DNA of 64,000 bases, from positions 104,429 to 168,428 of the forward strand of contig CANNBJ010000005.1 in NCBI GenBank assembly GCA_947502835.1, written 5' to 3'. The notes beneath the pieces are model-generated. The model saw nothing but the letters and a program-made list of their open reading frames with translations. It was not told the DNA's origin and ran no database searches. The DNA comes from Bdellovibrionales bacterium (GTDB taxonomy: Bacteria; Bdellovibrionota; UBA1018; CAIMNF01). The position numbers and the translations under genes are program-made. This document shows positions 1 to 64,000 of this stretch, one piece after another; position 1 is the first letter of the stretch; each line of letters begins with the position of its first letter.

Positions 1-74
1 TCGTGCTTGAGGCTACTCACGAGTCGCTGCTGGATTACCTTTCGCTTGAGGAACTGAAGAAGATTTCAGTTTGA
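1..74 (+). CDS. 3' end of a DUF2237-family protein (partial)
   Basis: The frame beginning at base 3 stays open to a TGA at 72-74 and encodes the last 23 residues of a protein whose 5' part lies before the window. These residues (VLEATHESLLDYLSLEELKK, then ISV) resemble the C-terminal end of DUF2237 proteins and of the complete paralogue at 27274-27690, which has an aligned NATHQKMLKF...LKDLKE tail. DUF2237 proteins are small and have no assigned function. The gene is convergent with the RCC1 lipoprotein gene and leaves only 46 bases between the two stops. The assignment rests on a short alignment seen by eye. Confidence 0.55.
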   Translation, partial: VLEATHESLLDYLSLEELKKISV

Positions 75-120
75 TCGATTCAGGCATTTTGTCTGCCCCT
101 AAAAAAAGAAGAGATTTGAA

Positions 121-3100
121 CTAAAACCCGCTTACCGGAGTGATGGCCATGCCATTCGTTCCTGTCTGGTTATAGGTATTCTGGCCAAAACAATAAGGTG
201 TCCCACTCGAGTTAATGGCGCACGTGGTATGGCCTCCGATTTGAGAGAGGCTGGAAATGTCCTGAAGGCCTGGCACATCATAAGCCATGCGCCTGGTAAT
301 CGAGAGGCTTCCAATTCCCAAAGTTCCATATCCATTGTAACCCCAACATACGACCTGATTGCCTGTGCTTGTGCTTCTGAGTCCACAAGTACCGTCGTAA
401 TTTGAAGCAATTGCGGTGATTTGTCCGAGGGGAGCATTCCCATCCCGATACGAAAGAACCGATACGGGGACCGTCGAACCGACCGCTGAGTTATTTCCGA
501 GTTTTCCTCCGTATCCCCAGCATTTGACTGTGTTATCGGCTAGGAGCGCGCAAGTAAAGGAGGACCCGGCAGAGATTGCAATCACATTCAAAAGTCCTGG
601 AACCAAGGTTGGGCTATTTGCCTGGGTAGTGGTCCCGTTCCCGAGTTGACCGTGGTTGTTTTGTCCCCAGCAATAGACCCGTTGATCACTCGTCAGGGCG
701 CAGACATGATTCGATCCTGCACTGATCGAGGTCACAGTGGTGAGGGAGTCCACAGAAAACGGGTAAGAAACTGTGCATCCCGCAGAACAGCTGATAATCC
801 CCAGTTCACCATTCGAGCCATCTCCCCAGCACCGAACTGATCCTGTCGAGAGGAGAGCACATGAGAAATTTGCTCCGGTCACCACTTGAATGGCATTCGT
901 GATTCCATACACTACTGCCGGTGTGGATGAGTTTGCTGCAGTCATGGTTCCGAGTTCACCTTGGGTTCCCAGTCCCCAGCAGCGGATTGTTCCATCGGCA
1001 AGCAGGCTGCAAGCATGACTGAATCCCATGGAAATTTGCGTTGCGCTGCTGATCCCGGAAACGGAGACCGGAGTAATGTGGGAGTGGGTTGTGGTGGACC
1101 CTCCGTTCCCGAGGAGAAAATAGCCATTTTCTCCCCAGCATTTGATTGATCCAGAGGTGAGCAAGGCGCAGGCTGCGGAGGAGTTCGCAGAATTGCTTGA
1201 GATGCTTCGTACCGGACCCAGTGTGCTCAGAATATCACCATTCTTTGGAATCATTTGCGCAGGAGCGCTCCCTCCCCCGAGTTGGCCGATGTTGTTTTTA
1301 CCCCAGCATTTTATTTTTGAATCAGAGGTACGTGCGCAGGCGCTTTGGTCGCCCAGGGAAATTTGAACGACACCACTGAGGCCCAAGACCTGTACCGGAG
1401 TGCTTTGATTTGCATTGGTCCCATTACCGAGTTTCCCATAAGTGTTCTCGCCCCAGCACTTCACGGTTTGGTCGCTTAAATTTGCACAAAACGATTTCCC
1501 CATGCTACTGGATGCAATGGAAGTCGCTGAGGTGATTCCGGTCACGAGGACAGGCGCGGTTCGAGTCGTGGTGGTGCCATCTCCGAGTTGGCCTGAGACA
1601 TTCATCCCCCAGCACTTGATTTGCCCTGAAGTCAGGAGCGCGCAGACTGAGGCGGATGATGCGGAAATGCCGGATGCTCCGGAAAGATGAAGCACGGTGA
1701 CTGCAGCGGTGGAGCTTGAGGTCGAATTATTTCCGAGCTGTCTATATGCACTGTTGTTGCCCCAGCATCGTGCGGTTCCATCTGTCAGGACCACACAGGA
1801 AAAGCCAGTTCCCGAAGTGAGCGCCCCTGCCGTGGTTTTTGCCGTGCTGATTCCGGAGATTTTTTGAGCTTGCGAACTAATCGAGGAGGTCCCGTTTACC
1901 GTGGTCTGACCCCAGCACCAAACGGATCCGTCGGTCAGGACGGCACAGGCATGGGCAGTCCCGGCTGAGATTAACGCCACATTGGTCAATGTCCCGCTCG
2001 CCGTGCTGACCTGAACCGGGGTTTTGTTTACTGATCCGCTGACTTCAGTCCCCACTTGTCCGCTCGTATTCAGTCCCCAGCATTTGACGGTGGAGTCCGA
2101 GAGGAGCGCGCATGAAAATTGACTTGCGGAGGCCACTGCAGTGGCCGTGGTGATGCTCGAAACTTCGACAGGCGTTAGCTTGTCTACCAGGGTACCATCA
2201 CCGAGATTTCCATAGCCGTTATCTCCCCAGCATCGAACCTTGCCATCGCTCATGACCACGCAGGAGTGGTTGGTTCCCAGGCCATAAGAGAGAAGGCTCA
2301 CAGCCGAGCTGCTTTCCCAGGCCGCGGCTGACAAGTTAAGACTCGCACTCCCACCCCCGGTGCAACTGCGGCTGAGGGTTCCGCTTAGAGTACCGGTGAG
2401 AGTGGGATTGGCCTTGAGTGTGACGGTGCAAATTCCACTCGGTGGAAGATTCGTCGTCCCGCAGCCATCCTCTACAATCGAGAAATCAGATGAACCTTGT
2501 GAAATCAAGGGAGCATGGCATCCCGAAGTAGAGTCAAAGCCTGAGTTCGTAAACGCAATTTCCAATGTTGAAGAGGTGCTGCCAACCCGGACCCGACCAA
2601 AGTCCAGTCCTTGATCCGCATAGGTGGTGAGCTGCGGAGCGGATGCAGCGCCGGTGACCGTGATTCCTCCGATGGCGGTTCTAGATTCGGTTCCACGGCT
2701 GTTGCAGCGCTGATAGAGCGTGGTGCTCAGTGACCCCGTGGTTTTTGGCGAGGCCACGATCCGCACGGTGCATGTTGATCCGGGTGCGAGGGTGGCGTTG
2801 GTGCAGCTGTTGCTTGTGATGCTGAAATGAGTTGTTGCGGGAGACAGATAGGGGGCGGAACATCCTATCGCTGAGGCCGCTCCGGTATTGCTGATCTTGA
2901 TGTCAAAGGTTGAGGAGGATTGCCCGACCAGGATTGAACCGTAGTCTCTGACCTGTGGACTCGTGACGATTGTGGATTGCCCATCAATCGAGTATTCCGC
3001 AGTTGCAGTGTTGGAGGTGAGTCCGCCGAAGGTGGTGACGGAGAACGAGAATGTCCCAGTGGGCGCGGTGGAGGTTCCGAGCAAGCCTACGGAGCATACG

Positions 3101-4674
3101 CCCGCAGAGCAGGAGCAGGGGGATTGGATGCTCGCATTTGCACTTAGGTTTGAGACAGAGCATGCGGTGGCATGATCACCATCCATGTCGGCATAGGGAA
3201 TTCCGATAGTGGTGGTTCCGGAGGTGGAGATCAAAGTGCCGAAAGAGAAGTTTGAAACCGTGGGAGAAGCGTTGGTTCGTGTGAGGGTGGCGTGTGCGAC
3301 GGGAGGAGTCGGAGAGGAGGTGGGGCTTCCAAAGTGGAAATCAAATCCACCGCTTGAAGTGTTGGAAGAGCCGTTCACGACGACGGAGCAGACGCCGGAG
3401 GTGCAGGAGCAGGCTGAGTTGAGAGTGACATTGCTGAGATTCGCATTGGAAAGAATAGTGCAGTGGGTGGCGGAATCTCCATCGGCATCGGTGTAGGGAA
3501 GGGTGAGGATGGTGGTTGCATTTGCGGAATAGTTCGCACTGAACGCTTGTGCTACTGGAGGGTGATTGAGACCGGCTGCAAGGACAGTCAGTGTTTGGAC
3601 CTGGGAAATGGGAACGCCCGCAATACTCACACTCACGGTGTAGGTTCCCGGTTCTGCCTGGGTCAGTTCCGCACTGTAGGTGTCACTCGCGGTTGAGGAA
3701 ACCGCCGACCAGGATCCCGGGTGGGGTATTGAATCAAGCGAGAAAAGAATCGGGAGCACTCCCGAGGGAGCGGCATTCCCAAAGTCATCAACGACCCCGA
3801 GAGTCGCGACCACGGAGTTGCCGGCAGTCACAGTCGATGCGGAAAGAGAAAGTGTGCTCAATGAGGGTGAGGCAATTCCGGAAAGCACCTGAAATGCATT
3901 TGAGCAAGCAGAGTGGAGAGAGCCGCTTGTTGCTTTCAAGTAGAGGGAAGACCGAGCCAGGTTTACAGAAAGATCACTGAATGTTGCCACTCCGAGGCTC
4001 GCATTTTTGGTCAAGGTTCCAGACAGGCTCCCGGCTCCGGAGGGAGTCAGCGGAGCGGGTGTGGTGCAAGTGGAATCGGTGTAGAGAGCCAGGGTAACGG
4101 GCGAGGACTCGGAGCTCGCAAGGACATTTGCGCTATTTTTGAATTGAATCGAGGGTTGAATCGAAAGCGGGGATCCCGCAGATTTTGGAGCGGCAGTCTC
4201 GGGCTGTGTCGCGAAGACCAGTTTGGTCGCAACAACCTCGGGGTCACTCAGCGGAGTGAGGATAAAGGTTTGGGATTCAAGTCGCCCTCTTGAGTTGATC
4301 GCAACAATCTTGAACTCATAGGTGACGGAGTTTGAGAGTCCCGTCAGAAGGTAGGGTGAGGTTGCGTTGGCGGATGCGAGGGTGAACTCGGGATGTCCCG
4401 ATTCCCTATAAAAAATGGAATAGGTGGAGGCGTTTTGGGAGTTGCTCCACTGCAGATAGACCTCCCGATCGCCAGCAACATTCAAGGTGATTTGGAAGGG
4501 TCCCGGACTTTCCGGGATTGGGGTGGAGTCGGAGGGGAGGGAGGAATTCCCCCCTCGAAGTCCGGGAGTGCAGCCCAGAGAAAGAACAAAGAAAAGCCCT
4601 GCGATTCCCTTCACAAGAGAGAACGCGGAGGTCAGAACTCTGCACCTTCCTGATCCTTTCGATGCCCAACTCAT
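121..4674 (-). CDS. Giant RCC1-repeat lipoprotein with FN3 and ASH/HYDIN-like domains
   Basis: A predicted exported protein of 1517 residues. The N-terminus has a basic region, a hydrophobic stretch at about 20-34 and Cys35 in an LSLGC context, which suggests lipoprotein processing, although position -3 is not ideal. A fibronectin-III-like domain follows at about 55-140 (the YLQWSNSQNASTYSIFYRES region), then Ig-like segments. Next come two related repeats with a C-S-C-x-x-G-V-C-S motif and two ASH/HYDIN-like repeats (DYGSILVGQSS and DFGRVRVGSTS). The C-terminal half holds 14 RCC1-type repeats of the form C-A-x-L-x-D-G-x-V-x-C-W-G followed by N-x-x-G-Q-L-G-x-G-T. RCC1 folds are seven-bladed propellers, so 14 repeats would fit two propellers. 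Nearly every blade has a Cys pair about ten residues apart, which would allow disulfides outside the cytoplasm. The role is unknown; surface display or adhesion is a guess. It stands alone on its strand. Confidence 0.85.
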   Translation of the reverse strand: MSWASKGSGRCRVLTSAFSLVKGIAGLFFVLSLGCTPGLRGGNSSLPSDSTPIPESPGPFQITLNVAGDREVYLQWSNSQNASTYSIFYRESGHPEFTLASANATSPYLLTGLSNSVTYEFKIVAINSRGRLESQTFILTPLSDPEVVATKLVFATQPETAAPKSAGSPLSIQPSIQFKNSANVLASSESSPVTLALYTDSTCTTPAPLTPSGAGSLSGTLTKNASLGVATFSDLSVNLARSSLYLKATSGSLHSACSNAFQVLSGIASPSLSTLSLSASTVTAGNSVVATLGVVDDFGNAAPSGVLPILFSLDSIPHPGSWSAVSSTASDTYSAELTQAEPGTYTVSVSIAGVPISQVQTLTVLAAGLNHPPVAQAFSANYSANATTILTLPYTDADGDSATHCTILSNANLSNVTLNSACSCTSGVCSVVVNGSSNTSSGGFDFHFGSPTSSPTPPVAHATLTRTNASPTVSNFSFGTLISTSGTTTIGIPYADMDGDHATACSVSNLSANASIQSPCSCSAGVCSVGLLGTSTAPTGTFSFSVTTFGGLTSNTATAEYSIDGQSTIVTSPQVRDYGSILVGQSSSTFDIKISNTGAASAIGCSAPYLSPATTHFSITSNSCTNATLAPGSTCTVRIVASPKTTGSLSTTLYQRCNSRGTESRTAIGGITVTGAASAPQLTTYADQGLDFGRVRVGSTSSTLEIAFTNSGFDSTSGCHAPLISQGSSDFSIVEDGCGTTNLPPSGICTVTLKANPTLTGTLSGTLSRSCTGGGSASLNLSAAAWESSSAVSLLSYGLGTNHSCVVMSDGKVRCWGDNGYGNLGDGTLVDKLTPVEVSSITTATAVASASQFSCALLSDSTVKCWGLNTSGQVGTEVSGSVNKTPVQVSTASGTLTNVALISAGTAHACAVLTDGSVWCWGQTTVNGTSSISSQAQKISGISTAKTTAGALTSGTGFSCVVLTDGTARCWGNNSAYRQLGNNSTSSSTAAVTVLHLSGASGISASSASVCALLTSGQIKCWGMNVSGQLGDGTTTTRTAPVLVTGITSATSIASSSMGKSFCANLSDQTVKCWGENTYGKLGNGTNANQSTPVQVLGLSGVVQISLGDQSACARTSDSKIKCWGKNNIGQLGGGSAPAQMIPKNGDILSTLGPVRSISSNSANSSAACALLTSGSIKCWGENGYFLLGNGGSTTTHSHITPVSVSGISSATQISMGFSHACSLLADGTIRCWGLGTQGELGTMTAANSSTPAVVYGITNAIQVVTGANFSCALLSTGSVRCWGDGSNGELGIISCSAGCTVSYPFSVDSLTTVTSISAGSNHVCALTSDQRVYCWGQNNHGQLGNGTTTQANSPTLVPGLLNVIAISAGSSFTCALLADNTVKCWGYGGKLGNNSAVGSTVPVSVLSYRDGNAPLGQITAIASNYDGTCGLRSTSTGNQVVCWGYNGYGTLGIGSLSITRRMAYDVPGLQDISSLSQIGGHTTCAINSSGTPYCFGQNTYNQTGTNGMAITPVSGF

Positions 4675-4839
4675 CGAACCTTTTTCCCGGGCCCATATTG
4701 AATGATGGACTTAAGAAAACAGTACTAAACTTGAGTGATTTAGTCAATTGTTATTTAAGGGTTTTAATCCACTTAAGCAATTGAAATCATGATCAATTAA
4801 TCAATGTCCGCCAGCAAAAGAGGCTGACTTGAATCCTTG

Positions 4840-5124
4840 CTACAGGATGTAAATCAAATCATTGATCTTCTGGGTTTCTTTGGTGAGCTCAATGATCTCG
4901 TCCGCACTTCCCGCCAAATAGTCATAGGTCAGTGCGACGTGGGCATTCGATGCGCTCATGCGTTCGGTGGTTTTGGTAAGGCCAATGAATTTTTTTTCAA
5001 AATCCGTTACCGAACTCCTGAAGATCGGCGAGTTCTTGCCAATGAACTTGTGAATATAGGTGCAGGGGAATTGGTAGTTCGCTTCCAGCAGGTCACGGAA
5101 TTTCTGGAATGGATCGACGCTCAT
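4840..5124 (-). CDS. DUF493 (YbeD-like) small protein
   Basis: A 94-residue soluble protein. The central PCTYIHKFIGKN, the S-x-S-x-N-x-H-V-A-L-T-Y strand and the E-x-x-x-I-N-D-L-I-Y-I-L ending match the ACT-like ferredoxin fold of the DUF493/YbeD family. Members are usually 85-100 residues; the molecular role is not settled. The ATG at 5124 begins only about 20 bases after the U-tract of the terminator that ends the upstream outer-membrane gene, and no clear Shine-Dalgarno sequence is visible. Its own promoter must therefore overlap that terminator, or the gene depends on read-through. It ends about 165 bases from the divergent start of the RCC1 lipoprotein gene; no motif was recognised in that gap. 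Confidence 0.8.
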   Translation of the reverse strand: MSVDPFQKFRDLLEANYQFPCTYIHKFIGKNSPIFRSSVTDFEKKFIGLTKTTERMSASNAHVALTYDYLAGSADEIIELTKETQKINDLIYIL

Positions 5125-5143
5125 GGAACGGGTCTATCAGGAA

Positions 5144-5192
5144 TTCCAAAAAATAAAAAGAAAAGCCCGGGAAGCGAGCTTGCCCGGGCTTT
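5144..5192 (-). terminator. Intrinsic terminator of the outer-membrane protein gene
   Basis: Read on the minus strand, AAAGCCCGGG (arms 5183-5192 and 5162-5171 on the plus strand) forms a 10-bp GC-rich stem with an 11-base loop, followed by a T-rich tract. It lies 27 bases past the stop of the 5219-5776 gene, the right distance for a Rho-independent terminator. Confidence 0.85.
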
Positions 5193-5218
5193 CATGAAAC
5201 TGATTGAACAAAGACGAA

Positions 5219-5776
5219 TCAGAATCGCATTCCGACGCTTGGGAAAATAATGAATCCCCCTGACATCGACCCGAAGGGGAGCTCTGCGAAAATTTCATCC
5301 GTGATCTGTGCGCCCGGATAAATCAATGCCGCGAATTTCACAGTGGTCTCTACCGCATGCGCAATGCCGATCCCGAGATCAACTCCGAGATAAGGCTTGA
5401 GAGATCCGCCATTCGAAAAAGTATAGGTCGCTGATCCCATGACCGGAATCACCCAGGTTCCGACATCGCCAAGTCCAAGAAGGAACCCGGTTTTCACCCC
5501 AGCCTTGAAGCTCGTATCCTCAAACGTGACATCGGTCATATAGCTTCCCATCACGCCGAGATTGAAGTTGGACCCGATCGAACCAAGTCCAAAGCTTGCG
5601 CTAGGGGTCCAGCTGTTTGAGGAAGAGGAGCTGCTTTGCTCAATGGCAGGAGCAGGAGCGGCTACTGCTGCGGGAGCCTCGGTCTTTACTGTGGTTTTCT
5701 TTTTCTTGGTGGCTGCGAGTGCGGGTTGGGCGAGCGCAAGGACCAGGGTCAGGGACAAAAAGGTTTGTTTCATCAT
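5219..5776 (-). CDS. Small secreted outer-membrane beta-barrel-like protein
   Basis: A 185-residue protein with a clear Sec signal peptide (MMKQTFLSLTLVLALAQPALA, cleavage after about residue 21). A Lys/Thr then Ala/Pro-rich linker and a Ser run (about 22-55) follow. The rest consists of alternating hydrophobic strands rich in Gly and aromatics (SFGLGSIGSNFNLGVMGSY, GVKTGFLLGLGDV, YLGVDLGIGIAHAV) and ends in a terminal Phe (GMRF), typical of Omp-type beta-barrels. AGGAGA precedes the start at suitable spacing. No specific family was recognised. It is monocistronic, with its own terminator at 5144-5192. Confidence 0.75.
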   Translation of the reverse strand: MMKQTFLSLTLVLALAQPALAATKKKKTTVKTEAPAAVAAPAPAIEQSSSSSSNSWTPSASFGLGSIGSNFNLGVMGSYMTDVTFEDTSFKAGVKTGFLLGLGDVGTWVIPVMGSATYTFSNGGSLKPYLGVDLGIGIAHAVETTVKFAALIYPGAQITDEIFAELPFGSMSGGFIIFPSVGMRF

Positions 5777-5924
5777 ACGAATCTCCTTGAATGTGTGTGC
5801 CCGACTCTAGCGGCTGGGCCCTCCGTTTGGCAAAGGGTTTCTTCGGTTCTTTTGGACACTGGGGCTGGGCTGACACACTTGCAGGCGGCTTTTCACGCAT
5901 GAGAAAATTTCATTTGGGGGATTT

Positions 5925-7346
5925 GTGCGGACGTTCGTTCTTGGTCTCATGTGCATTTTTTTCGGGGACGCATCGGTGGCATTCACCATTGATGCCAAGG
6001 AATATGAACTGCGCAGGTACTACCGTTGCTACGCCCTTTTTACCGGTGAACGGGTCACACCCACGGATGAGCTTCTGAAAAGCGTCGAGTCGCGTTCCAA
6101 ATCCGGAACCGAAGCCTGCATGGCACTTCTGGATCGGGCCATGCTCGATGAGAAAGGTTCTTTGCCCGCGGTGAACGGGGTCACGGATCCACTGGGTCGC
6201 AAGGTGTTCAGTCGCCTTCTTGAGTTGTACCAAAAAGAGCTTTCCAATCCGACCTACATTTCCACTTTCCAAAGTCCCAGATTCGAGGCCGATCTTTTCG
6301 ATCTGAATGAGTCGGGGTACCAGATGATCTACACTCTCTTCGGACAGAATCAAGCATACCGTGATCTTGTTACCCGGGATTTCGCACTGTCCGCGAAGCG
6401 GGAGCGAAAGGAGGACACAAGATCAATCGGGAGTGTCATTACCATTGAGGAGCCAACTTTCGACTCAGCGCCGTTCTCGACCACAAATCCAAGGACGAAT
6501 CAAAACCTGATGGAGAGCCTCACAGAGAGATTCAAACCCCATGTCGTTCAGCAGGGTCTTCTGCAAGGGCTTGTCCGAGATGAGCGCCCGCTCCTCATGC
6601 CGAACCGGAACAATGCGAACATGAACTTTCATTTTGGCGGGGGAATGCTCGGGTCGATTCCCTACATGTTTGCGAACACCAACCTTTTCACTCCGCCCGA
6701 TGGAGGATTCAAGACTCATCGTGCACTTACTGCGAGCATGATCGAGGACACGCTTTGCAGACCCCTGCCTTGGGTAAGGCCATCGGATGCCATCGGGTAT
6801 GTGAATCCTGCATCGAAACTGTCGTTTCGCACCGGGGTATCTTGTGCCCATTGCCACACCAGCTCGGATCGTGCGGCTGCAGGCTTGAGGGAAGTTCGCT
6901 ACGACAAATCCCACGCTTTCGGGGTAAGTTTCTGGAACCGGAATCCTGTAAGCGAACCTGCGGCGCCTTTTCCTGAAATCGAAGGTGATTTGAAATTCGC
7001 AAACAGACCTTCAAGTGGATTGTTTTACTATCGCACGATGAATGGAGCGCTCATAAGCCAGTCCTTTGAGGGCGTAAAGGGACTCGGGCAACTCATCGCG
7101 AATCTGGATGACTTCTACATCTGCGCTGCAAAACGCCACTATCGTTTTCTGACCGGAATTGATGTGGATATTTCCGATCTCGGCGACCCATCCAATCCGG
7201 CAATGCTCTCGAAGGCAGAAATGTTGAAGAGGGATCTCGTAAGGAAGCTCGGGCTTGAATTGAAGAGTCATCAAAGCCTGCGGAACCTCATCAAGGCAAT
7301 CATTGAGAGACCGGAGTTCGCCCTTCCGGGAAGGGGGATCCTCTGA
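5925..7346 (+). CDS. Secreted protein with one c-type heme motif (CAHCH)
   Basis: A 473-residue protein starting at GTG with a short hydrophobic N-terminus (MRTFVLGLMCIFFGDASVAF), probably a signal peptide. The one recognisable motif is CAHCHTSSD at about residue 307, a classical CxxCH heme c attachment site, followed by Ala/Gly-rich sequence. The first 280 residues match no family I know. The C-terminal LRNLIKAIIERPEF resembles the ends of planctomycete/myxobacterial cytochrome-type proteins that pair with DUF1501 partners. The stop overlaps the ATG of the next gene (TGATG), so the two are translationally coupled. Paired with the Tat-exported DUF1501-like protein it probably forms a periplasmic or surface module; no substrate can be inferred. 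Confidence 0.7.
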   Translation: MRTFVLGLMCIFFGDASVAFTIDAKEYELRRYYRCYALFTGERVTPTDELLKSVESRSKSGTEACMALLDRAMLDEKGSLPAVNGVTDPLGRKVFSRLLELYQKELSNPTYISTFQSPRFEADLFDLNESGYQMIYTLFGQNQAYRDLVTRDFALSAKRERKEDTRSIGSVITIEEPTFDSAPFSTTNPRTNQNLMESLTERFKPHVVQQGLLQGLVRDERPLLMPNRNNANMNFHFGGGMLGSIPYMFANTNLFTPPDGGFKTHRALTASMIEDTLCRPLPWVRPSDAIGYVNPASKLSFRTGVSCAHCHTSSDRAAAGLREVRYDKSHAFGVSFWNRNPVSEPAAPFPEIEGDLKFANRPSSGLFYYRTMNGALISQSFEGVKGLGQLIANLDDFYICAAKRHYRFLTGIDVDISDLGDPSNPAMLSKAEMLKRDLVRKLGLELKSHQSLRNLIKAIIERPEFALPGRGIL

Positions 7347-9034
7347 TGAATCGAAGAAAGTTCCTGAAAAAATCAGCAGGAATCGGTGCGGCCGCTCTCG
7401 GGGCTGATCCCATTCGGATGTTCCTTGCAAGTATTCTCGAGAGTGCTTTTCATTCAGCTTATGCCCAGCAGAATGCCGAAAATCACTTCAACGAGTCAAA
7501 ATACATCTCGCTCTACATTCAAGGAGGCCCGCTCCGGAATCACTGGGATTATGTGGTAAAGCCTCGCGGAGATGCGGATCCCTTTCTCCACAACAAAAGC
7601 ACCTTGAACAACTCGTTCTTCATCAACAGTTTGAAGGTGGATGAATCAGCTGCGGAGGGTTTCTCCGCGAGTCATCGACTTGTGAAGGACGATGCCTCCG
7701 GTCTTTACCTGCCGGCCCTTTGGGAAAGCAGGATTCCCCTTTCTGCGACCGGGGCCAATGCTCCGATGTTGAATCTTGCGCAGAACATGGCGGTGCTCCG
7801 GGGGATAAAAATGGCCGATTCGCATAGACTGAGCAGAGCCTTGCAAACAGCACCCCTTGGACGCGATTCCATTGGAGGCATGGTGGCGGATCAGTCCCAA
7901 TCTCCTCTGCCAGCAGTCAATCTCGGAAGCCATAATCTGTTTCGTTCTGAAAAGGGCCTCGCACAGACTGTGCTTTCCGCATCAGAATCAAACCCCGTGG
8001 GTACCGCACTCAATGCATTTTCAACCTCGAGCCACGGGAGCAGCATTTACAGCGGGGGAGGGGTGGACCGTGTGCTCGATGCCATGGGAAAAGCTTCCTC
8101 GCGCGAACAAAAGCTTCTTCCAGTTTCTTATTTTGACCGGTTGAATGCAAGAAAGCTCCTCTCGAAAAGCCTCTCGGATTTGATCGGGCAATTTCCATCA
8201 ATTCAGGAGAAGTACGAACTTCTTGTGACAAGAGCCCTTTCCCGGGAATTCGCGCTCCCGGATTCCGACGGGCTTCCACTCGCATCCCGCAAAACTGCTC
8301 ACTTTCGCTACACATCCACTGATGGTGTCTATCTGATGAATTCCGATCTGACGCAGATCTTCACTGAAAACTCCACGATCAAGTCACTCTCCTCGGCAAT
8401 GGCTGTGGCTGAGATCATGCTTACAGGGTGCGACCTCAAGTTCGCGTTCAGTTCCTACCTGAATCTCGGAATCGGGGGATTGCATGAGATTTCCCTTCCG
8501 ATTGGAAACGGAAGCACGGCATCGGGAACCATTGATTTTTTTGAGAATGATTCCCATTTCGCCGGGAATCTCGTTCACTTGTACGCCATGCATCGCTATT
8601 ATCGCGCGATTTCGGCGTGCCTCTACGAGTTGGTTTCGAAACTGAAATCAGTTTCGATTCCCGGAGGAACGCTTTTTGATAAGACGGTGATTGATGTGAA
8701 CTCCGAGTTCAATCGCGTGGGCGGGGAGTCGGGATACAGCACTGTGCATGGGGGCGATTATTCGGGAAGGACCCTTTTTTCAGGAATGATTCCGAAACTC
8801 ACGATTGCAGGAAATATCTACAGCCGGGGAACTTACTATGGTCCCGGAGGCTTGGGTGCTCCTGTAAAGGGTTTCAGCGGGCAGATCGCAGGAATCGGGA
8901 ACGTTTGCGCAACCGTTGCGAGTCTGCTTGGCGTGAAAGCCCCGACTCCGAATCATGCCCCGTTTTTGATCCGTGGATCAGGGCAAAAGGCCGTTCTTGC
9001 GGTGGAGGGACCTCAAAATGTCGAAAACGGGTAG
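7346..9034 (+). CDS. Tat-exported DUF1501-like protein
   Basis: A 562-residue protein. Its N-terminus MNRRKFLKKSAGIGAAALGA is a twin-arginine (RRKFLK) signal followed by a hydrophobic stretch, so it is probably exported folded. The body resembles DUF1501 / alkaline-phosphatase-fold proteins: an early YIQGGPLRNHWD, a central NGSTASGTIDFFENDSHFAG and a late GGTLFDKTVIDVNSEFNR corresponding to the family's D-x-T-x-V-x-x-x-S-E-F motif. Known members commonly sit beside secreted cytochrome-like partners, as here. It overlaps the upstream c-heme gene by one base and the downstream lipoprotein gene by 17 bases. Enzymatic activity is not established for the family. Confidence 0.7.
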   Translation: MNRRKFLKKSAGIGAAALGADPIRMFLASILESAFHSAYAQQNAENHFNESKYISLYIQGGPLRNHWDYVVKPRGDADPFLHNKSTLNNSFFINSLKVDESAAEGFSASHRLVKDDASGLYLPALWESRIPLSATGANAPMLNLAQNMAVLRGIKMADSHRLSRALQTAPLGRDSIGGMVADQSQSPLPAVNLGSHNLFRSEKGLAQTVLSASESNPVGTALNAFSTSSHGSSIYSGGGVDRVLDAMGKASSREQKLLPVSYFDRLNARKLLSKSLSDLIGQFPSIQEKYELLVTRALSREFALPDSDGLPLASRKTAHFRYTSTDGVYLMNSDLTQIFTENSTIKSLSSAMAVAEIMLTGCDLKFAFSSYLNLGIGGLHEISLPIGNGSTASGTIDFFENDSHFAGNLVHLYAMHRYYRAISACLYELVSKLKSVSIPGGTLFDKTVIDVNSEFNRVGGESGYSTVHGGDYSGRTLFSGMIPKLTIAGNIYSRGTYYGPGGLGAPVKGFSGQIAGIGNVCATVASLLGVKAPTPNHAPFLIRGSGQKAVLAVEGPQNVENG

Positions 9035-9794
9035 TCCCATTTTCAGGCGATTGTGGATTCTTTGCTTTCCTCTTGTTTCATGCGTGCCGAGCTCGGGCGT
9101 ACTTCACTTCGATGACAAAGGGTATGAGGTCGGAACCGATTTCGAAGAGAGTCTTCAGGTCGGGGACCGCGAGTTTGTTCGTTCGGTATTCCAGCAGGTC
9201 TTTGATTTGACTGACAGTGATGCCGCGGTTTGGTCCAATACTATCGACAGCAGGATCAAGAGCAATCTCGGGTTCGGAGGGTCCTGTGATCCCTATGCAG
9301 GGGTGAGGCGGCTTGTGCCAAAGGCTTCATCCCCGGGATTCATTGCCGAGTCGGATTACCCGGAAAAGTTTTGCCCTGCCGGCAATGAGCCGGAGGCATC
9401 CTCCAATTCGGTTCGGAATGGATACTTGGCCGCCGCCTGCACCGACTTGGTGATTTCAGATACAAGCAAATGGAACGTTTGGTCTGATAAGGCATCCAAA
9501 ATGGGGATGTTCCTTCGAGTCATGAAAAAGATCGATCCAGAGTTCATCCTGATCGAAAACGGAGCCAAGGTGCCGGATCGCTTCAGGCCCACCGCGGATA
9601 CCGTGCGAAAGGCCTATCGCCTCTTTCATGTCATCCGGGATCCCGATCCCGCAGTGCTGGATGCTCTTCTCACTCTTGCCGATGAAACCAAAGAGATGAG
9701 TTCCGACAATTCCAAAACCTATTGGTATCGGGCCTGGCAATACATTCTCTTTTCGGTGTGCGTGGATCCCGCCTGGCAGGCGATCTCAATCTAG
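9018..9794 (+). CDS. Putative lipoprotein, third gene of the heme/DUF1501 operon
   Basis: The ATG at 9018 is preferred over an in-frame ATG at 8973 because GGAGGG lies seven bases upstream and the resulting N-terminus (MSKTGSPIFRRLWILCFPLVSC) is a basic, hydrophobic lipobox sequence ending at Cys22. The protein is then 258 residues. The mature part is soluble and helical with several Cys residues (FGGSCDPY, KFCPAGNE, AAACTDL, SVCVDPAW). No family was recognised. The 17-base overlap with the DUF1501-like gene marks one transcription unit, so it probably serves the same extracytoplasmic module. Confidence 0.65.
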   Translation: MSKTGSPIFRRLWILCFPLVSCVPSSGVLHFDDKGYEVGTDFEESLQVGDREFVRSVFQQVFDLTDSDAAVWSNTIDSRIKSNLGFGGSCDPYAGVRRLVPKASSPGFIAESDYPEKFCPAGNEPEASSNSVRNGYLAAACTDLVISDTSKWNVWSDKASKMGMFLRVMKKIDPEFILIENGAKVPDRFRPTADTVRKAYRLFHVIRDPDPAVLDALLTLADETKEMSSDNSKTYWYRAWQYILFSVCVDPAWQAISI

Positions 9795-9810
9795 GGAGCC
9801 CTTTCCGGAT

Positions 9811-9855
9811 TTCCCTTTGATTCTCGGAGGCTAAACCTCCAAGAATCAAAGGGAA
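9811..9855 (+). terminator. Long nested hairpin after the lipoprotein gene
   Basis: TTCCCTTTGATTCT (9811-9824) pairs perfectly with 9842-9855, and inside it GGAGG pairs with CCTCC around a five-base loop, giving a 45-base near-perfect hairpin 17 bases after the stop at 9794. No U-tract follows, so it is not a classical intrinsic terminator. It may act as an mRNA 3' stabiliser or an atypical terminator separating this operon from rpsB. Confidence 0.5.
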
Positions 9856-10098
9856 TTACCTACCCAAACCGAATCGCCATGCTCACTCAAGGATGCCAGA
9901 TGAAAAAAAACATTGCCAAAAATGACGAAATTGGCTAAACATTTCCAAACAAAACACACACTTCCGCAGTAACGTGGTGTCGGAAGCCCGGTTTCGGGCC
10001 CCGATTTTGGAAGTGGAGGAAACAACCGCGGGATCCATCAAATCTTTCCCTCCAGAAATGTTTGCTTTCCCGCTTTAACCGAAAGAAAGGGAAGGCCT
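9856..10098 (+). promoter_or_regulatory. rpsB leader / promoter region
   Basis: These 243 bases before rpsB hold no credible gene. They contain a small hairpin GCCCG-GTTT-CGGGC (9986-9999), and an AAAGGGAAGG purine block (10086-10095) serves as the rpsB ribosome binding site. In many bacteria S2 represses its own mRNA through a leader structure; that the hairpin does this here is only an inference. No confident -35/-10 pair was found. Confidence 0.35.
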
Positions 10099-10950
10099 AT
10101 GCCAACCATCTCAATGAAAGACATGCTCGAAGCGGGAGTCCACTTCGGCCATCAGACCAATCACTGGAACCCCAAAATGAAGCCGTACGTGTACGGTGCC
10201 CGCAACGGGATCTACATCGTGGATCTCCAGCAAACCGTAGAGCGCGCCCGCCAGGCGTGTGATTTTCTCAAGACCATCACCGGAGATGGCAAGAAGGTCA
10301 TTTTCGTCGGAACCAAAAAGCAGGCTCGTGAAGTGATTGAAGCTGAAGCAAAGCGTGCAAACATGTACTATGTGACCGAGCGCTGGCTCGGCGGCATGCT
10401 CACCAACTTCCAAACCGTGAAGGCATCCATCGACCGCCTGAAGAAAATCGAAGCGCTGAAGGCTTCCGAAGGCTGGAACGACTACACCAAGAAAGAACAA
10501 TCCGGTTTCGACCGCGAACTCGTGAAACTCAAGCGCGGCTTGGGCGGGATCCAGGAAATGAAGAAACTTCCCGGCGCGATGTTCATTGTGGACACCACCA
10601 AGGAATCCAACGCAATCAAGGAAGCTCGCCGACTTGGCATTCCGACGATTGCGATCGTGGATACCAACTGCGATCCGACTGGAATCGACCATGTGATTCC
10701 AGGCAATGATGACGCCTTCCGCTCTGTTTCGTTGTTTGCGAAGATGATGGCGGATGCGTGCCTCGAGGGTGCTGCCATTCACCAGGAAAAACTTCGCGCG
10801 GCTGGTGCCGCTGCGTCCGACAAGGACGATGCCAACTCGGACAAGAAGGTGTCCCGCTTTGAAGGCGACATCGACCTGAAGGGTGTGGATGCTGCTGATC
10901 TTGAAGCCATGGATCAGACAGAGACTCCCGAGTCCACTGAAACCAAATAA
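10099..10950 (+). CDS. rpsB: Small ribosomal subunit protein S2
   Basis: A 283-residue protein with the hallmark S2 start (MKDMLEAGVHFGHQTNHWNPKMKPYVYG from residue 5), the central FVGTKKQA and RWLGGMLTNF segments, and the VDTNCDP...IPGNDDAFRS region. S2 binds the 30S head and is needed for S1 binding. The C-terminal tail of about 50 residues (after LRAAGAAASDKDD) is an acidic extension beyond the E. coli protein. It starts at ATG with a strong purine block upstream and is followed 19 bases later by tsf, the widely conserved order. Confidence 0.98.
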   Translation: MPTISMKDMLEAGVHFGHQTNHWNPKMKPYVYGARNGIYIVDLQQTVERARQACDFLKTITGDGKKVIFVGTKKQAREVIEAEAKRANMYYVTERWLGGMLTNFQTVKASIDRLKKIEALKASEGWNDYTKKEQSGFDRELVKLKRGLGGIQEMKKLPGAMFIVDTTKESNAIKEARRLGIPTIAIVDTNCDPTGIDHVIPGNDDAFRSVSLFAKMMADACLEGAAIHQEKLRAAGAAASDKDDANSDKKVSRFEGDIDLKGVDAADLEAMDQTETPESTETK

Positions 10951-10969
10951 CCCGAAAGGAAGATTCAAG

Positions 10970-11875
10970 ATGCAAATCACTGCAGAACAGGTATCAAAAT
11001 TGCGTGAGCGCACGGGCGCAGGAATGATGGACTGTAAAAAGGCCCTCACCGAAAACGCAGGTGACTTCGACAAAGCAGTCGAGTATCTGCGCAAAAAAGG
11101 GATCGCATCCGCTGCCAAGAAAACCGGCCGTACCGCCAAGGAGGGAACTGTGTTCTCCCTGATCGATGCGGACAACAAAGCGGCGGTTCTTGTGGAAGTG
11201 AACTGCGAGACCGATTTCGTTGCAAAAACCGATAACTTCCAGAAGTTCGTGGCTCAGATCGCAAAGCACATTGCAAAAGCGAATCCTGAGACTCCGTCAG
11301 CTCTTCTTGCCCAGAAAATGGATGCAGGAAAGACTGTCGAGGACTTCGTGAAAGAAGGAATCGCAACACTCGGTGAGAACATGATGGTTCGTCGTTTCGT
11401 GCGCTATCCCCTGGGTGGCGGCAAAGAAGTGAAGAGCTACATCCACATGGGTGGCAAGGTCGGAGTTTTGGTGGAGGCATCTCTCGCGAACACTGCGAAG
11501 GCCACCGCCGAGCCTTTCGCGACTTTCATTCGCGATGTTTCCATGCACATTGCGGCAGCAAGTCCGCTTTATTTGAAGTCGGATGAGGTTCCTGCCGATG
11601 TGGTTTCCAAAGAAAAGGAAATCGCGCTTGCCCAGCTTCAGGGTCAGAACAAGCCGGCCGATGTGCTTGAGAAGATCGCAACAGGCAAGATCAACAAGTA
11701 CTTCGAGGAGACTTGTCTTCTGAAACAAAAATTCGTGAAGGATGACAAGAAAACCATCGAGGCCCTGACGGCCGAGACCGGCAAAGCGATGGGTGAAGCC
11801 CTCGCGCTCACACGATTCACCCGCTATGTCCTGGGTGAAGGTGTGGAAGTCACCTCGGAAGAAACCCAACACTAA
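10970..11875 (+). CDS. tsf: Elongation factor Ts
   Basis: A 301-residue protein, the guanine nucleotide exchange factor of EF-Tu. The ATG at 10970 is chosen over an upstream frame because [20 protein letters not shown] is the conserved UBA-type N-terminus and AAAGGAAG lies just upstream. The CKKAL...[14 protein letters not shown] helix and the [11 protein letters not shown] motif contacting EF-Tu are present, as is a complete C-terminal dimerisation domain. A perfect intrinsic terminator hairpin starts nine bases after the stop, yet pyrH follows directly. Confidence 0.98.
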
Positions 11876-11883
11876 GAAGGCAC

Positions 11884-11917
11884 GGGGCCTTGATCTTGCG
11901 GTCAAGGCCCCTTTTTT
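11884..11917 (+). terminator. Intrinsic terminator between tsf and pyrH
   Basis: GGGGCCTTGA (11884-11893) pairs perfectly with TCAAGGCCCC (11902-11911) around an eight-base loop and is followed by six T. The structure ends four bases before the pyrH ATG, so it should uncouple tsf from pyrH expression or act as an attenuator. No Shine-Dalgarno sequence fits between hairpin and start codon. Confidence 0.85.
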
Positions 11918-11921
11918 CATC

Positions 11922-12638
11922 ATGAAGCGCGAACATTACAAAAGAGTATTGCTGAAGGTCTCGGGCGAAGCCCTTGCGGGCGACCAGGGGTTTGGAATCG
12001 ACACGGACGTTCTGGATGGAATCGCAAATGAAATTCAAGGGATTCAGAAATCCGGGATAGAAGTTGCGATCGTCGTGGGCGGAGGAAACATCTTCCGCGG
12101 AGTCAAGGGTGCGACCCGTGGCATGGACCGCGCAACAGCGGACTACATGGGGATGCTTGCGACAGTGCTCAATTGTCTTGCCCTTCAGGATGCGCTTGAG
12201 CGCAAGGGTGTCTTCACCCGTGTGCAATCCGCCATCGAAATGCGGGCGCTTGCCGAGCCTTACATTCGCCGCAAGGCGGTTCGTCACCTGGAAAAGGGAC
12301 GAGTCGTGATTTTTGCAGCCGGAGTGGGAAGTCCGTACTTCACCACCGATACCACCGCGGCGCTTCGAGCGATGGAAATGAACTGCCAGGTGTTGCTGAA
12401 GGCCACCAGTGTGGATGGAATCTACACCGCTGATCCGAAGCTTCACCCCGAAGCGACCAAGTTCGAGCAACTCACCTATATGGATGTCCTGCAAAAAGGG
12501 CTCAAGGTGATGGATTCAACGGCAATTTCGCTTTGCATGGACAACAAGCTTCCGATCATCGTTTTCAACCTTCGTGCCAAAGGCGCGATGGAAAAAGTGA
12601 CTCAAGGTCAGACCATCGGCACCTTGGTCCACATTTGA
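11922..12638 (+). CDS. pyrH: UMP kinase
   Basis: A 238-residue bacterial-type UMP kinase of the amino-acid kinase fold, converting UMP to UDP. The start [20 protein letters not shown] gives the family's normal N-terminus; the further open frame upstream runs through the terminator hairpin and is unlikely to be coding. Key segments are [10 protein letters not shown] (nucleotide/UMP loop), [27 protein letters not shown]-type sequence (here [13 protein letters not shown]) and [13 protein letters not shown]. It lies between tsf and frr as in most bacteria. Unusual: the start codon follows the U-tract of a strong terminator by four bases and has no Shine-Dalgarno. The nearest purine block (AAGAAGG, 11874-11880) is on the far side of the hairpin. 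Confidence 0.97.
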
Positions 12639-12660
12639 TTCAAGAATAAGGAGAATCGTC

Positions 12661-13215
12661 ATGTCTAACGTAATGAACGAACTGTCCGCAAACACCGACA
12701 AGAGCATTCAGGCCCTTCAAAAGGACCTGCTGAAGGTCCGCACCGGGCGCGCCTCCACCGCACTCATCGATCATGTTCATGTTGATTATTATGGATCGAA
12801 AACCCCGATCACCCAGGTCGCAAACCTCACGACACCGGATGCCCGGACGATTCAGATCGTTGCTTGGGAGCCCGCGATGCTCGGAGCAATCGAAAAGGCG
12901 ATTTTCGAGGCAAACGTCGGATTCACTCCGCAGAATGATGGAAAAGTGATCCGCATCACCATGCCGCCGCTGACCGAAGAGCGCCGCAAGGAAATGGTAA
13001 AGATGATCAAGAAGGTCGGCGAGGACACCAAAATCGCAATCCGGAACCACAGGCGCGATGCCAATGAAGTCGTGAAGAAACAGGAAAAGGACAAGGCGAT
13101 CTCTGCCGACGAATCCAAGAAGTTTCAGGAGCAAATCCAGAAGAAGACCGACGACAAGGTGGCGGAAGTCGACAAGATCATCGCGACCAAAGAAAAAGAG
13201 ATCATGACCCTCTAG
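12661..13215 (+). CDS. frr: Ribosome recycling factor
   Basis: A 184-residue protein that splits post-termination ribosomes with EF-G. The conserved KVRTGRASTALIDHV region, the LTEERRKEMVKMIKK helix and IRNHRRDANE are all present, and the length is normal (about 185). AAGGAGA is six to seven bases before the ATG. The gene is 22 bases after pyrH, and the next start (uppS, GTG) is two bases past its stop. Confidence 0.98.
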   Translation: MSNVMNELSANTDKSIQALQKDLLKVRTGRASTALIDHVHVDYYGSKTPITQVANLTTPDARTIQIVAWEPAMLGAIEKAIFEANVGFTPQNDGKVIRITMPPLTEERRKEMVKMIKKVGEDTKIAIRNHRRDANEVVKKQEKDKAISADESKKFQEQIQKKTDDKVAEVDKIIATKEKEIMTL

Positions 13216-13217
13216 TC

Positions 13218-13934
13218 GTGTTGAGCGATTCACTTCCCCGACATGTCGCGATCATCATGGATGGAAACGGGCGCTGGGCCGCTGCGCGCGGCTATCCTCG
13301 TTTCTACGGGCACATCCGCGGCGCCGCACGCGTGAAAGAGGTGGTCCGTGCCTCCCGCGAGATCGGAGTTCGTGCGCTGACCCTCTATGCCTTCTCCACC
13401 GAGAACTGGAAGCGGCCCGAGGAAGAGTTGGCCGTACTCTGGAAGATTCTCCGGAAGTATCTCCGGCGCGAAGTGGGTGAGTTGAAGAAGCAGGGAATTC
13501 GCTTGCACGTCATCGGTGAAATCGATCGCTTGCCGAGGGATGCGGGAATGGAATTGCGGAGTGCCGTGGAGACTCTTTCTGGAGGCCGGCACATGGAACT
13601 CACGTTTGCGCTTTCCTATGGTGGCCGGGCCGAGATCCTTGCCGCAGCGAAGTCGATTGCGCGTGAAGCGCTCCAAGGGAAGCTCGATCCGGAGTCCTTG
13701 GGTGAGGCCGAGTTCGCAGCGCGGTTGGCAACAGGTGGACTTCCCGGTTCCGGGGATGTCGATCTGATGATCCGCACCAGCGGGGAAAAGAGAATCAGCA
13801 ATTTCCTGCTATGGCAGTCCTCGTATGCGGAATTGGATTTTCCGGAAGTGCAATGGCCCGAGTTCACTGTGGAGCGCTACCGGGAATGTCTGCAGGCGTT
13901 CTCTACAAGAAAACGGCGGTTTGGAGGCGTATGA
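13218..13934 (+). CDS. uppS: Undecaprenyl diphosphate synthase (cis-prenyltransferase)
   Basis: A 238-residue protein that extends FPP with IPP to undecaprenyl diphosphate, the lipid carrier for peptidoglycan and LPS. HVAIIMDGNGRWA carries the catalytic Asp. LTLYAFSTENWKRP, the RTSGEKRISNFLLWQSSYAELDF signature and a complete C-terminus are seen. It starts at GTG two bases after frr; a TTG directly follows as a possible alternative. Its stop overlaps the cdsA start in ATGA. The prenyl synthase at 49801-50625 and the mevalonate genes near 51-53 kb could supply its substrates. Confidence 0.97.
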   Translation: MLSDSLPRHVAIIMDGNGRWAAARGYPRFYGHIRGAARVKEVVRASREIGVRALTLYAFSTENWKRPEEELAVLWKILRKYLRREVGELKKQGIRLHVIGEIDRLPRDAGMELRSAVETLSGGRHMELTFALSYGGRAEILAAAKSIAREALQGKLDPESLGEAEFAARLATGGLPGSGDVDLMIRTSGEKRISNFLLWQSSYAELDFPEVQWPEFTVERYRECLQAFSTRKRRFGGV

Positions 13935-14797
13935 ATCAGAATCTGAAGCTTCGTGTGTTGACGGCCTTGGCGGGGGCTCCCGTGATCCTTGTGCTCCTGA
14001 CCATGATGGGAATCGGAGGCGTCGCATTCCTTGCATGGGTGGTTTCCATGGGGATGCTCTTTGAGTATTGCCGGATGTGCTTTCATCTTGAGGATGCCCG
14101 GCAAAAAATCTTCCTTGCGCTGGCGGTGAACACGTTCATCCACGCATTCAATTATGTCATTCCGACCGGGCTTGGGCTCTCATTCATCACGGTGGTTCCC
14201 ACCCTGCTGTTTTTCATGGTGTTTCTTTTTATGGTTCCGCGACTGTTTCATTATCGCGGCAAGGAATTCCTGGAGACGGAACAAGGAGTTGCGGTCCTCC
14301 GGAGCCATGTGCAGGAACTGATGGCGCTGTGCTTTGGACTCGTTTACTGCGTCGTTTTCCCGATTCTGATGGTGGGGATCCGGGAGTTCGTGGACGGGCA
14401 TCATTGGTTGATCCTCACTCTCATCATCATATGGGCCAGTGATTCATTCGCGTATTTTGTGGGGCTCAGGTTTGGAAAGCACCGCCTCTATGAGACGATC
14501 AGTCCGAAAAAATCATGGGAAGGGGCCTTGGGCGGCGCATTGGGTGCTGTGGCGCTTTCCTTGGTGTATGCCCGATTCTTTCTTCCCCGCGAGTCGGCTT
14601 TTTTCCTGATCCCGGTGGCCCTCGTTCTGAGCGCAGTTGGAATCATTGGGGATTTGGCCGAGAGTCTTTTGAAGCGGGCGTTTCAAATGAAGGATTCCGG
14701 TTCGATTCTTCCCGGGCACGGGGGGTTCCTCGACCGCTTTGACGGGGTGGTCTTTGCGCTTCCCGTCATGTACGGAATTTTACGGTTTTTTGGCTAG
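13931..14797 (+). CDS. cdsA: Phosphatidate cytidylyltransferase
   Basis: A 288-residue integral membrane enzyme making CDP-diacylglycerol from phosphatidate and CTP. About eight hydrophobic segments are visible. The C-terminal signature SxxKRxxxxKDxGxxxPGHGGxxDRxD is present as LLKRAFQMKDSG plus ILPGHGGFLDRFDG. The ATG at 13931 overlaps the uppS stop (ATGA) and follows GGAGG. The product feeds pssA, found 2.6 kb downstream in the same operon. Confidence 0.96.
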   Translation: MNQNLKLRVLTALAGAPVILVLLTMMGIGGVAFLAWVVSMGMLFEYCRMCFHLEDARQKIFLALAVNTFIHAFNYVIPTGLGLSFITVVPTLLFFMVFLFMVPRLFHYRGKEFLETEQGVAVLRSHVQELMALCFGLVYCVVFPILMVGIREFVDGHHWLILTLIIIWASDSFAYFVGLRFGKHRLYETISPKKSWEGALGGALGAVALSLVYARFFLPRESAFFLIPVALVLSAVGIIGDLAESLLKRAFQMKDSGSILPGHGGFLDRFDGVVFALPVMYGILRFFG

Positions 14798-14839
14798 AAA
14801 ATCGGTATGATCAGGGTCTAACAAAAAGGTAGGTGCAGT

Positions 14840-16462
14840 GTGCTTTCAATCCTTGGTTTTGTTCTGGTTTTGATCCCTCTCGTGGTGGTTCACGAGCTCG
14901 GGCATTTTCTCTTCGCAAAGCTCTTCAAGGTCAGGGCAGATGCGTTCTCGGTCGGATTCGGACCGGTCATTTTCAAGAAGCAATGGGGTGAGACGGAGTT
15001 CCGGCTTTCCGCCATTCCACTTGGAGGCTACGTCAAGTTGCTCGGAGAAGATCCGAGCGTCGAGCTCTCCGAGGAGGACCGCAAACGGTCGCTGCAAACC
15101 CAAAAGCCGTGGAAGCGATTCTTTATTTTTTTCGGGGGTCCGCTTTTCAATTTCATCTGGGCTGCCCTCGTGTTCATGGCAATGATGGCGCTCGGAGAAC
15201 CCCAGATCTCCACGGTCGTGGGTCGGGTGCTGCGTGATTCTCCTGCCCAAAAAGCCGGCCTCCAGGCGGGAGACAAGATCACCGCTGTGGATGGGGCTCC
15301 GGTCGACAAGCTCGAGGATCTTTACACGCTCCTCACCGACAAGGCATCGACCGAGGTGGAGCTCAAAGTGGAGCGGAAGGGCAGTGTTGTTCCGGTTCGA
15401 TTCACTACCGGGAGTGAAGAAGGATTCAGCGTATACGGAGAGAAGAAAACCGTCGGGACCCTCGAGGGGATCATTCCCAGCGCCCGTTCCACACGGATTG
15501 GAATCTCAAGCGCGGAATCCATCGCCGCAAAAGCCGGTCTCAAAACCGGGGATGAGATTGTTTCGATCGCCGGCGTACCTGTGAAGACATTTGAGGAACT
15601 TGAAAACGTGTATTCCGGCATCAGCGCCTCCACCGGCTCACCGCTGCTCTTGAAAGTGAAGAGCGGTCAGTCCGAGCGCGAGGTTTCGCTTTCGGGCAAG
15701 TGGACCGGGGATCCGGGCGCCGATTTCGGATTTTACTCCACCGAGCTTTTCATTGAACAAGCAATTGCAGGAACCCCCGCCGAGAAGGCCGGGATCCGAA
15801 AGATGGATCAGCTGACTGCCGTGGATGGGGCACCGATCCACAGCTTCTTTGAACTCCGGAGAAGGATCCAGAAATCCGGAGAGGAGCGCGGCAGGGTCAA
15901 TGTGACCGTAGTGCGCGAGGGAAAAACCGTGACCTTCGAAATCGTTCCCCAAGAGACCACCGAACGCGATCCGCTGCTGAAGAAGCTCAAGCAATACACA
16001 ATCGGAGTGATGCCCATGGCCTCCATGATCGAGCCCGTGATGGTGATTGAGCGCACGCTGAATCCGTTTCTTCTTGTCTACAAGGGAACGGCAAGGATGA
16101 TCGATCTTTCGAAAAAGAACCTGGTTTCGATCTACAAGATGATCATGGGCGAGGTTTCCGTGAAGTCGCTGGGCGGACCGATCCTCATCGGAAAGCTTGC
16201 GGGCGATTCGATATCCCGGGGTCTCCTTGATTTCCTCAAGATGATGGCCATCCTGTCGATCGGGCTCGGGGTGTTGAACATCCTCCCGATTCCTGTTCTT
16301 GACGGGGGACACATTGTGCTCCTTGGCCTGGAAGCAATCCGGGGGCGCGCTTTGTCTCTGAAGCAGATTGAGATCGTCCAAAGTGTCGGGCTTGCGGTCA
16401 TTTTGTTCATCATGATCATCGTGATGAAGAATGACATTTCAAGGCTCCCCATTTTCAATTGA
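14840..16462 (+). CDS. rseP: RseP-type site-2 metalloprotease with three PDZ domains
   Basis: A 540-residue intramembrane zinc protease. The first membrane segment contains HELGH (residues 18-22), and the last third has NILPIPVLDGGH, the third-ligand motif. PDZ-like modules begin near residues 115 (VVGRVLRDSPAQKAGLQAGD), 205 (SSAESIAAKAGLKTGD) and 300 (FIEQAIAGTPAEKAGIRKMD). E. coli RseP has two PDZ domains and about 450 residues, so the extra module explains the greater length. It starts at GTG with AAAAAGGTAGG upstream. In known systems RseP cleaves anti-sigma factors and signal peptide remnants; no anti-sigma gene is adjacent. It sits between cdsA and tsaB. Confidence 0.93.
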   Translation: MLSILGFVLVLIPLVVVHELGHFLFAKLFKVRADAFSVGFGPVIFKKQWGETEFRLSAIPLGGYVKLLGEDPSVELSEEDRKRSLQTQKPWKRFFIFFGGPLFNFIWAALVFMAMMALGEPQISTVVGRVLRDSPAQKAGLQAGDKITAVDGAPVDKLEDLYTLLTDKASTEVELKVERKGSVVPVRFTTGSEEGFSVYGEKKTVGTLEGIIPSARSTRIGISSAESIAAKAGLKTGDEIVSIAGVPVKTFEELENVYSGISASTGSPLLLKVKSGQSEREVSLSGKWTGDPGADFGFYSTELFIEQAIAGTPAEKAGIRKMDQLTAVDGAPIHSFFELRRRIQKSGEERGRVNVTVVREGKTVTFEIVPQETTERDPLLKKLKQYTIGVMPMASMIEPVMVIERTLNPFLLVYKGTARMIDLSKKNLVSIYKMIMGEVSVKSLGGPILIGKLAGDSISRGLLDFLKMMAILSIGLGVLNILPIPVLDGGHIVLLGLEAIRGRALSLKQIEIVQSVGLAVILFIMIIVMKNDISRLPIFN

Positions 16463-16464
16463 GC

Positions 16465-17313
16465 ATGACAGAGCCGGCGCACCGCTATCTTGCCTGGGAC
16501 ACATCCTCTTTGACCGGTGTCATCACCGCGTTCGAGGTGCGGGGATCCGAATGCAAGAGTGTGGTTTCATGGTCCTTGGGTCTTGAGACTTCGAAGCACT
16601 CCGAGCGTCTTCTTTGGAGCATTGATTCGGTGTTGCAGGCCGCGGGATGGAGTCTGTCGGATCTTCGCGGGATCGCGGTCGGGGTCGGCCCCGGCTCTTT
16701 CACCGGCCTTCGAATCGGCCTCACCACAGCGCGCATGTTGGCTCGGAGCCTTGCGATTCCGTTGATCCCGATTTCAAGTCTTGCCCTTCTTGCCCGGGGT
16801 GCGGTTGCATCGCTCGAGGTGCTTCCGCGCTCGACGAAAACCCTTCTTGTTGCATGCACGGACGCGACCAAAGGGGAGTGGTTCACGATCATGGGCGCTC
16901 CGGCCCGGATCCGCGATTGCATTGTGATGGCGGAAGGGGATGTGGCGGGTGTTTGGGGGCAAGGTGTAACGGAATCGGTGCTCACTCCGGACGCACTCAT
17001 GAGCGGGATTTCGACTCGTTTGAAAAAGGATCCCGAGTTGAAGTGGCTTGCGATCGGTCAGTCAGTGGAGCGCTACCCTGACATCTGGTCCGCCTTGCCA
17101 AAGCGTTCACGCATCTCAATTTCTCTTTCGGATCTTCACCGGATTCGGGGGGAATCCCTTACGGCGCTAGCCTTTGAGGCGATCCAGCAGGGTCTCTTTC
17201 GGGATCCCCTTCTGGTAAAGCCCCGCTACTTGAGGGCTTCCGAAGCCGAGGTGAAATTGAAGGCGGGAATCCTGAAGCCGAGCCCTGTTTCCCACCGCGC
17301 CGGAAGAGGGTGA
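16465..17313 (+). CDS. tsaB: tRNA threonylcarbamoyladenosine protein TsaB
   Basis: A 282-residue ASKHA-fold protein that, with TsaD and TsaE, makes t6A37 in ANN-decoding tRNAs. LAWDTSS near the start and GVGPGSFTGLRIGLTTARMLA (about residues 73-93) are diagnostic. It is slightly longer than the usual 230 residues. ATG 16465 is chosen; a TTG at 16459 would overlap the rseP stop and add two residues. No strong ribosome binding site is seen, so coupling to rseP termination is likely. Confidence 0.92.
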   Translation: MTEPAHRYLAWDTSSLTGVITAFEVRGSECKSVVSWSLGLETSKHSERLLWSIDSVLQAAGWSLSDLRGIAVGVGPGSFTGLRIGLTTARMLARSLAIPLIPISSLALLARGAVASLEVLPRSTKTLLVACTDATKGEWFTIMGAPARIRDCIVMAEGDVAGVWGQGVTESVLTPDALMSGISTRLKKDPELKWLAIGQSVERYPDIWSALPKRSRISISLSDLHRIRGESLTALAFEAIQQGLFRDPLLVKPRYLRASEAEVKLKAGILKPSPVSHRAGRG

Positions 17314-17356
17314 TTTCCTTGCTCCGCCGCATTAATCTGATATAGTTGATCACAGC

Positions 17357-18109
17357 ATGAAGAAGATCTACATCCTTCCAAACCTGGTCACTACTGCAAA
17401 CCTGGTTTGCGGATTTCTTTCCATGGTGCATTCGATTCAGGGAGAGTACGCACGGGCCGCATGGTTCATCATCATCGGTGCGATCTGTGACTCCCTTGAT
17501 GGAAGGATTGCAAGATTCGCCCGCGCCACCTCCGCCTTCGGTGTCCAGTATGATTCTTTGTCCGACCTGACTTCCTTTGGAATCGCACCCGCAATTCTAA
17601 TCTTCTCCGCCTACCTTCGCGATTTCCAGATCGGTGTCAGTGCGACCGTGCTTTATTCGGTGTGTGCAGCCTTGCGCCTTGCCCGCTTCAATGTGAGCGC
17701 GGAGGAAAAGGATCCCGGCAAGCTTGCGAAGATCCGGAAGGGGTATTTTCAGGGGCTTCCCTCTCCGGCATCCGCCGGCCTCATGGTGACTGCAGTGCTG
17801 CTGCAGAGTGAGTTCCAATTGCTCCCGGCGGAACTCATGCAGGCGTTCGCCCTGGCTCTGTCTGCTGTACTGGGACTTCTCATGGTCAGCAACGTTCCCT
17901 TTCCCTCCTTCAAGGAAGTGAATTGGAGATCCAAGGGCAAGGCATGGATCCTTCTGATTCCGTTTGTGTTCATCATGAGCGTGATTCAGGTTCCCGAAAT
18001 CACTCTATTCGTGACCGGCTACGCCTACCTGTTCGGCAGCATGGGATGGGCCGTGTATCTGTGCTGGGTCAAGGAAGGGAAAAAAGGGGACTCGATTGCG
18101 GCGCACTAG
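17357..18109 (+). CDS. pssA: CDP-diacylglycerol-serine O-phosphatidyltransferase
   Basis: A 250-residue membrane protein of the CDP-alcohol phosphatidyltransferase family, the type II-like form that starts KKIYILPNLVTTANLVCGF. The catalytic motif D-G-x2-A-R-x8-G-x3-D-x3-D is present as DGRIARFARATSAFGVQYDSLSD. It uses the CDP-diacylglycerol made by CdsA upstream to make phosphatidylserine, the precursor of phosphatidylethanolamine. Its 3' end overlaps the next gene by 14 bases. Confidence 0.94.
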   Translation: MKKIYILPNLVTTANLVCGFLSMVHSIQGEYARAAWFIIIGAICDSLDGRIARFARATSAFGVQYDSLSDLTSFGIAPAILIFSAYLRDFQIGVSATVLYSVCAALRLARFNVSAEEKDPGKLAKIRKGYFQGLPSPASAGLMVTAVLLQSEFQLLPAELMQAFALALSAVLGLLMVSNVPFPSFKEVNWRSKGKAWILLIPFVFIMSVIQVPEITLFVTGYAYLFGSMGWAVYLCWVKEGKKGDSIAAH

Positions 18110-20339
18110 GGGGTTGGGCAAGGGGGGGTTCGCGGTCGGCTTCTCTTTCCTGTTCGTCTTTTCTTTGCAATCTTCGGCAACCGTTCTTGTGAATCCCCCC
18201 GGACCGCTGAAACAATTCAACCGGGGAGAAGTCAATTACACCATCTATTTGGGTGGCAGTGACACGGGATTGATCCAGTCCAACGCATTTTACAATTCAA
18301 CCCAAGGCTATCGATTTCTCAACACAAGTGCGACCAATGACGACAATCTTGTTTGGCTGGACGTGAGCAGTGACAAGAATCTCACTGTGAATCCGGGACA
18401 GCATGTGGTGGTCACCGTTTCAAGCGGTGGCTCGAACACCGGAATTGTCTTGAGCGGTGCGGGGATTGTGACTTCAAATGTTGCACCGCCTTCCTGCAAT
18501 CCTCCTGCATGTCAGGGACCGGGGGGTGCTTATTATTCGGCTTCGTATTCTCCCGGAACTGTCATGAGGGTTTCCTTTTCGGTTGCCAGCCTGTGCACAG
18601 GAGCGACCGGGAGCTTGTGCGATGTCTCCGCACCCACGAATTTTTCGACGGGTGCAACCCTGACCCAGCCCTTCGCAGTGACCTTCGGTGTTGTGAATGA
18701 TTATGTCACCACCGGTCCGGTGAGTGGCGAGAATACTGACACTGCGAATTTCACGCTCGCGGTGACGAACATCGCTCCGACGGTCACCTGTCCTGCGGTG
18801 GCGGATGCGTATTTTCCGGGCGATCAGCAGGTCTATCTCACTCCTTCCAAATACGGGGCCACTGTCGGAAGTGGAAGCGTCGGAGCCGGAGTGGATTTGA
18901 AATACCTCGTGTTTCTCGCGGGCATCAGCAATAATAATCCTTTCACCACCAACAGCGTGCCCTCCAATGAGGTGGTTTCTTATGTGGATACGACACTGGG
19001 AACCCAGGCAGTCACCGGACTCGTGAATACCACGGATGGCTCGAACAACACGTATACCGCACGTGTGTACGCGCAGAACTCGGTGGGGATTGTTTCCCTC
19101 CTTGATGGAAGCTGCACCTTGAGCGGAATCCAGTCCCAGCCGATTCAAGGGGTCCTGACGGAGAGCAAGTGTTTCATCGCAACCGCCGCCTATCAGGATG
19201 GAAGAGCAGCTCCCGTGATGATGCTCAGGCGCTTTCGGGACAGAATCCTCTCGAAAACGGCGCTCGGACGTAAATTCATCGAAAAATACTATCGCTATTC
19301 ACCTGCGCTCGCGGAATGGGCTTGGGACAAACCGTGGGTGCGCTCGCTTGCGCTCAGGGCGCTGGCTCCGCTCCAGCTTTTTGCTTGGACCGCTCTCAAG
19401 TTCGTGCCGGCTGCACATGCAGCCGAGGCCCCTGAAAAGTCCGTACAGCCCTACATCGACCGGGTCAAGGCGAGGATTGAAAAAGAGGGGCCTGCAACGC
19501 CCGCTTCGGAAGAAAGTTACACCGAACAAATGAAAAAAAAACTCGGAGTGAAGGAGAACTCCGTCGGGGTGTCGCCCTACATCGATCGGGTCAAATCAAA
19601 GCTTGAGCCCGAGTCCTCCGCGGAGGGGTACACGGATTCCGAGCGGGCGAAGCTCCCGCCGCTCGAAGATCAGGAAAGTGTGATCGAACGGGTGCAGGCG
19701 GGAATCGATAAAATGCGCGAACCCAAGCGCCCGCCGATCAAGGAGGCCATTGGATTCATGGTGGGTGTGAGTCCCGGTTTGGAAGTGGTGAATACCTCCG
19801 GCACCAAAACGTTCACGCAGATCTATGGAAGCGATTGGAAGCCCGAGTTCACGCTTCACTACGAGAGACAGCTGTTTCATTCGGAGAATCTCGGGAGTTT
19901 TGCGATCGGGGTGGATACCGGAGCCTCGATCGCCTCGGGGTATGGCCAATTGACCTATCCCTTCAATGGAAGCACGGTTTCCCAAACACCGTTCACCTTC
20001 GTTCAATTTCCACTCCTTGGAAGTGCATACTACCGGTTCAACCTGCTCAGGATTTTCAGGCCCTATGCAGGGGCAAGTGTTGGTCCGATTTTTTTCTCTG
20101 AATTTCGAAAAGACAATGCGCCCGATCGCAGAGGATATTCCTTCGCCTATGTGACGCACTTCGGAGCATCCCTTCTTCTTGATTTTTTCGATCGTGCCAC
20201 CGCTCGGGACAGTTACATGTCCTTGGGGGTCCAGCACAGCTACCTTTTTGTGGAATACCTGTATCAAAATGCGTTCAACCAATCCGGGGTGGTGATCACC
20301 CGATCGGGAATCTACTCCGGATTCCTCTTTGAGATCTGA
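18096..20339 (+). CDS. Secreted protein with internal CFI-box segment and C-terminal beta-barrel
   Basis: A 747-residue protein starting at TTG inside the end of pssA. The N-terminus is basic, then hydrophobic (GFAVGFSFLFVFSLQSSA), a signal peptide. Residues 30-350 are Thr/Ser/Asn-rich beta sequence of Ig-like character. CFIATAAYQDGR begins at residue 359 and opens a roughly 85-residue segment (LRRFRDRILSKTALGRKFIEKYYRYSP...) that matches the CFI-box domain usually found at protein C-termini. Here it is followed by two YIDRVK repeats (about 450 and 495) and charged linkers. A region rich in aromatic strands (about 555-747) then ends LFEI, like an outer-membrane barrel. Its function is unknown. 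Confidence 0.75.
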   Translation: MRRTRGLGKGGFAVGFSFLFVFSLQSSATVLVNPPGPLKQFNRGEVNYTIYLGGSDTGLIQSNAFYNSTQGYRFLNTSATNDDNLVWLDVSSDKNLTVNPGQHVVVTVSSGGSNTGIVLSGAGIVTSNVAPPSCNPPACQGPGGAYYSASYSPGTVMRVSFSVASLCTGATGSLCDVSAPTNFSTGATLTQPFAVTFGVVNDYVTTGPVSGENTDTANFTLAVTNIAPTVTCPAVADAYFPGDQQVYLTPSKYGATVGSGSVGAGVDLKYLVFLAGISNNNPFTTNSVPSNEVVSYVDTTLGTQAVTGLVNTTDGSNNTYTARVYAQNSVGIVSLLDGSCTLSGIQSQPIQGVLTESKCFIATAAYQDGRAAPVMMLRRFRDRILSKTALGRKFIEKYYRYSPALAEWAWDKPWVRSLALRALAPLQLFAWTALKFVPAAHAAEAPEKSVQPYIDRVKARIEKEGPATPASEESYTEQMKKKLGVKENSVGVSPYIDRVKSKLEPESSAEGYTDSERAKLPPLEDQESVIERVQAGIDKMREPKRPPIKEAIGFMVGVSPGLEVVNTSGTKTFTQIYGSDWKPEFTLHYERQLFHSENLGSFAIGVDTGASIASGYGQLTYPFNGSTVSQTPFTFVQFPLLGSAYYRFNLLRIFRPYAGASVGPIFFSEFRKDNAPDRRGYSFAYVTHFGASLLLDFFDRATARDSYMSLGVQHSYLFVEYLYQNAFNQSGVVITRSGIYSGFLFEI

Positions 20340-21173
20340 ATGAAGTTCGCATTGAAGCTCGCGTATCTGGGAAAGTCCTACTGCGGTTGGCAACGGCAAA
20401 GCCAGGATCCCTCCAAGGCACCGGCTCTTCCGAGTATTCAGGAGACTCTTGAATCGGCACTTTCAAAAATGATGAGTACTCACGTGACCGTGGTGGGAAG
20501 CGGTCGCACGGACTCGGGAGTGAATGCGCTCGGGCAAGTGGTGCATTTTATTTCTCCCTCGGACCGATTCACTGCGGACATCTTCCGGAAAGGGCTGAAT
20601 TCCCTCCTGCCCGAAGACATCCGCGTGATCTCGGTTCACGCGGTCGCTGATGATTTCCATGCGCAGAGGTCGGCCGTGAAGAAACAATACAGCTACTATT
20701 TCTTGCAAGGACCGGCAGCGCTTCCGCAGTGGCGCGACACTTCGTGGTGGATTCAAAAGTCCCTCAATGTCGAAGCCATGCATGAGGCGGTATTGATGTT
20801 GAAAGGGGAACGCGACTTCAAGAGTTTCCAGGCCTCCGGATCCCCCCCGATGAAGAGCACGGTGAGGAATCTGCTCGAGGCCGAGGTGGTGCGAATGCCA
20901 CTGCCGGAGGTTCCTGGTCATGATTTAAATGAATCCGGTTTCAGTCTGGTTCGGGTCCGGTTGGTGGGCACGGGCTTCTTGAAACAGATGGTCCGCGGGA
21001 TCGCAGGAACGCTTTTGCAGATCGGCGAAAATCAACGAAAAGCATCTGAAATGCAGGCGATTTTGGCTTCAAAAAGTCGCGATCTGGTGGGGCCTACTGC
21101 ACCCGCAAAGGGGCTGACTTTGGAGAGGGTTTGGTATATACCTGACCTTTATGCAAACCCAAATCAAGCTTGA
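20340..21173 (+). CDS. truA: tRNA pseudouridine(38-40) synthase
   Basis: A 277-residue protein. The N-terminal LAYLGKSYCGWQRQ is the family start; GSGRTDSGVNALGQVVHF contains the catalytic Asp, and FLKQMVRGIAGTLLQIG is the C-terminal signature. It modifies the anticodon arm of tRNAs. The ATG directly follows the TGA of the CFI-box gene with no gap, indicating translational coupling. The last 23 bases overlap tig. Confidence 0.95.
   Translation: MKFALKLAYLGKSYCGWQRQSQDPSKAPALPSIQETLESALSKMMSTHVTVVGSGRTDSGVNALGQVVHFISPSDRFTADIFRKGLNSLLPEDIRVISVHAVADDFHAQRSAVKKQYSYYFLQGPAALPQWRDTSWWIQKSLNVEAMHEAVLMLKGERDFKSFQASGSPPMKSTVRNLLEAEVVRMPLPEVPGHDLNESGFSLVRVRLVGTGFLKQMVRGIAGTLLQIGENQRKASEMQAILASKSRDLVGPTAPAKGLTLERVWYIPDLYANPNQA
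21132..21140 (+). promoter_or_regulatory. Candidate extended -10 promoter for tig
   Basis: TGGTATATA inside the end of truA fits an extended -10 element (TGn plus TATATA). It would place transcription start about four bases before the tig ATG, and no Shine-Dalgarno precedes that ATG. A nearly leaderless tig transcript is therefore possible. No convincing -35 is seen at 17 bases. Confidence 0.4.
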
Positions 21174-22497
21174 GTCCGTATCTGCAATTCAGAAAAAATT
21201 TATTGTGACCATTCCCGCGGAGCGTGTCACACGTACCGTCGAGAAGAAATTCCTCGAAACCCAGAAAGTGGCAAGCCTGAAAGGCTTCCGCCCCGGCAAA
21301 GTGCCTCTCACCATGGTGAAGCAGTACTACGCGGATGATGTCAAGCAACGCGCTCTTCAATCCTTGATCAGTGAGTCGTATTCCGAGGCGCTCCAGCAGC
21401 ATCCTCTTCGAATTGTGGGCGAGCCCCAAATCGAAGGAGTCCCTCACGGACATGACGATGAGGCGGGTCACCAGCATCATCACATCCACATTCATGATGG
21501 CGAGTCACTCTCGTTCACTGCCACCGTCGAAATCGTGCCCGAGATCGAACCAAAGGATTACAAGGGGCTGTCGCTTGAGAAAAACGCGGATGAAGTGACT
21601 GCGGAAGATCTCGCACAAGCGCAAAAGAGCCTTCTCGATCGCAAGGCTGAGCTGACTCCGGTCGAGCGCGCGGCAAAAATGGGCGATCATGTGGATTTCA
21701 AATATGAAGGCAAGCTCAAGACCGAGTCTGGATTCGAGTCCAAGGCCGAATTGAGCGGCAATCGCGCAGCAGAGCTCGGCAGCGGGCAGCTCATGCCGGA
21801 GTTCGAAGCGGGCATTGTGGGCGTGAAGCCGGGGGCGACCAAGACCTTCAAGATGACCTACCCCAAGGATTACCGCGATGAGAATCTCGCCGGGAAGGAT
21901 GCCGAGTATACGGTGGATGTGCGCGAAGTGAAGGAAAAGAAGCTCCCCGAATGGACGGATGAGCTTGCCAAGGAGTTCGGATACGAGGGAATTGCGGATT
22001 TCGAAACCAAGACCCGCGAGCGCTTGTCCAAGGGAAAGAAAGAAGAAGTGGACAACCAGCTTCGCAATCACATGATTGAAAAGCTCATCGAGAAGAACTC
22101 CTTTGAAGTTCCTCAGGCGCTGGTTTACAGCCAGATTCGCGCCCTTGCCGATGACTACTCAAATGAGCTGAAGCGCTATGGATTCAATGACCAGATGGTG
22201 CAGTCCGCGATTGTGAGCCAACTTGAGGACTTCAAAAAGCGTGCTGAAATCCAGGTTCGTGCGGGAATTCTGCTGGATGCGATTGCCAAGAAGGAAAAGC
22301 TCGAAGTGAAACCGACCGATATGGAAGCCGAGATGGCCAAAATGGCGAAGGGCTATGGCGTCGAAACCCGGGTATTGCAGGAGCGCTTTGATTCAAATCC
22401 CCGCGAGAAGTCGAACTTTGAATTCCGTGTGCGCGAAGAGATGACGATTCAACTCATTTTGGGTGCTGCGAAGATCAAGGAAAAGAAGGCCAAGTAG
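21151..22497 (+). CDS. tig: Trigger factor with a histidine-rich insertion
   Basis: A 448-residue ribosome-associated chaperone and prolyl isomerase. The ribosome-binding signature GFRPGKVP is at residues 45-52, an FKBP-like domain lies at about 150-250 (GDHVDFKYEGKL...), and the helical C-terminal chaperone arms fill the rest. Unusual: residues 97-115 form a His-rich loop (VPHGHDDEAGHQHHHIHIH) with eight His, inserted in the N-terminal domain where ordinary trigger factors have a short strand connection. It could bind Ni, Zn or Co. The start overlaps truA by 23 bases. Confidence 0.95.
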   Translation: MQTQIKLESVSAIQKKFIVTIPAERVTRTVEKKFLETQKVASLKGFRPGKVPLTMVKQYYADDVKQRALQSLISESYSEALQQHPLRIVGEPQIEGVPHGHDDEAGHQHHHIHIHDGESLSFTATVEIVPEIEPKDYKGLSLEKNADEVTAEDLAQAQKSLLDRKAELTPVERAAKMGDHVDFKYEGKLKTESGFESKAELSGNRAAELGSGQLMPEFEAGIVGVKPGATKTFKMTYPKDYRDENLAGKDAEYTVDVREVKEKKLPEWTDELAKEFGYEGIADFETKTRERLSKGKKEEVDNQLRNHMIEKLIEKNSFEVPQALVYSQIRALADDYSNELKRYGFNDQMVQSAIVSQLEDFKKRAEIQVRAGILLDAIAKKEKLEVKPTDMEAEMAKMAKGYGVETRVLQERFDSNPREKSNFEFRVREEMTIQLILGAAKIKEKKAK

Positions 22498-22612
22498 GAC
22501 CGATTTAGTTAAAATTATATAATGATTTCGATGGTTTGAAAAAAATCAACGAAAGAAAACGATTCCTTGAATCCTCCTGTCGCATCTGGCAAAACTGTGT
22601 GCGGGGTGTGGC

Positions 22613-23827
22613 ATGAGTAATCGATTGATGGGATTGTTTCGGGTCCTCTTCCTGGCGAGTGCACTTGGCGGTGCAATGTCCTCCGCTGGCGCGCAAGTGC
22701 TCGACCAGCTCTACGACAATGTGAAAGGCGCCCCGCACCTTGAGATGATCAATGGTGCCAAGAAGTCGATCGATATTGAAATTTACTCCATGAAGAACTC
22801 CAAGATCTTGAACGCGCTGAAAAGTGCGATCAAGCGAGGAGTGAAGGTCAGAATTGTCCAGGAGCCAAGGCCCGTGTCCGACCCGTGCCTGATTTTCACG
22901 CGGATTACGGCGGGTGATGATGCAAAGTGCGTGGAGCAGAAGTCTTTTGTGGCCTTCGTTCGAAAGAACAATGGCAAATATGTGCCGTTTGACAAGGGAC
23001 TCTGCGGAATCCCTGATAGCAACTGTTTCCAGCATGGAAAGGTGATCATTGTCGACAAGAACATGGTGCTGATGAGCTCGGGCAACTTCAACTCCTCGAG
23101 TTTTTGTGACGAAGCCGAGAATCCCACGGTCTGCAACCGCGATTATTCCATCGTTTCGCGCGATCCAGATGTCGTAAATACCATCCAAAAAGTTTTCGAT
23201 GCGGATGTGGCGGGAAGAAACATTGATGTTGCAGCTGTGCTTCGAACCCCTGAGGCAAGACGGGTTACGATCAGTCCCATGTCGCTTGATCCGATTGTCG
23301 CCTTCATCGATTCCGCCAGGAAAACCATTCAGCTCCAGAACCAATACCTGAAAAATCCCGACTACAATGCAGCCCTCGTTCGTGCTGCAAAGCGAGGAGT
23401 GAAGGTTTTCGTGATGGTGGCAAGTGCCTGCGCGTTCGGGCGACCAAAACCGAGCCAGATCGAGCAATGGAATCAGATTTACGGCGAATTTGATGCTGCT
23501 GGAATCCATACGAAAACATTCAATGCGAGCATTCCGATCGGGGGGCGTCCGGGCTACCTTCATTCAAAAGCCATTTTGGTCGACAGTGAGCGTGCCTGGG
23601 TTGGATCTGTGAATGGTTCCACCACGAGCTTGACCCTGAATCGTGAATACGGTCTTTTCTCAACCGAGGCACAGGTGGTGCGTGAGCTTGGCACTATTTT
23701 GTACTCGGACTACGTCCAAAAAGGTACCCAGAGTTGGCGCGACAGTCTTCGCTGCAAGCGGGATTACATCAAGCCTCAGATCCCGGACGACGAGGATGAT
23801 GCCAACGACGGGCAAGACAAGGACTGA
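22613..23827 (+). CDS. Secreted phospholipase D-superfamily protein
   Basis: A 404-residue protein with an N-terminal hydrophobic segment and an AQ processing site (about residue 27), so probably exported. Two HKD motifs are complete: H141-G-K143-x4-D148 (HGKVIIVDKN) and H317-S-K319-x4-D324 (LHSKAILVDS), each followed by the GSxN-type strand (SSGNFNSSSF, GSVNGSTTSL). The family includes endonucleases, phospholipases and cardiolipin synthases; nothing in the sequence fixes the substrate. Several Cys residues (C92, C106, C131, C138, C165, C174) could form disulfides outside the cytoplasm. It stands alone, convergent with the beta-helix gene. Confidence 0.85.
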   Translation: MSNRLMGLFRVLFLASALGGAMSSAGAQVLDQLYDNVKGAPHLEMINGAKKSIDIEIYSMKNSKILNALKSAIKRGVKVRIVQEPRPVSDPCLIFTRITAGDDAKCVEQKSFVAFVRKNNGKYVPFDKGLCGIPDSNCFQHGKVIIVDKNMVLMSSGNFNSSSFCDEAENPTVCNRDYSIVSRDPDVVNTIQKVFDADVAGRNIDVAAVLRTPEARRVTISPMSLDPIVAFIDSARKTIQLQNQYLKNPDYNAALVRAAKRGVKVFVMVASACAFGRPKPSQIEQWNQIYGEFDAAGIHTKTFNASIPIGGRPGYLHSKAILVDSERAWVGSVNGSTTSLTLNREYGLFSTEAQVVRELGTILYSDYVQKGTQSWRDSLRCKRDYIKPQIPDDEDDANDGQDKD

Positions 23828-23901
23828 GTTGTCTGAAGCTTTTTCAATGTTTGAAACGGAAGGACATCGAAAAGGTTTCATGGAAATATTTCCATCAGCC
23901 G

Positions 23902-23946
23902 AATCAAGACTCCTCTCCTGATATAGTTCTTGATTCTGGAGTTTTT
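23902..23946 (+). terminator. Possible terminator after the phospholipase D-like gene
   Basis: AATCAAGA (23902-23909) can pair with TCTTGATT (23928-23935), and a run of six T begins within ten bases. The loop is long (18 bases) and the stem short, so this is a weak candidate. A perfect palindrome TGGAAATATTTCCA lies just upstream at 23881-23894. Confidence 0.3.
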
Positions 23947-23963
23947 TCAGCCGATTTCTAGTT

Positions 23964-26495
23964 CTAGTTCGCTGAAACATTCGGCATGGCTACTTTGGAA
24001 TCGTACCATCGGTGACAAGCAACAATCGAATAATCGACATTGGTTGTCCCATATACGATCGCCTGAGAATAATCTTTCGGGCAGGAAGTCACTGATGTTG
24101 CAGAATTGGGATAACTGATCTGGGATCCACTGGAGAAACCGAACCCGAACATTCCACCGAACTCAAGCAAAGGGGGAACTCCGGCAACCCGAGGGCGGTA
24201 ACAAAAATAGAGATCGTAATCAATCTTCGGCGAACCGAGGGTTTTGCTCATGGTAAAGCCCGCAGGACATTTCGTCGTCCAGTTATCGCCGGTGGGAGTT
24301 TCGACTTGTGGTGAGGAAATAGCGGAGTTCAGGAAAGGGTGAGTCACTGAAGAGTCAGGCTTCAATCCGAAGCCGATCATGCCCCCGTAATCCACAAGAG
24401 GCGGTACGCCTGCAACCGATTTTCTTAAGCAGACATAAAGGTCGTAATCTCTGTTTGGAGTGCCAAGAATTTTGCTTAAACTGAATCCTGCGGGGCAGCC
24501 TTCCGTACCGGTGAGGGGATTCCTATAAGCAGTGGTCGAACCGTTACCCGGATCCCGACGATACCCGACCATTCCTCCGAAATCCCATCGGTTGTTGACC
24601 GCAGCATGAGCGGTTATGAAGGCTGAGGTATTCCTTGCCCCTGGCCTTATTCCCGAATTTTGTAGTATGTCGCTTGAAAATGATCCATTGATGCTTACAT
24701 TGTTTGAAAGGGGAATGTCATGGGAGTATTGAGTGGCTCCAGAGCAATTTTCAGGCGGCTTGTTGTCATCCCAGTTTCGCGGTGAGGCACTGGGGTAAAC
24801 CCGGGTAACACCCTGTTGATAGATCGGAATTCCGACCGGGATCATGTTATTCGAGACACTGGTCAAGTGGCTACTTCCGTTATCGAGATAGAGGCCGGCA
24901 GTCATCACGACGTTAAATTTTGCTCCGTTCGAGGCATATTGCTCGTAACCAATTGCAGTAGGGGAGGGGACAATGTCGTAGATGTAATTGTCGATGATCT
25001 TTGTTCCCGGTTGCTTTCCGAGAATGTAGATTCCACCGCCATCATCCAATGTGGTCATGACCCTGTGAATTTCATTCCGTGAAATCGTATTGTTTTCGGG
25101 GTAAAGTCCGTCTTTGTTGCAGTCCCACCAATCCCAGCCCACAGAAATTCCGCTATAAGGCATGTCGTAGAGTTCATTGTTTGAAATGGAAGAATTTATA
25201 GGGCGACCTGCAAATATTCCCACAGAGCCGGGATAGTCAAGCCCAATTCTTGAAATGAAGTTGTCAGCGATCTCGATGCCTGTGCATTGCCGATTTGCGG
25301 GCACATAGATCCATTGACCGGCATTGTAAATCCTTGTTCTCAAATCACCTGCCAAATCCACCACCAAGCCCCCGGCGGAAATATCAATCAGGACATTGCT
25401 GATGATTCGGCTGTTCGAAACCCCGCTCCCGAAAATGACACCATTGCCCCCGAGAAGGCTGAATGTATTCGATTTCAAGAGCAAGTTCTTGGCATTTTGG
25501 ACGACCACTGCTCCAGGCGCAACAATTTGCCACCCATCGTCACCGCTGATCACAGCTGCTTGCCAGGGACTGAGACTGGACTTTGTAGGATAATCCCAAT
25601 TGGTATGCTCGAACCTCAAGCCTTGGAACTGGAGGTTACTGACCGGTAATGACTGGCCCTCGGCATGTATCAGGATGTCCAAGGCGGGGGCAATCGCCTG
25701 AATGTTTGAGGCAGTTTCATTGGCTCGAGGCTTGTAATACAATGTGCCGTTTGTGGAATCCAAGAAAAAATCGCCGGGTTGAGTGATAAGGGATTTTGCA
25801 TTTTCAAAATAAAATGTCTGATTCGGTTGTCTTCGATAGGAGCAGTCTGGTTGGCAGACAAAAGCTATTTGCGCGTCCTCCACAGTAGGAGCATAAACAG
25901 TGGGTGCAATGTACCTTGCATGAAAAATGCTCTCATACCAGTATTGCTGCACATGCATTTCCATTTGGGCCTTTGTTGAATCATTGTTCAACAGATCAGA
26001 AAGTGCTTGGGGAGTATTGGTTGTGATCTGCTTGATATTCTCGTCCCATGAAAGAATCTTCAGGTTCGCTGAGCGAGCCCGTCTTGCTTTGGTACCATTG
26101 ACATACAGTTGCCTAAATCGCATCGACCCGACATTGGCCTTCAACAAACCCTCTGAAGTTAAGGTCCAGCCACTGATAAGTCTTCCGCCGCTGATGCTGA
26201 CCTTTTCTACACCATAATTTCGATAGATGACTTGGTAAGCCCCTGCACCCGAGTCAAGCTCGCTGAATACGAGTGTCTGAGCCAACTCATACCTGCCAGT
26301 GCGAAGGTAAACCGTGGTATTCGATGTTTGGTTGTTGCGATAAGCCCGTGCCTTTATCTGGGCGGCCTGAATCGTCTTTAGCGGTGCCGATATGGTCCCT
26401 GGATTGGTGTCACTTCCGAACGGAGATACATAAATGTCGGCTGCTAGAACAAAGGGGACCCCAAAAAAGAACGCGAAAATTGAAAAAAATCGCAT
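23964..26495 (-). CDS. Secreted right-handed parallel beta-helix protein with C-terminal Cys repeats
   Basis: An 843-residue protein with a signal peptide (MRFFSIFAFFFGVPFVLAAD). It then shows the classic start of a DUF1565/pectate-lyase-like beta-helix (IYVSPFGSDTNPGTISAPLK). Typical helix rungs follow: NLQFQGLRFEHTNW, VQNAKNLLLKSNTFSLLGGNG, IADNFISRIG, ISNNELYDMPYSGISVGWDWW, SRNEIHRV...DDGGGIYILG. Such proteins usually bind or cleave polysaccharide; catalytic residues cannot be assigned. From about residue 640 there are three repeats of 64-76 residues built as GGMxGF...CPxxFS-SK-LGTP-xDYDLYxCxR, each with a Cys pair. The ATG has no Shine-Dalgarno; TATACT lies eight bases upstream, so the mRNA may be leaderless. 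Codon and base use appear more AT-rich than the core operon. Confidence 0.8.
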   Translation of the reverse strand: MRFFSIFAFFFGVPFVLAADIYVSPFGSDTNPGTISAPLKTIQAAQIKARAYRNNQTSNTTVYLRTGRYELAQTLVFSELDSGAGAYQVIYRNYGVEKVSISGGRLISGWTLTSEGLLKANVGSMRFRQLYVNGTKARRARSANLKILSWDENIKQITTNTPQALSDLLNNDSTKAQMEMHVQQYWYESIFHARYIAPTVYAPTVEDAQIAFVCQPDCSYRRQPNQTFYFENAKSLITQPGDFFLDSTNGTLYYKPRANETASNIQAIAPALDILIHAEGQSLPVSNLQFQGLRFEHTNWDYPTKSSLSPWQAAVISGDDGWQIVAPGAVVVQNAKNLLLKSNTFSLLGGNGVIFGSGVSNSRIISNVLIDISAGGLVVDLAGDLRTRIYNAGQWIYVPANRQCTGIEIADNFISRIGLDYPGSVGIFAGRPINSSISNNELYDMPYSGISVGWDWWDCNKDGLYPENNTISRNEIHRVMTTLDDGGGIYILGKQPGTKIIDNYIYDIVPSPTAIGYEQYASNGAKFNVVMTAGLYLDNGSSHLTSVSNNMIPVGIPIYQQGVTRVYPSASPRNWDDNKPPENCSGATQYSHDIPLSNNVSINGSFSSDILQNSGIRPGARNTSAFITAHAAVNNRWDFGGMVGYRRDPGNGSTTAYRNPLTGTEGCPAGFSLSKILGTPNRDYDLYVCLRKSVAGVPPLVDYGGMIGFGLKPDSSVTHPFLNSAISSPQVETPTGDNWTTKCPAGFTMSKTLGSPKIDYDLYFCYRPRVAGVPPLLEFGGMFGFGFSSGSQISYPNSATSVTSCPKDYSQAIVYGTTNVDYSIVACHRWYDSKVAMPNVSAN

Positions 26496-26618
26496 ACTGA
26501 TTAGTATACAGTGGAAATTGATAAAGAATACAATCGCAAGGTCATTAAAATATCTGCCTCAAGATAACGGGTCGAGAGTCCCGAGGTTGCGAGCATGATG
26601 AGTGTCCTTGTCGACACA

Positions 26619-27028
26619 TCAGGATTCAGTGACACACGCCACGTTGCCATCTGAAAGGGCAGCACAAGTGTGATTGCTCGCAGGGGAAATGGAAATCACA
26701 GAATCGATTCCGGATACATGGTCCGGCCGTGAAGAGTTGGAATTCGTTCCGTTCCCGAGCTGACCGAATACGTTCCAGCCCCAGCATTCCACTTTTCCAT
26801 CCGCCACGATGGCGCAAGAATGGGCGCGCCTTCAGAAGATAGGGCGCTCGCTCCGGAAACTCCAGGAACGGGCGCGGATCGGGAAAGATTCTTCCCAAAG
26901 TCTTGTCCGTTCTGCCCATGGAATCCGGATCCCCAGCAATAGACACTGCCCCCTGAGACGACTGCGACTGGTTGAATCATTGAAAACCCTGAGTTTTTCT
27001 TCTGAGATAGCGGCGGAGTTGGAACCAT
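26619..27028 (-). pseudogene. Remnant of an RCC1-repeat gene (frameshifted)
   Basis: Two overlapping minus-strand frames together spell RCC1-repeat sequence. The upstream frame gives AVVSGGSVYCWGSGFHGQNG. After a one-base frame change in the stretch near 26820-26830, the other frame gives AHSCAIVADGKVECWGWNVFGQLGNGT, then NHTCAALSDGNVAC. A stop follows at 26619, just where the expected C-W-G would occur. Three partial repeats survive, with no signal peptide. The repeats resemble those of the intact lipoprotein at 121-4674, so this is probably a decayed paralogue or recombination remnant. The flanking 26496-26618 and 27029-27273 show nothing recognisable. Confidence 0.7.
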
Positions 27029-27273
27029 AGTCCTTCTTGATAAGCTCCGCTTCCTTCACTCAGCCTGTGAGAATTGAAAAAGAACCGATACAGAAAATGA
27101 ATATCCCTCGCTTCACACTTCACCCCGTTCCCCGATAATCCAGTTTTCGATTTTAGCGAGGAAGTTCGGACGCCGGAATGTGTACGATTGGACACACTTT
27201 GGAAATCGTCGGAAAATTGCAGATTTTCAATATTCCGAATTGAGAATTCATCTTTTTCGGCTGATGTGGCACC

Positions 27274-27690
27274 ATGGTTTTCGTGAAGAAATATGCTGGC
27301 TTATTTATTTTGATTTCCCTATTTTTCAATGCCGCTCTCGCAGGAGATTTGAATGTCCGCGGCGAAAAGCTTCAAAAGTGCAGCGACTCGCCCAAGACCG
27401 GATTTTTTCGGGATGGATTTTGCCTCACGGGGTCTCAGGACCACGGCACACATGTCGCCTGTGCGACGGTCACGAAGGAATTTCTTGAGTTCACCAAAAG
27501 CAAAGGCAATGACTTGATCACGCCTGCACCCGAGTGGAGCTTTCCTGGCCTAAAGCCCGGGGATCAGTGGTGTTTGTGTGCTCTTCGATGGCGTGAGGCA
27601 AAGAAGGCAGGGGTGGCGCCGAAACTTGACCTGAATGCAACTCACCAAAAAATGCTGAAGTTTGCTCCTCTCAAGGATTTGAAGGAGTAG
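27274..27690 (+). CDS. DUF2237 protein with a signal peptide
   Basis: A 138-residue protein. Residues 1-23 (KKYAGLFILISLFFNAALA) form a clear signal peptide. The remainder is a full DUF2237 domain: LNVRGEKLQKCSDSPKTGFFRDGFC, then HVACATVTKEFLEFTKSKGN, DLITPAPEWSFPGLKPGD and WCLCALRW, with the conserved Cys and Trp residues. Most members I know of start at the domain itself and are cytoplasmic, so export is unusual. A second copy ends at base 74 of this window. The next gene begins two bases after the stop, so the two form an operon. No biochemical role is established. Confidence 0.85.
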   Translation: MVFVKKYAGLFILISLFFNAALAGDLNVRGEKLQKCSDSPKTGFFRDGFCLTGSQDHGTHVACATVTKEFLEFTKSKGNDLITPAPEWSFPGLKPGDQWCLCALRWREAKKAGVAPKLDLNATHQKMLKFAPLKDLKE

Positions 27691-27692
27691 GG

Positions 27693-27875
27693 ATGGAAAC
27701 CAGTTTCAAAGTTCAGTGCCCGTACTGCTGGGAAGAGATCTGGATGGAGTTTTTTCCTGAAGATGGAGACCAGCAGGAAAGTATCACTGATTGCGAGGTG
27801 TGCTGCAATCCGATCCTGTATATTGTTTCCTTTAGCGGCAGGCGTGGCAGGGTGAGGGCTGAAAAGGCGCAGTGA
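27693..27875 (+). CDS. CPXCG-type cysteine-rich zinc-ribbon protein
   Basis: A 60-residue protein with the pattern C-P-Y-C (residues 9-12) and C-E-V-C-C-N-P (around 34-40) that defines the CPXCG small zinc-ribbon family. Members are typically about 60 residues and of unknown function. The ATG lies two bases after the DUF2237 stop (TAGGGATGG) and is probably translated by reinitiation. It converges on parB, with a terminator between. Confidence 0.85.
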   Translation: METSFKVQCPYCWEEIWMEFFPEDGDQQESITDCEVCCNPILYIVSFSGRRGRVRAEKAQ

Positions 27876-27901
27876 TCATTTAAGTAGCGCAGGTCTTCTC
27901 T

Positions 27902-27940
27902 GCAAACAAAAACCCCCAAGGTCAATGACCCCGGGGGTTT
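27902..27940 (-). terminator. Terminator of the parAB operon (possibly bidirectional)
   Basis: AAACCCCC (27910-27917) pairs with GGGGGTTT (27933-27940), and GGTC/GACC pair inside. On the minus strand the hairpin is followed by a T-rich tract (TTTTTGTTT), so it ends parB transcription. On the plus strand it could also stop the CPXCG transcript, though its T-tract is poor there. Confidence 0.8.
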
Positions 27941-27966
27941 GTCGTTTCAAGGATTGAATCGAGGTC

Positions 27967-28917
27967 TTACTTAAGCTGGCTCAGGGTCTTCTCTACGGCT
28001 TCGGTGAGCTTGTAGAGCTCTTCGCGCATCGCCTCAAGTCTTGCTTTCCCTTCGCCGGCCTTCCAGGTGAAACCCGGGATCTTTACTTTCTTCGGAGTCA
28101 CAGCAAACGTGAATGCTTTCGGTCCTGTGGATTCGGTCTTGTTGGTCTTCAGGACCTTTCCTTTTGCCATGAGTGCAAGTTCGCCTTCGTCCTCGTTAGA
28201 GGCTTTTGCGATGATCGCCATGTGTTCTTCGACCGGCGCATTCAAAAGAGTGCGCAGGAGCGAGCGGTTTTTCAGATTCTTGCTCTGAAGCATCTCTTTG
28301 GTTTCAGCTGGAAGACGGGTGAATCCGATGCATTCGGTGATGCGCGACTTCTTCTTTCCGAAAGCAGTCGCGATCGCCTCGTGGCTCGTGTACGCCCCTG
28401 CGGTAAGAAGCGAGTTGTAGCCTTCGCCTTCTTCAATCGGGTGAAGGTCCACGCGATCAAGGTTTTCGCGAAGGGCGATCTCATGAACCGCTTTGTCGGT
28501 CGAATTGATCACACGTGCCGGAATCCGCTCAAGGCCTGCGAGTTTGGAGGCGCGCAATCTGCGCTCCCCTGCAATCACCTTGTAGCGATCGCCATCTTGC
28601 ACAACCAGGATCGGCTGAAGTACGCCATGTTCCTTGATCGAGTGTGCGAGTGCCGCGATTTCTTCGTCATCAAAGTGGGTACGAACCTGGAGTTCGGATG
28701 CATCCACTTTTTCGACCGGAACGAAGTTCACCAAGAATGTGGTAAGCCCCTTCAGTCCGCTGTGGGTATTGTCGGCGCTGACCCGGGCAGTGGAGTAGAG
28801 TTGCTTCAAATAACCGCTTCCTTGACGTGTTTTTGCCTCTTTTTTCGATTCCTTCGATTCTTTGGCTTCCTTCATGTCCTTGGTATCTTTCATTTCGTTT
28901 GTTTCTTTTGTGTCCAT
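27967..28917 (-). CDS. parB: ParB-family partition protein
   Basis: A 316-residue ParB/Spo0J protein. The first 30 residues are a highly charged Lys/Glu run (KDTKDMKEAKESKESKKEAK). The ParB N-domain follows with VRTHFDDEEIAALAHSIKEHG, IAGERRLRASKLAG (the CTP-binding GERRxRA box) and ENLDRVDLHPIEEGEGY. A helix-turn-helix (SHEAIATAFGKKKSRITECI) lies at about 175-195. A GGAGG precedes the start at good spacing, and the gene is 16 bases after parA. The likely target is the set of six palindromes at 30073-30350. The sequence does not contain the canonical chromosomal parS, which suggests a plasmid-like or secondary partition system. Confidence 0.92.
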   Translation of the reverse strand: MDTKETNEMKDTKDMKEAKESKESKKEAKTRQGSGYLKQLYSTARVSADNTHSGLKGLTTFLVNFVPVEKVDASELQVRTHFDDEEIAALAHSIKEHGVLQPILVVQDGDRYKVIAGERRLRASKLAGLERIPARVINSTDKAVHEIALRENLDRVDLHPIEEGEGYNSLLTAGAYTSHEAIATAFGKKKSRITECIGFTRLPAETKEMLQSKNLKNRSLLRTLLNAPVEEHMAIIAKASNEDEGELALMAKGKVLKTNKTESTGPKAFTFAVTPKKVKIPGFTWKAGEGKARLEAMREELYKLTEAVEKTLSQLK

Positions 28918-28933
28918 GTTGATCCTCCGTGAA

Positions 28934-29992
28934 TCAGGTTAAGAGTTCGTGGGTCAGGTCGGTAAGGTCTTGGGATGCGTTGCCTTTTGGATTCACATCG
29001 AGCACTACCGTTCTACGTTTTGTCGCTTCATTGAGGTCTGCACTTCGATTGACCACTGTATTTGCGCAGTTTTCAGGAAACTGGGAGCGAAGTTCACCCA
29101 AGACTTCCTGACTGATCACTTCACGGTTGTCGTACATATTCGGAATGATCTTCACATCGAGCACACGCTTGAACTCGCGCTGCATTTCCTCGATTGTCGC
29201 CATGACGAGCGACATCCCGTGGAAGGAGAGCGGATTTGTTGCGCAAATGACGTTCACGCGGTCCGAGGCCACCAGCATCGATCCGTTCAAGATCGAAGCT
29301 GCGGGGTTTGTGTCCGCGATGATCAGATCGTATTGATCCGAGATTTTCGCAATTGCTTCAGACAGGCGGTATTCCCGGCGCGTTTTGTTGTTGAGCGGGA
29401 TTTCGATGTTGCAGAGCTGAAGGTTCGCAGGAATCAGATCAAGGCCGGGAGATACGTTCATGATGGCCTGATCTATGGGCAGGTCGTTGATCAGGACGTC
29501 ATAGATCGTCGGGCGCTCGTGCGAGTCGAGGATGTCGAGGTTTACCGTCAGATGTCCCTGGCCATCGAGATCGATTGCGAGAACCCGGTAACCCAGGATG
29601 GACGCAATCATGACGCATTGCGCCGTAAGAGTGGACTTTCCTGTTCCGCCTTTTACGTTGTAGAACATCTGCGTTTTGTTTTTTGGGTTTGCCGCAATAA
29701 ACTTGGTCGCCGCGGCGATCGCATCGTTAACGATCATCGCGCTTCCTGCTGCTTCTGCTCCAGCGCCCATCAGCTGCGCGCTCACTTCGGCATGCTTTGC
29801 TTCATCAAACTCACGAAGCATTTTAAAGAAGTTTTGCACCTCTTCAAGCGATAGAACCTTGCGGTCTACATTCCCGATGCGCTTTCTTTGGGTGTTGATG
29901 ATGCCGTTATTTTCAAAAGCAGGAATTAAAGTCTTCTCGAGTTTTGCGAGTTGCGCGAATTCATTTGGTGTAAAAACGATATCTTTGAACAT
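28934..29992 (-). CDS. parA: ParA-family partition ATPase with N-terminal DNA-binding-like region
   Basis: A 352-residue ATPase. The ATG at 29992 has AAGGAGG six bases upstream and is preferred to an upstream in-frame start at 30058. Residues 1-100 form an N-terminal extension (FTPNEFAQLAKLEKTLIPAF...NVDRKVLSLEEVQNFFKMLR) with the look of the winged-HTH region of plasmid P1/F-type ParA. The deviant Walker A KGGTGKST is at about 125, followed by LAIDLDGQGHLT and LIIADTNPAAS. Such long ParAs repress their own promoter, and the palindromes directly upstream are the obvious operator or centromere. It is co-transcribed with parB. Confidence 0.93.
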   Translation of the reverse strand: MFKDIVFTPNEFAQLAKLEKTLIPAFENNGIINTQRKRIGNVDRKVLSLEEVQNFFKMLREFDEAKHAEVSAQLMGAGAEAAGSAMIVNDAIAAATKFIAANPKNKTQMFYNVKGGTGKSTLTAQCVMIASILGYRVLAIDLDGQGHLTVNLDILDSHERPTIYDVLINDLPIDQAIMNVSPGLDLIPANLQLCNIEIPLNNKTRREYRLSEAIAKISDQYDLIIADTNPAASILNGSMLVASDRVNVICATNPLSFHGMSLVMATIEEMQREFKRVLDVKIIPNMYDNREVISQEVLGELRSQFPENCANTVVNRSADLNEATKRRTVVLDVNPKGNASQDLTDLTHELLT

Positions 29993-30072
29993 TGATGCCT
30001 CCTTGATCTGTCTGAACAAGTGTATTCGGAAAGCGTCAAAGTACAAATGAAAACTCAATAAAATTCATTGAT

Positions 30073-30350
30073 CGGTCGCCGTGGCGATCGAAGTTTGGGA
30101 CTGAGTATGGACTGTGAGCGGTCGCCGTGGCGACCGAATTGCGGGAGTGTGCGGAAGGTTTTGAGTCGGTCGCCGCGGCGACCGGATTGCGAGGGATTGA
30201 TTCATGGTCTTTATCGGTCGCCACGGCGACCGAAGGAGTGAGTGTAGGTGTGGATTTCATCCGGTCGCCGTGGCGACCGGTGGATTTCTTCTTTCTATTG
30301 GGCTTTCTGAGTGCCTGGATTGCTGCTTTCATCGGTCGCCGTGGCGACCA
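30073..30350. repeat. Six 18-bp palindromes upstream of parA (parS-like centromere/operator)
   Basis: Copies of CGGTCGCCGTGGCGACCG lie at 30073-30090 (one arm mismatch), 30119-30136, 30167-30184 (centre CG), 30215-30232 (centre AC), 30262-30279 and 30333-30350 (last base changed). Centre-to-centre distances are 46, 48, 48, 47 and 71 bp, and the bases between copies are unrelated. The array fills the interval between the parA start and the stop of the ABC permease gene. The position and dyad symmetry fit a ParB binding centromere and/or parA operator. The sequence differs from the common chromosomal parS (TGTTTCACGTGAAACA). Confidence 0.85.
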
Positions 30351-30354
30351 AGAA

Positions 30355-31140
30355 TCAGGAGCTTGCGCTTTGATAGCGACGAAGGCCTGCTCGCCAAAGG
30401 TTGCGAAGGGTGAATGCGTATGCTCCCAGAATCAGGAAAACGAGCAAATAGGACCAGCTTGAGGATTTCCCCATGAGTGCCTCGGCAGGGACGCTTCCCA
30501 TGAAGGCAAAGGGGAGTGCGGTCTTCAGAAGGTACTGAATGAATTTCGGATACAGGCCTTGGGGCTTGTTCGCGAGTGCGTAGAACTGATAGTAAAGGCG
30601 CGAGACGGTGATTCCGCGCTCAAGCCAAAACACCCAGATTACAAAAAAGAACCGAATCAAATACTGAGTAAGGAGTCCGATCAGGACCCAAAATCCGACC
30701 AGAATCCAGTTCCAGCCGCCTGTGAATCCGGCGCTCGGGCCGTAGTGATGAATGATGAAGAGTCCAAGGATTAGGTTCAGGATTTGCGAAAAGTTGATGT
30801 CCCGAAAGGTTGCAAGGAACAAGGGGCTGATTGGTTTGGTGAGAAGAACGTCCAAATCTCCTTGGTTCACCATGAAAGGAAAGGTCCAAAAGGAGCGCTG
30901 AAAGAATGTGGTAAAGAGCGAGTCACTTGCGATGAAAATTCCGAGAAAGAAAAACACCTGCTCCCGATTCCATCCGTTGATGATTTCGGTATTGCTGTAA
31001 ATCACTTCAAAGAATGCAAGCTCGATGAACACCCAGACGAGATCAGCAACCGTAAGCGCGATCGTATTGGTGCGGTAGATGAACTCCCGTACCAGATTGT
31101 TCTTCAGGCTTGTTTTGAAAACATCCCAATACGCACGCAT
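30355..31140 (-). CDS. ABC-2 type exporter permease (DUF990-like), second subunit
   Basis: A 261-residue membrane protein with about six hydrophobic segments. MRAYWDVFKTSLKNNLVREF opens it, followed by the VADLVWVFIELAFFEVIY helix and NQGDLDVLLTKPISPLF. This last stretch is the conserved cytoplasmic loop of DUF990-family ABC-2 permeases (typically G-x-L-D-x-L-L-x-K-P). The ATG at 31140 is chosen because it begins just after the preceding permease stop. With the genes at 31142-31963 and 31982-32980 it makes a complete exporter. The substrate is unknown; characterised relatives export drugs or lipid-linked molecules. Confidence 0.85.
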   Translation of the reverse strand: MRAYWDVFKTSLKNNLVREFIYRTNTIALTVADLVWVFIELAFFEVIYSNTEIINGWNREQVFFFLGIFIASDSLFTTFFQRSFWTFPFMVNQGDLDVLLTKPISPLFLATFRDINFSQILNLILGLFIIHHYGPSAGFTGGWNWILVGFWVLIGLLTQYLIRFFFVIWVFWLERGITVSRLYYQFYALANKPQGLYPKFIQYLLKTALPFAFMGSVPAEALMGKSSSWSYLLVFLILGAYAFTLRNLWRAGLRRYQSASS

Positions 31141-31141
31141 C

Positions 31142-31963
31142 TCAGCCCCCAATCCCCTGATAGCGATGGATGGACTTCTTCCATGCAAGGTGAAGCAGGA
31201 TCAGAAACGCCAAGGCCCAAAGAACCCCAAGCCCCATCTCGCGAAGCCAAATCGAGGAGTCCCATTTTCCAAGAGCCACTTGGGTTGGTCCAAAGACATA
31301 GAGATAAAAGGGTGTGCATTTCCAAATCAGGCTGTATTTCTCGGGGACGATGGTGAGTGGGATGAGTTCTCCGCAAAAGAGCGCCACCACCATGTTCTTC
31401 ACCATGAGGGCTGCAAAAGCGTTCTCCCAATAAAAGGCAACGGTCGCAAGGATGCATCCAAAGAGGTAGGCGATCACGTTTCCAAGAAGGGCAAGCATCA
31501 TCGCCATGAGGAGGTTTGGAAGGCTCAGGGAGGTGAAGAGGGTTGCGATCGAACCAAGTGCAAAGCAGAAGAGGAGGGTCAGGAGCTTCTCGCCAAGCCC
31601 CTTGAAGTACACGAACTCAAGAACCCCCACGGGGCGCAGGAGATAGTTGTTCAATGTTCCTGTACGGATCATTTCAATGAGGCTGAAGTCCAGGTCCCCG
31701 CCCCGGATCTGGCTGAACAAAAGCGAGGTCCAGGTGTAGGCCATGAGTTCGCCATAAGACATGCCCGCAAAAGATGCGCCCGGGTCTCCGCGAAGGATTG
31801 CGGTCCAAAGCATGAGCTGGATTCCGACCGGCACGATGGCTGAGCCAAAGATGTCGAGCAGGAACTCCCCTCGGTAGGCGAGAGCTTCCTTGATTCCGTT
31901 CCGGATGGTGGCAATCCGCCAGCCGAGTTGAAGGGTGTGACTTTGCATTGTTTGATCCGCCAT
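31142..31963 (-). CDS. ABC-2 type exporter permease (DUF990-like), first subunit
   Basis: A 273-residue membrane protein paired with the permease at 30355-31140. It has six predicted hydrophobic segments and the loop GGDLDFSLIEMIRTGTLNNYLLRP, the first-subunit version of the conserved permease loop. The N-terminal RNGIKEALAYRGEFLLDIFG is an amphipathic interface helix. Its stop is one base from the start of the second permease, and the ATPase gene ends 18 bases upstream, so all three are one operon on the minus strand. Confidence 0.85.
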   Translation of the reverse strand: MADQTMQSHTLQLGWRIATIRNGIKEALAYRGEFLLDIFGSAIVPVGIQLMLWTAILRGDPGASFAGMSYGELMAYTWTSLLFSQIRGGDLDFSLIEMIRTGTLNNYLLRPVGVLEFVYFKGLGEKLLTLLFCFALGSIATLFTSLSLPNLLMAMMLALLGNVIAYLFGCILATVAFYWENAFAALMVKNMVVALFCGELIPLTIVPEKYSLIWKCTPFYLYVFGPTQVALGKWDSSIWLREMGLGVLWALAFLILLHLAWKKSIHRYQGIGG

Positions 31964-31981
31964 GGATTGACTCCCGCTGCC

Positions 31982-32980
31982 TTAGTTCTGGTAGATCCGC
32001 TGGATCACACGTTCAAGCGAGGCTTCCTGGATTCCGATGTCTGCAACCTGAAAGTTTGAGAGGAGCTTTTGGAAATACTCGGTGATTTTGGAGCGGGTGA
32101 TGGTGATCACATAGGTGGTGGGGTCTTCCTCGTCCATCGACACCTGTTCGTTTGGAATGGCAAGCAAGCTTGAGACTTCAGAAAGAGCTGGGGCGCTCAG
32201 GAGCTTTACCTTGAGAACACACTCGTCCTGCTCGGTCAGGCGCTTCGGGTTCCCGTCAAAAATCAGAGAGCCTTCCTTGATGAGAAGCACTCGTTTGCAG
32301 AGTTCGGAAATGTCATCCATGTTGTGCGAGGTCAGAATGATCGTCGCTCCCTCGCGCTGATTGTGGGCACGGAGGAACTCGCGAAGCTTCTTTGAGGCAA
32401 GAACATCAAGTCCGATCGTAGGCTCATCCAGAAAAATCACCTTCGGAAGGTGAAGGATCGCGCCGATCACCTCCATCTTCATCCGCTCCCCGAGCGAGAG
32501 TCTTCGGATCTGGGTGTTGAGCAGCTTGGTCACATCGAGGAGCGTGGTCAGCTCGTCCACTCGTTTTCGGTAAAGTTCCCTTGGAATCTGATACAGTGCC
32601 CGGATCAAATCAAAGGCTTCGATGGCAGGAAGGTCCCACCAAAGCTGTGCCTTCTGCCCCATGACGATCGAGATCTGCTTTCTGAATTCAATCGAGCGGT
32701 CAAAGGGAGTGAATCCCAGAACGCGCGCTTCACCCGAGGTAGGTGGGATCAATCCTGAAAGAATTTTGAGAAGAGTGGTCTTTCCCGCTCCGTTTGCACC
32801 GATGAGCCCTGTGAATTCTCCTTTTTGAATCTCAAAGGAAACCCCCTTCAGGGCCTCATGGGTCACATATTCCGGACGGTAGAGGAGCTTCAGGGTTCCC
32901 TTCAGTCCTTCTTCTTTTTTGATGGAACGGAAGCTGCGCTTCACATCCCGCACTTCAATGGCAAAATCACTTGGGTTCAT
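31982..32980 (-). CDS. ABC transporter ATP-binding subunit
   Basis: A 332-residue ATPase from the ATG at 32980; an in-frame TTG at 33001 is a weaker choice. Walker A GANGAGKTTLLK, Q-loop VMGQKAQ, signature LSLGERMKM and Walker B VIFLDEPT with an H-loop (LTSHNMDD) are all present. The ATPase core is preceded by a short helix with FRSIKKEEG and LYRPEYVTHEALKG. This extension is typical of ATPases paired with DUF990 permeases. The C-terminal 100 residues form a regulatory tail. The start overlaps the end of the upstream secreted-protein gene by 14 bases. Confidence 0.92.
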   Translation of the reverse strand: MNPSDFAIEVRDVKRSFRSIKKEEGLKGTLKLLYRPEYVTHEALKGVSFEIQKGEFTGLIGANGAGKTTLLKILSGLIPPTSGEARVLGFTPFDRSIEFRKQISIVMGQKAQLWWDLPAIEAFDLIRALYQIPRELYRKRVDELTTLLDVTKLLNTQIRRLSLGERMKMEVIGAILHLPKVIFLDEPTIGLDVLASKKLREFLRAHNQREGATIILTSHNMDDISELCKRVLLIKEGSLIFDGNPKRLTEQDECVLKVKLLSAPALSEVSSLLAIPNEQVSMDEEDPTTYVITITRSKITEYFQKLLSNFQVADIGIQEASLERVIQRIYQN

Positions 32981-33962
32981 TTGAGAGAGTACGCTTTCCA
33001 ATCATTTTTTCAGGGGAGACGGCAAAGGGGAGTGCGGCATTGTAGCGAAGCTTGAGCTGAAGAGATTCCCCCATTGGTTCCTTTGTCAGAAGTCGTTCGA
33101 CAAAGGGTGCCTCGACCGGAAACACCGTAATCAGGCGCGCGTCCCCTTTGTTCTTGATCAGGATGGAATGAATCAAGAGTGCCGTGTTCTTTCCGTACGG
33201 GTTGTAGCGAACAAAGGGCACGAGATCGGTTCGCATTTCGATCTCGTCGGTCTCGGTCTTGAAGGCCTCCACCACTCGTTTCGGGTGAATGGACTTGAAA
33301 TCAAAACGGGTTAGATCCTTGGGAAGGGACTTCTTCTTTGATTTGAACAACGCATCGATTTGGGCTTTGGCATTCAGGTCTCCCCGGAATGCGATCTTCC
33401 CCGCAAAGAGAGTCAGGTTCAAAAGGAGCGTGCCCTTCTCGGGGTGGCCACTGAAGATGCCTTCTTTGATTCCGAAACCCGCTTCGATCTCATGGCGCAC
33501 GTAGCGCGCGCGTTTGTAGCCATAGGGGGTTTCAAGAATGCTGAAGAGGTAGCCGTAGGTGTGGTTCAGGCCCGCATGCCCGATCACAAATTGGGAATCA
33601 TAGGGAACGTTCCAGTTGCGGTTGAAGAATTGAATCAGGTTCGGGGGTACGGTCTTCTTGCCGGAGGCAAGATTGCTCTCGTCGATATTCCGGCTCAAGC
33701 CCCACAGATCAAGGAGTCCCTTGGTCTTGGCATCCTGATCAAGTTGGCTCAGGAATCCCGGAACGGCATCCTCAATGACTTTTGTGATCAGATCAGGATC
33801 CGATACGCCCTCAAGATTCCTGGTAATCGCCGCCCAGGGGCAATCTTCCCGGGTTTCATGCAGTGCGGGGTTCGGGCAGGCGGCCACGGCGCTTTCTTGA
33901 ACCCCAAAAAAAGATGCAACGAGACTGATCAGGGCCTGAAACATTATGATTCTCGCTCTCAT
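32967..33962 (-). CDS. Secreted protein of unknown function
   Basis: A 331-residue protein with a signal peptide (FQALISLVASFFGVQESAVA, cleavage near residue 27) followed by ACPNPALHE. I recognise no family. Visible features are a DCPW motif, an aromatic-rich middle (NRNWNVPYDSQFVIGHAG, LNHTYGYLFSILETPYGY) and a basic stretch FKSKKKSLPKDL. The C-terminal half alternates strand and charge, as in a beta-rich periplasmic domain. The 3' end overlaps the ABC ATPase gene by 14 bases, so it may supply a periplasmic part of the exporter, but that is inference. The start lies only 30 bases from a divergent methyltransferase gene. Confidence 0.65.
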   Translation of the reverse strand: MRARIIMFQALISLVASFFGVQESAVAACPNPALHETREDCPWAAITRNLEGVSDPDLITKVIEDAVPGFLSQLDQDAKTKGLLDLWGLSRNIDESNLASGKKTVPPNLIQFFNRNWNVPYDSQFVIGHAGLNHTYGYLFSILETPYGYKRARYVRHEIEAGFGIKEGIFSGHPEKGTLLLNLTLFAGKIAFRGDLNAKAQIDALFKSKKKSLPKDLTRFDFKSIHPKRVVEAFKTETDEIEMRTDLVPFVRYNPYGKNTALLIHSILIKNKGDARLITVFPVEAPFVERLLTKEPMGESLQLKLRYNAALPFAVSPEKMIGKRTLSNEPK

Positions 33963-33992
33963 GGGTGTATCGTTTAGCCCACTGGACCTGAA

Positions 33993-34610
33993 ATGAAAAG
34001 CTCAGACTCTGTGCCCTATTATGAATATCACGCCCGTCGATTGGCTGACGCGGATCTTGTTACAAGAACGCCAGGTGAGCTGCTTCCTTTTTTGCAGGAG
34101 CTCACGCCTGGCGACCGGATTCTCGATCTTGGATGTGGTTCGGGCTTTGACCTGAACTTTATCCGGAAGGCTGGAATGGATGCAGTGGGCCTGGAGGGGG
34201 CTGATGCAAGGCTTGCGATTTCATCCGATTTGAATCCCGGTGCCACGATCCTGAAGAAAAATTTTCTCTTCTATACTCCAGCCGAAGGCGAATGGGACGG
34301 AGTTTGGGCAAACCGCTCTCTTCATCACTTCTCGCCCGAGGCAACGCAAAGAGTTGTTGCTAGTCTGTTTCGGGGATTGAAACGAAACGGAGTGCTTGGC
34401 GCAGTGGTCTACGAGGGAGAAGCTGGATTTGAGGATCGCGAAGGTGATCTTGCGGGCCCCTCGCGCTGGCTTCAGCCTTGGCGTGAAAAGGCGATCTCGA
34501 GCATGATCGAGCAAAGCGGCTTTGTGATTAAGAAGGTCGGCCGCCAACCTGCGAATCCGGGGATGGGGCATGCGCTGCCCAGTCTTCTCATCCTTGCCCG
34601 CAAAATCTAA
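33993..34610 (+). CDS. Class I SAM-dependent methyltransferase
   Basis: A 205-residue protein with motif I DRILDLGCGSGFDLNFI (about residues 35-50), an acidic GLEGAD motif II and WDGVWANRSLHHFSPEA (motif IV-like). It belongs to the small-molecule-type class I fold. The C-terminal LIEQSGFVIKKVGRQPAN is the usual final strand region. Nothing identifies the substrate. It is divergent from the secreted-protein gene with a 30-base gap, so both promoters must be very compact. Confidence 0.85.
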   Translation: MKSSDSVPYYEYHARRLADADLVTRTPGELLPFLQELTPGDRILDLGCGSGFDLNFIRKAGMDAVGLEGADARLAISSDLNPGATILKKNFLFYTPAEGEWDGVWANRSLHHFSPEATQRVVASLFRGLKRNGVLGAVVYEGEAGFEDREGDLAGPSRWLQPWREKAISSMIEQSGFVIKKVGRQPANPGMGHALPSLLILARKI

Positions 34611-34736
34611 GCAAACTCTTGAAAAAGGCGAATCTGCTGCGCTTTTTGACTAAATCTCATTCCGGCGCACCGGTCAGTGCGCCTCACTCGATTCGCGTCA
34701 AAAATCTTCGCATCTTCACCTTTTTGAAGAGTTTGC
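34611..34736. repeat. Long imperfect inverted repeat after the methyltransferase gene
   Basis: Arms GCAAACTCTTGAAAAAGGCG (34611-34630) and 34717-34736 match as an inverted repeat at 18 of 20 positions. Pairing continues imperfectly inward (TTTTTGAC with GTCAAAAA). At the tip is a perfect GGCGCAC/GTGCGCC hairpin around CGGTCA. The first 25 bases of the left arm, without the leading GCA, recur directly at 34756-34780, next to the R1 repeat core. The whole could fold into a single extended stem; it lacks a clear U-tract. Confidence 0.65.
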
Positions 34737-34755
34737 GGGGGTGTGATTTATCTAG

Positions 34756-34838
34756 AACTCTTGAAAAAGGCGAATCTGCTTTCTGAGCCAGCCAGGGATG
34801 GCGTAAGCGAAAAGAACAGGATGTTCGTGGAGTAAGCC
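34756..34838. repeat. Dispersed structured repeat R1, copy A
   Basis: A 25-base direct repeat of the neighbouring inverted-repeat arm (34756-34780) is followed by the R1 core at 34785-34838. The core shares its sequence with 58090-58145, including an exact AGCGAAAAGAACAGGATGTT block and the GGAGTAAG that follows. It forms two small hairpins: GCCA/TGGC, and GAAC/GTTC around AGGAT. It lies in the gap between the methyltransferase and H1-like genes, which converge. Confidence 0.75.
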
Positions 34839-34904
34839 CTCATGAATGAGAGGATCTATTTTCTCACTCGACCCAGTCATCCGCAGCGAACGGGGTCCGT
34901 TTGC

Positions 34905-35432
34905 TTAGTTTGGACGGGCACGGGCGGCGCGGTTTGCCTTGATTGCTTCGCGCTGGGTAGCCATCACATCGATGATCTCAAGCGCTTCGTAACGAAGGTC
35001 GTTCTCGTAAATGAAACGGTAGAAGTTTTCGATGTCAGGGTGATGGCGGAAGTTTTTGAGCGAACCTGCAGAGGTTTCAGCGCCGGCAGTGGCAGCCGCC
35101 ATCGCAAGGCCGGAAGCTGACATTCCACCCGAGGCAGGAGCCTCGTCTTCCTCTTCTTCTTCATTGCCTTGAGTGGGGGCGATCTCGGCCTTCACTTCAA
35201 TCTTGGTGGATTTCTTGTCATCCTTGGAACCCTTGCTCTTGGTGATTGCGAGTTTCACTTTGGGTTCTGGATTCTTGGTGGATTTTGCCATGGGCTTTCC
35301 CGCGACCTTGGCAGCAGCCTTGACGGGAGCTTTTGCGGAAAGCTTCGATGCTTTCTGGGCTGTGGCCTTTTTGCTTCCTGCGTCTTTTTTCAGGGTTTCT
35401 TTTTTCGCGGTTTCTTTCATCGACTTTGCCAT
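34905..35432 (-). CDS. Histone H1-like Lys/Ala-rich protein with conserved C-terminal helix domain
   Basis: A 175-residue protein from the ATG at 35432, preceded by GGAGG; an upstream TTG would overlap that site. The first 90 residues are extremely Lys/Ala/Ser-rich (KKETLKKDAGSKKATAQKAS, APVKAAAKVAGK) like bacterial H1-type proteins. An acidic run (NEEEEEDEAP) and a Gly/Ala linker follow. The last 55 residues (FRHHPDIENFYRFIYENDLR, then EALEIIDVMATQREAIKANR) form a compact amphipathic helical domain. DNA or RNA binding is likely from the charge; the role of the C-domain is unknown. It is 33 bases downstream of the sigma-54 activator gene. Confidence 0.75.
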   Translation of the reverse strand: MAKSMKETAKKETLKKDAGSKKATAQKASKLSAKAPVKAAAKVAGKPMAKSTKNPEPKVKLAITKSKGSKDDKKSTKIEVKAEIAPTQGNEEEEEDEAPASGGMSASGLAMAAATAGAETSAGSLKNFRHHPDIENFYRFIYENDLRYEALEIIDVMATQREAIKANRAARARPN

Positions 35433-35465
35433 GGGTCTACGTCTCCTCAAGGTTTCGGTGTGGTT

Positions 35466-36854
35466 TTACAGGTTTGCTTCCGTTTTGTCTAAAATTCCGT
35501 ATCGGTGGAGCTTGTTATAAAGGGTTTTGATGGTAATCCCGAGGGATTGCGCGGCGCGCGTCTTGTTTCCCTCAAAATGCCCAAGGCAGCGAAGGATATG
35601 GATGCGTTCCAGCTCCTCGAGCGGCATTTCGACGGGAGGGGCGCTGGTGAGATTCGCATCGAGCCTGGTCCGTCCGCCGCTGCGAATGGAGGAGGGGAGA
35701 TCGCTTGCCTCGATCGAGCTGCCACCAGAAAGAATTCGCATTCGTTCCACCGCATTTTGAAGTTCCCGGATGTTCCCGGGCCAAGGGTGGCTCTTCATCT
35801 GATCGAGGGCTTCTTTTGACATGCGCGACAGAAGGCTCGGCGCGAAATGTTCCATCAGGAGGGGGATGTCGTCCTTGCGGTCCCGAAGGGCCGGAGATTT
35901 CAGGGTAATGGTGTTCAAACGATAGTACAGGTCTTCCCGGAAGCGGCCATTGCGGGATTCCACCTCGAGATCCTTGTTGGTGGCGCTCAGGATTCGGACG
36001 TCCACCTGGAGCGGTTCTTTGCCGCCCACTCGATAAATCTCGCCCTCTTGGAGAAAACGAAGGAGTTTTGACTGAAGAGAGAGAGCCATTTCCCCGATCT
36101 CATCCAGAAAAAGGGTTCCGTGGTTTGCAATTTCAACAAGACCCTTTTTTGTTCCCGTGGCCCCGGTGAAGGAGCCCTTTTCGTGGCCGAAAAGTTCGCT
36201 TTCGAGCAAAGTTTCGGTGATTGCGCCGCAGTTGATTGCGACAAAAGGAAGGTCGCTACGCTCGCTCAATTCATGAATTTTTCTGGCAATCAGCTCTTTC
36301 CCGGTGCCACTTTCACCAAGAATCAACACGGATGCGGTGGTTGGTGCCACACGCGTGATCATTCGTGTGATTTCTTCAAGATTCTTGCTCTGCCCGATGA
36401 TCTGCACCGATCCGGAGGATGAGCGCGTCGATTTTGATTTCTGCTTCACGCCCGCACCCAGGGTAAGGCCCGGGGTTGTTGGTGCGAGGATTCGACCAAG
36501 CTCGGTTGCAGCGAGCTCGATCAGGAGGAGCTCGCTTTGGATCCATTTCTTTTCGGGGTGGCTTGCAAAAAGGATTCCCGTGATCCGATTTTCAAAAATA
36601 CAGGGGACGAGGAACACCTGATTCAGGGGCTCGACCACACTTTGTTTGTTTTTCATGACCTGCTCAAGTGTTCGAGGGTCAAAAGAGGGAAATCCGGGGC
36701 TTGAAAGGAACTGGTCTTTCGGGAGCTCGCCTTTGGAATTTGTTCGCGCGATCGCAAACTTGGCAAAGGATAGTTCCCGGTTCAGAAAATCCAGACTTCC
36801 GTCGAATTCATCATTGAGCTTTCGAATGAGAGTGAGTGCGGAAGTGGTTCCCAT
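35466..36854 (-). CDS. Sigma-54-dependent transcriptional activator (GAF-AAA+-Fis HTH)
   Basis: A 462-residue regulator. Residues 1-130 look like a GAF sensor domain. The AAA+ domain has Walker A GESGTGKE, the sigma-54 contact loop as GSFTGA (Ala to Ser relative to GAFTGA), Walker [12 protein letters not shown] and the arginine-finger region [10 protein letters not shown]. The C-terminal [24 protein letters not shown] is a Fis-type helix-turn-helix. With no receiver domain it is not a classical response regulator; a ligand or partner protein probably acts through the GAF domain. The H1-like gene follows it. No sigma-54 (GG-N10-GC) promoter was identified with confidence nearby. Confidence 0.93.
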
Positions 36855-36964
36855 AAGGCTTCGCGATGATACACGCGCCGTGTAAAAATTGCAATCTAAA
36901 AATTGATTAAAAAGATTGGTTTTAGCTCGCGTTCAATGAAATCAGTTTTAGAGATTCCCTGAAG

Positions 36965-36973
36965 TGGTACTAT
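36965..36973 (+). promoter_or_regulatory. Candidate extended -10 promoter of the LemA operon
   Basis: TGGTACTAT fits an extended -10 element. Initiation about seven bases downstream would fall after the first in-frame ATG (36977) but before the GAGGAG and ATG 37010. This supports the later start for the first LemA gene. Confidence 0.4.
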
Positions 36974-37009
36974 CTTATGAAACAGTTAAACATAGAGGAG
37001 CGGCTCCCC

Positions 37010-37579
37010 ATGGTGATGATCGTGTCGGTTGTTTCGGTTTTGGTTGGATTGATCGTATTGATCTCCGGAATCTCGATGTACAACAACCTCATCGCATTGA
37101 AGAACCGGGCTGATCTTGCTTGGGCCAACATCGACGTGATCCTAAAGCAAAGGTTCGATGAGATACCGTCCCTGATTGAGGTGCTTGAGCAAGCCGCCCA
37201 GTATGAAAAATCTGTGATCGAAAAGGTCGCTGAAGCCCGGACCCGTTACGGAGGTGCCCGAAACGATCGGCAGAAACTCGAGGCATCAAATGAATTGTCA
37301 CTTGCGCTTTCCGGGGTATTTGCGATTGGCGAGGCATATCCGGATCTCAAGGCAAATGCACAGTTTACTCACATTCTTAACCGCCTGAGCGGACTCGAGG
37401 ACCAACTCTCGGATCGTCGCGAATCCTACAATGATACCGTGACTTTGTGGAATACGGCGATTACACAATTTCCCGAAGTGTTCATTGCGCCCATGTTCGG
37501 TTTCCAGGCGAAGCCCTTGTTCAAAGTCAGCGAAGCCGAGAAAGCAAGACCCAGTCTCAAGATGAATCTGGGCGTGTGA
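37010..37579 (+). CDS. LemA-family membrane protein (first copy)
   Basis: A 189-residue LemA protein. One N-terminal membrane helix (VMIVSVVSVLVGLIVLISGI) is followed by the hallmark NLIALKNRADLAWANIDVIL and KQRFDEIPSLIEVL, then long helices. The ATG at 37010 is chosen because AGAGGAG lies nine bases upstream; an ATG at 36977 would add 11 residues but overlaps a candidate promoter. LemA proteins are anchored with the helical domain outside the cytoplasm; their function is poorly defined. It is followed three bases later by a second LemA gene, then a GIDE and a DUF2752 gene. Confidence 0.9.
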   Translation: MVMIVSVVSVLVGLIVLISGISMYNNLIALKNRADLAWANIDVILKQRFDEIPSLIEVLEQAAQYEKSVIEKVAEARTRYGGARNDRQKLEASNELSLALSGVFAIGEAYPDLKANAQFTHILNRLSGLEDQLSDRRESYNDTVTLWNTAITQFPEVFIAPMFGFQAKPLFKVSEAEKARPSLKMNLGV

Positions 37580-37582
37580 TCC

Positions 37583-38143
37583 ATGCCCGGATTCCTTTCC
37601 TTGCATCCGGAGATTGCTTTGTTCCTCGCCTTGGTTGCAGGAATTCTTGTAATATCGCTGATTGCGGTCTTCAATGGGATCGTTTCTCTTCAGAATCAGG
37701 TTGATCGGGCCTGGTCGAACATCGATGTGATTCTAAAGCAACGATTTGATGAGATTCCAGCCCTGATCCGGGTTCTGGAATCGAGCGCTCACTTTGAGCA
37801 AGCGTTGATCAGCAGGATCATCGAGGCGAGAGCCAGATATGGATCCGCATCCAACCCGGAGCAGAAGGTCCGTGCCCATCGGGCTGCAAGCGTTGCCTTG
37901 AATCATGTGTTTGCGATCAGGGAAGCGTTTCCCGATTTACGTTCCAGTACTGATTTCATGCATCTTCAAAAGAGGCTTTCCGAACTCGATACTCAGATCG
38001 CTGGCCGCAGGGAGGTTTACAATGAGGCAGTCAGCAATTGGAACACCAAGATTACGACGTTTCCCGGAATCCTGTTCAGGAGCCGAATGGGTCTTGAAGA
38101 AAAGGAACTGTTTATCCCGTTGGATTCGGGGGGCCGGTCGTGA
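37583..38143 (+). CDS. LemA-family membrane protein (second copy)
   Basis: A 186-residue paralogue of the upstream gene. The segment VDRAWSNIDVILKQRFDEIP is nearly identical to copy one. A membrane helix at 12-32 (LFLALVAGILVISLIAVFNG) anchors it, and the helical region shows the same QxxYGxAxNxxQKxxA-type pattern. The tandem pair looks like a local duplication that has since diverged. Its stop overlaps the GTG start of the GIDE gene by four bases (GTGA), a sign of translational coupling. Confidence 0.9.
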   Translation: MPGFLSLHPEIALFLALVAGILVISLIAVFNGIVSLQNQVDRAWSNIDVILKQRFDEIPALIRVLESSAHFEQALISRIIEARARYGSASNPEQKVRAHRAASVALNHVFAIREAFPDLRSSTDFMHLQKRLSELDTQIAGRREVYNEAVSNWNTKITTFPGILFRSRMGLEEKELFIPLDSGGRS

Positions 38144-38862
38144 TCCGGGGTGATTCAAACGATGGGGCGATCATCATCGTGCTTGCTGCGATTGGTTGGG
38201 GGTTCATGGTGGTTGGTTACCGAAGATTCCGCTTCAAGCAGTGGGTTCAGGATCTTCCCACATCGCGGATCGGAACCGCAGCGCAAGGTCTCATCGAGGT
38301 GCAGGGTCGTGCTACCGCATATCGTGGGCAGATCTTCGCATCGATTACTGGGCGGAGTTCGGTTTATCTCAAATGTCACATCGAGGAGTGGCAATCCGGC
38401 AGGAAGTCCGGATGGAAATCCATTCATTCCTCAACGCACGGAGTGGAGTTTCTTGTGACGGATTCGAGTGGCATTGCGCATGTTCGTGTCTCCGGGGCGC
38501 AACTTGTCCTGAATTGCGAAACCCACGAAACAAAATCGAATGAAACGGAACTCAGTGTCGAGGGGCTTCCCGGATTTACCGGATTCAGCAAGGGGAGGCG
38601 CTATCGAATCCATGAGGAAAAGATTCTGGTGGGTGAGCCCGTCACGGTGATTGGGGATTTCAGGGCTGTTCACCTCGATTCCGATCTCAAGTTGTCGGGC
38701 GGTTTTCGGAAGAGTCGCGCGCATCCCTTCCTCATTTCGGACAATCACCAAACAGAACTCCTGGAAAAGTTGTCACACGGAGTTCCCATGATGATTTTAG
38801 GTGCCGCGCTTGTGTCGGTAGCTTTCTGCTTGTTTTTGAGCCTCGGGAGGGGCGTCAGATGA
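38140..38862 (+). CDS. GIDE-domain membrane protein
   Basis: A 240-residue protein with an N-terminal membrane helix (IIIVLAAIGWGFMVVGY) and a C-terminal one (MMILGAALVSVAFCLFLSLG). The central part has the GIDE pattern: LPTSRIGTAAQGLIEVQGRA, an exposed-strand segment, VEFLVTDSSGIAHVRVSGAQ and YRIHEEKILVGEPVTVIGDF. This domain is known from mitochondrial MAPL/MUL1 and from bacterial proteins that often neighbour LemA genes. No RING domain is present, so ligase activity is not implied. It starts at GTG overlapping the LemA stop and ends overlapping the next ATG (ATGA). Confidence 0.82.
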   Translation: MIRGDSNDGAIIIVLAAIGWGFMVVGYRRFRFKQWVQDLPTSRIGTAAQGLIEVQGRATAYRGQIFASITGRSSVYLKCHIEEWQSGRKSGWKSIHSSTHGVEFLVTDSSGIAHVRVSGAQLVLNCETHETKSNETELSVEGLPGFTGFSKGRRYRIHEEKILVGEPVTVIGDFRAVHLDSDLKLSGGFRKSRAHPFLISDNHQTELLEKLSHGVPMMILGAALVSVAFCLFLSLGRGVR

Positions 38863-39176
38863 ATGCTGGAATTTTTCCCGAAAAGGAGAGTCTCCTGGCG
38901 CATCTTGATTCACTTCCCCCGGTGTGTCCTTTAAGGATCTTTCTTGGATTGAAGTGTGCCTTTTGCGGCATGACCCATGCTTTTGTCCATTTGCTGTATC
39001 TTGATTTTCACGAGGCCTACAAGGCCAATGCCCTCTCGATCCCGCTTGCGACAGGGTTGGTTTTGGCACCACTTTTCATGCTCATCCGGTACCCTTGGCG
39101 CCCCAAGCTTTCCTCCCGTGGAGTTGTCTTGAGTATTCTCGTGCTTGGAGTGTACGCGGTTTTCCGAAACCTTTAG
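38859..39176 (+). CDS. DUF2752 small membrane protein
   Basis: A 105-residue protein with the DUF2752 motif CPLRIFLGLKCAFCGMTHAF (family consensus C-P...G-x-x-C-P-x-C-G-x-T-R-A) and two membrane helices after it. The family is uncharacterised. The ATGA overlap makes it the fourth gene of the LemA operon. Its end overlaps the convergent metallopeptidase gene by four bases. Confidence 0.82.
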   Translation: MNAGIFPEKESLLAHLDSLPPVCPLRIFLGLKCAFCGMTHAFVHLLYLDFHEAYKANALSIPLATGLVLAPLFMLIRYPWRPKLSSRGVVLSILVLGVYAVFRNL

Positions 39177-42106
39177 ATCAAGTCGGCAGCCTGAATGGAC
39201 AGGAACAGCAATGAAGAGCCTCCGAACTCCTTCCGGAGTCCCTCTTGGAACTCAAGATTGAAGCGCAGGGGCAGCCGCAGTAACAGCTGTGTGTCGATGC
39301 TGAGTCCAAGACCAACGGAAGGCAGAACCCTTGAAGCACCATCCACCTGCGGAAAGAGCACGGACTCCGCAAACACAAACCCATGGCTCTGCTTGAAAAA
39401 CGCAGGCACCGTATCACTCAAACCCAGAAAGAACCGTGAGATCGGGAAATGAAAATCAAGTGCTGCGACTCCCGCATTTTTATCGAGGGGAATGAGGTCG
39501 CTGTTGGAGTAACCGCGGAATGCGATGCGGGAGAACGAAAGCTCATCGCCGCGATCGAAAAAATTCGTATTCAGTTTGTCGATCAGCAAGGTTCTGTCGA
39601 CGCTCCTGCTTGAACCCAGCCATTGGGCTTTCGAACGGAGAACGAAATGGTTTCCAAGGCCGATATAGTGATTCCAGCCCACCTGGTATTTGAGCAGCGA
39701 CCCCTGATTGAGGTCGAAGGCGTTTCGGGCGCGAATGAATGCATCGTGCCCGAATTCCGGCATGAACGCCAGGCGAGTGGTCCGCGCATTGGTGAAGGAA
39801 AGGGAGGCGCCGATTCCCGGGACATAGGGGTTTGCGTACTGGAAGTCGTTTCGTGCAATTCTTTCACCGGTCTCGACATCAGAGACCCGATTCCAGGAAT
39901 TGAAGACCGACAGGGCCGGTGTGAGCCGGCTTCGGGCCCAGAGAAGCGGGTAGGATGCCGAGATTTCCGCAGTGGTGGTGCGTTTGTAAAAGTCGCGCGG
40001 ATTGTTCGTGATGTCATACACGGCAGTCGATGTGCCCGCAAAAAAATCAAATACAGGCCGGGTGGTGTAGAGGGTGTATGCAAGCGCGCCGTCGAAATTT
40101 CCAAGGAGCGAGTTGTAGCTTCCCACGAGGCTGTATTGATGTTGTCCGGTGGTGTCGAATCCAAGGGCGTAGGCACCGAAGGTTGAGCCCAAAGCGCCCT
40201 GATAGGCAAAAAACGGGGACCAGCTCCGCGGTGCAAGGCTTGAAAGCGGAGAGTAATCTTTCAGGGAGGCTCCCTCCAACTTCAATGAAGAAGAAGCAAG
40301 GGCCTCGGGAAGGGGAGCGGGAGCGTCCGGAGTCGCAAGCGTTTCCTCATCAAGGTCGTCTGCATCCCCTGCCTTGAATTGAACCAGCTGATACCCCTCC
40401 GAGGTCATGAGGTTTCCGCAGAGTGAGCCCGTGGGTGTGAAGAAAGGGAAGATCGTCCCTGAAATCACATTGGTCACACGATGGGATTGCCCTTTCTTCC
40501 ATTCGTAGATGTTTTCGATTCCGGTGCGATTGGAAACATAAAAGATCCGTCCTTGGTGGGCCACGGGATAGCGATTCATCTGGCCATCCCGAATCAGGGT
40601 TCTCGAAGATGCGCTTGTGGTGTTCGCGGAAACGATGGTTGATTCGGTGGCGCCATGTTCCTGATTCGAGAAGATCACTTCTGATGCATTCAGGAACTTC
40701 GGACCTCCCGTGATCGCAAACTTGCCGGGAGTGAACACGACACGGGTTTCCCCGAGGGAGATCCGTTCTCCGTCCGTGAGCAGGGGGGCGGATTCGATCC
40801 TGGGTGTGGCATGTTCCACGCTGAGCCAAGCAATGGTTTTCCCATCCGGAGAGATTGCCGGGTCCTTTGCTCTTTTGCCCGAGGTGAGCTGGTCGGAAGA
40901 TCCGGTTTCGATGTTGTAGGCGAAAAGATCGGAGTACAGAGAGTAGCTGTGTTCCCGGACCAGCGCACTGAAGAGGAGGTGCTTTGAGTCGGGGGTGAAG
41001 GCCACGCCGACACCGAGAATTTTTTCATCCAAGGCGCGCTTCTCTCCCGTCCTCACATTCCGAAGAACAAGCCTGGTCCGGTCATCGAGTGATGTTTCGG
41101 TATAGGCGAGCCATTGACCGTCGGGTGACCATGCGGCAGAGAGGGCGGAGAAATCGCTTCTTGCGATCACTTCATGGGGAGTCTCTCCACTTTTGACCAC
41201 CGCTTTGATCTGCTCTCCCATCCGGAGTTCGGTCTCGCGGGTGAAATTGTCCCAGTAGTCCTTCCAGCTCCGGTTCATCACATTTCCGAGATTTCCCTCG
41301 ATGAAGTACGGTACTCGGGAGGAGGATGCCATGGAAAGGTCGCCCAGGGCGGATTCCGGATTCTCGGAGGCAATCTTGTCCTTCGCAAACTGATGCAGGA
41401 GGTGGTACCCGAAAAGATACGGGATCTCGCCCCCCGGAAAATAGGGGTAATCTCCGTTCACCCGATCCAGCGTGAGTCCGTCGGAAGCATCCTGATCCAG
41501 TTTTCCTTCGTGAATGAAGGCTCGAAGAATGGATTCCCAATAGGGACTGCGTCCACGGCCAAGACGCGTGGTTCGCGTTTCCATGTAAACGGCGAGGCCC
41601 TCGATCATCCACATCGGGAGCAGGCCGTTGGGGCGGACTCCATCACCGAACACCAGCCGAAGTCCTTCCATCCATCCGGTGGTGGGATCGATGTTGAGAA
41701 AGTGTGTGTATTCGTGGAAGACCAGCAGTTTGATCCAGTCTTCGGTATAGGAAGTCGAAAACCAAGTTTCCGGAGGTGTGGCCACAAGGACCATGCCGAC
41801 CCGGAGCGCCGGCATGCTGAACCCGTTTGCTGCATCTTCATTGTCGGCGATGAGCACATTCGCCCTCTCTCTCGGGGTCCACTTCAGGATCGGCTGAAGG
41901 ATCGCGTGCGCCTGTTCGAAGTATCCTGCGGCTTTCTCCGTGAACTCGAAATACCCGTCCGCATAAATGAAATGGAAATGCTCCGTATCGAAGGTCTTGT
42001 AGCGGGTGTAGGGAGAGAGTCCTGCGGTTTCAAGGTAGCTCGGGATGCTAGCGCACGAGGCGAGAATCGCAGAAACGCACACGAGGAGGAGATTCTTGAG
42101 TTTCAT
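39173..42106 (-). CDS. Lipoprotein fusing a gluzincin peptidase, TolB-like propeller and outer-membrane barrel
   Basis: A 977-residue protein. The ATG at 42106 gives a perfect lipoprotein signal ending LASC (Cys18). Residues 40-210 form a peptidase-MA-like domain with HEYTH (131-135) and WMIEGLAVY, whose Glu169 is the probable third zinc ligand. Residues of about 310-620 hold TolB/WD40-like blades (AAWSPDGQWLAYTE, FTPDSKHLLFSA, AISPDGKTIAWLS, GRIFYVSNRTGIENIYEW). From about 650 the sequence is aromatic-rich strands, ending with a surface-antigen/BamA-like barrel (FRGYSNSDLIPLDKNAGVAA, LDFHFPISRFFLG). Such a layout would place a protease and a propeller at an outer-membrane pore. It overlaps ygfZ by four bases. 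Confidence 0.85.
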   Translation of the reverse strand: MKLKNLLLVCVSAILASCASIPSYLETAGLSPYTRYKTFDTEHFHFIYADGYFEFTEKAAGYFEQAHAILQPILKWTPRERANVLIADNEDAANGFSMPALRVGMVLVATPPETWFSTSYTEDWIKLLVFHEYTHFLNIDPTTGWMEGLRLVFGDGVRPNGLLPMWMIEGLAVYMETRTTRLGRGRSPYWESILRAFIHEGKLDQDASDGLTLDRVNGDYPYFPGGEIPYLFGYHLLHQFAKDKIASENPESALGDLSMASSSRVPYFIEGNLGNVMNRSWKDYWDNFTRETELRMGEQIKAVVKSGETPHEVIARSDFSALSAAWSPDGQWLAYTETSLDDRTRLVLRNVRTGEKRALDEKILGVGVAFTPDSKHLLFSALVREHSYSLYSDLFAYNIETGSSDQLTSGKRAKDPAISPDGKTIAWLSVEHATPRIESAPLLTDGERISLGETRVVFTPGKFAITGGPKFLNASEVIFSNQEHGATESTIVSANTTSASSRTLIRDGQMNRYPVAHQGRIFYVSNRTGIENIYEWKKGQSHRVTNVISGTIFPFFTPTGSLCGNLMTSEGYQLVQFKAGDADDLDEETLATPDAPAPLPEALASSSLKLEGASLKDYSPLSSLAPRSWSPFFAYQGALGSTFGAYALGFDTTGQHQYSLVGSYNSLLGNFDGALAYTLYTTRPVFDFFAGTSTAVYDITNNPRDFYKRTTTAEISASYPLLWARSRLTPALSVFNSWNRVSDVETGERIARNDFQYANPYVPGIGASLSFTNARTTRLAFMPEFGHDAFIRARNAFDLNQGSLLKYQVGWNHYIGLGNHFVLRSKAQWLGSSRSVDRTLLIDKLNTNFFDRGDELSFSRIAFRGYSNSDLIPLDKNAGVAALDFHFPISRFFLGLSDTVPAFFKQSHGFVFAESVLFPQVDGASRVLPSVGLGLSIDTQLLLRLPLRFNLEFQEGLRKEFGGSSLLFLSIQAADLI

Positions 42107-42759
42107 TCGGCCACCTTTTCCACCACCCATTCCCGGGCGTTGATCAAAATGCGTTGTCCTGCCTTGCAATGGGTTCTTTTCAGGATCGCAAGTCCCTCTC
42201 CCTGATGCGTGGAGGTGAGAGTCCCTGCCTCCCGTCCCTCGGAATCAAGAACGGGTGCCGGAGTTTCCGGTTCGTCCCTGCCACCAGAACTCCGCACAAG
42301 GCAAAGCCTCCGCGCGGGTGAGCCCAGGGAAATGATCTTTTCGATGACTTCCTGACCCGGGTAACAGCCCTTCTGGTCCGCGATCGCGCTTTTCAGGTTC
42401 ACCTCGAGCGGATTGGTGGTGCCATCCGGTTTGAACTCGAACCCTTCTTTCGGAATCAGTGCGCGAATCCGTTCAGACTCGGGAGTGCGTTCTTCGTTGA
42501 GGAGTGGAAGCGGCTCGATCTGATACCGCTCGGCGAAGGTGTAATGTTCGAGGTGGGCGAGGAATTCGTCTTCGAAGCGGATCTCGAGCTCTCCGTGCTG
42601 GATCAGGATTGCATCGAAGAAGCTCAGGATCTTTCCTTGGGGATTCAGGATCAAGCCTTGCGTTGGAACGCCGGGAGCGAGGCTCGCAATGTCCGCTGAA
42701 CTAATTCGATGGAGGAGTTCGAGACCGGCCTGGCCTTTCAGTAAAACCCTTTGTTTCAT
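42103..42759 (-). CDS. ygfZ: YgfZ/GcvT-like folate-binding protein
   Basis: A 218-residue protein from the ATG at 42759 (MKQRVLLKGQAGLELLHRIS); an ATG at 42777 would add six residues. The motif KGCYPGQEVIEKI near residue 138 is the YgfZ signature with the conserved Cys. YgfZ proteins act with tetrahydrofolate in repair or assembly of some iron-sulfur enzymes, including MiaB-type radical SAM enzymes. RimO, of that class, is encoded 3 kb away. It is somewhat shorter than E. coli YgfZ (326). Its end overlaps the lipoprotein start, so the two are coupled although functionally unrelated. Confidence 0.85.
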   Translation of the reverse strand: MKQRVLLKGQAGLELLHRISSADIASLAPGVPTQGLILNPQGKILSFFDAILIQHGELEIRFEDEFLAHLEHYTFAERYQIEPLPLLNEERTPESERIRALIPKEGFEFKPDGTTNPLEVNLKSAIADQKGCYPGQEVIEKIISLGSPARRLCLVRSSGGRDEPETPAPVLDSEGREAGTLTSTHQGEGLAILKRTHCKAGQRILINAREWVVEKVAE

Positions 42760-42789
42760 CGTGTCTTTAGAGTACATTATTTCGAATTT

Positions 42790-43788
42790 ATGAAATACTT
42801 CAAAACTCAGTTTTCAAAATCCATCCGGGAGTCGGAGAGGGTTTCGAGCCCCTTCTTGATCAAGTACAGCGCGGTTGCGACTGGAAAAACAGGCAAGCCC
42901 TATATGAATGTGATTTTGACGGACAAGTCGGGTGACCTGGAGGCCCGGATTTTCGACCAGGTTCCGAAGTACAGCTCCCAGGCCGTCAAGGATACCTTCG
43001 TGCATGTGGAAGGCGTGGCGCAAAATTTCAATGGAAGAATCCAGGTCCACGTCAAGGATCTCACCGTACTCAGGGAGGACGAGATTCAAGTCGAGGAATA
43101 TCTGCCGGAATCACGCCTCGATGCCGGGAAGCTCTATGCCGAGGCTTGTTCCATCATCGCCTCCATGCAGGATCCCTTTTATCGAGCCCTCCTCGAATCG
43201 ATCTTTGTGGATGATGCGGAAGTGGCCGTGAAGTTCAAAAAAGCACCGGCCGCGAAGAGTGTCCACCATGCCTATCCGGTAGGGTTGCTCGAGCATGTGG
43301 TTTCGATCGCAAAGACATTGGATTTTCTGTCCCGCCAGTACGCTCCGCATGTGGATCGCGATCTTTTGCTGGTGGGCGGCTTCCTGCATGATCTTGCGAA
43401 GATCTGGGAGTTGCAATTTGATCGGGTGACCGACTACACCACGGAAGGAAGGTTGGTGGGGCACCTGGTGATGGGTTCGGAGTTGATCGAAAAGAAAGTG
43501 CAATGGCTTGAGTCGCAACCAGGGCGACTTCCGGGGGCGTTCCCGCTGGAGAAGAAGCTTCTTGCCAAACATGTGGTTCTCGCCCACCACGGGAAGCTCG
43601 AGTACGGATCGCCAAAGGAGCCCGCGTGTCTTGAGGCTGTGATCATTCACATGATCGATGATCTTGATTCCAAGGTGAATGCGATCCGCGTTTTCATCGA
43701 GCAGGATCAGGCGCCGGGGACTTGGACGCTTCTCAATCGTCAATACGAGCGCTATTTTTACAAGCCGGAGTGGGCGAGGAAGTCGTGA
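42790..43788 (+). CDS. YhaM-type OB-fold/HD 3'-5' exoribonuclease
   Basis: A 332-residue protein. The ATG at 42790 is preferred over an earlier in-frame start because conserved OB-fold sequence begins soon after. Residues 15-105 form an OB fold (KPYMNVILTDKSGDLEARIF). Residues 155-300 form an HD domain with HHAYPVGLLEH and GGFLHDLAKIWEL carrying the catalytic HD pair, and VLAHHG. This is the arrangement of YhaM/Cbf1-type nucleases, which trim RNA or DNA 3' ends. The start is 30 bases from the divergent ygfZ start. The stop overlaps the GTG of the next HD gene. Confidence 0.88.
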   Translation: MKYFKTQFSKSIRESERVSSPFLIKYSAVATGKTGKPYMNVILTDKSGDLEARIFDQVPKYSSQAVKDTFVHVEGVAQNFNGRIQVHVKDLTVLREDEIQVEEYLPESRLDAGKLYAEACSIIASMQDPFYRALLESIFVDDAEVAVKFKKAPAAKSVHHAYPVGLLEHVVSIAKTLDFLSRQYAPHVDRDLLLVGGFLHDLAKIWELQFDRVTDYTTEGRLVGHLVMGSELIEKKVQWLESQPGRLPGAFPLEKKLLAKHVVLAHHGKLEYGSPKEPACLEAVIIHMIDDLDSKVNAIRVFIEQDQAPGTWTLLNRQYERYFYKPEWARKS

Positions 43789-44465
43789 TCGATCCGGTTT
43801 TCGAGAGGAATCGCATTCTGGGCGAACTCCGGGAAAGGGTCCGGGTGATCCCGCCCGCGGATGCAGGTCATGATTTTCATCACACGCTACGCGTGGCAAA
43901 ACTGGCCCTGCGGATTCTCCGGGAAGAAACGGCTAAGCGGGACGCCCGAACTGCGACTGTGTCCGAAGAGGATGCAGTGGTGGCGAGCGCATTGCTTCAT
44001 GATTGCGTTCCAGTTGCGAAGAACTCACCGCTCCGGAAGGAAAGCGCGCGCCTTTGTGCCGAAAAGGCACTCGAATGGCTTGCTGAACTCGGGTGGGAGC
44101 CGGTCGGGATGCGGGCCGTGATTTCGGGCGCGATCCTCGATCACAGTTATTCGGGAGGACGGATTCCGGAAACCCTGATCGGAAAAGCCCTTCAGGATGC
44201 GGATCGTTTGGAGGCTCTTGGCGCGCTCGGCTTGTACCGGACCATTGCAACCGGTGTTTCAATGGGTGCCCAGCTGTTCGATGATGCGGATCCTTTTGCG
44301 GCGGGCAGGCCGCTCGATGACCGTGCCTTCACCCTCGATCATTTTTTCACAAAGCTTCTCAAGCTTCCCGAGACCTTCCGCACGGAGAGCGCCAGGGCAG
44401 AGGCGAAAAGTCGAGCTCTCTACCTTCAAGGCTTTGTGGATCAGTTGAGGCACGAATTGGAATAG
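43785..44465 (+). CDS. HD-domain phosphohydrolase (YedJ-like)
   Basis: A 226-residue protein starting at GTG 43785, which overlaps the upstream stop (GTGA) and follows GAGGAAG. An ATG 63 bases upstream would overlap the nuclease gene more and is not supported. HDFHHTLRVAKLA and ASALLHDCVPV provide the HD metal ligands. ILDHSYSGG and LQDADRLEALGALGLYRTI are the family's later motifs. Relatives are uncharacterised metal-dependent phosphohydrolases. It forms a two-gene unit with the YhaM-type nuclease, which suggests a nucleotide-related task; that is inference. Confidence 0.82.
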   Translation: MIDPVFERNRILGELRERVRVIPPADAGHDFHHTLRVAKLALRILREETAKRDARTATVSEEDAVVASALLHDCVPVAKNSPLRKESARLCAEKALEWLAELGWEPVGMRAVISGAILDHSYSGGRIPETLIGKALQDADRLEALGALGLYRTIATGVSMGAQLFDDADPFAAGRPLDDRAFTLDHFFTKLLKLPETFRTESARAEAKSRALYLQGFVDQLRHELE

Positions 44466-44474
44466 CGGCGCCCC

Positions 44475-45110
44475 TCAAGGGTCGAGTGTGCCCAGATTCC
44501 TGAACAAGGATGATCGAGAGAAGTCGGCCGGCGAAATGCCGGGTTTTCCATCCGGAGGCGGCCCCTTGAAAAACCGGATCCAATCCTCCCGGGAAACCCG
44601 GAAGTGCATTGGTTTTGGCTCGATCGGGGTGGGCAGGTATGCGTTCAGGAATTTCGCCGCGAACTCCGAGCAGTACAATTTCTCTCCATTCTCATCCCGG
44701 TTGTCCCACAAGAACTCGGAATCGTATGATTTTCCCCGGTATTTTGTTTTGAATCGCAAGAGCATCCGGTAGGTGGAATCGGAAATCCGGGTGCCCCGTG
44801 ACGCTTTTGCTCGAAGGATGACCGGATGGCTTCCGTCCTCACGAAGTTTCAAGAATTCCCTGAGCGGGATCTCCCGCACCTCTTCGTATGCATCGAGGAC
44901 CGAGATCTGCTGATTGTATCGGAGAATCACTCCCATGTGGGAGAAGGGCGCGCCCTCTTCGGCCTCGATCACCTTGCAGATGCGGCAGGGAAGGGAAATC
45001 AGGATTACATCGCCGGAACGAAGATCCGATTCGGGGATCGCCTGCGCGTGGATTGTGAACAATCCGGTTGCGAGAAGCAGGGTCATGCGAATGGAGTCAA
45101 TGGATTTCAT
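44475..45110 (-). CDS. YiiX-type NlpC/P60-like cysteine hydrolase, exported
   Basis: A 211-residue protein with a signal peptide (MTLLLATGLFTIHAQA, cleavage near residue 24). LRSGDVILI begins the domain, APFSHMGVIL supplies the likely catalytic His, and EKLYCSEFAAKFL supplies the catalytic Cys, the permuted order of YiiX/YebB/LRAT-like papain-fold proteins. Substrates in the family are amide or thioester bonds in lipids or peptidoglycan. It ends nine bases from the convergent HD hydrolase gene. The gene is divergent from yajQ. Confidence 0.85.
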   Translation of the reverse strand: MKSIDSIRMTLLLATGLFTIHAQAIPESDLRSGDVILISLPCRICKVIEAEEGAPFSHMGVILRYNQQISVLDAYEEVREIPLREFLKLREDGSHPVILRAKASRGTRISDSTYRMLLRFKTKYRGKSYDSEFLWDNRDENGEKLYCSEFAAKFLNAYLPTPIEPKPMHFRVSREDWIRFFKGPPPDGKPGISPADFSRSSLFRNLGTLDP

Positions 45111-45178
45111 GAAGAGCCGCCTTACAGTTGACTTTTATACACAGTTATTATAGAACCAGCAAGCCCGAAAGGAACCTT

Positions 45179-45676
45179 ATGCCCTCTTTTGATATTACCT
45201 CCGATGTGGATTGGCAAGAAGTCGACAACGCTGTGAATACAGCGCTCAAGGAACTTGCGACTCGTTTTGATTTCAAGAATGTGAAGTCCGAAATCACCTT
45301 CGACAAAAAAGCAAAGACCATCACCCTGGTTTGTTCCGAGGACTCGAAGCTCGACAACTTGAAGGACATCGTCCAGACCAAGCTCATCAAGCGCGGTATT
45401 TCCCTTCTTTCCCTGAATTACAAGCCTGTCGAAGCGGCTTTCGGAGGATCCGTCCGTCAGGTGATCGAGGTTCAGGCCGGCATCTCAAAGGACAAGGGCA
45501 AGGAAGTGATCGCATACATCAAGGATTCAAAGATGAAGGTCCAAGGCCAAATCCAGGACGAGAAGGTGCGGGTCACCGGCAAGAACCGTGATGATTTGCA
45601 AGAGTGCATCGGGCTTCTCCGCGGAAGCCAGGACAAGCTGAAACTCCCCATGAGTTTCGGAAACTTCAGGGACTGA
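45179..45676 (+). CDS. yajQ: YajQ-family nucleotide-binding protein
   Basis: A 165-residue protein of full normal length. MPSFDITSDVDWQEVDNAVN starts it, and FDFKNVKSEITFD, RGISLLSLNY and the ending KLPMSFGNFRD are diagnostic. Homologues bind RNA or c-di-GMP. The ATG at 45179 is preceded by AAAGGAA. Upstream, TTGACT (45128-45133) and TATAGA (45149-45154) form a possible promoter with a short 15-base spacer. rimO begins five bases after the stop. Confidence 0.95.
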   Translation: MPSFDITSDVDWQEVDNAVNTALKELATRFDFKNVKSEITFDKKAKTITLVCSEDSKLDNLKDIVQTKLIKRGISLLSLNYKPVEAAFGGSVRQVIEVQAGISKDKGKEVIAYIKDSKMKVQGQIQDEKVRVTGKNRDDLQECIGLLRGSQDKLKLPMSFGNFRD

Positions 45677-45681
45677 AATCT

Positions 45682-47142
45682 ATGAAAAAATCACCGGTAT
45701 ATTTTGTTTCGCTCGGATGCCCCAAGAACCTCGTGGACTCGCAGGTCATGCTTGGAAAACTCGAGAATGACCGCTATGAGATCGCAAAAGAGCCCGATCA
45801 GGCCGAGGTGATCATCGTGAACACCTGCTCCTTCATCCAAGCGGCAAAAGAGGAGTCGATCGAGACGATCCTTGAGATGTCGCAATTCAAGGAGGAGGGA
45901 AGTTGCAAAGCGCTCGTCGTCTCGGGCTGTCTTCCGCAGCGTTATGCCAAGGAGCTCGAAAAGGAGATGCCTGAAGTGGATCTCATGATCGGCACGGGGC
46001 AGTACCACAAGATTACAGAGCTTCTCGATCAGCATGAAAAGGCGCGCGAGCAGGGTGCTCCCCTCCCGCAGCGTTCGTACATTGATTTTCCGGCATTCAT
46101 CCACACCGAGAAGGATGCCCGAGTGCATACCGGTCCCAAGTTTTCCGGATTCCTGAAGCTTTCCGAGGGGTGCAATCGACGGTGTGCATTTTGCATCATC
46201 CCGAAACTTCGTGGAAATGTGCGCTCCCGAACCATTGCATCCTTGGTTGAGGAGGCAAAAGCAATGGCGGCTGAGGGAGTCAGGGAACTCAATCTCGTTG
46301 CACAAGACCTGACCGAATACGGCATGGAATGGAAGTACAAGGAAAACCTCGAAATGCTTCTCCCCGAGCTTTGCAAGGTCGAGGGAATCGAGTGGATCCG
46401 GCTGCACTATGTGTATCCAGATCAGTTTTCGGATGAACTGGTTGATATCATCGCGCGCGAGCCCAAGATCGTGAAGTACCTCGACATGCCCATTCAGCAC
46501 ACCAACGATCGCGTGCTTGCTTCGATGAACCGCAGGCTCACCAAGTCCAAGTTGTACGACCTCATGGGCAAGTTGCGCTTGAAAATCCCGGGACTCGTAA
46601 TCCGGACATCGATCATTGTCGGTTTTCCCGGGGAGACCGACGCCGAATTCGGAGAGTTGTGCTCGGACCTTGAGACCCTTTCGCTCGACCACGTGGGCGT
46701 ATTCAGTTATTCAAAGGAAGAAGGCACGAAGGCTGCTGAAATGGAGGGTCACCTCCACGCAAACGTGAAACGCAAGCGCAGAAAAGCATTGATTGAACTG
46801 CTCCAGCGCCAGCGGGGCTCCCGACTCTCCGGAATGATCGGAACCCGGGTGCAAGTGATGGTGGAAGGTGCCGCAGAGGAAACCTCGCTCCTGATCCAAG
46901 CGCGCATGCCGACGCAGGCACAGGAAATCGACGGTCGTGTGCTGATCAATGACCTGGGCTCTCTCGAGGGCGTGACCCTCAATGCCGGGGATCTTGCCAT
47001 CGTTGAGATCACGGAACTTGCCGACATGGATCTCATCGCAAAACTCGTCCGGGTGGAAAAGCCATCCCTTCCGCAGGCGGCAGGGCTGACCACGAAGATC
47101 TCCAAAGGTCTCGAAATGCGCAGTGGAAGCGTCGCGCACTGA
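45682..47142 (+). CDS. rimO: Ribosomal protein S12 methylthiotransferase
   Basis: A 486-residue radical SAM enzyme that methylthiolates Asp of S12. The N-terminal MTTase domain has SLGCPKNLVDSQ. The radical SAM cluster is in EGCNRRCAFCIIPKLRGNVR (C-x3-C-x2-C). IQHTNDRVLASMNR, and IRTSIIVGFPGETD at about 300, are also conserved, and a TRAM domain closes it. It is about 45 residues longer than typical RimO, owing to a C-terminal tail (LADMDLIAKLVRVEKPSLPQ...). The ATG at 45682 begins at the conserved N-terminus. The end overlaps queG by 20 bases. Confidence 0.95.
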   Translation: MKKSPVYFVSLGCPKNLVDSQVMLGKLENDRYEIAKEPDQAEVIIVNTCSFIQAAKEESIETILEMSQFKEEGSCKALVVSGCLPQRYAKELEKEMPEVDLMIGTGQYHKITELLDQHEKAREQGAPLPQRSYIDFPAFIHTEKDARVHTGPKFSGFLKLSEGCNRRCAFCIIPKLRGNVRSRTIASLVEEAKAMAAEGVRELNLVAQDLTEYGMEWKYKENLEMLLPELCKVEGIEWIRLHYVYPDQFSDELVDIIAREPKIVKYLDMPIQHTNDRVLASMNRRLTKSKLYDLMGKLRLKIPGLVIRTSIIVGFPGETDAEFGELCSDLETLSLDHVGVFSYSKEEGTKAAEMEGHLHANVKRKRRKALIELLQRQRGSRLSGMIGTRVQVMVEGAAEETSLLIQARMPTQAQEIDGRVLINDLGSLEGVTLNAGDLAIVEITELADMDLIAKLVRVEKPSLPQAAGLTTKISKGLEMRSGSVAH

Positions 47143-48073
47143 TTCCCTTTGGGATGAATTTTCAAGCGCGCTGAATCGGGCCGGATTCCCGGTGTCCGGT
47201 GCTGTGGACTATTCCCGCGCGAAGGGCCTTTATGCAACCCATGCCCATCGGTACAGGGATTGGGTGAACTCGGGCAATCACGGTGAAATGGGCTATCTGG
47301 AGCGAGGACTTGCACGCAGGCTTGATCCCGCTCTGGTGTTTCCGGAACTCCAAAGCGTGATTGCCGTCTTGAAGCCCTACCCTCCGCATCCGGTGGGGGA
47401 TGAGTCTTTGCGGTACGCGCGTTACCTGAACGGACCGGATTACCATGAAACCATGAAGGCGGGGCTTGAGCAGGCGTTTTCGGAGCTTCGCCAAACGGGC
47501 CTTCTTCCCGAGGGCTTCCGATACAAGATCTGTGTGGATACCTCTGCGGTCTTGGAGCGAACTTGGGCCGCTCTATGCGGCATCGGCTGGATCGGGAAGA
47601 ATACGCTTCTGATTCATCCGGTTCTCGGAAGTTACGTGTTTCTCGGAGTGGTGTTCACGAATGCGTCCTTCGGGAGGGATCCCGTGCTGCTCAAGGACTA
47701 CTGCGGAAACTGCACCCGCTGTCTGAAAGCCTGTCCCACGGAAGCCCTTCGTTCACATGAGCTTGATTCCCGAAAATGCATCAGTTACCTCACTCTCGAA
47801 AAACGCGGGGAGTGGCGGGAGGCGATTCCCACTTCGGGGTTTGTTGCAGGATGCGATCTCTGCCAGGAGGCGTGTCCGTACAACCTCAAGATCGTGAAAT
47901 CCACTCCGCCCTGCGACGAAGCTTCGCATCTCATCAAGGATGCAACTGTGTTAGAGACGGAGACGGAAAGCGCCTATCGTGAGCGAGTGTTCGGGACGGC
48001 ACTTGAGCGGGTGAAGTATGCCGATTTCCAGAGGAACTTCAGGGCTACGCCGCGCGGGTCCCGTAAAGAATGA
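47123..48073 (+). CDS. queG: Epoxyqueuosine reductase
   Basis: A 316-residue iron-sulfur/cobalamin enzyme completing queuosine synthesis in tRNA. GWIGKNTLLIHPVLGSYVFLG, DYCGNCTRCLKACPTEAL and CDLCQEACPYN supply the two 4Fe-4S clusters, and RKCISYLTLEKRG is typical. It is the short form without the C-terminal HEAT domain of E. coli QueG (379 residues). It starts at GTG inside the end of rimO. The 3' end overlaps the convergent gene at 48045-49004 by 29 bases. Confidence 0.92.
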   Translation: MEASRTDSLWDEFSSALNRAGFPVSGAVDYSRAKGLYATHAHRYRDWVNSGNHGEMGYLERGLARRLDPALVFPELQSVIAVLKPYPPHPVGDESLRYARYLNGPDYHETMKAGLEQAFSELRQTGLLPEGFRYKICVDTSAVLERTWAALCGIGWIGKNTLLIHPVLGSYVFLGVVFTNASFGRDPVLLKDYCGNCTRCLKACPTEALRSHELDSRKCISYLTLEKRGEWREAIPTSGFVAGCDLCQEACPYNLKIVKSTPPCDEASHLIKDATVLETETESAYRERVFGTALERVKYADFQRNFRATPRGSRKE

Positions 48074-49004
48074 CGGGGTTCTCAACCGCATTGAGAAAGC
48101 GGATCCGGACTTCACCCCGAAGGGGTGTGCTTGCGGAAATCAATTCGTACAACCCTTGGTTTTTGCCCACTTCCGACACGGAAGAACCCTTTTCCCCGAG
48201 CTTCATGTTGCTCCCGTAGTGTGCCGAGGGCAGGGGCTCCTGATTCAGCGTGAGTACGAACCGTGTGGGTTCGCGCGAGTTGGGATGGGAGTTTGCAACC
48301 AAACGAAGCCGGGTCCCCTCAAACGGAAACGTGATTTGTGCATTCGAATCCTCGGTGAGAATCGAGCTGGGAGTGCTCATCCAGGTGCCGATCGTTGTCA
48401 GGTCCCGGGGTTCCAAAATGCGGGAATCGGAAGCATGCGTGAAGGATTGGGGCCGGATGGGGAACAGGGGAAGACCGGGATCCTCGAGTCGCAGTCCGTC
48501 TTGCAAGGCACGCTCCATCTCCGAGATTTGGGTGGCAAGGCCAGGGAGCAGTGGAACCTGCAGGACTTCGATTCCCCTGCGGAGGAGCAGGATCCGGCCG
48601 TCGCCAACCTTGAAGTGATCAAACCATGAGCCCCGGGCATCGAGAAGAAGCGGGATCGAGGCAAAGGTTTTGAAGCTCCGAAACCGGTCGTAGAAATGAC
48701 CGTCTTTCAAAAAAAGGTATTTCGGATCGGTCACAAGAACGGGTTTCCATGGCAGTCCCTTGTATTCCCGGCTCAGGCGTTCGATCGATTCCATCACAAT
48801 CTCAAAGGAGTACCGTGTGAGATCGATCAAAAACACAACGAGGATTTCGCTCTCCGCTTTGCTCGAAAGGGGGAGGATCCGGATTCCCTCAGGGGAAGGA
48901 ATCAACTCAAGGTGGGGCTCGGAATGCAGCCAGTTCGGAAGACTCTGCTGGATCAGTTTCGCTTTCAGTTCTTCGGGTGTCAGGGGTTTTTCTTTGCGTT
49001 TCAT
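48045..49004 (-). CDS. Thioredoxin-fold-like protein without CxxC
   Basis: A 319-residue protein without a signal peptide. Residues 40-185 follow a thioredoxin-like order of strands and helices (ILVVFLIDLTRYSFEIVMES, LPWKPVLVTDPKY, IPLLLDARGSWFDHFKVGDG, RILLLRRGIEVLQV) but lack any CxxC. Residues 210-319 (GTWMSTPSSIL, AQITFPFEGTRLRLVANS, LPSAHYGSN, LRGEVRIRFLNAVENPVILY) resemble the beta-domain that follows thioredoxin in DipZ proteins. It may be a structural or binding relative rather than an oxidoreductase. It is 9 bases downstream of the secreted-protein gene at 49014-49760. Confidence 0.5.
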   Translation of the reverse strand: MKRKEKPLTPEELKAKLIQQSLPNWLHSEPHLELIPSPEGIRILPLSSKAESEILVVFLIDLTRYSFEIVMESIERLSREYKGLPWKPVLVTDPKYLFLKDGHFYDRFRSFKTFASIPLLLDARGSWFDHFKVGDGRILLLRRGIEVLQVPLLPGLATQISEMERALQDGLRLEDPGLPLFPIRPQSFTHASDSRILEPRDLTTIGTWMSTPSSILTEDSNAQITFPFEGTRLRLVANSHPNSREPTRFVLTLNQEPLPSAHYGSNMKLGEKGSSVSEVGKNQGLYELISASTPLRGEVRIRFLNAVENPVILYGTRAA

Positions 49005-49013
49005 TCTGTTCCC

Positions 49014-49760
49014 CTAGAACTCGAATTGATATTGGATCCGGGCCCTGCCATCGGTCCGGTTGTTGAGTTCCGGAATCTGGCTCGCTCCGATTGAAAAATC
49101 CAGATGAGGGGCGAGTGGATGCCGGAATTCGGTGGAAAAGGAACTCGTACGACTGCTGAAATTCACTTCGGCGGTGGAGTTGATCGAAGCGATGGATCGG
49201 TTGACATTGAGGTGGAAGCCGGTTCCCCCTTCGATGAACAAACGGCTGTTCAGGAAAGGGCTCTCGAGATTGAACTCGGCTCTCCGGCTTCTTCCCTCGA
49301 TGCGGGAAGTGAGGAGGATGGATTCCCCCTTGAACAGTCGAACGGTCGCTCCAAACCAGAATGTAGCAGCACCCGCAAGAATCGCGAGCGGAGTTCGAAA
49401 GGATTTGTTCTCATCAAGAAACTGTTTGCCCTTGGTGGTGACCCGGGTGAGCGCCCTTCGGAACTGCTCGTCCTGCAGGCTTCTCGCCAAGTTTTCCGCC
49501 CGCTCCCGACCAAACAGAAGGCTCCCGGATTGGAAATTCCGGTTTCCGGCACCCAGGCCCTGCTGTTGCTCACGTTCCTCGATGGCGCGAAGGGTTGCGG
49601 TTTTTTCCTCGGATCTGCGTTTGAATTCGAGCAAATCGTCCTGATCGGATTGAAGTGTGCCCGATTTCGAATCCGGATTCACGGAATCGACACGGGATTG
49701 TGCGTGGATTCCGGAACCCGCGACAAAGGCAGACAACAGGAGGAAGGGGGCGATTCTCAT
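49014..49760 (-). CDS. Secreted coiled-coil/beta protein of unknown function
   Basis: A 248-residue protein with a signal peptide (MRIAPFLLLSAFVAGSGIHAQ). Residues 40-110 are charged and helical (DDLLEFKRRSEEKTATLRAI, then EEREQQQ; RERAENLARSLQDEQFRRAL), probably coiled coil. A hydrophobic Gly/Ala segment (LAILAGAATFWFGATVRLF) follows at about 125-145. The last 100 residues alternate strand residues and end YQFEF, like an outer-membrane-associated beta structure. No family was recognised. It lies between the prenyl synthase gene and the thioredoxin-fold gene on the same strand. Confidence 0.6.
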   Translation of the reverse strand: MRIAPFLLLSAFVAGSGIHAQSRVDSVNPDSKSGTLQSDQDDLLEFKRRSEEKTATLRAIEEREQQQGLGAGNRNFQSGSLLFGRERAENLARSLQDEQFRRALTRVTTKGKQFLDENKSFRTPLAILAGAATFWFGATVRLFKGESILLTSRIEGRSRRAEFNLESPFLNSRLFIEGGTGFHLNVNRSIASINSTAEVNFSSRTSSFSTEFRHPLAPHLDFSIGASQIPELNNRTDGRARIQYQFEF

Positions 49761-49800
49761 CTCCCTTTCGTTTCGGAGCGGGGAAGGGGGCGCTTGAGTG

Positions 49801-50625
49801 TTATCTTTTTGACCGGAGCAGGTCGATCAGGAACGGGGTCGCTGAAAATTCCAGGGCGATTTTGCTGGATTCCAGGCCTTTGATCGCCATTTCGATGGCG
49901 GACTCGCGACCCATGAGCGAGAGGATGTTCTTCACGGAGTCGCGCTGGTCTTGGGCTTCGTCCTCGAGATCATCCGCGATTTGGAATGCGAATCCGAAGG
50001 ATCGGGCGAAGGCTTCGAGATCGAGGAAGGTTTCCGAGGATTCGTCATGGCCCGCAAGAAGTACGGGGGTCAGGATGCTCGCGCGAAACAGTGCGCCTGT
50101 TTTCAGGTCCTGGATTTTCAAAAGGGTGGGGAGATCCGGAGTCGCCCCCGACCGGACGATCTCGAGTTCGAGCATTTGGCCGCCGATCATTCCCGCGGAT
50201 CCAGCGCAGTTTGTAAAATACCGGAGTGCGGGAAGAAGTCTCCCCTCCGGAAGGAGGCCGTTCATCCGGAAAAAGAAGGAATACGAAAGATTCAGCAGCT
50301 CGTCTCCGGCGAGCAATGCCGTGCCCTCATCGAATTTCCGATGAAGGGTCGGAAGTCCCCGCCTGAAGTCGTCATCATCAAGTGCCGGCAGATCATCATG
50401 GATGAGCGAAAAAAGATGGACCGATTCGAGGGCGAATCCGCAGAGGTCGAGCACCGTCCCGGAAAGTCCGAGGCGCTCCCCTGATTCCTTCACAAAGCGG
50501 GGACGCAGGCGTTTCCCCGGGGAGCGGACCGCGTACAGCAAGGCATCCCTCAAACGCGGTGAGAAGCCGGGCTGATGTTCGATCTCTTGGCAAAGGGATG
50601 TGTTGAAGTGCGCCTGCCAGTCCAT
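49801..50625 (-). CDS. ispA: Polyprenyl (farnesyl/geranylgeranyl) diphosphate synthase
   Basis: A 274-residue trans-prenyltransferase. The ATG at 50625 follows GGAGGG. The first Asp-rich motif is HDDLPALDDDDFRRG (about residue 80), the second is FQIADDLEDE. GKRLRP lies near residue 40, and ALLAGDELL is present. The DDxxxxD form and the length are typical of bacterial FPP/GGPP synthases; product length cannot be fixed by eye. It diverges from the type II IDI gene across a 383-base gap filled by repeat R2, so supply of IPP/DMAPP (IDI) and its use face each other. The symbol is by family resemblance. Confidence 0.88.
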   Translation of the reverse strand: MDWQAHFNTSLCQEIEHQPGFSPRLRDALLYAVRSPGKRLRPRFVKESGERLGLSGTVLDLCGFALESVHLFSLIHDDLPALDDDDFRRGLPTLHRKFDEGTALLAGDELLNLSYSFFFRMNGLLPEGRLLPALRYFTNCAGSAGMIGGQMLELEIVRSGATPDLPTLLKIQDLKTGALFRASILTPVLLAGHDESSETFLDLEAFARSFGFAFQIADDLEDEAQDQRDSVKNILSLMGRESAIEMAIKGLESSKIALEFSATPFLIDLLRSKR

Positions 50626-50666
50626 GGCCCTCCAAGGTGCCCCCTTTTTCGACACGCGTAAAGGGG

Positions 50667-50870
50667 ACAAACTGGCCTCTTTGAATGGGCATGGACCGTG
50701 GGCTCCATTGACCGATCCCATCGGAGTCACAGGTGTTTCGCCTCCGAGCCGCCTCCTGCGGCCTCGCTCTCGTCAATCCGAACTCGCGAGAGTCGGCGAA
50801 ACCCCTGTGACTCCGAGGGGTTCAAGCTCTGGCGCTCGAGAGCCATGCCCATTCAAGGAGGCCAGTTTGT
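50667..50870. repeat. Dispersed structured repeat R2, copy A, with nested inverted arms
   Basis: Outer arms 50667-50694 and 50843-50870 are 28 bases long and pair at 27 positions, plus one G-U. Inside, TCGGAGTCACAGG (50721-50733) pairs perfectly with 50804-50816, then GTTTCGCC (50735-50742) with GGCGAAAC (50795-50802). The 68-base core between shares its sequence with 57873-57938. A further CCCCTTT/AAAGGGG hairpin (50641-50666) touches the left arm. The element fills most of the 383-base gap between the divergent ispA and fni genes. From 50871 to 51008 nothing more than a GGAG ribosome site was seen. Confidence 0.85.
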
Positions 50871-51008
50871 ACCGTTTCCAGCTGCTATTCAGTGAAAATC
50901 ATCGAGTTTCATTCTTTGAGTAGTCAAGTGAGGAGCATTTGTTCCTAAAGAATTACAAACTCTTTAATCAAGTATTGGTTTGTGGTAAGCTCCCCGGCCA
51001 GGAGACCT

Positions 51009-52067
51009 ATGAAAGATCAGGAGTTTATCAGCCGAAAGGCGGATCACATTCGCTACTCGCTTTCCAGTGAGGCGGAGGCGGTGGAGTCCGGGTCCCTTCA
51101 CCAATGGAACCTGATCCATGATTCCCTCCCGGATCTCAATTTGTCCGAAGTGAGCCTTGAGTCGGATTGGTTTGGAACAAAGAAAGCCAATCCCTTTTTC
51201 ATCGCGGGAATGACCGCGGGACACCCCGATGCAAAACTGATCAATGAGCGCCTTGCGCGTGCGGCACACGAGCGGAGTTGGGCAATGGGCCTTGGATCCC
51301 AACGACGCGAGCTTGATTCCGAGTTCAAGGATTCAGCAGTTGAAGCGATTCGAAAACAAAATCCCGGATTATTTCTGATTTCAAACCTCGGAATCGCACA
51401 GCTCATCGAGATTCATGAAAAGGGAAGTTGGGGTCCTTTGTTCGATCTTTTGGAGCGCAGCGGAGCCTCCGCGCTCGCCATTCACCTGAATCCGATTCAG
51501 GAAGCGATCCAGATGGAGGGTACACCCAGATTCAAGAATGGAGGAGCGGCACTCAAGGAGCTTTCTTCGCGGATCCGGATTCCCCTTATTTTAAAGGAAA
51601 CCGGATCCGGAATGAGTCGCGGATTCCTCGACCGGATCGTCCCAATTTCTCCTGCAGCTGTGGACATCAGCGGCCTTGGGGGAACCCATTGGGGCAGAGT
51701 GGAAGGACTGCGCGCAGGAGAGGGCACGCTTTCGCATGAGCTTGGACGCACCTTTGCCAATTGGGGTGTACCGGTGGCGGAATCGATCTTGAATGCGAAA
51801 GCTGCGTTTTCAGCGATGAAACCCGGCCCCATGATTCTTGCGAGTGGCGGAATCCGTACGGGTCTGGATGCGGCCAAGTGCCTCGCTCTCGGGGCTCACG
51901 CTGTCGGATTTGCCAAGCCCGCGCTTGAAGCGGCACTGCAAGGGGACCGTGTTTTACAGCAGTGGATGGAAAAAATTGAAAGCGAACTTCGGGTCGCGAT
52001 GTTCTGCACCGGTTCAGGTTCCATCCGGGAATTGGGTTCAGACAGGATTGAAAGAAGGGATTCATGA
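51009..52067 (+). CDS. fni: Type II isopentenyl-diphosphate delta-isomerase
   Basis: A 352-residue FMN-dependent enzyme interconverting IPP and DMAPP. The ATG at 51009 follows GGAG. Diagnostic segments are ISRKADHIRYSL near the start, FFIAGMTAGHPDAKLINERL, MGLGSQRREL, AIHLNPIQEAIQMEG with the catalytic Gln, DISGLGGTHWGRVE, and LASGGIRTGLDAAKCLALGA for FMN phosphate. It is nearly the expected length (about 350). The stop overlaps the HMG-CoA reductase start (ATGA). Confidence 0.94.
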   Translation: MKDQEFISRKADHIRYSLSSEAEAVESGSLHQWNLIHDSLPDLNLSEVSLESDWFGTKKANPFFIAGMTAGHPDAKLINERLARAAHERSWAMGLGSQRRELDSEFKDSAVEAIRKQNPGLFLISNLGIAQLIEIHEKGSWGPLFDLLERSGASALAIHLNPIQEAIQMEGTPRFKNGGAALKELSSRIRIPLILKETGSGMSRGFLDRIVPISPAAVDISGLGGTHWGRVEGLRAGEGTLSHELGRTFANWGVPVAESILNAKAAFSAMKPGPMILASGGIRTGLDAAKCLALGAHAVGFAKPALEAALQGDRVLQQWMEKIESELRVAMFCTGSGSIRELGSDRIERRDS

Positions 52068-53374
52068 GTAAGGAAGAACGTTTTGAGAGTTTGCTGTCCG
52101 AGTTTCACCGGATTCCATTCGAGGAGCGTCAGGCACGATTGGCACGCTGGTGCGACCTCGACCCGCAGGAACTGCAGATCCTGAAGGGAGTGAATGCGCT
52201 CCCGATCGAAACCGCCGAACACTTCATCGAGAATGTGATCGGAGTGTTCCCGATGCCGATGGGGGTGGCCACGTATTTCAACATTGACGGGAAGGACCTC
52301 CTGATCCCCATGGCGGTTGAGGAAACCTCGATCATCGCTGCGGTCAGTGCCACGGCGAAGTGGATCCGGAAGATGAACGGGAAGATCACCACCGAAACCC
52401 GGGGAAACTTGATCATCGGCCAAGTGCAGATTCCCAGGGTTCGCGATCTTGAACTTGCAATTCAGCGCTTGATGGCGCGCAAATCCGAGCTCATTCAAGT
52501 GGCAAACTCGATTGTCCCGGGGCTCGTGGCCCGCGGGGGAGGCGTGAAGGATCTTTTGTTCCGGTCTTTGCCTCGCGAGGACGGAGCAGGCACGATGCTC
52601 GTGATCCATGTCCTGTGCGATCCGAAAGATGCGATGGGAGCGAATCTCATCAATCAGGTCTGCGAGGGCCTGAAGCCCGAGATCGAAATGATCACCGAGG
52701 AAAAAGTCGGTCTTTGCATCCTCTCCAACCTCGTCGATGGCAAGCTCACCCATGCGCGGGTGGAGATTTCCGGAATCGATCCTGAAGTCGGGTATGGAAT
52801 CCAGGAGGCCGCCCAGTTCGCAAAAACCGATCCCTATCGGGCAAGCACCCACAACAAAGGCGTCTTGAACGGGATTGATCCCACTCTGATCGCAACCGGA
52901 AATGATTGGCGGGCGGTCGAAGCGGGGGTGCACGCCTTTGCAGCACGCTCCGGAAAATACCAGCCTGTCACCGATTGGCACTTTGATGGAACCACGCTTA
53001 CGGGCGAGTTTTTGGCCCCGCTTGCGGTCGGAACCGTGGGAGGTGTGACCATGCTTCACCCCACTGCACGCCTCGCACTCAAGATCCTCGGAGTGCAGAA
53101 TGCCGAGGGACTGGCGCGAATTCTCGCGGCCGCAGGATTGGTGCAAAACCTGGGAGCCTTGAAAGCGCTTGCGACGGTCGGAATCGTGAAAGGACATATG
53201 AGGCTTCATGCGGCCAATCTTGCGATGGCGGCGGGTGCAAGCGAGAGCGAGTTGCCCCTGCTTCGGGAAGAGCTCAGCAGCGCCTTGGCGCGGGAGAAGC
53301 GCATCAGTCTCAGTCGAGCAAAAGAGATCCTCGAGGCGATCCGCTCCACCGAAAAGCCGATGCACTTCAATTAA
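52064..53374 (+). CDS. mvaA: Class II hydroxymethylglutaryl-CoA reductase
   Basis: A 436-residue enzyme forming mevalonate from HMG-CoA (or the reverse in degradative forms). Residue candidates by alignment with the class II enzyme of Pseudomonas mevalonii are Glu86/87 (AVEETSIIAAVS), Lys265 (HNKGVLNGID), Asp281 (ATGNDWRAVEAG) and a catalytic His at 378 or 382 (GHMRLHAANLA). DAMGAN at 189-194 is the family signature. It is coupled to fni by an ATGA overlap, marking a mevalonate-type isoprenoid pathway. The other mevalonate genes are not in the window. It ends four bases into the convergent exporter gene. Confidence 0.95.
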   Translation: MSKEERFESLLSEFHRIPFEERQARLARWCDLDPQELQILKGVNALPIETAEHFIENVIGVFPMPMGVATYFNIDGKDLLIPMAVEETSIIAAVSATAKWIRKMNGKITTETRGNLIIGQVQIPRVRDLELAIQRLMARKSELIQVANSIVPGLVARGGGVKDLLFRSLPREDGAGTMLVIHVLCDPKDAMGANLINQVCEGLKPEIEMITEEKVGLCILSNLVDGKLTHARVEISGIDPEVGYGIQEAAQFAKTDPYRASTHNKGVLNGIDPTLIATGNDWRAVEAGVHAFAARSGKYQPVTDWHFDGTTLTGEFLAPLAVGTVGGVTMLHPTARLALKILGVQNAEGLARILAAAGLVQNLGALKALATVGIVKGHMRLHAANLAMAAGASESELPLLREELSSALAREKRISLSRAKEILEAIRSTEKPMHFN

Positions 53375-55104
53375 GCGGTTTGGGTGAATGCGAGAAGGCG
53401 TTGGAACTCTCCACCCTTTTCGACAAGACTTGAATAGGTGCCGGATTCCAGGACTCTTCCCTGCTTGAGTACAACGATGAGATCCGCATTCCGGATCGTC
53501 GTGAGACGATGGGCGATCACGAGGGTGGTTCTGTGCTCCATCAGGCTTTCGAGACTTTGTTGGACGATCTTTTCAGATTCGTTATCGAGATTCGAGGTGG
53601 CCTCATCGAGAATGAGGCATGGCGAGTTTTTCAGGAATGCACGAGCAATCGAAATCCTCTGCCGCTCCCCGCCTGAGAGTTTCACACCCCGATCACCGAC
53701 AAGGGTGTCAAACCCTTGCGGAAGTCGATCGATGAATTCGAGTGCATACGCACGCTTTGCAGCGATCTCAACCTCCTCACGGGAAGCACCGGGTTTTCCC
53801 ATGAGAATGTTTTCATAAATCGTATCATGGAACAGGAACACATCCTGGCTCACAACAGACACGAGATCGCGCCATGACTTGAGGTCCAGGGTTCGCAGGT
53901 CCTGTCCGTCTACGAGGATTGCGCCGTCAGTCACGTCGTACATTCGGGTCATGAGTTGCACGATCGAACTCTTTCCGGATCCGCTTTGTCCCACGAGGGC
54001 CACGGTTTTTCCGAAGGGCAAGTCGAAGGAAACTTGGTCAAGCACCTTCCGCTCAGTCGAGTCCGGGTATTGAAAGGAGATGTTTTTGAATTCAATTCCG
54101 CGGCGAATGGAATTGACTCCCACGGCATTTTCGGGCGATCGGACTTTCGGTGTCCAGGACAGGAAGTCATTGATGCGATCCATCGCGGCCGCAGCGGAGT
54201 GAAGTTTGGAGTTGATGTCTGTGAGCTGGCGGATCGGATTGATCATGAGCCCGAAGGATGCGAAAAAGGCCAGCAGATCCCCGGAGCTGATCTCATTCCG
54301 AAGCACTGCGCGGCCACCGAAGTACAGGATCAACGCGATGGCAAAAGAGGTTACAAGCTCGATCATCGGACTTGCAAGTTCCTCGATCCGGCTGATCCGG
54401 AGCAGGAGCCGGGTCAGCTCATTCATCTGCTGGTTGAATTTCGAAATCCTTGTGTTTTGAAGATTGAACAGCTGAAGCACGCGGATTCCACCGATGGTTT
54501 CCTGGACCACACTGAAGTTTTCCGCATTCCTCGCTTGGTATTCCGCGATTCTCGATTTTACAAATTCTCCCGATTTTCCGAAGATCAATCCCAGCGCCGG
54601 AACAATCGTAAGGGTAAGCACCGTGAGCTTCCAGTTCGAATAGAGAGCGTAGCCGAAGAGGGCGATGAAGGTGATGGGTTCGCGGATCAGGACGTTGATG
54701 GAGGCGATTCCCTGATCCAGTTGCATCGGATCGGCAGTGACGCGGGAGATGAGTTCTCCCGCCCGCTTTTCCGAGAAGAAATCCGGGGAGAGGGAAATCA
54801 GATGTTCATTCAATCGTTCGCGCACCGCCTGATTGGTTCGGACCACCGCGATGCGAATTGAATAAAAATGGAAAAAGCGAACAAATAAATTCAAAAGGTA
54901 GAGCCCGACGAAGGCGATCGGAAACAGAAGCAGTTGATCAGGGTCTTTTTTTACCAGGATGTCATCCACCAGGTATTTCACCAGGGGAATCGGCCCCGCA
55001 CGCAGCGCCGAGAGCGGGAACGCCATCAATAGACTGAAAATGAGCCACTTTTTGTGAGGCCAAAGGTAGGGTTTCAGCGTCTTCAGGGATCCTAGCGAAA
55101 ACAT
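53371..55104 (-). CDS. MsbA-like lipid A/multidrug ABC exporter
   Basis: A 577-residue half-transporter with fused membrane and ATPase domains. The ATG at 55104 is chosen; a GTG at 55119 is possible. Six membrane helices lie in residues 15-310. The ATPase domain has Walker A VGQSGSGKSS, Q-loop VVSQDVFLFHD, signature LSGGERQR and Walker B CLILDEATSNLD, with IAHRLTTI as H-loop. The coupling region MYDVTDGAILVDGQDLRTLD is typical of MsbA/BmrA. The divergent gmhB suggests an LPS role but does not prove it. Confidence 0.9.
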   Translation of the reverse strand: MFSLGSLKTLKPYLWPHKKWLIFSLLMAFPLSALRAGPIPLVKYLVDDILVKKDPDQLLLFPIAFVGLYLLNLFVRFFHFYSIRIAVVRTNQAVRERLNEHLISLSPDFFSEKRAGELISRVTADPMQLDQGIASINVLIREPITFIALFGYALYSNWKLTVLTLTIVPALGLIFGKSGEFVKSRIAEYQARNAENFSVVQETIGGIRVLQLFNLQNTRISKFNQQMNELTRLLLRISRIEELASPMIELVTSFAIALILYFGGRAVLRNEISSGDLLAFFASFGLMINPIRQLTDINSKLHSAAAAMDRINDFLSWTPKVRSPENAVGVNSIRRGIEFKNISFQYPDSTERKVLDQVSFDLPFGKTVALVGQSGSGKSSIVQLMTRMYDVTDGAILVDGQDLRTLDLKSWRDLVSVVSQDVFLFHDTIYENILMGKPGASREEVEIAAKRAYALEFIDRLPQGFDTLVGDRGVKLSGGERQRISIARAFLKNSPCLILDEATSNLDNESEKIVQQSLESLMEHRTTLVIAHRLTTIRNADLIVVLKQGRVLESGTYSSLVEKGGEFQRLLAFTQTA

Positions 55105-55139
55105 AAAATCGGACCCCACTTTATGCTAAGCTCCGGCCC

Positions 55140-55634
55140 ATGGCAAAGGCCGTTTTTCTCGATCGTGACGAGACCTTGAACCCGGATCCGGGCTACATTG
55201 GGGATCCGGATACTTTCATGCTTTACCCTTGGGTGGCCTCCGGGCTTGCGCGCCTCAAGAGAGCCGGATTTCTTCTTGTGGTGGTCTCGAATCAATCCGG
55301 AGTCGGACGGGGATTGATTCGTCCGGAGGCACTCGATGCGATTCATCAGAAGTTGAATGATCTTCTCATGGCAGCGGAAGGCATTCGGATCGACCACTTT
55401 TCCATCTGCATTCATCGCCCCGAGGACGGATGTGAATGCCGGAAACCAAAGCCAAAGCTCATTCTGGATTCAGTGAGGGATCTCGGAATCGATCCGGCGG
55501 TATCCTTCCTGATCGGGGATCGCGAGAGTGATGCGGAAGCGGGGATTCGCGCGAATCTTCGTCAGGTGTTCAAAGTGGAGCCCGGGGATGAGGCTTCCTT
55601 CAGGTTGGCCATTGAGGCGATTTTAAGAACCTGA
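55140..55634 (+). CDS. gmhB: D,D-heptose 1,7-bisphosphate phosphatase-like HAD protein
   Basis: A 164-residue HAD-IIIA phosphatase. FLDRDETLN carries the nucleophile and acid (DxD), VVSNQSGVGRG is motif II, and RKPKPKLI plus LIGDRESDAEAG are motifs III and IV. The Cys-His-Cys-Cys zinc loop of GmhB is intact (ICIHRPEDGCECRKP). It would make heptose-1-phosphate for LPS inner core. It is slightly shorter than E. coli GmhB (191). Its last 35 bases overlap the convergent recO. Confidence 0.88.
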   Translation: MAKAVFLDRDETLNPDPGYIGDPDTFMLYPWVASGLARLKRAGFLLVVVSNQSGVGRGLIRPEALDAIHQKLNDLLMAAEGIRIDHFSICIHRPEDGCECRKPKPKLILDSVRDLGIDPAVSFLIGDRESDAEAGIRANLRQVFKVEPGDEASFRLAIEAILRT

Positions 55635-56400
55635 GTGCGCCGATGGGGGCGCGATCAAGGCCGGGCACGAAATACTGCAGATGTTTTTCCAGAAACTCGA
55701 GCATTTCCTCGTGCTCACGAGTGGTCGCCATGAATTCGATCTTTCGAATCGGATTCAGCATGGAGTGATAGGCATCGAGGATCGTGTCCTTGGAAAGAGT
55801 GAGGCCGGACCGATCCGGGCGGCAGGCATCACAGATCCATGCGCCTTGAGCCACTTGCGCACATACGGAGTGGCCTTCGATCTCATTCAGGGTCTTTTCG
55901 CAGACCATGCATCGGGTGAGACTGGGTTGGACCCCGAGCCACTGGGTGATCTTGAGAATGAACGCGTTCACGATTTTCAGCGTTTGATCCGCCGGCAGGT
56001 CCTCAATCGCAAGAAGAGCATTGGAATAGAGTTTGAAAATCTCTGGGGCGGGCCTCTGGGGCGGAATCACCCGCAGGATGATTTCGTTCAAAGCGGACGC
56101 CCCCGAGAGCTTTTCAAAAGAGCCGGCAAGGCCGGGCGTCCGTTTCACTTGCGCCGAGAGAACCTGAACCAGAATGTCCTCCTGAATGTCGGAGAGTCGA
56201 ATCGTCTTCGGATCCAGGGCGAATTCCGAGCACGTGAAAAGATCAAGGCTGCCCCCGAAGCGTCTGGACTGGATCCCGTTTCTCGCAAGTGCCGAGAAAC
56301 GCCCCTTTTTTTCAGAGAGCAACACGGCAATCACATCCCTCTCCTTGTAGGGATAGGTCTTCAGCACGAAGCAGACTTCGCCGGTTGCCGAGGATTGCAT
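55600..56400 (-). CDS. recO: DNA repair protein RecO
   Basis: A 266-residue protein loading RecA with RecR on SSB-coated DNA. The N-terminal OB fold (FVLKTYPYKERDVIAVLLSE, SALARNGIQSRRFGG) is followed by helices and the zinc-finger pairs RCMVCEK and ICDACRP. The length is normal (about 240-270). It overlaps gmhB tail to tail by 35 bases. A terminator of the upstream Cys-rich gene lies just before its start, so it must have a compact promoter of its own. Confidence 0.9.
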   Translation of the reverse strand: MQSSATGEVCFVLKTYPYKERDVIAVLLSEKKGRFSALARNGIQSRRFGGSLDLFTCSEFALDPKTIRLSDIQEDILVQVLSAQVKRTPGLAGSFEKLSGASALNEIILRVIPPQRPAPEIFKLYSNALLAIEDLPADQTLKIVNAFILKITQWLGVQPSLTRCMVCEKTLNEIEGHSVCAQVAQGAWICDACRPDRSGLTLSKDTILDAYHSMLNPIRKIEFMATTREHEEMLEFLEKHLQYFVPGLDRAPIGALRFLKSPQWPT

Positions 56401-56411
56401 GAAGCTCTTGT

Positions 56412-56455
56412 ACCAAAAAAAACAGGCCCCGTGAACTGAATCACGGAGCCTGTTT
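56412..56455 (-). terminator. Intrinsic terminator of the Cys-rich protein gene
   Basis: On the minus strand AAACAGGC, a one-base bulge and CCGTGA pair with their complement around a six-base loop (plus-strand span 56420-56455), then a run of eight T follows (56413-56420 region). It lies 33 bases past the stop at 56488. A second small hairpin (AGGCCC/GGGCCT, 56457-56474) lies between stop and terminator. Confidence 0.9.
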
Positions 56456-56487
56456 GAGGCCCTGTATCGGGCCTGCAGTTCATTGGT

Positions 56488-57660
56488 TCAATTCGGATTG
56501 GCCTCGAATCCAAGCTCGACAGGTTTGTTCCGAAGTTGATTCAGGATCTCGGCATTGATGGCCCCCTTCCGAAGGGCCTCCCCGTCAAGCATGAGAGAGA
56601 TCTTCACCCTGTGGGTTTTGTCCCTGAGAAGAGAAGCACCGAGCGGGCTCAGCATCAGGGTCTGCACATTCCCCTGACCGGTCAATGCCCGTGATTCGAA
56701 ATCCCGATCCACGATCACAAGATCCCGGCCAAGGGCACGGTTTTGGACCAGATTCAGATTGCCCTTGAAGGGAGCGCTCGGGAAGGAGCTCATTCTGAAG
56801 CTCAGTCGGTCAAACCCGAGTTTTCCCTCATCGATCAGGATGGACTCGAAGTCCGAGAGTGTCTTCAGGGGTGTGGCGCGGATCGAAAAGTCAGCCTCGA
56901 TGATCTTTTCCGTGCCGCTCAACATCCGCTCGGATCGACTCTGGTCGACGATCTGGTACAGGAAGCGGGTGGAATTGCCGGAGAATCTGATTTGATCTCC
57001 CTCAAGTTTCGCGTTCAGTCGATCCCCGGTTGCACCGGTTTCGGTGAAATTCACGAATCGGACGGTGATCTTCACGACAGTGCGAAGTTTGAGATTCTGT
57101 CCGATCGCCACTTGAACCGGTTTTTGGCAGGAGTACGGAACCTGAACCACATTCGGAACATTCACGCACACCTGGCGAGGCACGTTCTGGCAGATCGTTT
57201 GAGGGAAGGTTTGGCATTCCCAACGCTGTTGGGTGTGACAGACCTGATCCATTTGTGTGGTGCACCGATTCTCCATCCTGCATTCGCGGCGGGGAACATT
57301 CGTGCACCCGTGGCTGTTGCACACGCGATCATTCACTGTTCGGCAAACTTGTTGGGTGCGACAGACGTTTCGGGGCACGGTCTGACAAACCGGATAGTTG
57401 CGGTAGCCGCACTGCTGTTGGAATTCGGTGTGGCACTGGCGATCATATTCTGTGCGGCATTCAGGACGGGTTCCCTGCACCTCGCTCCGGTAGCAGGTGT
57501 CCGGCACATAGTCCGTTCGATAAATGGTCTCGAATTCACGCCCCTCAAGACTCAGGTCCTGGGTGGGTTGGTTCAGGGTAAACTCCTGAGTGCCCGGAGC
57601 TTGGACTTGCGCAAGAGCAGGGCTGCTGAACAGGATGATTGCGAGAACAATTCGTTTCAT
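56488..57660 (-). CDS. Secreted protein with an octad cysteine-repeat domain
   Basis: A 390-residue protein with a signal peptide (MKRIVLAIILFSSPALAQ). Residues 55-190 contain 16 Cys, most spaced C-x7-C, in a repeat of about eight residues such as C-Q-T-V-P-R-N-V (CRTEYDRQCHTEFQQQC, CQTVPRNVC, CQTFPQTICQNVPRQVC). No heme motif or free-thiol enzyme motif is visible. The C-terminal 200 residues have alternating strands (VVKITVRFVNFTETGATG, FSIRATPLKTLSDFES, THRVKISLMLDGEALRKG) and look like a single beta-rich domain. The spacing suggests a disulfide-bonded rod or adhesive. Its promoter must lie in the repeat-bearing gap to its right; it has its own terminator. Confidence 0.8.
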   Translation of the reverse strand: MKRIVLAIILFSSPALAQVQAPGTQEFTLNQPTQDLSLEGREFETIYRTDYVPDTCYRSEVQGTRPECRTEYDRQCHTEFQQQCGYRNYPVCQTVPRNVCRTQQVCRTVNDRVCNSHGCTNVPRRECRMENRCTTQMDQVCHTQQRWECQTFPQTICQNVPRQVCVNVPNVVQVPYSCQKPVQVAIGQNLKLRTVVKITVRFVNFTETGATGDRLNAKLEGDQIRFSGNSTRFLYQIVDQSRSERMLSGTEKIIEADFSIRATPLKTLSDFESILIDEGKLGFDRLSFRMSSFPSAPFKGNLNLVQNRALGRDLVIVDRDFESRALTGQGNVQTLMLSPLGASLLRDKTHRVKISLMLDGEALRKGAINAEILNQLRNKPVELGFEANPN

Positions 57661-57848
57661 GAAAATCTCCTTTTGTTGCTGAAGCGCATTGCAAGGATTG
57701 TTCCAACGAATTTAGTTTAATTTGTTTTTGATTCCATGGGCTTGCGACAATGGGGTCAAAGTGCGCATGGAGTGGTGGTGTTCTGCACCCGGTAAAAATC
57801 ACTCAAAACTGCTCCCTAAGATTGGGTAGGGAGTCAGAATGGCAGTCA

Positions 57849-57962
57849 GGAAAGTCCTTGGAAATAAATGAGTTTGGCCTCCGAGCCGCGTCCTGCGGCC
57901 TCGCTTCCGGCAATCCGGCCTCGCGAGAGTCGGCCAAAGCCATATATTTCCAAGGACTTTCC
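57849..57962. repeat. Dispersed structured repeat R2, copy B
   Basis: Arms GGAAAGTCCTTGGAAATA (57849-57866) and 57945-57962 pair perfectly over 18 bases and are unrelated to the arms of copy A. The core begins TTTGGCC (57873-57879), which pairs with GGCCAAA (57932-57938). In copy A the same positions read TTTCGCC/GGCGAAA, so the base pair changed on both sides. Core blocks CTCCGAGCCGC, TCCTGCGGCCTCGCT and CTCGCGAGAGTCGGC are shared. A separate CTCCCTA/TAGGGAG hairpin lies just to the left (57812-57833). Confidence 0.85.
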
Positions 57963-58059
57963 CCATATCCATCAAATTCATCCCCCATCTTTGGGAGGAG
58001 GTAGCTTTTTTCCAGCTGGCATCGATCATTGTGGATGAGGCCATAGGGGAGGACGCTGC

Positions 58060-58159
58060 TTTTTTAAGAACAGGGGCTTACGACTTTTTGAGCGAGCCCA
58101 GGATGGGCTGCAGCGAAAAGAACAGGATGTTCGAGGAGTAAGTCCCTGTTCTTAAAAAA
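58060..58159. repeat. Dispersed structured repeat R1, copy B
   Basis: Arms TTTTTTAAGAACAGGGGCTT plus AC (58060-58081) and 58138-58159 pair over 22 bases with one G-U position. The R1 core (58090-58145) inside forms AGCCCA/TGGGCT and GAAC/GTTC hairpins. Copy A has a shorter GCCA/TGGC stem at the first position, so both strands changed together. Runs of T on the left and A on the right make it the reverse of a terminator. Together with R2 copy B it occupies most of the 526-base gap between the Cys-rich and dus genes; nothing else was recognised in that gap. Confidence 0.8.
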
Positions 58160-58186
58160 GTGGATTTCCTTTGTTTGAACGCTGAA

Positions 58187-59170
58187 TCAACAATGGTCGA
58201 TGTCAGTTGAAGCGAGAAACCTCAAGATCTCCTCAGTCGACCCCATGGTTTTCACCTGATCCCACCAATGGATCGAGCCTTTCGTGTGAAGGTAGCGGGC
58301 CAACTGCTTCAGTCGGCTCGGAGAGGGCTGAACCGATGAGTACTCACCGAAAAAAGCAGACCAAGCCCCGGGCTCGGGGGACTTCGGAATGGAAAGGGGA
58401 TTTTTGAGGTCAAGCATCGGGAGTCCAAGTGCTTCTCGTGCCTGAAGCGCAAATCCCGGTACCGCAAGTGCGCCTCGTCCGATCATGAAGTGTTTGGATC
58501 CGGTTTCCTCCTGACAGCGCCTGAGATCCTCGCTCGACCACAACTCGCCATTCGCCACTACCGGTATGGATACTCCCCGTGCGGCTTTTCCGATCGGTTT
58601 CCAATAGGCGGGGGGAGTGTAGCCTTGGGTCTTGGTGCGGCCATGAATGGTGATCCAAGCGGCGCCCCCTTGCTCTGCTCGTTTCACATTCTCGTCAATC
58701 GCGGATGGGTCATCAAATCCAAGGCGCATTTTTGCGCTCACCGGGTAGCGCGAAGGCACCGCATCGCGAACCGCCCTGACAATCGCTTCGAGGCGCTCCG
58801 GATATTTCAGCAGCGTTGCGCCCCCGTCGTTGCGATTCACGGTGGGTGCCGGGCAGCCGAAATTCAGGTCGATTCCGATTGCTCCCGCCTCGATTGCGGC
58901 CAGGGCGCTCAGAGCCATTCGTTCCGGATGTCCGCCGAGGATCTGGACCTGCACCGGGATTCCCGCGGGGGTCTTCGACTCATTCCGGAGTTCCGGAACT
59001 TCGTTTCGAAAGACCTTGGGAGGAAGGGGATGGGAGCTCACCCGGATGAATTCGCTTACACAGTAATCATAGAAACCGGTGCGGGTGATGAACTCCCGGA
59101 AGGGTGCATCCGTCACCCCCTCCATCGGGGCAAGGATGATGGCAGGTCGATCGGGGTTCAAAAAACTCAT
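58187..59170 (-). CDS. tRNA-dihydrouridine synthase (DusC-like)
   Basis: A 327-residue FMN enzyme. The ATG at 59170 gives MSFLNPDRPAIILAPMEGVT, the normal start; an earlier in-frame start would add 47 non-conserved residues. LAPMEGVTD, IDLNFGCPAPTVNRNDGGAT (catalytic Cys in the GCPAP loop), VSAKMRLGFDD, ITIHGRTKTQGY and VVANGELWS plus MIGRGAL are present. The DLNFGCPAPTVN and GELW segments favour the DusC subgroup, but DusA/B/C assignment by eye is uncertain. The gene stands alone, downstream of repeat-bearing DNA and divergent from a membrane protein gene. Confidence 0.88.
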   Translation of the reverse strand: MSFLNPDRPAIILAPMEGVTDAPFREFITRTGFYDYCVSEFIRVSSHPLPPKVFRNEVPELRNESKTPAGIPVQVQILGGHPERMALSALAAIEAGAIGIDLNFGCPAPTVNRNDGGATLLKYPERLEAIVRAVRDAVPSRYPVSAKMRLGFDDPSAIDENVKRAEQGGAAWITIHGRTKTQGYTPPAYWKPIGKAARGVSIPVVANGELWSSEDLRRCQEETGSKHFMIGRGALAVPGFALQAREALGLPMLDLKNPLSIPKSPEPGAWSAFFGEYSSVQPSPSRLKQLARYLHTKGSIHWWDQVKTMGSTEEILRFLASTDIDHC

Positions 59171-59230
59171 GCCGCATGATAACGCACATTGGGTTTGCAC
59201 GCAAAACCCATCCGAAATAAGGTGGAGAAC

Positions 59231-59860
59231 ATGATTCAAAAGCTGAACCCTGCGTGGATTTTCTTTCCCTTCACAGCGCTTTTCTCGATTCTTTTTCTCG
59301 CCAAAGGACAAAACCCGGCCATGCTGGCGGGTGCGGTTTTTTCATCGATTGCAGGCTTTCAGCTGCGCACCGAGCTTGCGCCGGGACGTGCGTTTCCGAT
59401 CTTCATGTTGTTCCTGTTTTTGCTGGTCCTTGGCGTTGCGCCGGTTCGCGGGTATTCGGCAGTGGTGATCGCGACCACCTTGCTCTTGATCACGCTTCGG
59501 TGCCTCCTTTTGCTCCTGAATGAAATCCAGAATCACAAAGCAGCTCTTGATCGCTCCCGGATCTCATTCAGCATCGGTCTCGTTCTTCAATTCTGTGCGC
59601 AAATGATTTTGGTCACGGCAGCATTCCGGGGGCAGCCCAATGCCTTGTCCGGAATCGCAGAACTCCTGAGCCTGAAGGTCCTGTTCATCTCGGCCATTCT
59701 GTTCGCTCCTTTTGGTTGGATCGGAGCCATGGGGGTGATGCTCACCTTTTTGCCGATTCTCCAGTCCTATTCGTCTTGGTTCATGCTTGTTTTCTCAAGC
59801 GGTCTCATGCTGCTCAGGCTCCGCGAAACATCCCGCATGCGGGATCCAAAGAACCCATGA
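59231..59860 (+). CDS. Integral membrane protein of unknown function
   Basis: A 209-residue protein with about six hydrophobic helices (AWIFFPFTALFSILFLA, AFPIFMLFLFLLVLGVAPV, SAVVIATTLLLITLRCLLLL, ISFSIGLVLQFCAQMILVTA, VLFISAILFAPFGWIGAMGV, WFMLVFSSGLMLLRL). The ATG at 59231 is preferred because AGGTGGAG lies just before it. No family was recognised. Its stop overlaps the next ATG (ATGA), so it is coupled to the DUF2400-type gene. Confidence 0.7.
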   Translation: MIQKLNPAWIFFPFTALFSILFLAKGQNPAMLAGAVFSSIAGFQLRTELAPGRAFPIFMLFLFLLVLGVAPVRGYSAVVIATTLLLITLRCLLLLLNEIQNHKAALDRSRISFSIGLVLQFCAQMILVTAAFRGQPNALSGIAELLSLKVLFISAILFAPFGWIGAMGVMLTFLPILQSYSSWFMLVFSSGLMLLRLRETSRMRDPKNP

Positions 59861-60711
59861 GTCGTCTCTCTCTCAAAGCGCGTCAAGATCTGATCGAGAC
59901 GCTCTATGTGCAGTTTCATGATCCACGGTACCTCGAGTGGGACCCGCTCAGTGTGGTTCGGCGATTTGGGGGTGGGGGGGCTTTGAACCCGGAAAAAAGT
60001 GATCAGGAGTATCTTGCCTTGATTTCCGCTCTTTTTGCCTTCGGCGGGGTCAAGCAGATCATCGCATCCGTGAATCGTGCAATTGGCCTGCTCGAGCTGA
60101 GTCCTGGCGGGGCAAGAATCCCAAGCTATCAGGAAGAGGAACTTGCGTATCGCCTCACTGGATTCCGCCACCGGATCTACACCGGACAGGACTTGTTCGC
60201 GATCACCCGGCTGTATCAACGCTCGGTTTTGGTTCATGGATCCTTGCGTGCTCATTTTTTGGTCCACCATGATCCTGGCGCTGAAACCATTGAAACGGGG
60301 CTTGCCGGTTTGATCCGGGAGTACAAGAAATGGTCTCAAGCACTTTCGGCGGTCGGCCCCCACTTCAAGCACATGCTGAACTCGCCTGAGGATGGCTCCA
60401 CCTGCAAACGCTGGCTCATGCTGCTCAAGTGGTTGATCAGAAAGGACGACGGGATCGACCTTGGGCTCTGGGCGGGAAGCAAGGAACTCAGGCCGGAGCA
60501 ACTCCTGATCCCTCTCGATACGCATCTCTTTACCATCTCTCGCAAACTCGGCCTGACGCGCATGAAAACGGCGAATTGGAAGACCGCGAACGAGGTGACG
60601 ATGAATCTGAAAAAGATTGATCCGCTTGATCCGACGCGTTTTGATTTTTCCCTGTGCCGGTACGGGATGTTCGAGTACCGGAATCTGAACGAAAAAAAGC
60701 TCCTTCCTTGA
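59857..60711 (+). CDS. TIGR02757/DUF2400 family protein
   Basis: A 284-residue protein of the conserved but uncharacterised TIGR02757 family. Typical segments are DPLSVVRRF, YLALISALFAFGGVKQIIAS, YRLTGFRHRIYTGQDL, the KRWLMLLKWLIRKDDGIDLG motif and IPLDTHLFTISRKLGLT, then DPTRFDFSLCRYGM. The PLDTH and KRWLMLLRWM-like motifs suggest a helix-hairpin DNA-glycosylase-like fold, an inference from residue pattern only. It is coupled to the membrane protein gene by an ATGA overlap. Confidence 0.85.
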   Translation: MSRLSLKARQDLIETLYVQFHDPRYLEWDPLSVVRRFGGGGALNPEKSDQEYLALISALFAFGGVKQIIASVNRAIGLLELSPGGARIPSYQEEELAYRLTGFRHRIYTGQDLFAITRLYQRSVLVHGSLRAHFLVHHDPGAETIETGLAGLIREYKKWSQALSAVGPHFKHMLNSPEDGSTCKRWLMLLKWLIRKDDGIDLGLWAGSKELRPEQLLIPLDTHLFTISRKLGLTRMKTANWKTANEVTMNLKKIDPLDPTRFDFSLCRYGMFEYRNLNEKKLLP

Positions 60712-60758
60712 ATGAAACTTGTTTGAAGATTGGAATCGGTTCGGGCAGACTCTTTTGC

Positions 60759-61088
60759 ATGGAAAACACACCGATTCAAAAGTTGAATGATCTGAAAGCA
60801 AAAATTGAAACCTTGTTCTCAAAGGACAAGCTCCAGGAGATCCAGTCCACGATCGCGTCTTCGATCGAGGAAACCCAGGAGATGGTTGGAAGCAAGATCG
60901 ACTCCGAAATGAAAAAGACCCTGAAAGGCACCATGCAATTCATCAATGGCGCCAAGAGCGAACTTGAGGGAATGCAGAAGAAGATCAAGAAGCTCATGGG
61001 CGGAGCAAAGGCTCAGAAAAAGACGGCCAAAAAAGTGGCGAAAAAAGTAAAAGCGCCTGCTGGCAAAAAGAAGACCGCGCGCAAGTAA
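60759..61088 (+). CDS. Small coiled-coil protein with H1-like Lys/Ala tail
   Basis: A 109-residue protein from the ATG at 60759. Residues 1-80 are predicted amphipathic helix (IQKLNDLKAKIETLFSKDKL, ETQEMVGSKIDSEMKKTL, SELEGMQKKIKKLMG). Residues 84-109 are Lys/Ala-rich (AKAQKKTAKKVAKKVKAPAG), as in histone H1-like bacterial proteins and in the protein at 34905-35432. DNA or RNA binding is likely from the charge. It starts 47 bases after the TIGR02757 stop, and its own stop directly abuts the convergent gene. Confidence 0.7.
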   Translation: MENTPIQKLNDLKAKIETLFSKDKLQEIQSTIASSIEETQEMVGSKIDSEMKKTLKGTMQFINGAKSELEGMQKKIKKLMGGAKAQKKTAKKVAKKVKAPAGKKKTARK

Positions 61089-62063
61089 TCAGCGATTCCT
61101 GATCACAAGGAGGCTCGCCGCGTTGGTGTTTCCACTTTGCACATTTGGATAGTGCTGGTTCCAGTTTCCGCTTTTGTCCTGAATGGCGACGTCCACCACC
61201 GTCGAATCCCGATGCAAAAGCCCCGTGATTCCGGATTTTTCCATCTCAGTTGCGATGCAACTGAGCGATGCCTGGCCATCGACATCCACTGTGACGGGGG
61301 ATCCGTCTTTCATCACACCGACTAGGGATCGTGTCGGGGCTTGGGTACCCTTCAGGTCCGGTACCCGGTTTTTTCCCTCGAGCAGGATCGCGGGGCCGCT
61401 TTGGATTGCAAAATCAATTTGATCACACTGAATCAGATCCTCTCCGTCGGATTCCCATTTTTTCGGTTCGTTTTGAAGCAGCCCGCACTGGTTGCAAAGA
61501 GTTCGGGTTGAAATCACCCGGTAGCGGTGCTCTCCGGGAGCGTCCAGATCCGGTACGGTGAAGCCTCCTCCGGCCGCAGAAATCCGCTTCCGATAGGCCA
61601 CGAACACCCCGTTCTCCTTGCCCCAGTTCCCGTCTGCTGGATCCGGATCACAGCTGATTTTCGAAATCACCTTTCCACCGGATTTCAAATAACCTTTGGC
61701 AGCTCCGCCAGGGCCGTAAATTGGGCCATTTCCGAAATACACCGCTCCGGAGAAGTTCGGATCCTTGGTTCGGCGATCAAAGGCTTTCGAAACGGCATCA
61801 TTCACTTCAGCACCGAGAGGAGTGATTCCGAAGCGAAAGTGCTTTGGGTATTTTTTGATGTAAACGCGAGGAACTTCTTGATTCACGCCGCACTCGGGGA
61901 GGGGGGCCCAGCGATCAAACTCACTCTCCGGCACCGGGCAAGGTCGGGGAGAGTTCACCTCTTGAGCTTTTTTTAGGGTTTCAGAGAGTGCTTTGGACTC
62001 ACTTGGCGGGAGCGGCCCTGCCTGGGTACTCAATAAGAAGGGCAAAAGAATGGAAATCAACAT
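61089..62063 (-). CDS. Secreted NAGPA-like (phosphodiester glycosidase fold) protein
   Basis: A 324-residue protein with a short signal peptide (MLISILLPFLLSTQAG). The pattern GAVYFGNGPIYGPGGAAKGY in the first half and SGPAILLEGKN...PTRSLVGVMKDGSPVTVDVDG in the second fits the NAGPA domain: a Gly-rich opening, then S-G-P-x-L-L and R-x-x-x-G-x-x-x-D-G. Five or more Cys (CPVPE, ECGVNQ, SCDPDPA, CNQCG, QCDQID, SCIATE) may form disulfides. The usual final DGGGS motif is replaced by LLHRDSTVVD, so activity is uncertain. It abuts the H1-like gene tail to tail. Confidence 0.5.
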   Translation of the reverse strand: MLISILLPFLLSTQAGPLPPSESKALSETLKKAQEVNSPRPCPVPESEFDRWAPLPECGVNQEVPRVYIKKYPKHFRFGITPLGAEVNDAVSKAFDRRTKDPNFSGAVYFGNGPIYGPGGAAKGYLKSGGKVISKISCDPDPADGNWGKENGVFVAYRKRISAAGGGFTVPDLDAPGEHRYRVISTRTLCNQCGLLQNEPKKWESDGEDLIQCDQIDFAIQSGPAILLEGKNRVPDLKGTQAPTRSLVGVMKDGSPVTVDVDGQASLSCIATEMEKSGITGLLHRDSTVVDVAIQDKSGNWNQHYPNVQSGNTNAASLLVIRNR

Positions 62064-62105
62064 CAGGGCGTCCTTCCCGGCCGAGCCGATGGCTTCATTT
62101 TAACG

Positions 62106-63083
62106 CTAATAAATCCGTTTTCCAAGCGCCGAACCGACGAGTTCGAGGCCGATCTCCACCGTGACATTGGTGTCTCCGCGGTGGGCTGGATCAACATACC
62201 CGAGCCTCGGATTGATCTCAACCAGGTCCATTCCCACAAGTGCCCCGGTTTCAGAAACGCTCTCGGCGATGTAGTGGGCTTCACGGTAATTCAGTCCTCC
62301 GCGCACGCGGGTGCCGGTACTTGGGGCGAAATGCGGATCGACCGAATCGATGTCATAGCTCAAATGAATCGGGCGCTTGCCGTTCTTGAACAGGATCTCA
62401 AATGCGCGCTCCATCACGCCTCCGATGCCGTAGCGATCGACCTCGGTCATGGAAAACACATTTACGCCCCAGGATTTCATGAGGGAACGCTCCTCCGGAT
62501 CGATTGAGCGGATGCCCACCAAAACGAGTTGATCGCGGGTAAGAAAGTTCTTGAGCCAATCAAAGCTCTTGATCTGATACCGCTGCATGAGACCCGTCAG
62601 AAACGAAAGCGGCATTCCGTGAATGTTTCCGGAGGGCGAGGTTTCGGGAGTGTTGAAGTCTCCGTGCGCGTCCACCCAGATGACGCCGAGATCCGGGCGC
62701 TCGAGCAATGCGCCGCCGATCGATCCGATCACAATGCTGTGATCTCCACCCAAAGTGAGAGTGAAGGATTTCTCTTTTGCGGAGTCCCTGGCAAGTCCCG
62801 CGATTTCACGGCATGCGTCCCCGAGTTCGTTTGGAAACTTGATTTTTTGCCCCTGTTGGTGCGCAGGAAGATTTCCCACAGGAGAGTTCCACTTCAGGTC
62901 ATGTGGGTCGACTTCGCTCACTTGCCCGATCGACCAGCCCAAGGAGCTGATCTGCTCAAGGAGTCCGTTTTGGATCAGGATGGACGGTGCCTCGTCGACA
63001 CCCTCCAGGGTTTGGCCCAGGGCCACGGGAGCTTGAATGAGGTTCAGGGTTTTAGAATTGAGAAAAGGGAGATCGGGGATCAT
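62106..63083 (-). CDS. rocF: Arginase-family ureohydrolase
   Basis: A 325-residue protein with all the manganese-binding motifs: LTLGGDHSIVIGS, WVDAHGDFNTPETSPSGNIHGM and LSYDIDSVDPHFAPSTGTRV, plus DLVEINPRLG near the end. The SGNIHGM form and the E of VEINP fit arginase, which splits arginine to ornithine and urea; related ureohydrolases are possible. It is at the upper end of arginase length (about 300-325). The start overlaps the upstream stop (ATGA), coupling it to the SGNH-like gene. Confidence 0.92.
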   Translation of the reverse strand: MIPDLPFLNSKTLNLIQAPVALGQTLEGVDEAPSILIQNGLLEQISSLGWSIGQVSEVDPHDLKWNSPVGNLPAHQQGQKIKFPNELGDACREIAGLARDSAKEKSFTLTLGGDHSIVIGSIGGALLERPDLGVIWVDAHGDFNTPETSPSGNIHGMPLSFLTGLMQRYQIKSFDWLKNFLTRDQLVLVGIRSIDPEERSLMKSWGVNVFSMTEVDRYGIGGVMERAFEILFKNGKRPIHLSYDIDSVDPHFAPSTGTRVRGGLNYREAHYIAESVSETGALVGMDLVEINPRLGYVDPAHRGDTNVTVEIGLELVGSALGKRIY

Positions 63084-64000
63084 GGGTGTTGCTCCTTGTT
63101 TGGTTGGCTGTAAATCTCATCAGCCATCTTGATCATCACTTCTGAAGTGGTGTGCGTTCCATCCTGCCAGAAGCGATCGGTCTGGGTAATTCCGTAGTCT
63201 TGATACCGGGGATAACTGAAATTGTGCACGTGAATCGGTCCTCGTTCGTGCGATTTGAGAAAGTCAATCCACGCATCATACACTCCGGTAGTCACAAAGC
63301 GGGATTCAAAATAACGGAAGAAAAGCTCATGAAATGGCGACAGCACCACACGCAGTTCGACGCCGGGATGTTGTTCGATTTCCTGGATGATCTCACCGAA
63401 CAGCTCTCGGGCAAAGAGATCAAGTTCTTTCATCTCCGAGTAGAAGGAACTCATGGCGATGGCCGATGCCTTTACCCGGTTTTCAACCGTATCGCCGGTT
63501 TTCCCTCCAATCATGGATTGGGTGGTGGATCCGTCGGTGTGGTAGGCCGATGCCCACTTGCCCGCCAACGAGGCACGGTAATCTTTGAAGGTTCGAATGG
63601 CTCGATCGAGGACCATGAACGAAAAAAAATCATTGAACCGCTCTCCTGACTCTGGTTTGAGACGTGCCCAATGCCTTTTGTCGAGCCACTTGATCATCTC
63701 GTCCTGATAATAGACTGAGGTCTCGAGCTTTGGTTTGGAAAACTCGAAAAGGTCGGAGACATAGATGACTCGCTTGAGCGAAGGCTGAGTGGCCAGTGCA
63801 TGACGAAGCAGGATCAGGCGGAGGGGCAGACTTGCACCTCCCGAATTCGAAGCAAATGCGGTCACGCCGTAGCGTTCCATCAAAACCCGGGGTACAAAAA
63901 TCTCACTGGTCGAGGAACCGATCACGAGGTCTGTGACGCCCTTGGCCTCCTCGATTACCTTGAATCTTTTGTAGGCTTGATTCCGGTCGGAGATGAACTT
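63080..64000 (-). CDS. SGNH/DltD-like hydrolase, partial at window end
   Basis: The 5' end lies beyond base 64000; the open frame continues to the window edge (FISDRNQAYKRFKVIEEA precedes LVIGSSTSEIFVP). The visible part is about 306 residues. VIGSSTSEIF resembles the block I GxSxS motif of SGNH hydrolases or DltD/AlgX-like acyl-ester enzymes. DGTHTTSEVMIKMADEIY near the C-terminus supplies a DxxH pair. LRVVLSPFHELFFRYF is a typical inner strand. It overlaps the arginase start by four bases. Its substrate is unknown; the call is tentative. Confidence 0.5.
   Translation of the reverse strand, partial: KFISDRNQAYKRFKVIEEAKGVTDLVIGSSTSEIFVPRVLMERYGVTAFASNSGGASLPLRLILLRHALATQPSLKRVIYVSDLFEFSKPKLETSVYYQDEMIKWLDKRHWARLKPESGERFNDFFSFMVLDRAIRTFKDYRASLAGKWASAYHTDGSTTQSMIGGKTGDTVENRVKASAIAMSSFYSEMKELDLFARELFGEIIQEIEQHPGVELRVVLSPFHELFFRYFESRFVTTGVYDAWIDFLKSHERGPIHVHNFSYPRYQDYGITQTDRFWQDGTHTTSEVMIKMADEIYSQPNKEQHP

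Follow-up and report, generated by a model that had tools for sequence, protein, structure and literature searches.

What kind of element places the same short core within two seemingly different inverted repeats in a single genomic region, and what keeps both the core and its arms intact, is the question raised by the window—the whole stretch of 64,000 nucleotides that was analysed, i.e. C5:104429-168428 of the host genome (G000; 2.73 Mb), a Bdellovibrionales/Oligoflexia relative. It should be noted that gene calls are codon-usage calls on short stretches, that the related genomes are draft MAGs, and that orthology was assigned via flank similarity.

Anatomy of the two copies in the window

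Both intergenic sites with the common core, pointed out in the initial annotation, are present: the pattern GCCTCCGAGCCGCNTCCTGCGGCCTCGCT was found at positions 50740 and 57877, two matches being seen in none of 100 dinucleotide shuffles. The inverted arms cover 83 nt with 80% complementarity around the first site, copy 1 (50660-50742/50795-50877), and 31 nt with 90% complementarity around the second one, copy 2 (57849-57879/57932-57962), the RNA folding z-scores of -13.3 and -10.0, respectively, both lying well beyond shuffled sequence. The closing stem reads TTTCGCC/GGCGAAA in one copy and TTTGGCC/GGCCAAA in the other, i.e. the two-sided change noticed originally is there as well.

The whole palindromic element of copy 1 occupies positions 50668-50869 (~200 bp), with the ends set by a 26-27 nt repeat common to an insertion sequence (IS), and is located between the start of ispA (polyprenyl synthetase; minus strand) and a fni-like gene (plus strand). 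Its left outer arm (50668-50694; plus strand) is the terminal inverted repeat (TIR) CAAACTGGCCTCTTTGAATGGGCATGG, assigned from the match to an IS end and from the IS TIRs, and the right outer arm (50843-50869; minus strand) is its counterpart, supported by the inverted-arm search, the IS-end match and the IS TIRs. The inner arms, delimited by folding (left, 50714-50741, plus strand; right, 50796-50822, minus strand), enclose the conserved 54-nt core (50742-50795; BLAST and covariation), a three-way junction with two apical hairpins. Copy 2 (57807-58006; ~200 bp) is positioned between a hypothetical gene and dus, both on the minus strand; its inner arms (left, 57849-57878, plus strand; right, 57933-57962, minus strand; inverted-arm search and folding) flank the core at 57879-57932 (pattern search and core alignment). 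This copy had been described with inner arms alone, but it has outer arms too (approximately 57807-57831/57982-58006), read off the sequence as an imperfect inverted repeat of the AACTGCTCCCTAAGATTGGG type, so that both window units measure ~200 bp.

In all copies, the core forms the tip of a long imperfect palindrome, the unit being ~200 bp long and ending in CAAACTGGCCTCTTTGAATGGGCATGG and its inverse in the window's subfamily, and ~300 bp long in one relative. Beside copy 2, the segment 58061-58160 of the window contains a different inverted repeat, TTTTTTAAGAACAGGG...CCCTGTTCTTAAAAAA; ~90 nt of this flank recurs with 92% identity beside other copies (the L054 and L161 flanks), and the repeat looks like a second dispersed palindromic family.

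Copy number and taxonomic distribution

The core copies were anchored by BLAST, which yielded 42 matches in G000; since one of these (L041) arose by chance and a few others are fragments of split copies, ~38-40 copies remain. The initial annotation had proposed to search the host and its relatives with a covariance model, and this search revealed dozens of copies, i.e. 42 matches to the core in G000, 24 in G011, 31 in G039 and 19 in G008, with a few copies each in G002, G003, G004, G006, G009 and G026. Extended to 369 genomes of the phylum, the search added one weak match (G253), and a pattern scan of 84,980 species, each represented by one genome, returned 12 stretches, nearly all of them from Bdellovibrionales/Oligoflexia MAGs. 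Both further copies and paired substitutions, without which the original reading would have had to be abandoned, therefore exist (~38-40 copies; 16 of 23 core pairs changed on both sides). The ~31 copies of G039 differ in their ends, their arms are longer, and they contain a further conserved block, GACATTCCGCAGCC/GGCGAGGACGTC.

Viral contigs matched neither the core pattern nor the IS protein, and a phage or plasmid origin was rejected. In Rfam 15, the window gave no match above the gathering score, and six loci searched at E≤1 gave only tRNA and chance matches. No common theme was found among ten upstream genes.

Several variations on the basic arrangement were observed. In L036 (G000:C1:170401-170527) and at G011:C52:9905-10026, the second apical hairpin of the core contains an extra ~50-60 nt, itself hairpin-forming. 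Inverted pairs of copies 1.7-1.9 kb apart occur in G000 (C2:501278/503103, C4:342865/344606 and C4:162481/164374) and in G008 (C106:5108/6803); a composite transposon was considered for them and rejected, ordinary genes being found in between. Diverged cores lie directly 3' of tRNA-Ser(TGA) in G000 and G009 and directly 3' of tRNA-Pro pairs in G006 and G009 (together L039:457-546, L104/L051, L046, L047 and L164); a tRNA-linked origin may be considered for them, but most copies are away from tRNAs.

Relationship to IS1-like insertion sequences

BLAST with the window locus showed that the 26-27 nt ends recur in relatives as inverted pairs ~1.03 kb apart, the outer arm of the window copy being identical in 27 of 27 positions to an IS end in G011 (L094). 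The IS, ~1.0 kb long with TIRs of the form AACTGNCCCCTTNNATTGGGC, encodes a 303-aa protein with weak similarity to IS1; since the NCBIfam model transpos_IS1 scores 25-30 bits against a cut-off of 100, and Pfam gave no match, it is designated here as IS1-like only. Four close and several distant copies of it are present in G000. In the window's subfamily, the TIRs are common to the element and the IS of the same genomes, whereas in the elements of G039, which have the core, the IS1-like TIR was not found. The IS1-like ISs themselves (L186-L203) are located only a few bases away from stop codons, in many cases where two genes converge, which is an unusual target preference.

At the L024 locus, G000 has a unit of ~205 nt at a stop codon, and G008 and G011 have 20-23 nt, with neither arm and no palindrome at these empty sites. 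The arms thus travel with the element, which, at this locus, speaks against the suggestion made at first that it acquires or creates its inverted flanks, and insertion into a pre-existing hairpin was rejected for the same locus. No target-site duplication is visible at this one site, the flanks of which are ~75% identical. The idea of a mobile palindromic element, in turn, gains support from the dozens of copies, the clean empty site and the ends identical to those of the IS1-like IS.

Based on these results, the window site is probably one copy of a MITE-like palindromic family that moves together with its arms, bears IS1-like TIRs in the window's subfamily and contains the core in either orientation, being mobilised in trans, with its arms copied and its core selected. 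In such a family, the IS transposase would move the element in trans; the sequence of one arm would be transferred to the other at the DNA level, through template switching during replication of the hairpin or through recombination of the inverted repeats, which would keep the arms complementary and invert the core as well; and the 54-nt core would be retained in place as a folded recognition site.

Structure and conservation of the core

The core consists of the closing stem and two small hairpins with TCC-type loops, forming a three-way junction. In the core alignment, two-sided changes were found in 16 of 23 pairs, and the covariation score of 0.362 compares with 0.115 for shuffled alignments and at most 0.092 for slid structures. 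In most intact orthologous pairs between G000 and its relatives, the cores are 91-100% identical and the flanking genes 73-90%; the cores of L113/L071/L133, for example, are 94-98% identical with flanks at 73-90%, and L029 exhibits 96% in the core, 76% in the coding flank and 84-87% in the arms. The exceptions, not clearly above their flanks, are the cores of the L060/L154 cluster (81-83%) and of the window's own locus (L072/L083; 81%).

Since the core exceeds its flanks in identity at orthologous loci, these comparisons imply that it is probably under selection in place. Gene conversion between copies could have contributed partially to the conservation, but locus-specific core variants are kept across species, which argues against it. 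We infer that the 54-nt core may be a folded recognition site maintained by such selection in place; the three-way junction is predicted to be bound, most likely, by a factor of the host or of transposition, which would recognise it either in hairpin DNA or in the RNA of gene 3' ends. A bolder proposal, advanced here only tentatively, is that the core represents a structured nucleic-acid motif not described before, which would have a function in the host, be disseminated by unrelated mobile elements in two families related to predatory bacteria and be selected at individual gene ends, its stem evolving almost only by whole-arm copying.

With regard to the window locus itself, copy 1 lies upstream of both genes, ~45 bp from the likely start of ispA and ~140 bp from the fni-like gene, and an effect on the expression of these isoprenoid genes had been envisaged for it. 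In G008, however, the orthologous copy is decayed, its arms not matching and its core being mutated, and the corresponding place in G011 is devoid of a copy, so that a conserved role in isoprenoid expression appears unlikely and the envisaged effect is left unsupported.

Paired changes in the arms and inversion of the core

Ten orthologous comparisons, taking the first 30 pairs of the arms (~230 pairs compared), revealed 14 inner-arm pairs changed on both sides and still Watson-Crick, together with 42 one-sided changes; by our own estimate, about one two-sided change would be expected if the sides changed independently. At least five of these 14 changes involve transversions, which no G-U intermediate could have bridged. 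Of the 90 pairs predicted in G039, 63 exhibit changes on both sides, and one-sided changes in the inner arm are few. Moreover, the core is inverted between matching flanks in L159/L156, L165/L131 and L163/L144, and the sides of the internal loop in L002 are swapped relative to L001. The few G-U intermediates together with the core inversions are better explained by DNA-level arm copying than by selection on RNA. Selection on structure, one of the two readings offered by the initial annotation, would therefore hold for the core in place but not for the arms, the paired changes of which are more simply ascribed to copying. Homogenised arms together with an inverted spacer are the signature described for template switching (PMC8604942), and compensatory stem changes can arise from this process (PMC8794818); recombination between inverted repeats would leave the same mark.

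The strongest alternative, which we nevertheless regard as rather unlikely, is a regulatory RNA in gene 3' regions, i.e. a transcript hairpin, the apical loops of which would bind an RNA-binding protein, the candidate being CsrA, titrated or recruited. On the opposite strand, the loops read CAGGA(N)G, which we take to be the CsrB-type CsrA motif, with the GGA motifs of the two loops ~20 nt apart; CsrA is encoded in 53 of the 55 genomes of the order, and the strong covariation, the conserved loops and the conservation of the core in place would all suit such an RNA. The CsrA gene, being near-universal in the order, does not, however, separate genomes with the element from those without it, the GGA kept in the G000-type copies is replaced by CGA, AGA or UGA in many loops of G039, and orthologous loci differ in the orientation of the core.

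The mismatches were counted in tests that treat the copies as independent although they are related. On the core strand, there is no overall excess of G-U over A-C (158 vs 197). In favour of an RNA, G-U exceeds A-C on the opposite strand of the G000-type copies (inner arms 51 vs 25, p=0.004; G008/G011 29 vs 13), but the asymmetry reflects in part shared ancestral changes, shrinking by eye to ~13 vs 7 core events when ancestry is considered, and it is absent in G039 (13 vs 13; 47 vs 40). The copying of arms in a mobile palindrome is retained as the preferred reading.

Alternative origins of the palindrome

It could also be supposed that the arms are made at the locus, each insertion copying the flanking DNA in inverted form. 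The arms appear unrelated between copies, and in L039 and L104 complementarity exists between the right arm and the 3' end of the tRNA-Ser gene next to it. When aligned, however, the arms are homologous among copies, i.e. the near-perfect inverted arms noted for each copy are real, but they are diverged homologues rather than unrelated sequences; the arms were absent before the insertion at L024, and the tRNA case is one ancestral locus that later arm copying can produce. Such an origin is therefore considered improbable.

The position of the copies brings to mind intrinsic terminators or other pre-existing gene-end hairpins that received a core: convergent genes flank 15 of the 19 G039 copies that were scored (p~1e-6 against 25%), and of the 17 G000 copies that do not belong to the window's subfamily, 14 are preceded by a gene of the same strand. 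The IS copies are, however, also found at gene ends, so the location may be a matter of target choice; the hairpin in G039 has T runs on its 5' side and A runs on its 3' side, opposite to the order in an intrinsic terminator, where a T run comes after a GC-rich stem, and the empty L024 site is devoid of any palindrome, all of which makes this explanation very improbable.

The presence of one Y1_Tnp-like gene each in G000, G008 and G011, with none in G001, G006 and G009, would suit an element of the REP/REPIN type that depends on a Y1 (RAYT) transposase for its movement. Such an origin is hardly credible, however: G006 and G009 have cores nevertheless, the HUH motif of the Y1-like genes reads as lost (QIQ or xIH), their Pfam/NCBIfam scores are marginal, and the element, 200-300 bp long and ending in IS1-like TIRs, is several times the length of a REP. 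The genes concerned (L088:1375-2127 in G000, L087 and L086) are single-copy Y1-transposase-like genes with HUH seemingly lost, possibly domesticated.

Implications and comparison with known systems

An RNA structure is ordinarily regarded as proven when paired substitutions are found in it. The family described here comprises dozens of stems with textbook covariation, yet both the inversion of the core and the missing wobble steps speak for arm copying at the DNA level. It thus offers a natural setting in which to study the evolutionary role of template switching, and calls for caution when RNAs are discovered by covariation. The core, which has no counterpart in Rfam and appears to be selected at individual loci in Bdellovibrionales relatives, offers a new motif, the binding partner of which can be sought directly.

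Like the MITEs reviewed in PMC10969869, the element is short, non-coding and multi-copy, has the same TIRs as an IS of its genome and shows a clean empty site; unlike them, it has a conserved 54-nt three-way-junction core, common to another family with different ends, this core appears selected in place and inverts between the arms, and the single site inspected showed no target-site duplication. The ERIC/IRU and RU-1/RU-2 sequences of enterobacteria (PMC2759123) are likewise scattered, intergenic, imperfect palindromes of 100-200 bp, but the present element has arms almost fully diverged around a fixed centre. With the REP/REPIN-RAYT systems (PMC3116915, PMC8266576), it shares the dispersed extragenic palindromes; it is, however, far longer (200-300 bp rather than a 20-40 nt hairpin), has IS-type TIRs and, in place of the adjacent Y1 transposase with HUH, genes that have lost this motif, thus no credible active RAYT partner. 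In the behaviour of its arms, the element resembles the template-switch inverted repeats (PMC8604942, PMC8794818), where arms are homogenised, the spacer is inverted and compensatory changes arise without wobble steps; those cases concern yeast genes and RNA genes, whereas here template switching would operate on a dispersed family of mobile elements.
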